10,769 bases of DNA. Origin: Tannerellaceae bacterium (GTDB taxonomy: Bacteria > Bacteroidota > Bacteroidia > Bacteroidales > Tannerellaceae). The translations under genes and the position numbers were made by a program. Shown piece by piece: positions 1 to 10,769 of this stretch. The stretch lies in the NCBI GenBank assembly GCA_031279915.1, contig JAITHO010000075.1, forward strand, positions 1 to 10,769, in the 5' to 3' direction. Positions within the stretch are counted from its first letter, which is position 1, and each line of letters begins with the position of its first letter. Under the pieces are notes generated by a model. It did not search any database, had not been told where the DNA came from, and worked only from the letters and a program-made list of their open reading frames with translations.

Positions 1-764
1 GAACCAGCTACGGCAACCGCGACGCGTGGGCCATCGGAATCACTCCAAAGTACGCCGTTGGAGTATGGGTGGGCAATGCATCAGGCGAGGGGCGACCGGG
101 AATGACCGGAGTTGGCTACGCCGCGCCACCTTTGTTCGATCTCTTCTCGCTGCTGCCGGGAAGCGAATGGTTTGACTTCCCCTTTGACGAAGCCGAAACG
201 GCAGCTGTTTGCCGGCACAGCGGATACAAAGCGTCGCAGCTTTGCGAAATCGTCGACACGGTACCTATCCCAGCTAGCGGCCTGAAATCATCCGTATGCC
301 CATTCCATCGCAGCGTGCATCTCTCGGCCGATCTCCGTTACCGTGTAAATACATCATGCGAGCCTGCGGCGAACATCGTTAGCCGATCATGGTTCGTACT
401 GCCTCCCGTACAAGCGTATTACTACCGCAATTATCACGCCGACTATCTCCCGCTTCCACCCTTCAGGGCCGACTGCGAACCCGATGCCCTGCCCACAATC
501 GATATCATCTATCCCGAACCATATTCCTCCCTCTATCTCCCAAAAGGATTCAGCGGCCAGCAAGAACGCTTCGTTTTTCGCGCCGCACACTCCCGTCCCG
601 ATGCAACGATCTACTGGCATGTTGACGACGAATACCTCGGAGAATCGCACGGCTCATTCCATCAGATAAGCTGCCGCCTGGCCGCCGGTAATCACAGCTT
701 GACGCTGGTTGACGATCGCGGTTTGCGAGTCAGCATCAAGTTTCAAGTTCGAGGCGCGGTTTGA
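1..764 (+). CDS. pbpC: Penicillin-binding protein 1C-like, C-terminal part (5' partial)
   Basis: The gene enters from the left edge; the reading frame starts at base 3 and ends at a TGA at 762-764, leaving 253 residues. The first two residues, T-S, followed by YGNRDAWAIGITPKYAVGVWVGNA, match the end of the KTGTS active-site motif and the strand after it in class A penicillin-binding proteins of the PBP1C type. The text GEGRPGMTGVGYAAPPLFD is also typical of PBP1C. The remaining roughly 180 residues correspond in place to the beta-rich C-terminal domain found in this family (penicillin-binding protein C, C-terminal). The full protein would be a membrane-anchored periplasmic transglycosylase/transpeptidase acting on peptidoglycan; the transglycosylase part and catalytic serine lie outside the window. 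The stop codon is followed within about 15 bases by a tandem repeat array. The family call is firm; the exact paralogue is less so. Confidence 0.9.
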   Translation, partial: TSYGNRDAWAIGITPKYAVGVWVGNASGEGRPGMTGVGYAAPPLFDLFSLLPGSEWFDFPFDEAETAAVCRHSGYKASQLCEIVDTVPIPASGLKSSVCPFHRSVHLSADLRYRVNTSCEPAANIVSRSWFVLPPVQAYYYRNYHADYLPLPPFRADCEPDALPTIDIIYPEPYSSLYLPKGFSGQQERFVFRAAHSRPDATIYWHVDDEYLGESHGSFHQISCRLAAGNHSLTLVDDRGLRVSIKFQVRGAV

Positions 765-792
765 AAAACGTTGGTCGTCGGAAAAAAAGATT

Positions 793-1081
793 GGAGCTTT
801 TGTCGTCGCAACAAAAGCTTCCTGGAAAAAATTGGAGGCTTTGTCGTCGCAACAAAAGCTTGCGAAAAAAAATTTGGAGGTTTTGACGTCGCGACAAAGT
901 CTTCCTGGAAAAATCTGGAGGTTTTGACGTCGCGACAAAGTCTCCCTGGAAAAATCTGGAGGTTTTGTCGTCGCGACAAAGTCTCCCTGGAAAAATCTGG
1001 AGGTTTTGACGTCGCGACAAAGTCTTCCTGGAAAAATCTGGAGGCTTTGTCGTCGCGACAAAAGCTTCCGGAAAAAAAATT
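793..1081. repeat. A-type units: seven copies, stem TTTTGTCG / CGACAAA
   Basis: Seven units of 41, 42, 41, 41, 41, 41 and 42 bases. Each carries a near-palindrome around TTTTGTCGTCGCGACAAAG; several copies have GACGTCG in the left arm, which costs one base pair. In the unit at 958 the arms GGAGGTTTTGTCG and CGACAAAGTCTCC can pair over 13 positions with two G-T wobbles around a TCG loop. The first two units have GTCGTCGCAACAAAAGC instead and pair over 8 bases (GCTTTTGT / ACAAAAGC in the first copy). The end copies are more diverged than the middle ones, as expected of an array that expands internally. Confidence 0.9.
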
Positions 1082-1163
1082 GGAGGTTTTGACGTCGCGT
1101 TGATTTGGCCGGTTGGTAATCTGGAGCGACCTACGGACAGTAAGTTGCCTCCCTGAACCGGTC
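1082..1163. repeat. B and C units, first copy (82 bp)
   Basis: Two 41-base units keep the GGAG landmark and register but have their own core sequences: GTTGATTTGGCCGGTTGG in the B unit and CGACCTACGGAC in the C unit. About 50 bases from the start of this block recur almost unchanged at 1492-1548, so the block acts as a boundary module on both sides of the D-type array. Confidence 0.85.
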
Positions 1164-1491
1164 GGAGAAAAAGCAGGACTGCTTTTCTCCCGGAAAAAAA
1201 ATTTGGAGGTAAAGCAGAGCTGCTTTTCTTCCAGAAAAAAAAATTGGAGAAAAAGCAGAGCTGCTTTTCCTTGCGGAAAATTATTTGGAGGAAAAGCAGA
1301 GCTGCTTTTCTTCCAGAAAAAAAAATTGGAGAAAAAGCAGAGCTGCTTTTCCTTGCGGAAAAAAATTTGGAGGAAAAGCAGGGCTGCTTTTCTTCCAGAA
1401 AAAAAATTTGGAGGAAAAGCAGAGCTGCTTTTCTTCCAGAAAAAAAATTTGGAGGAAAAGCAGGGCTGTATTTCCTTCCGGAAAAAAAATT
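1164..1491. repeat. D-type units: eight exact 41-bp copies, stem GAAAAGCAG / CTGCTTTTC
   Basis: Eight units, each exactly 41 bases (328 in total). The core GAAAAGCAGAGCTGCTTTTC is an inverted repeat of 9-base arms around AG. In the better copies (for example the unit at 1410) the pairing runs outward through GGAG with TTCC and T with A to about 16 positions, with wobbles, so the hairpin takes up nearly the whole unit except for a run of A. Units at 1205 and 1287 resemble each other, as do those at 1246 and 1328, so part of the array is an 82-base double unit. Read on the minus strand, each unit is a hairpin followed by a T run, like an intrinsic terminator. The linker and landmark match the A-type units although the stem does not. 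Confidence 0.92.
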
Positions 1492-1575
1492 GGAGGTTTT
1501 GACGTCGCGTTGATTTGGCCGGTTGGAAAATTGGAGCTACCTACGGACGTAGTTTGCCTTGCGGATTTTTTATTG
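1492..1575. repeat. B and C units, second copy
   Basis: This block repeats the one at 1082-1163, exactly 410 bases (ten units) downstream. The B unit is nearly identical through GACGTCGCGTTGATTTGGCC; the C unit keeps GGAG, CTACCTACGGAC and then drifts. The second copy contains a short inverted repeat CTACGGACGTAG at 1541-1552. Beyond about 1575 the register can be followed only weakly. Confidence 0.82.
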
Positions 1576-1835
1576 GAAGCCACGTTTGGCGGCGAATATC
1601 TTCGGTAATAGAAATTGCATCCCTCGGCGGCGTCAATGTGCTTGGAATGAAAGGGGGTTGAAGGTTGAAAGGCGTTTGGGGAGATGGGGGCGAAAATATT
1701 TGCCCCATGCAATGTCTCGTTCTTCAATAAAGCCTATTGCGGCAAAGGAGTTGCGCAAAAATTTTATCTTATATAAGTTTCGACTGCTACTATATTACTG
1801 CTGGTAGGGCACATTTTTTTATTTCAGGAATAACG
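1576..1835. other. Intergenic stretch without a recognisable gene
   Basis: I see no convincing gene here. It holds a G-rich plus-strand segment (G runs at 1653-1657, 1678-1681 and 1686-1690), a small inverted repeat GGGGC / GCCCC at 1687-1706 with an A/T-rich loop, and a 10-base palindrome CTTATATAAG at 1768-1777. No T run follows the inverted repeat, so it is not a classical terminator. The A/T-rich last 80 bases lead into the promoter. Confidence 0.6.
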
Positions 1836-1843
1836 TATCTTTG
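1836..1843 (+). promoter_or_regulatory. Bacteroidota -7 box (TATCTTTG) of the inositol operon
   Basis: The sequence TATCTTTG matches the Bacteroidota consensus TAnnTTTG exactly and lies 57 bases before the ATG of the inositol-phosphate synthase gene. The expected -33 TTTG is not clear; a T-rich stretch lies at about 1814-1824. The same octamer precedes dapB. Its position makes an upstream TTG start of the synthase implausible. Confidence 0.75.
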
Positions 1844-1900
1844 CGCCATTACAAGCAAAATAAGTATCAAAATCACAGTCATCAAATATCATACAGGATT

Positions 1901-3202
1901 ATGGCAAAAGTTGAAGTAAAAGAAGCCAAGGGAACGCTTGGCGTACTTATCGTTGGAGTAGGAGGAGCCGTATCCTCCACTTTTATTGCAGGTACATTAT
2001 CCGTTCGTAAAGGTATCGGACAGCCCATAGGATCGGTCACACAGCTGGCCACCATAAGGCTCGGCAAACGCAATGAGAATCGTTTCCCCAAAATTAAAGA
2101 CGTAGTTCCTCTCGCCGACTTAAACGACATCGTATTCGGCGGCTGGGATATATTTGAGGAAAACATCTACGCGGCCGCAATCCATGCCGAAGTTCTCAAG
2201 AAAGAAGATATAGACGTTGTAAAGGATGAATTGGAAGCCATCAGCCCCATGCCGGCAGTGTTCGACCGCGATTTCGTGAAGCGCTTGAACGGAACTTATA
2301 TGAAGCACGGCAAAAGCCGCTGGGACTTGACCGAACAATTACGCGAAGACATCAAGCGATTTAAAGCCGACAATGGCTGCGATCGGATCGTGGTAATGTG
2401 GGCCGCGAGCACGGAGATCTTCATCGCCCCCAGCTCCGAACACGACAGTCTGGCAGCCTTCGAGCAGGCGATGAAAGACGACTGCAAGGCGGCTATCTCC
2501 CCGAGCATGTGCTATGCATACGCCGCTCTGTCGGAAGGAGCGCCCTTCATCATGGGAGCTCCGAACCTCTGCGTTGACATTCCGGCAATGTGGGAGCTTG
2601 CCGAAAAAACTTGCACTCCTATATGCGGAAAAGATTACAAGACGGGGCAAACGCTTATCAAAACCGTTCTGGCTCCGATGCTCAAAACCCGAATGCTTGG
2701 GCTGGAAGGATGGTTCTCAACCAACATCCTCGGCAATCGCGACGGCGAAGTGCTCGACGATCCTGATTCATTCAAGACAAAGGAGGTGAGCAAACTGTCG
2801 GTGATCGACACAATCCTCCAGCCGGAGGTTTATCCCGAGCTCTACGGGAATATATACCACAAGGTTCGCATCAACTATTATCCTCCGCGCAAAGACAATA
2901 AGGAAGGTTGGGATAATATAGATATTATCGGATGGCTAAACTATCCGATGCAGTTGAAGGTCGACTTCTTGTGCCGCGATTCTATACTTGCGGCGCCGCT
3001 CTGCCTCGACTTGGTGCTGTTTGCCGATCTTGCTCTGCGTTGCGGATTCTGGGGAATACAGTCGTGGTTGTCGTTCTATTTCAAGAGCCCGATGCATGCG
3101 CCCGACAGAGTTCCGGAGCACGATCTGTTTATCCAGCATACTATCCTGAAAAACACGCTCCGCACTATCATTGGCGAGCCAACTCTGGATTATCTGGAGT
3201 GA
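1901..3202 (+). CDS. myo-Inositol-1-phosphate synthase
   Basis: This 433-residue protein is predicted to convert D-glucose 6-phosphate to 1L-myo-inositol 1-phosphate using bound NAD, in the cytoplasm. The Rossmann glycine motif VGVGGA is at residues 18-23. The catalytic-lysine region K-TGQT-LIK falls at residues 247-254, and the family motif NILGNRDG at 275-282 is followed by SFKTKEVSK. The C-terminal part (GWLNYPMQLKVDFLCRDSIL and onward) is typical of bacterial homologues. I chose the ATG at 1901 over an upstream TTG at 1841 because the latter lies on the -7 box and the family's usual N-terminus (short tail, then GxLGVLIVGVGGA) fits 1901. The nucleotidyltransferase gene begins one base after its stop, so the two are surely co-transcribed. 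Its product feeds the rest of the operon. Confidence 0.95.
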   Translation: MAKVEVKEAKGTLGVLIVGVGGAVSSTFIAGTLSVRKGIGQPIGSVTQLATIRLGKRNENRFPKIKDVVPLADLNDIVFGGWDIFEENIYAAAIHAEVLKKEDIDVVKDELEAISPMPAVFDRDFVKRLNGTYMKHGKSRWDLTEQLREDIKRFKADNGCDRIVVMWAASTEIFIAPSSEHDSLAAFEQAMKDDCKAAISPSMCYAYAALSEGAPFIMGAPNLCVDIPAMWELAEKTCTPICGKDYKTGQTLIKTVLAPMLKTRMLGLEGWFSTNILGNRDGEVLDDPDSFKTKEVSKLSVIDTILQPEVYPELYGNIYHKVRINYYPPRKDNKEGWDNIDIIGWLNYPMQLKVDFLCRDSILAAPLCLDLVLFADLALRCGFWGIQSWLSFYFKSPMHAPDRVPEHDLFIQHTILKNTLRTIIGEPTLDYLE

Positions 3203-3203
3203 G

Positions 3204-3917
3204 ATGGACTACGCCGTCATTGCAGCAGGCGAAGGATCGCGTCTGCTAAGTGAAGGCGTCGAACGCCCCAAGCCGCTGACGCTACTGAACGGGGTGGCGA
3301 TGATTGACCGCTTGATCCGAATCTTTCTTGATAACGAAGCCACTTCCGTTCATATAATTATTAATGAAGAGATGAGAATGGTGAGAGAACATCTGCAGAG
3401 AATGAAATTGCCGGTTCCGACGCACATCACGGTTAAGTCGACTCCAAGTTCGATGCATAGCTTTTACGAGCTAAGTCGGAATCTGACCTCCGAGAGCTTT
3501 TGCCTCACAACCGTAGATACAATATTTAGGGAGGATGAGTTCAAACGGTTCATGCACGACTTCCGCAACGAATCTGCCGACGGGCTCATGGCCGTGAGCG
3601 ACTTCATCGACGACGAGAAACCGCTCTACGTGAACGTTGACGACAACCTCCGAGTGAGTAGCTTCACCGACAAGCCTGAGAGCAACAGCCGCTACGTTTC
3701 CGGAGGAATATACGGACTGAAACGGCAAACAGCGATTCCGGTTCTGGAGCAGGCAATGCAAGAGCGACAGTACAGGATGAGGAACTTTCAGCGAAGCCTC
3801 ATTGCCGCCGGATTAATTATCAAAGCTTGGCCCTTCGCCAAAATAATCGACATTGACCACGCTGACGACATACAAAAAGCCGAACGCTTCCTATCCGCAG
3901 AGCTTGAATCGAACTAA
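3204..3917 (+). CDS. Sugar-phosphate-type nucleotidyltransferase, probably acting on inositol 1-phosphate
   Basis: The 237-residue protein opens with MDYAVIAAGEGSRL and PKPL (residues 22-25), the nucleotide-binding signature of NTP transferases (GxGxR then PKP). TTVDTIF around D105 fits the metal-binding aspartate strand. GGIYGLKR further on suits the substrate-side region. The ATG at 3204 is preferred because it lies one base after the synthase stop and starts directly at the first beta strand; an upstream ATG at 3171 would overlap the synthase. Position after an inositol-phosphate synthase and before a CDP-alcohol transferase suggests CTP:inositol-1-phosphate cytidylyltransferase activity, giving CDP-inositol. 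That substrate is inference from context; the fold call is firm. Choline- or sugar-phosphate nucleotidyltransferase activity cannot be excluded. Confidence 0.85.
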   Translation: MDYAVIAAGEGSRLLSEGVERPKPLTLLNGVAMIDRLIRIFLDNEATSVHIIINEEMRMVREHLQRMKLPVPTHITVKSTPSSMHSFYELSRNLTSESFCLTTVDTIFREDEFKRFMHDFRNESADGLMAVSDFIDDEKPLYVNVDDNLRVSSFTDKPESNSRYVSGGIYGLKRQTAIPVLEQAMQERQYRMRNFQRSLIAAGLIIKAWPFAKIIDIDHADDIQKAERFLSAELESN

Positions 3918-3938
3918 AGAATAAGTACATTAATAACT

Positions 3939-3975
3939 CAGCCGGGGAATTCAAGTAAAGACCGTTCCGCGGCTG
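3939..3975 (+). other. Inverted repeat in the gap inside the inositol operon
   Basis: The arms CAGCCGGGGAA (3939-3949) and TTCCGCGGCTG (3965-3975) pair over 11 bases with one mismatch around a 15-base loop. No T run follows, so it is not a standard intrinsic terminator. It sits in the only large gap of the operon (90 bp) and could tune downstream expression or mark an mRNA processing site. Its size, 37 bases, is close to one unit of the arrays elsewhere in the window. Confidence 0.55.
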
Positions 3976-4007
3976 ATTGGTCAAATAAAAAACGCATTGA
4001 TTATTTT

Positions 4008-4892
4008 ATGAATGAAATCACAATTGCCGGAATCCGGCGAGGGAGTCGCTTCTCTCCTAATCATATAGGCAACGATGCCGCTATATTCCAAACAACGGCG
4101 ATAGAACTCAGAAAGCTGGGATGCACGGTGAACGAATATCCTGAATCTGTACTCATCGAAGGCAAAGAAATCAGCGAACAGTATATTTTCAATATGGTTC
4201 GCGACAAACGCTCTGTGAGGAGGCTCCAGCAATATGAGAACTGCGGACGGAGGGTTGTTAACTCGGCCTACGGAATTGAAAATTGCACGCGAGAGAAGAT
4301 GACCCGTTTGCTGCTCGAAAATCAGATCCCGCATCCGAGAAGCATCATCGTAAATACCGACGCCGACCCTGATCGCTTGCTGCGAGAGCACAATCTGCAT
4401 AACTGCTGGATAAAGCGCGGAGATTTCCATGCCATCCACCGCGAGGACGTCACCTACGTTCGGAATCGAATCGAAGCCCAGAGCATTCTCGAAGAGTACG
4501 CCGTTCGCGGCATTAAGAATGCTGTGATCAACGAACATCTGGCCGGCGACCTCGTGAAATTCTACGGCGTGGCGCATACGGACTTCTTCTTCTGGTTCTA
4601 TCCCTCGGCTGAAACTCACAGCAAGTTTGGGCTCGAGCAAATTAACGGAACGGCGAAAGGCATCTCCTTCGACGAAGATTATCTGCAACGAATATGCAAC
4701 GAGGCTGCACATACGCTCAAAATCGAAATCTATGGCGGCGACTGCATAGTATCGGCCGAGGACGGGCAAATACGGATCATCGACTTCAACGACTGGCCCT
4801 CCTTTGCGCCATGCCGAAAGCAAGCAGCCGAGAAGATCGCTCAACGAATACACGCTCTTGTTACACAAGCCGAACGTTATGCAACAGTATAA
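4008..4892 (+). CDS. ATP-grasp-like protein of the inositol-lipid operon
   Basis: I do not recognise an experimentally assigned family. The 294-residue protein has the general look of an ATP-grasp enzyme of the RimK/glutathione-synthetase/inositol-phosphate-kinase type: an N-terminal alpha/beta region, a lysine in CWIKRGDF, an INEHLAGDLVKFYGV strand pair, YGGD at residues 242-245 and a metal-binding-like IIDFNDWPSF with D259, N261 and P264. The last motif resembles the DxN-xxP pattern of inositol trisphosphate 5/6-kinases. No signal peptide or membrane segment is seen, so it is cytoplasmic. It overlaps the following phosphatidyltransferase gene, which ties it to lipid headgroup synthesis. It may phosphorylate an inositol species or ligate an acid to an amine; both are inference. 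The ATG at 4008 begins directly with a beta strand and follows an A/T-rich leader. Confidence 0.7.
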   Translation: MNEITIAGIRRGSRFSPNHIGNDAAIFQTTAIELRKLGCTVNEYPESVLIEGKEISEQYIFNMVRDKRSVRRLQQYENCGRRVVNSAYGIENCTREKMTRLLLENQIPHPRSIIVNTDADPDRLLREHNLHNCWIKRGDFHAIHREDVTYVRNRIEAQSILEEYAVRGIKNAVINEHLAGDLVKFYGVAHTDFFFWFYPSAETHSKFGLEQINGTAKGISFDEDYLQRICNEAAHTLKIEIYGGDCIVSAEDGQIRIIDFNDWPSFAPCRKQAAEKIAQRIHALVTQAERYATV

Positions 4893-5796
4893 AAAGGCTG
4901 ACATGGAGGCTACGCTGAAGTCGTGGGATACGGAGGAGTTTATCGACATACATTTTTACCGGCCTATGGGATACCGATGGGCGCTATTTTTCCGGAAAAT
5001 CGGCATCACGCCGAACAGCGTAACCCTTTTTGCTATCATGCTGGGAATAGGGGCGGGGATTTGCTTCTACTTCCAAAACCTATATGTTAACATCGCCGGA
5101 ATATTGCTGCTGATATGGGCTAATACCTACGACAGCGCCGACGGACAGCTGGCGCGGATGACAGGCAAAATGTCGGCGCTCGGACGGATGCTCGACGGAC
5201 TATGCGGGGAACTTTGGTTCATAACCATCTACTTGGCCATCATCTTCAGGCTCATGCCCGACTGGGGATTCTATATATGGATACTCGCCGCAGCAGCCGG
5301 ATTTTGTCACTCCAAACAGGCGGCGATGGCGGATTACTATCGAAACCTGCACCTCCACTTCCTCAAAGGAAAGGCCGGTAGCGAATTTGAGAACTCCAGA
5401 ATGCTCAATGAGGCCTACCAACAAATGAGCTGGAAGCAGAATTTCTTCTACACTTTCGCATCCTACATGTATCTGAACTACACCATCGGGCAAGAAAAGC
5501 AATCGCCAAATCTCCAGCAAATGTTAAACGTATTGCGCGTAAACTACAAGAACATGGCCCCGGAATGGTTCAGAAACAGCTTCCGAACCAAAAGCTTGCC
5601 GCTGATGAAATATGCCAACATTCTATCCTTCAACACCCGCGCAATCGCGCTCTTCATCAGCATCGGAATCAATATGCCATGGCTATACTTCGTTTTCGAA
5701 CTCAGCGTCCTCAACGCTTTGATGATATATATGATCGTAACGCACGAGAAATTTTCGGCCGCATTTGCTCAACAACTTAAATCTGTCGCAGAATGA
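4879..5796 (+). CDS. CDP-alcohol phosphatidyltransferase family protein (inositol lipid headgroup transfer)
   Basis: This 305-residue integral membrane protein contains the family signature as D85-SA-DG-QL-AR, eight residues, G102-RML-D106. The fourth aspartate, expected at 110, is glycine, followed by E111. TPN at residues 44-46 and hydrophobic segments around 47-65, 68-83, 112-126 and 135-148, with more near the C-terminus, fit the family's bundle of membrane helices. A hydrophilic insert of about 100 residues lies before the last helices. It would transfer a phosphoalcohol between a CDP-activated molecule and an acceptor. With the neighbours, the product is probably phosphatidylinositol (phosphate) or a related inositol lipid. 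The ATG at 4879 overlaps the previous gene by 14 bases; the ATG at 4903, preceded by AAAAAGG, is an alternative giving 297 residues. Which side carries the CDP cannot be told from sequence. Confidence 0.88.
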   Translation: MQQYKKADMEATLKSWDTEEFIDIHFYRPMGYRWALFFRKIGITPNSVTLFAIMLGIGAGICFYFQNLYVNIAGILLLIWANTYDSADGQLARMTGKMSALGRMLDGLCGELWFITIYLAIIFRLMPDWGFYIWILAAAAGFCHSKQAAMADYYRNLHLHFLKGKAGSEFENSRMLNEAYQQMSWKQNFFYTFASYMYLNYTIGQEKQSPNLQQMLNVLRVNYKNMAPEWFRNSFRTKSLPLMKYANILSFNTRAIALFISIGINMPWLYFVFELSVLNALMIYMIVTHEKFSAAFAQQLKSVAE

Positions 5797-6506
5797 TTAA
5801 TACTGAACAAACAAAGACGCTCATACTCGACTACGGAGGCACGATCGATACCAACGGAGTACACTGGGCCGCCGTTATACGCATGGCCTACGAAGCTCTG
5901 AACATTGAGCTCGACGAGCAAAACTTTCGCGACGCTTATGTGCACGGCGAACGATGCCTCGCCACCCAACGCCTCGTCGAACCGAATCACAACTTCTGGC
6001 ACGTGCTCAGGCTAAAAGCCGAAGCCCAAACAAGCCTGCTCGTGGAGCGAAATCTGCTGCCGCCGGAGCAAATCTCGATAGCCAACAAAATTGCCGACTG
6101 GTGCTATGCTTATGCGCAAATGGGCGTCAATGCCGCACGGCCCGTTATCAAACAGCTTGCCGACACGCTGCCCATAGCCCTCGTCACTAACTTTTACGGC
6201 AACATAGCCACCGTGCTCGAAGATTTTCACCTGAAAAGCTTCTTCCCCCTCATCGTTGAATCTGCCACCGCAGGCGTTCGCAAGCCCGATCCGGCAATCT
6301 TCAGCCTGGCGATCAAGCTGGCCGGATGCCGTCCTGAAGAAGTTTGCGTTGTTGGCGACTCTTACGAGAAAGACATTGCTCCGGCACACTCGATCGGCTG
6401 TCAAACCATTTGGCTCCGGAAGCAAGGGTGGACAGAGCCAAGCTCCACAGCCACAGCCAGCCTGATAATCTCCGACTTCAGCGAGTTGGCCAACATCTGG
6501 GCCTAA
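5793..6506 (+). CDS. HAD-superfamily phosphatase
   Basis: The 237-residue protein starts on an ATGA overlap with the stop of the phosphatidyltransferase gene, so the two are translationally coupled. The four HAD motifs are present: nucleophile D13 in DYGGT, T132 in LVTNF, K164 in GVRKPDP, and GDSYEKD at 188-194. A helical cap lies between motifs I and II. The second aspartate of the usual DxD motif I is replaced by G15, as also happens in some active HAD phosphatases. In this context it may dephosphorylate an inositol phosphate or an inositol-phosphate lipid as the last pathway step; that is inference. No signal peptide is seen, so it is cytoplasmic. It is the last gene of the operon and is followed six bases later by a long inverted repeat. 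Confidence 0.85.
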   Translation: MINTEQTKTLILDYGGTIDTNGVHWAAVIRMAYEALNIELDEQNFRDAYVHGERCLATQRLVEPNHNFWHVLRLKAEAQTSLLVERNLLPPEQISIANKIADWCYAYAQMGVNAARPVIKQLADTLPIALVTNFYGNIATVLEDFHLKSFFPLIVESATAGVRKPDPAIFSLAIKLAGCRPEEVCVVGDSYEKDIAPAHSIGCQTIWLRKQGWTEPSSTATASLIISDFSELANIWA

Positions 6507-6511
6507 ATGCT

Positions 6512-6650
6512 AACGACAATAGCTCGCGGAAATTTTCCTGGAGCTATTGTCGTTGTACATTAGCTCGCGGAAATTAATTTGGGACTATTGTCATTGTACA
6601 ATGGGTCGCGAAGAAAAGTAGGGTCGTTGTCATTATACAATGGCTTGCGG
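6512..6650. repeat. Second 41-bp array, with a long hairpin at its start
   Basis: The motif (A/G)G(C/G)T(C/T)GCGG recurs at 6521, 6562, 6603 and 6642, steps of 41, 41 and 39. Each unit carries a palindrome around TTGTACAA, perfect over 12 bases as CATTGTACAATG at 6592-6603 and with drift at 6551-6562 and 6631-6642. At the start, AACGACAATAGCTC (6512-6525) pairs perfectly with GAGCTATTGTCGTT (6541-6554); the loop also holds GGAAA-T-TTTCC. The array begins six bases after the phosphatase stop and ends about 45 bases before the dapB promoter. No T run follows the hairpin, so a role as terminator is possible but not shown. The sequence is unrelated to the first array, the period is the same. Confidence 0.82.
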
Positions 6651-6695
6651 AGGGCTCCGGGCGGAGGCTCGGTCGCGGCAAGTGCGTACTTTAAT

Positions 6696-6703
6696 TATCT
6701 TTG
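6696..6703 (+). promoter_or_regulatory. Bacteroidota -7 box (TATCTTTG) of the dapB operon
   Basis: A second exact TAnnTTTG match, identical to the one before the inositol operon, lies 32 bases ahead of the dapB ATG. No clear -33 element is visible; the upstream stretch is G/C-rich with two similar GCGGAGG(G)CTC copies. Confidence 0.75.
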
Positions 6704-6735
6704 CAGACTAATGATTTAAACTTTTATAAACTTAT

Positions 6736-7425
6736 ATGAAGATCGCTTTAATCGGATACGGCAAAATGGGCCGGGCAATCGAGACAATCGCATTACAGAA
6801 AGGACACAGCATAACGGCAATTATCGACGTGGATAATCCGGAAGAATGGCAGTCGGAGGGCTTCAGGGCAGCTGACCTGGCCGTTGAGTTCAGCGCTCCC
6901 CAATCGGCAGTAGATAATTATTACAGATGCTTCGATGCGGGCAAGGCGCTGGTGTCGGGCACTACGGGATGGCTCAGCCGTTTGGAGGAGGTGAAGGAGA
7001 GATGCTTGAAGGGCAATCATACAATGTTTTACGCATCGAACTTTTCAGTGGGGGTGAACGTACTTTTTGCCGTTAACAGATACTTGGCCGAGCTGATGAG
7101 CCGCTTCCCGGCCTACGAGGCGAGGCTCCGCGAGGTGCATCATATTCACAAAAAAGATGCGCCGAGCGGCACTGCTCTCAGCCTCGCCGAGGGCATTCAA
7201 GCGGCTTTGCAAGGAAAGGCGCCCCTGATCGAATCGGTCAGAGAAGGCGAAGAGCCGGGTTTTCACGAAATAGTATGGGAGTCGGCAGCCGACCGGATTT
7301 GCCTCTCGCACGGAGCCAAAGGGCGCGAAGGATTTGCGGCCGGAGTAGTAGCCGCCGCCGAATTTACCGTCGGACGCAAGGGATTCCTCGGAATGGAGAA
7401 CATGCTTGGTTTTTCTATACATTAA
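6736..7425 (+). CDS. dapB: 4-Hydroxy-tetrahydrodipicolinate reductase
   Basis: The 229-residue cytoplasmic enzyme reduces hydroxy-tetrahydrodipicolinate with NAD(P)H in diaminopimelate/lysine synthesis, which supplies peptidoglycan. Seen: the Rossmann motif GYGKMGR at residues 7-13, VSGTTGW, ASNFSVGVN, and the family signature E133-VHHIHKKDAPSGTA containing the catalytic histidine pair H135-H136 and K139. It ends with KGFLGMENMLGF, as usual for the family. It is shorter than the E. coli enzyme (273 residues), mainly in the NAD-binding half and the region after the signature, but no key motif is missing. The ATG at 6736 follows the promoter and starts at the first beta strand. lepB follows after 13 bases. 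Confidence 0.96.
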   Translation: MKIALIGYGKMGRAIETIALQKGHSITAIIDVDNPEEWQSEGFRAADLAVEFSAPQSAVDNYYRCFDAGKALVSGTTGWLSRLEEVKERCLKGNHTMFYASNFSVGVNVLFAVNRYLAELMSRFPAYEARLREVHHIHKKDAPSGTALSLAEGIQAALQGKAPLIESVREGEEPGFHEIVWESAADRICLSHGAKGREGFAAGVVAAAEFTVGRKGFLGMENMLGFSIH

Positions 7426-7438
7426 TATATATACCATA

Positions 7439-8827
7439 ATGAAAGCAATATCTAAAGGAAAGTGGGTGAAGTTCGGCATCTGGGCTACGCTCTATGTGCT
7501 GTTTTGCTTGTGGATGCAAAACTTGTGGATGCTGTTTGGCTTGATTGTCATCGTCGATATATTTCTCACAAAAAAAGTGCCTTGGGGGAGATGGAAGGAG
7601 GCCAAAAATCCGAGCGTTCGCAAAGTATTGGAGTGGATTGACGACATATTGTTCGCACTGATCGCCGTTTATATTATCAATCTTTTTGTTTTCCAGAATT
7701 ATCAGATTCCGACCTCGTCGCTTGAGAAATCGCTGCTTGTTGGCGACTATCTTTTTGTTAGCAAATTGAGCTACGGGCCGCGCGTGCCGAATACTCCCAT
7801 CTCGTTTCCCTTGGTGCAGAATACTATGCCGGTGATAAATACAAAGTCGTACATTGAATGGCCGCGCTGGGGATACAGGCGCGTGGCCGGTTTTGGGAAG
7901 GTAAAGCGCAACGATATCGTTGTGTTCAACTTTCCGGCGGGCGATACGATAACTCTGAAGGTGCAAAATCCCGACTATTATTCTCTTCTGCAGCAATACG
8001 GACGCGAAACCATACTGCTTAACGAGGCCACCTTCGGCAAGGTGATTTATCGTCCGGTCGACAAGCGGGAGAACTACGTTAAGCGCTGCGTCGGGATGCC
8101 GGGAGATTCGCTAAAGGTGGAGAACAATCAGGTGTTTATCAACGGCGTTGCGGCCGAGAATCCGGAGGCTATGCAATTCAAATACTTCGTTGAAACCGAT
8201 GGCTCATTCATCACTCCCGAACAGTTCAAGCAGATGCAAATAAGCAAAGAGGATCAAAACATGGCGGCGCAGGATTTGGTGGCCTATCTCGGCTTTGAAA
8301 CTGATGCTTCGGGGCGATATAATCCCGTTTATCATCTGCCGCTCACAAAAAAATCATTGAAGTATCTGCAAAACCTTTCAACCATTAGGAATATAAGGAT
8401 AGAACCCGACGGACTGTTTGGGGGATCAACATATCCGCTTGACTACGCCACAGGATGGACGCGCGACAACTACGGCCCGATATGGATCCCCGCCAAAGGC
8501 TCAACAATCGAACTTACTCAGCGCAACCTTGCGATCTACCGTCGCTGCATCCACAATTATGAGAACAACAGCCTGGAAGTAACTCCCGAAGGCAAAATCT
8601 TAATCAACGGAGAGGAGCGCACGAGCTACACGTTCCGCTACGATTACTACTTCATGATGGGCGATAACCGACACAACAGCGCCGACAGCCGCTCGTGGGG
8701 ATTCGTGCCGGAAGATCATATCGTTGGCAAACCTATCTTGATATGGCTGTCGCTCGACAAAGATCGCGGCCTGTTCAGCGGCGGCATACGCTGGAACCGT
8801 ATCTTCCGCATGGTACATTCCCGATAA
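7439..8827 (+). CDS. lepB: Signal peptidase I (long Bacteroidales type)
   Basis: This 462-residue inner-membrane protease removes signal peptides from exported proteins. Hydrophobic segments lie at about residues 12-43 and 68-86. The serine box reads IPTSSLEKSLLVGD with nucleophile S94, the lysine box YVKRCVGMPGD with general base K215, and box E reads GDNRHNSADSRSWGFVP at 408-422. It is longer than E. coli LepB (324 residues) because of a roughly 190-residue region between the lysine box and box E, which I take to be normal in Bacteroidales. The ATG at 7439, 13 bases after the dapB stop, is chosen over an in-frame start at 7406, which would lie inside dapB and add only ten residues. All catalytic parts are intact, so this is the active copy of the pair. 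Confidence 0.95.
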   Translation: MKAISKGKWVKFGIWATLYVLFCLWMQNLWMLFGLIVIVDIFLTKKVPWGRWKEAKNPSVRKVLEWIDDILFALIAVYIINLFVFQNYQIPTSSLEKSLLVGDYLFVSKLSYGPRVPNTPISFPLVQNTMPVINTKSYIEWPRWGYRRVAGFGKVKRNDIVVFNFPAGDTITLKVQNPDYYSLLQQYGRETILLNEATFGKVIYRPVDKRENYVKRCVGMPGDSLKVENNQVFINGVAAENPEAMQFKYFVETDGSFITPEQFKQMQISKEDQNMAAQDLVAYLGFETDASGRYNPVYHLPLTKKSLKYLQNLSTIRNIRIEPDGLFGGSTYPLDYATGWTRDNYGPIWIPAKGSTIELTQRNLAIYRRCIHNYENNSLEVTPEGKILINGEERTSYTFRYDYYFMMGDNRHNSADSRSWGFVPEDHIVGKPILIWLSLDKDRGLFSGGIRWNRIFRMVHSR

Positions 8828-8841
8828 CAGATTCCCGATAA
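8817..8841. repeat. Small direct duplication across the lepB stop
   Basis: ATTCCCGATAA occurs at 8817-8827 and again at 8831-8841, 14 bases apart. The first copy includes the lepB stop codon, the second runs up to the next start codon. It probably arose by slippage and forms the short spacer between the two genes. Confidence 0.6.
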
Positions 8842-8842
8842 T

Positions 8843-9712
8843 ATGCGAAGAGCGAAAATGCGTGCAAAACCGCAACAAGCCCTGAGTTTGGCGCTGACGG
8901 TTGTTGGCCTAGTCATAGCAGTAGTTTGCGTGCGCACGTTCATTGTCGCCTCCTATCGCATATCCACTTCGGCAATGGAAACATCTCTGATGGCAGGCGA
9001 CTACGTGTTGGTTAACAAGATCGGCGCAAGAAGTTCGCTCAAGCGCAACGACGTCTTCCTCTTCAAGAGCCCCCTCATCAGCGACCGCGAGGATTCGCCG
9101 CTGATCGTAAGCCGCTGCATTGCCCTGCCGGGCGATACCATAGAAGTGAGCAATAAGGGCTACAAAGTGAACGGCGTGCATTATCCGCTTTCGCCAACGG
9201 CTCTGTCGTACTACACATTCTCGTCAGGCATAGAAAACCATTTCCTCAGCGCTCTCCGACGATTGAAGATCAGCGTGCGCGATTTAACTCGTCGGGGAGC
9301 CTCCTTCAACATACGACTAACGCCTTTCGAGGAATATCAGATACGCGAAGAACTAAGCTCCGACATGAACCGAGCCTTCCTCGCCTCCAACACGCAGGCA
9401 TACACGATAACCGTTCCCTTCGAAGGCCTCAATTACACGATAACCGAAGAAATCCTGACCGCTTACAGCGAAGCAATCCTAATCGAAGCCGGCTCCGAAG
9501 CACTAATCCGAAACCATAAACTCTACATACAGAATAAAGAACAAACAAGCTTCCGCTTCAGCAATAACTACTACTGGGCGCTGTCAGATCACATCGACGA
9601 AGCCGTCGACTCCCGTCATCTCGGTTTCATACCAGCCAACAATATCGTTGGCAAAGTCTTCTTCTGCTGGTTCAGCGCCAGCCCAAGTCGACGGCTCAAA
9701 AGCATCAAATGA
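8843..9712 (+). CDS. Signal peptidase I-like paralogue lacking the catalytic dyad
   Basis: The 289-residue protein has one N-terminal membrane segment (about residues 14-36) and the outline of signal peptidase I: RISTSAMETSLMAGDYVLVNK, IVSRCIALPGDTIEV, and YYWALSDHIDEAVDSRHLGF. Against the boxes of the upstream lepB, the nucleophile position before M45 is A44, the lysine position is S90 (codon AGC), GDN is SDH at 248-250, and the serine of box E is A254. The gene is otherwise open and overlaps the next gene by four bases, so it is not a decaying pseudogene. From memory, second copies in Bacteroides also carry an SR in place of KR, so the loss may be general for the paralogue. A helper, substrate-binding or regulatory role for secretion is possible; S43 next to A44 leaves a slim chance of activity. 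Confidence 0.88.
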   Translation: MRRAKMRAKPQQALSLALTVVGLVIAVVCVRTFIVASYRISTSAMETSLMAGDYVLVNKIGARSSLKRNDVFLFKSPLISDREDSPLIVSRCIALPGDTIEVSNKGYKVNGVHYPLSPTALSYYTFSSGIENHFLSALRRLKISVRDLTRRGASFNIRLTPFEEYQIREELSSDMNRAFLASNTQAYTITVPFEGLNYTITEEILTAYSEAILIEAGSEALIRNHKLYIQNKEQTSFRFSNNYYWALSDHIDEAVDSRHLGFIPANNIVGKVFFCWFSASPSRRLKSIK

Positions 9713-10365
9713 GAATGCCAACCGCCGCAGTTTATCTATCCACCGCCTATCTGGGGCCCATCCAATACTATTGCAAACTATACCATTACGGTTCGGCCAT
9801 GATCGAAGTCTTCGAGCGTTATCCGAAACAAACCTACCGCAACCGCTGCATCATTGCCGGCGCCAACGGACCGCTCAGCCTCTCCGTCCCCGTCGAGAAA
9901 TCCGAAAACGCTAAGAGCTACACGCGCGACATCCGCATATCCAATCACGGCAACTGGAGGCGCCAGCATCGCCAGGCTCTCCTCTCAGCCTACAATATGA
10001 GCCCCTTCTTCGAATATTATGCCGACGATTTCATGCCACTCTATGAACAGCCCTTCAACTTTCTGATAGACTTCAACGACGCCCTTTGCCGCCTCGCATG
10101 CAATCTGCTCGACCTTAATCCGAGCATACAGCATACAACGAAGTACGTGGCAGATGCGCCAAACGACTTCCGCAACATCATACATCCCCGACATCCACAG
10201 CCGGACGCAACCTTCCGCCCCGTAACCTACTACCAAGTATTTTCCCAACGCCTCGGCTTCCTTCCCAACCTAAGCATAGTCGACTTGCTGTTCAACACCG
10301 GGCCTGAAGGGCTGATTGTGTTGCGAGATTCGTGTTGCGAGCATGCTTTAGCGCAAAACAATTAG
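9709..10365 (+). CDS. WbqC family protein
   Basis: The 218-residue protein opens with AVYLSTAYLGPIQYYCKLYHYG and has NRCIIAGANGPLSLSVPVEK, the region ISNHGNWRRQHRQALLSAY, and a late SIVDLLFNTGPEG, which I recognise as the WbqC-like family often found after lepB in Bacteroidales. No signal peptide or membrane segment is visible. The family has been tied to O-antigen or glycan loci, but no reaction is certain. The start ATGAGAATG overlaps the stop of the preceding gene by four bases (ATGA); an alternative ATG is at 9715. It is the last gene of the dapB operon in the window. Confidence 0.87.
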   Translation: MRMPTAAVYLSTAYLGPIQYYCKLYHYGSAMIEVFERYPKQTYRNRCIIAGANGPLSLSVPVEKSENAKSYTRDIRISNHGNWRRQHRQALLSAYNMSPFFEYYADDFMPLYEQPFNFLIDFNDALCRLACNLLDLNPSIQHTTKYVADAPNDFRNIIHPRHPQPDATFRPVTYYQVFSQRLGFLPNLSIVDLLFNTGPEGLIVLRDSCCEHALAQNN

Positions 10366-10525
10366 GAGGCAATTTTGTTTCTCGGAAACCTTTGCCTACA
10401 AACCTGCAGACCGTTTTTTGCGCTCTTGAACCTTCGGCATCAAGCATTCGAAGCGGCAGCCCAGAACATTCGAGAGCTTCGCGAGCGTGGATGAAATCAG
10501 ATGGCGCTAATTTGCCGTAGCCTTG
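10366..10525. other. Gene-free spacer before the third array
   Basis: I see no gene, promoter or clear terminator in these 160 bases. A possible 6-base stem AGGCAA / TTGCCT starts just after the WbqC stop. A stretch near 10420 (GCTCTTGAACC, then GGCATCA) may be a shortened relative of the third array's unit, but this is weak. Confidence 0.45.
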
Positions 10526-10708
10526 GCTCTCAATAAATATTGAAACCGCCATCACCCCCAGGGGTTAGCTCTCAATAAATATTGAAACGGCCATCACCCC
10601 CAAGTGGAGCTCTCCATAAATATTGAAACTGCCATCACCCCCAAGGAAGAGCTCTCAATAAATATTGAAACCGCCATCACCCCCAGGGGGAGCTCTCAAT
10701 AAATATTG
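10526..10708. repeat. Third array: five units of 41-42 bp with TCAATA / TATTGA stem
   Basis: GCTCTC(A/C)ATAAATATTGAA recurs at 10526, 10568, 10609, 10651 and 10692, steps of 42, 41, 42 and 41; the fifth unit is cut off after the palindrome. Each unit holds TCAATA-AA-TATTGA (one change in the third copy), then GCCATCACCCCC and a short linker, often starting AGGGG. The G run before a palindrome can pair with the C run after it, so most of a unit can form one interrupted stem. The array lies 160 bases downstream of the WbqC stop. The sequence is unrelated to the other arrays while the period is the same. Confidence 0.9.
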
Positions 10709-10769
10709 AACTATACAATTCTAACAATTTTGAGGCTCCGAAGGCTATTGAATCCTCCAGTAAGAGCTG
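10709..10769. other. Window end, no feature recognised
   Basis: The last 61 bases are A/T-rich at first and contain no start of a gene, promoter box or repeat unit that I can support. Confidence 0.4.

Follow-up and report, generated by a model that had tools for sequence, protein, structure and literature searches.

Eukaryotic satellite DNA consists of tandem, noncoding and locally homogenised units that are exchanged within a pool and turn over in sequence between sister species, with a unit length close to a physical length. Bacterial VNTR/MLVA minisatellites are intergenic tandem arrays that grow by slippage, and we know of no clustering of their periods at one length across unrelated sequences within a genome and an order. 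The ToxI element of type III toxin–antitoxin systems is composed of structured tandem repeats of about 34–48 nt that act as RNA and occur next to a toxin gene, each set at a single locus. The genome paper of Porphyromonas gingivalis reportedly mentions direct repeats of 22 and 41 bp. The openly licensed literature yielded no account of Bacteroidales arrays defined by their period. REP elements are short palindromes clustered in intergenic DNA (PMC3733652).

The arrays considered here were encountered in a stretch of 10,769 nucleotides from a Tannerellaceae bacterium of the gut (contig JAITHO010000075.1), referred to below as the window. They resemble eukaryotic satellites in being tandem, noncoding and locally homogenised, in pool exchange and in sequence turnover at nearly constant unit length, but they are bacterial and short (2–14 copies per own array), occupy many loci mostly with a family of their own, and have no length-setting nucleosome. 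Intergenic tandem organisation is shared with VNTR/MLVA minisatellites, and structured repeats of comparable unit with ToxI; unlike ToxI, however, the arrays are spread over many gaps (33 of the 121 own ones sampled), with no significant strand preference. With REP/BIME elements and REPINs they have in common that they are intergenic, palindromic and sometimes tandem, but a common sequence family or tag is missing. The first array of the window, with its shared linker and changing core, recalls the constant-length repeat and variable segment of CRISPR arrays. In contrast to CRISPR, the units are repeated whole, the cores are palindromes and many gaps are occupied; CRISPR-type unique spacers are absent, since units repeat (79–89% TRF matches) and cores recur within the array, and no cas gene is named among the ten scanned genes of the window. 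The repeats are not protein-coding either: none of the 69 own arrays of 40–43 bp lies in a coding frame by ORF and codon score, the classification used for the Bacteroidales sets because 41–42 bp arrays create spurious frames that mislead a simple coding/noncoding split.

Arrays of the window

Array 1 (785..1590) fills the gap between a PbpC-type gene and an inositol-phosphate synthase gene; like the other two arrays and its own core types it is assigned to no strand. Its unit of 41–42 bp is marked by 20 GGAG/GGAA landmarks (793, 834, 876 ... 1533, 1575), the in-register subset of 36 pattern matches and in agreement with a unit-by-unit print-out, which are separated by 16 steps of 41 and three of 42 bp. 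This single register spans three unrelated palindromic cores that have one linker box in common (an A-tract and TTTGGAG). Core type A (785..1099; TRF period 41, 7.6 copies) reads TTTTGTCG-TCG-CGACAAAA with variants. Type B (1113..1163), beginning CGACCTACGGAC, has the same linker and register, and a unit resembling it appears again at 1523–1563. Type C (1164..1496; TRF period 41, 8.1 copies) is AAAAGCAGAGCTGCTTTT with linker AGAAAAAAAATTTGG. Because the landmarks keep register across both TRF calls, 785–1099 and 1164–1496 represent one array.

Array 2 (6516..6650) lies between a HAD phosphatase gene and dapB. TRF calls only 6516–6610, with period 41; the landmarks at 6523, 6564, 6606 and 6645 (steps 41, 42 and 39) include two, 6606 and 6645, that belong to decayed units beyond this call. 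The dapB gap of a sister species also holds an array, in some units of which the orientation of the loop, judged by eye, is apparently flipped. Array 3 (10526..10710), located 3′ of wbqC, is built of TCAATAAATATTGA and CCCCCAAGGGG units with TRF period 42 and steps of 42/41/42/41, and its unit family is found again at L123:3802-3984. A recount of landmarks together with TRF showed that the steps given in the preliminary description, a reading of the letters by eye, were right to about one base.

Period, symmetry and distribution of the arrays

The extent of the phenomenon was assessed in a sample of 538 kb, or 26% of the genome. A period of 40–42 bp was found by TRF, which favours regular arrays, in 69 of the 76 tandem arrays whose period is at least 25 bp; periods of 33–39 bp did not occur in this sample, and only two arrays, both of 45 bp, lay between 43 and 62. 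A second class of 21–23 bp comprises 16 arrays. Local lags of 39, 40, 41 and 42 were counted 7, 31, 530 and 308 times in 62 arrays, and lags of 36–38 and 43–47 not once; a lag scan independent of TRF reproduced the peak genome-wide. The 69 arrays fall into 51–60 sequence families under three thresholds, each higher than the maximum reached in 3,000 shuffles. The proposal that one period with differing sequences reflects a common constraint thus passed the tandem-repeat scan by which it was to be judged, with a peak at 41–42 bp. That the unit sequences are unrelated holds for the many families, but is too strong in view of the linker box shared by the cores of array 1 and of the motif CGGAAAA, present in 11 of the 69 arrays where other intergenic 41-mers would predict 0.7. 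K-mers held in common account for only some of the arrays, and no tag is common to all.

Arrays were said to occupy every gap, whereas in the sample 33 of the 121 internal gaps that are at least 100 bp long contain one. The position 3′ of plus-strand operons is correct for the three gaps of the window but not across the genome, where, among 41 arrays with a gene called on either side, 15 have divergent and only four have convergent neighbours. Young-looking arrays, with at most 2.5 copies and at least 93% matches, number four of 69. Assemblies seem to be broken by the arrays, 28 of the 69 being no more than 150 bp away from where a contig ends.

The inverted repeats noted by eye are borne out by the unit consensus sequences, whose best half-symmetry is 0.80 against 0.68 in their own shuffles (p=2e-17) in a set of 81 arrays, a few of them counted twice, that also served for the folding and stem analyses. 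Palindromy exceeds the 95% level of the null in 38 of 69 own arrays, 22 of 38 arrays of the sister species and 10 of 20 from named Bacteroidales, a set that overlaps the same-genus set (for example L011/L185, L023/L173 and L014/L178) and is counted separately from it. Under this test clear palindromy is lacking in 31 of the 69 own arrays, and in 16 of the 81 folding does not surpass the average of the shuffled units. Variation amounts to 6.1% in stem columns and 8.5% elsewhere (lower in 54 of 81 arrays, p=6e-4), a modest difference with an approximate non-stem denominator. Compensatory stem changes were found 25 times in 5,752 cells, where 7.3 were expected. Folding strength is about equal on both strands, and such strand-equal palindromy speaks against a role as RNA.

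AA/TT tracts have their peak at the third harmonic, 13.8 bp (p=4e-8), and purines are in excess at the second, third and fourth harmonics. Curved DNA was rejected on the position of this peak, at 13.8 instead of 10.4 bp. A protein bound at four helical turns, one of the causes originally put forward, finds no specific support: A/T tracts lack 10.4 bp phasing, even though purines are phased, and the second class of 22–23 bp is not half of 41.3. More generally, a single spacing protein predicts periods that are simple multiples, which 22–23 and 41–42 bp are not.

The 41–42 bp class is commonest in Tannerellaceae. TRF detected no array of 40–43 bp in two samples of 400 kb, one drawn from other orders of the class and one from other classes of the phylum, which suggests a lineage-specific factor. 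The 22–23 bp class is less lineage-bound: the same 400 kb of other orders contain five noncoding arrays of 20–23 bp, which form part of a wide range of periods with seven of 15–19 and three of 24–39 bp.

Orthologous gaps and unit turnover

The sister species (G136) has the same period peak, with 38 arrays of 40–42 bp. When both flanks were mapped, all five own gaps with an array also had one in the sister, compared to one of 22 gaps without (Fisher p=7e-5); this covers 27 gaps in total, the five array gaps lying on three sister stretches only. A first mapping of 21 gaps had given 5/5 versus 1/16 (p=3e-4), and a differently anchored mapping of 10 gaps 4/4 versus 0/6 (p=0.005). Sister stretches L232–L237, L252–L256 and L185 were picked by their match to own contigs or to dapB, not by sister arrays, and L238–L251 by contig number. 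Absences from a survey of dapB gaps in named and same-genus loci were disregarded, since wrong or opposite-strand calls of the upstream gene produced many gaps of 50–130 bp.

At the five compared gaps the sister arrays have the same unit length and almost unrelated sequence, so that turnover of sequence at a retained unit length, as in satellite DNA between related species, is seen at gaps mapped by two flanks. Units of orthologous gaps resemble each other little more than random pairs do: they are 0.42–0.63 identical in nine pairs, three of which were mapped by one flank only, against a mean of 0.44 in 400 random pairs (p=4e-4); identities from gap-tolerant alignment were disregarded, its shuffled null being 0.74. 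The same length with near-unrelated letters makes it likely that unit length and shape, and not the letters, are read or enforced. For the own array L125:13838-14080 the orthologous gap contains a different unit, and relatives of the own unit (68–80%) are located on eight other sister contigs, consistent with a pool from which units are exchanged. One gap has an array in the sister alone (L125:9589-9719 versus L232:11039-11947); both flanks align, and a clean empty site that would document the birth of an array was not seen in the flank alignment.

Inside arrays, neighbouring units are 0.82 identical and units three or more apart 0.67 (31 arrays), counted without gaps, so that register slips depress the distant pairs. 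Tandem noncoding repeats with such local homogenisation are in keeping with satellite DNA. Indel events per substitution were 0.091 in 60 own arrays and 0.182 in 14 alignable non-array gaps, a comparison of change within arrays with change between species in which some non-array gaps may be uncalled genes. One sister array mixes two cores at a constant 42 bp.

Possible mechanisms keeping the unit length

We read the arrays as inherited bacterial satellites. The explanation that we prefer, tentatively, is that intergenic satellite arrays of 41–42 (and 22–23) bp stay in the same gaps of two sister species with their length kept and their sequence replaced, likely through a putative Bacteroidales DNA-binding factor that reads unit length and palindromic shape. 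Replication slippage or unequal exchange would duplicate and remove units, which may also be swapped between arrays. Selection, perhaps aided by hairpin-templated copying, would maintain the palindromes, and units of other lengths would be purged, as we propose, because they are out of step with the putative factor. Local duplication and inter-array exchange would thus rewrite the units, and a constraint on length and shape would hold period and palindromy. A wider formulation, possible but held with more reserve, is that Bacteroidales possess a length-coded DNA layer in which an array is identified by its unit length (41–42 or 22–23 bp) and palindromic shape, is fixed to its gap between species and is bound by a putative spacing-measuring factor, as a bacterial counterpart of nucleosome-phased satellites.

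A purely mutational origin without function is somewhat unlikely but has to be taken seriously. Slippage at hairpin-forming units would here proceed in steps of 41–42 (or 22–23) nt set by the geometry of replication or repair, and hairpin-templated switching would rewrite the sequence and keep the palindromes. The greatest likeness between adjacent units is in agreement with this, as are the replacement of entire palindromic cores while the frame stays conserved, in array 1 and in the 42 bp sister array, the apparent loop flips in the sister dapB gap (by eye), and compensatory stem changes at about three times the chance expectation. However, replication enzymes are widely shared, yet the 800 kb of other orders and classes yielded zero arrays of 40–43 bp by TRF; array positions persist between species; and fresh arrays are few, only four of 69 combining at most 2.5 copies with at least 93% matches. 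The long persistence of the arrays could alternatively have a neutral origin, in which substitutions are saturated and rarer indels leave an inherited period nearly intact, with no ruler needed. The faint leftover similarity of orthologous arrays and their persistence at the same gaps fit such common descent, and homogenisation by itself can alter sequence faster than length. We nevertheless regard this as improbable: a period free to walk at random would drift apart over many loci, whereas own arrays number zero at 33–39 and two, both of 45, at 43–62 bp, and saturation should erode palindromy, which is on average clear in both species.

An RNA structure, which the preliminary description had listed among the causes, would make the arrays transcribed hairpins acting as terminators, 3′-end stabilisers or RNA decoys. 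Arrays 1–3 all follow plus-strand genes, and of 34 arrays flanked by genes of the same direction 26 have the lower raw RNA folding energy on the sense strand. This raw difference is mostly due to composition and loses significance against a shuffled-unit null that controls for it (p=0.11–0.22). Both strands fold about equally, stem changes of the G–U and A–C type are about as frequent on the sense strand (93 versus 108 in 32 arrays), the window has no Rfam match at the gathering threshold, and divergent genes flank more arrays than convergent ones do (15 and 4 of 41). We give this account little credence. The least probable origin, by far, is spread of REP/BIME-type elements by a RAYT (Y1 tyrosine) transposase. 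The form of REP elements, short palindromes in intergenic clusters (PMC3733652), is similar, but REPs are sequence families, and a quarter of this genome has 51–60 families. PF01797 (Y1_Tnp) has no match in the own assembly, which is 60.75% complete. Of the 13 genomes of the genus searched, own included, 10 lack matches and three have them.

Taken as a whole, the interpretation in the preliminary description is partly supported. As repeats are usually classed by their sequence, tools that work on sequence can easily overlook a class defined by length alone. A 41 bp array is present in records whose titles name strains of Parabacteroides and of Tannerella (L024, L022), and both readings of the constraint are therefore testable in cultured members of these genera. 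Should a protein impose the constraint, a major order of gut bacteria would have a DNA factor that reads spacing; should the constraint be mutational, it would be a replication ruler that duplicates a fixed length of any sequence.

Period and placement in the source genome

The window is contig C228 of an assembly of 2.09 Mb in 229 contigs that is 60.75% complete. Its WbqC finds its best named match in the Tannerellaceae MAG JAITGS010000052, isolate Pc512_bin25, a kind of isolate code that we take to denote termite-gut bins. Domain and family searches identified a PbpC C-terminus, inositol-3-phosphate synthase, a nucleotidyltransferase, a CDP-alcohol phosphatidyltransferase, a HAD phosphatase, DapB, two signal peptidases and WbqC. 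The synthase and the three enzymes named after it form an inositol-lipid type cluster (1901-6506), inside which the frame 4008-4892 has weak matches to RimK/MptN-type ligase models only.

Tandem Repeats Finder (TRF) and landmark positions locate arrays in three window gaps, at 785-1590 before the inositol synthase gene, 6516-6650 before dapB and 10526-10710 after wbqC. The first holds 20 landmarks (793 to 1575) in a single register with steps of 41 (16 times) or 42 (three times), a nearly constant step in spite of 18 A- or T-runs of 5-9 bases. The palindromic core passes from type A to B to C and then to A-like and B-like units again, and the linker, an A-tract plus TTTGGAG, is mostly kept across the core changes.

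The preliminary description had proposed a shared period from these three gaps, and the wider sample of 538,345 bp on 61 contigs, window included, bears this out. TRF found 76 arrays with a period of at least 25, of which 69 have a period of 40 (4), 41 (43) or 42 (22); the other seven have periods of 32, 45, 45, 63, 81, 95 and 126. A lag scan independent of TRF placed 46 of 215 regions at lag 41 and 31 at lag 42, with about one per nearby lag, a background in which one region contributes one at each lag, shuffled or not. Local lags within 62 arrays were 39 (7), 40 (31), 41 (530) and 42 (308), with none at 36-38 or 43-47. No coding signal was detected in any of the 69 arrays by ORF and codon tests, and they fall into 51, 54 or 60 sequence families at three thresholds, each number exceeding the maximum of 3,000 shuffles. 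TRF also revealed a second class of 16 arrays at 21-23 bp.

Of 121 internal gaps measuring at least 100 bp, 33 contain an array. With genes called by our own caller, which misses some, such as the frame 4008-4892, both flanks are available for 41 of the 69 arrays (the other 28 lack one flank), and their orientations are ++ 13, -- 9, -+ 15 and +- 4, versus 42, 30, 29 and 20 for all 121 gaps >100 bp. The arrays are therefore no gene-end feature.

Probable inheritance and exchange in a sister species

The sister species genome G136, with DapB 82% and inositol synthase 92% identical, contains 38 arrays of 40-42 bp in 329 kb. Among 27 gaps mapped on both flanks, a G136 array is present in five of five gaps with a source-genome array, which lie on three sister stretches, versus one of 22 without (Fisher p=7e-5); for source-genome gaps of 150 bp or more the counts are 5/5 and 0/8. 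For the units of the five array gaps, local alignment scored no higher than in shuffles (p 0.24-0.57). A more lenient test, applied to nine orthologous pairs of which three (window arrays 1 and 3 and the 42 bp array at L119:1493) are anchored on a single flank, gave best circular identities of 0.42-0.63, against an average of 0.44 in 400 random pairs (p=4e-4). The shared gaps and the faint unit similarity thus make the arrays look inherited in place, with the unit sequence nearly lost.

In the G136 stretch L185 the gap before inositol synthase holds a 40 bp array and that after wbqC 42/84 bp arrays; the other neighbour of window array 1, the PbpC gene, has no match there. In the dapB gap the linker GCGGAAA..TTTGG is common to both species and the palindrome differs. 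By eye, the source-genome 23 bp arrays at L133:14185-14508 lie opposite 23 bp arrays ending both G136 matches (L252, L253), and L119:1493 lies opposite a 42 bp array at L256:1487. Locus and period class seem to go together.

The source-genome array at L125:13835-14072 matches eight other G136 contigs (68-80%), while its own orthologous gap holds a different unit, and the 40 bp array at L133:7678 matches G136 contig C87 (74%) away from its flanks. Units are therefore shared between loci besides being inherited in place, and A/T-tract linkers may account for part of the resemblance. A 126 bp unit (3 x 42), in contrast to the 41-42 bp arrays, is conserved in sequence: at L185:11080-11319 and, in the source genome, L130:733-1091 (1.9 and 2.8 copies) the consensus is similar by eye, with the core GCGGCAAAATGCTCAT..GCTTTTGCC common to both. 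The 22 bp palindromic array at L102:768-880 (AAAATTCCTATAGGAATTTTTT) has copies 81% and 76% identical in two G136 contigs, so that some 22 bp families keep their sequence. About 250 bp beside a 41 bp array (L119:10490-10740) have six sister-genome matches at 68-72%, three of them full-length.

Palindromes and occurrence in Bacteroidales

Palindromes were analyzed in 81 arrays from the source genome, same-genus and named Bacteroidales sets, a few being counted twice. The best half-symmetry is 0.80 versus 0.68 in shuffles (p=2e-17). In 12 of the 81 another dyad sits exactly half a period off, against 0.5% in shuffles. Folded as tandem units, 49 carry a single hairpin per unit and 28 carry two, with four intermediate (the script did not confirm use of DNA energies). 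The folding z averages -1.86 on one strand and -1.75 on the opposite one; it lies above zero in 16 arrays. For arrays between same-direction genes extra folding of the sense strand was not significant, and stem changes on that strand comprise 93 G-U and 108 A-C. Near-equal folding on both strands points to palindromes at the DNA level. Variation is lower in stem columns (6.1%) than elsewhere (8.5%, p=6e-4); compensatory stem cells number 25 versus 7.3 expected, a weak signal because one event may be copied into several units.

Arrays of 40-43 bp were found by TRF 13 times in 331 kb of the same genus and 20 times, on 11 loci, in 1,284 kb of 80 named Bacteroidales loci, two sets that overlap. 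TRF found none in 400 kb from other orders of the class, 400 kb from other classes of the phylum or 50 kb of E. coli; the lag scan showed a single region each at lags 40 and 42 in the two outgroup sets. In Bacteroidales outside Tannerellaceae the main lag-scan peak is at 22 bp (16 of 265 regions, with 6 at 21). By TRF, 12 of the 47 arrays of 20-23 bp in the named set are coding, and the other orders have five noncoding ones without a clear peak. The short class is less exclusive to the lineage than the 41-42 bp class. Since 41 bp arrays occur in strain-titled records, Parabacteroides distasonis An897 (L024) and Tannerella forsythia OH1426 (L022), they are not a binning artefact. Each of L022, L024, L041 and L068 (Tannerella forsythia, Parabacteroides and Prevotellaceae records) has a single 41 bp array. 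Another same-genus genome has, within ~900 bp (L023:4995-5910), five adjoining 42 bp arrays, each built from a different unit.

Possible origin of the fixed unit length

Adjacent units resemble each other more than units further apart, which would fit local duplication through slippage or unequal exchange. Cores change as complete palindromes while the unit length stays constant; exchange between arrays, copying templated by hairpins or selection that keeps palindromes could account for this. Indel events and substitutions stand at 107 : 1,180 in 60 arrays versus 201 : 1,102 in 14 gaps, a comparison of within-array change with between-species change in which some gaps may be uncalled genes and TRF favours regular arrays. 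The near-empty lags around 41-42, the lower indel share and the lack of 40-43 bp arrays in the TRF outgroup samples suggest that unit length is under a constraint specific to the lineage.

Such a constraint could be exerted by a putative factor that reads DNA structure at a fixed spacing, an explanation which we tentatively place first. A purely mutational ruler of replication or repair is ranked somewhat below it. For the structure-reading factor as for its rival, the organisms of L022 and L024, titled as strains, could serve as laboratory models.
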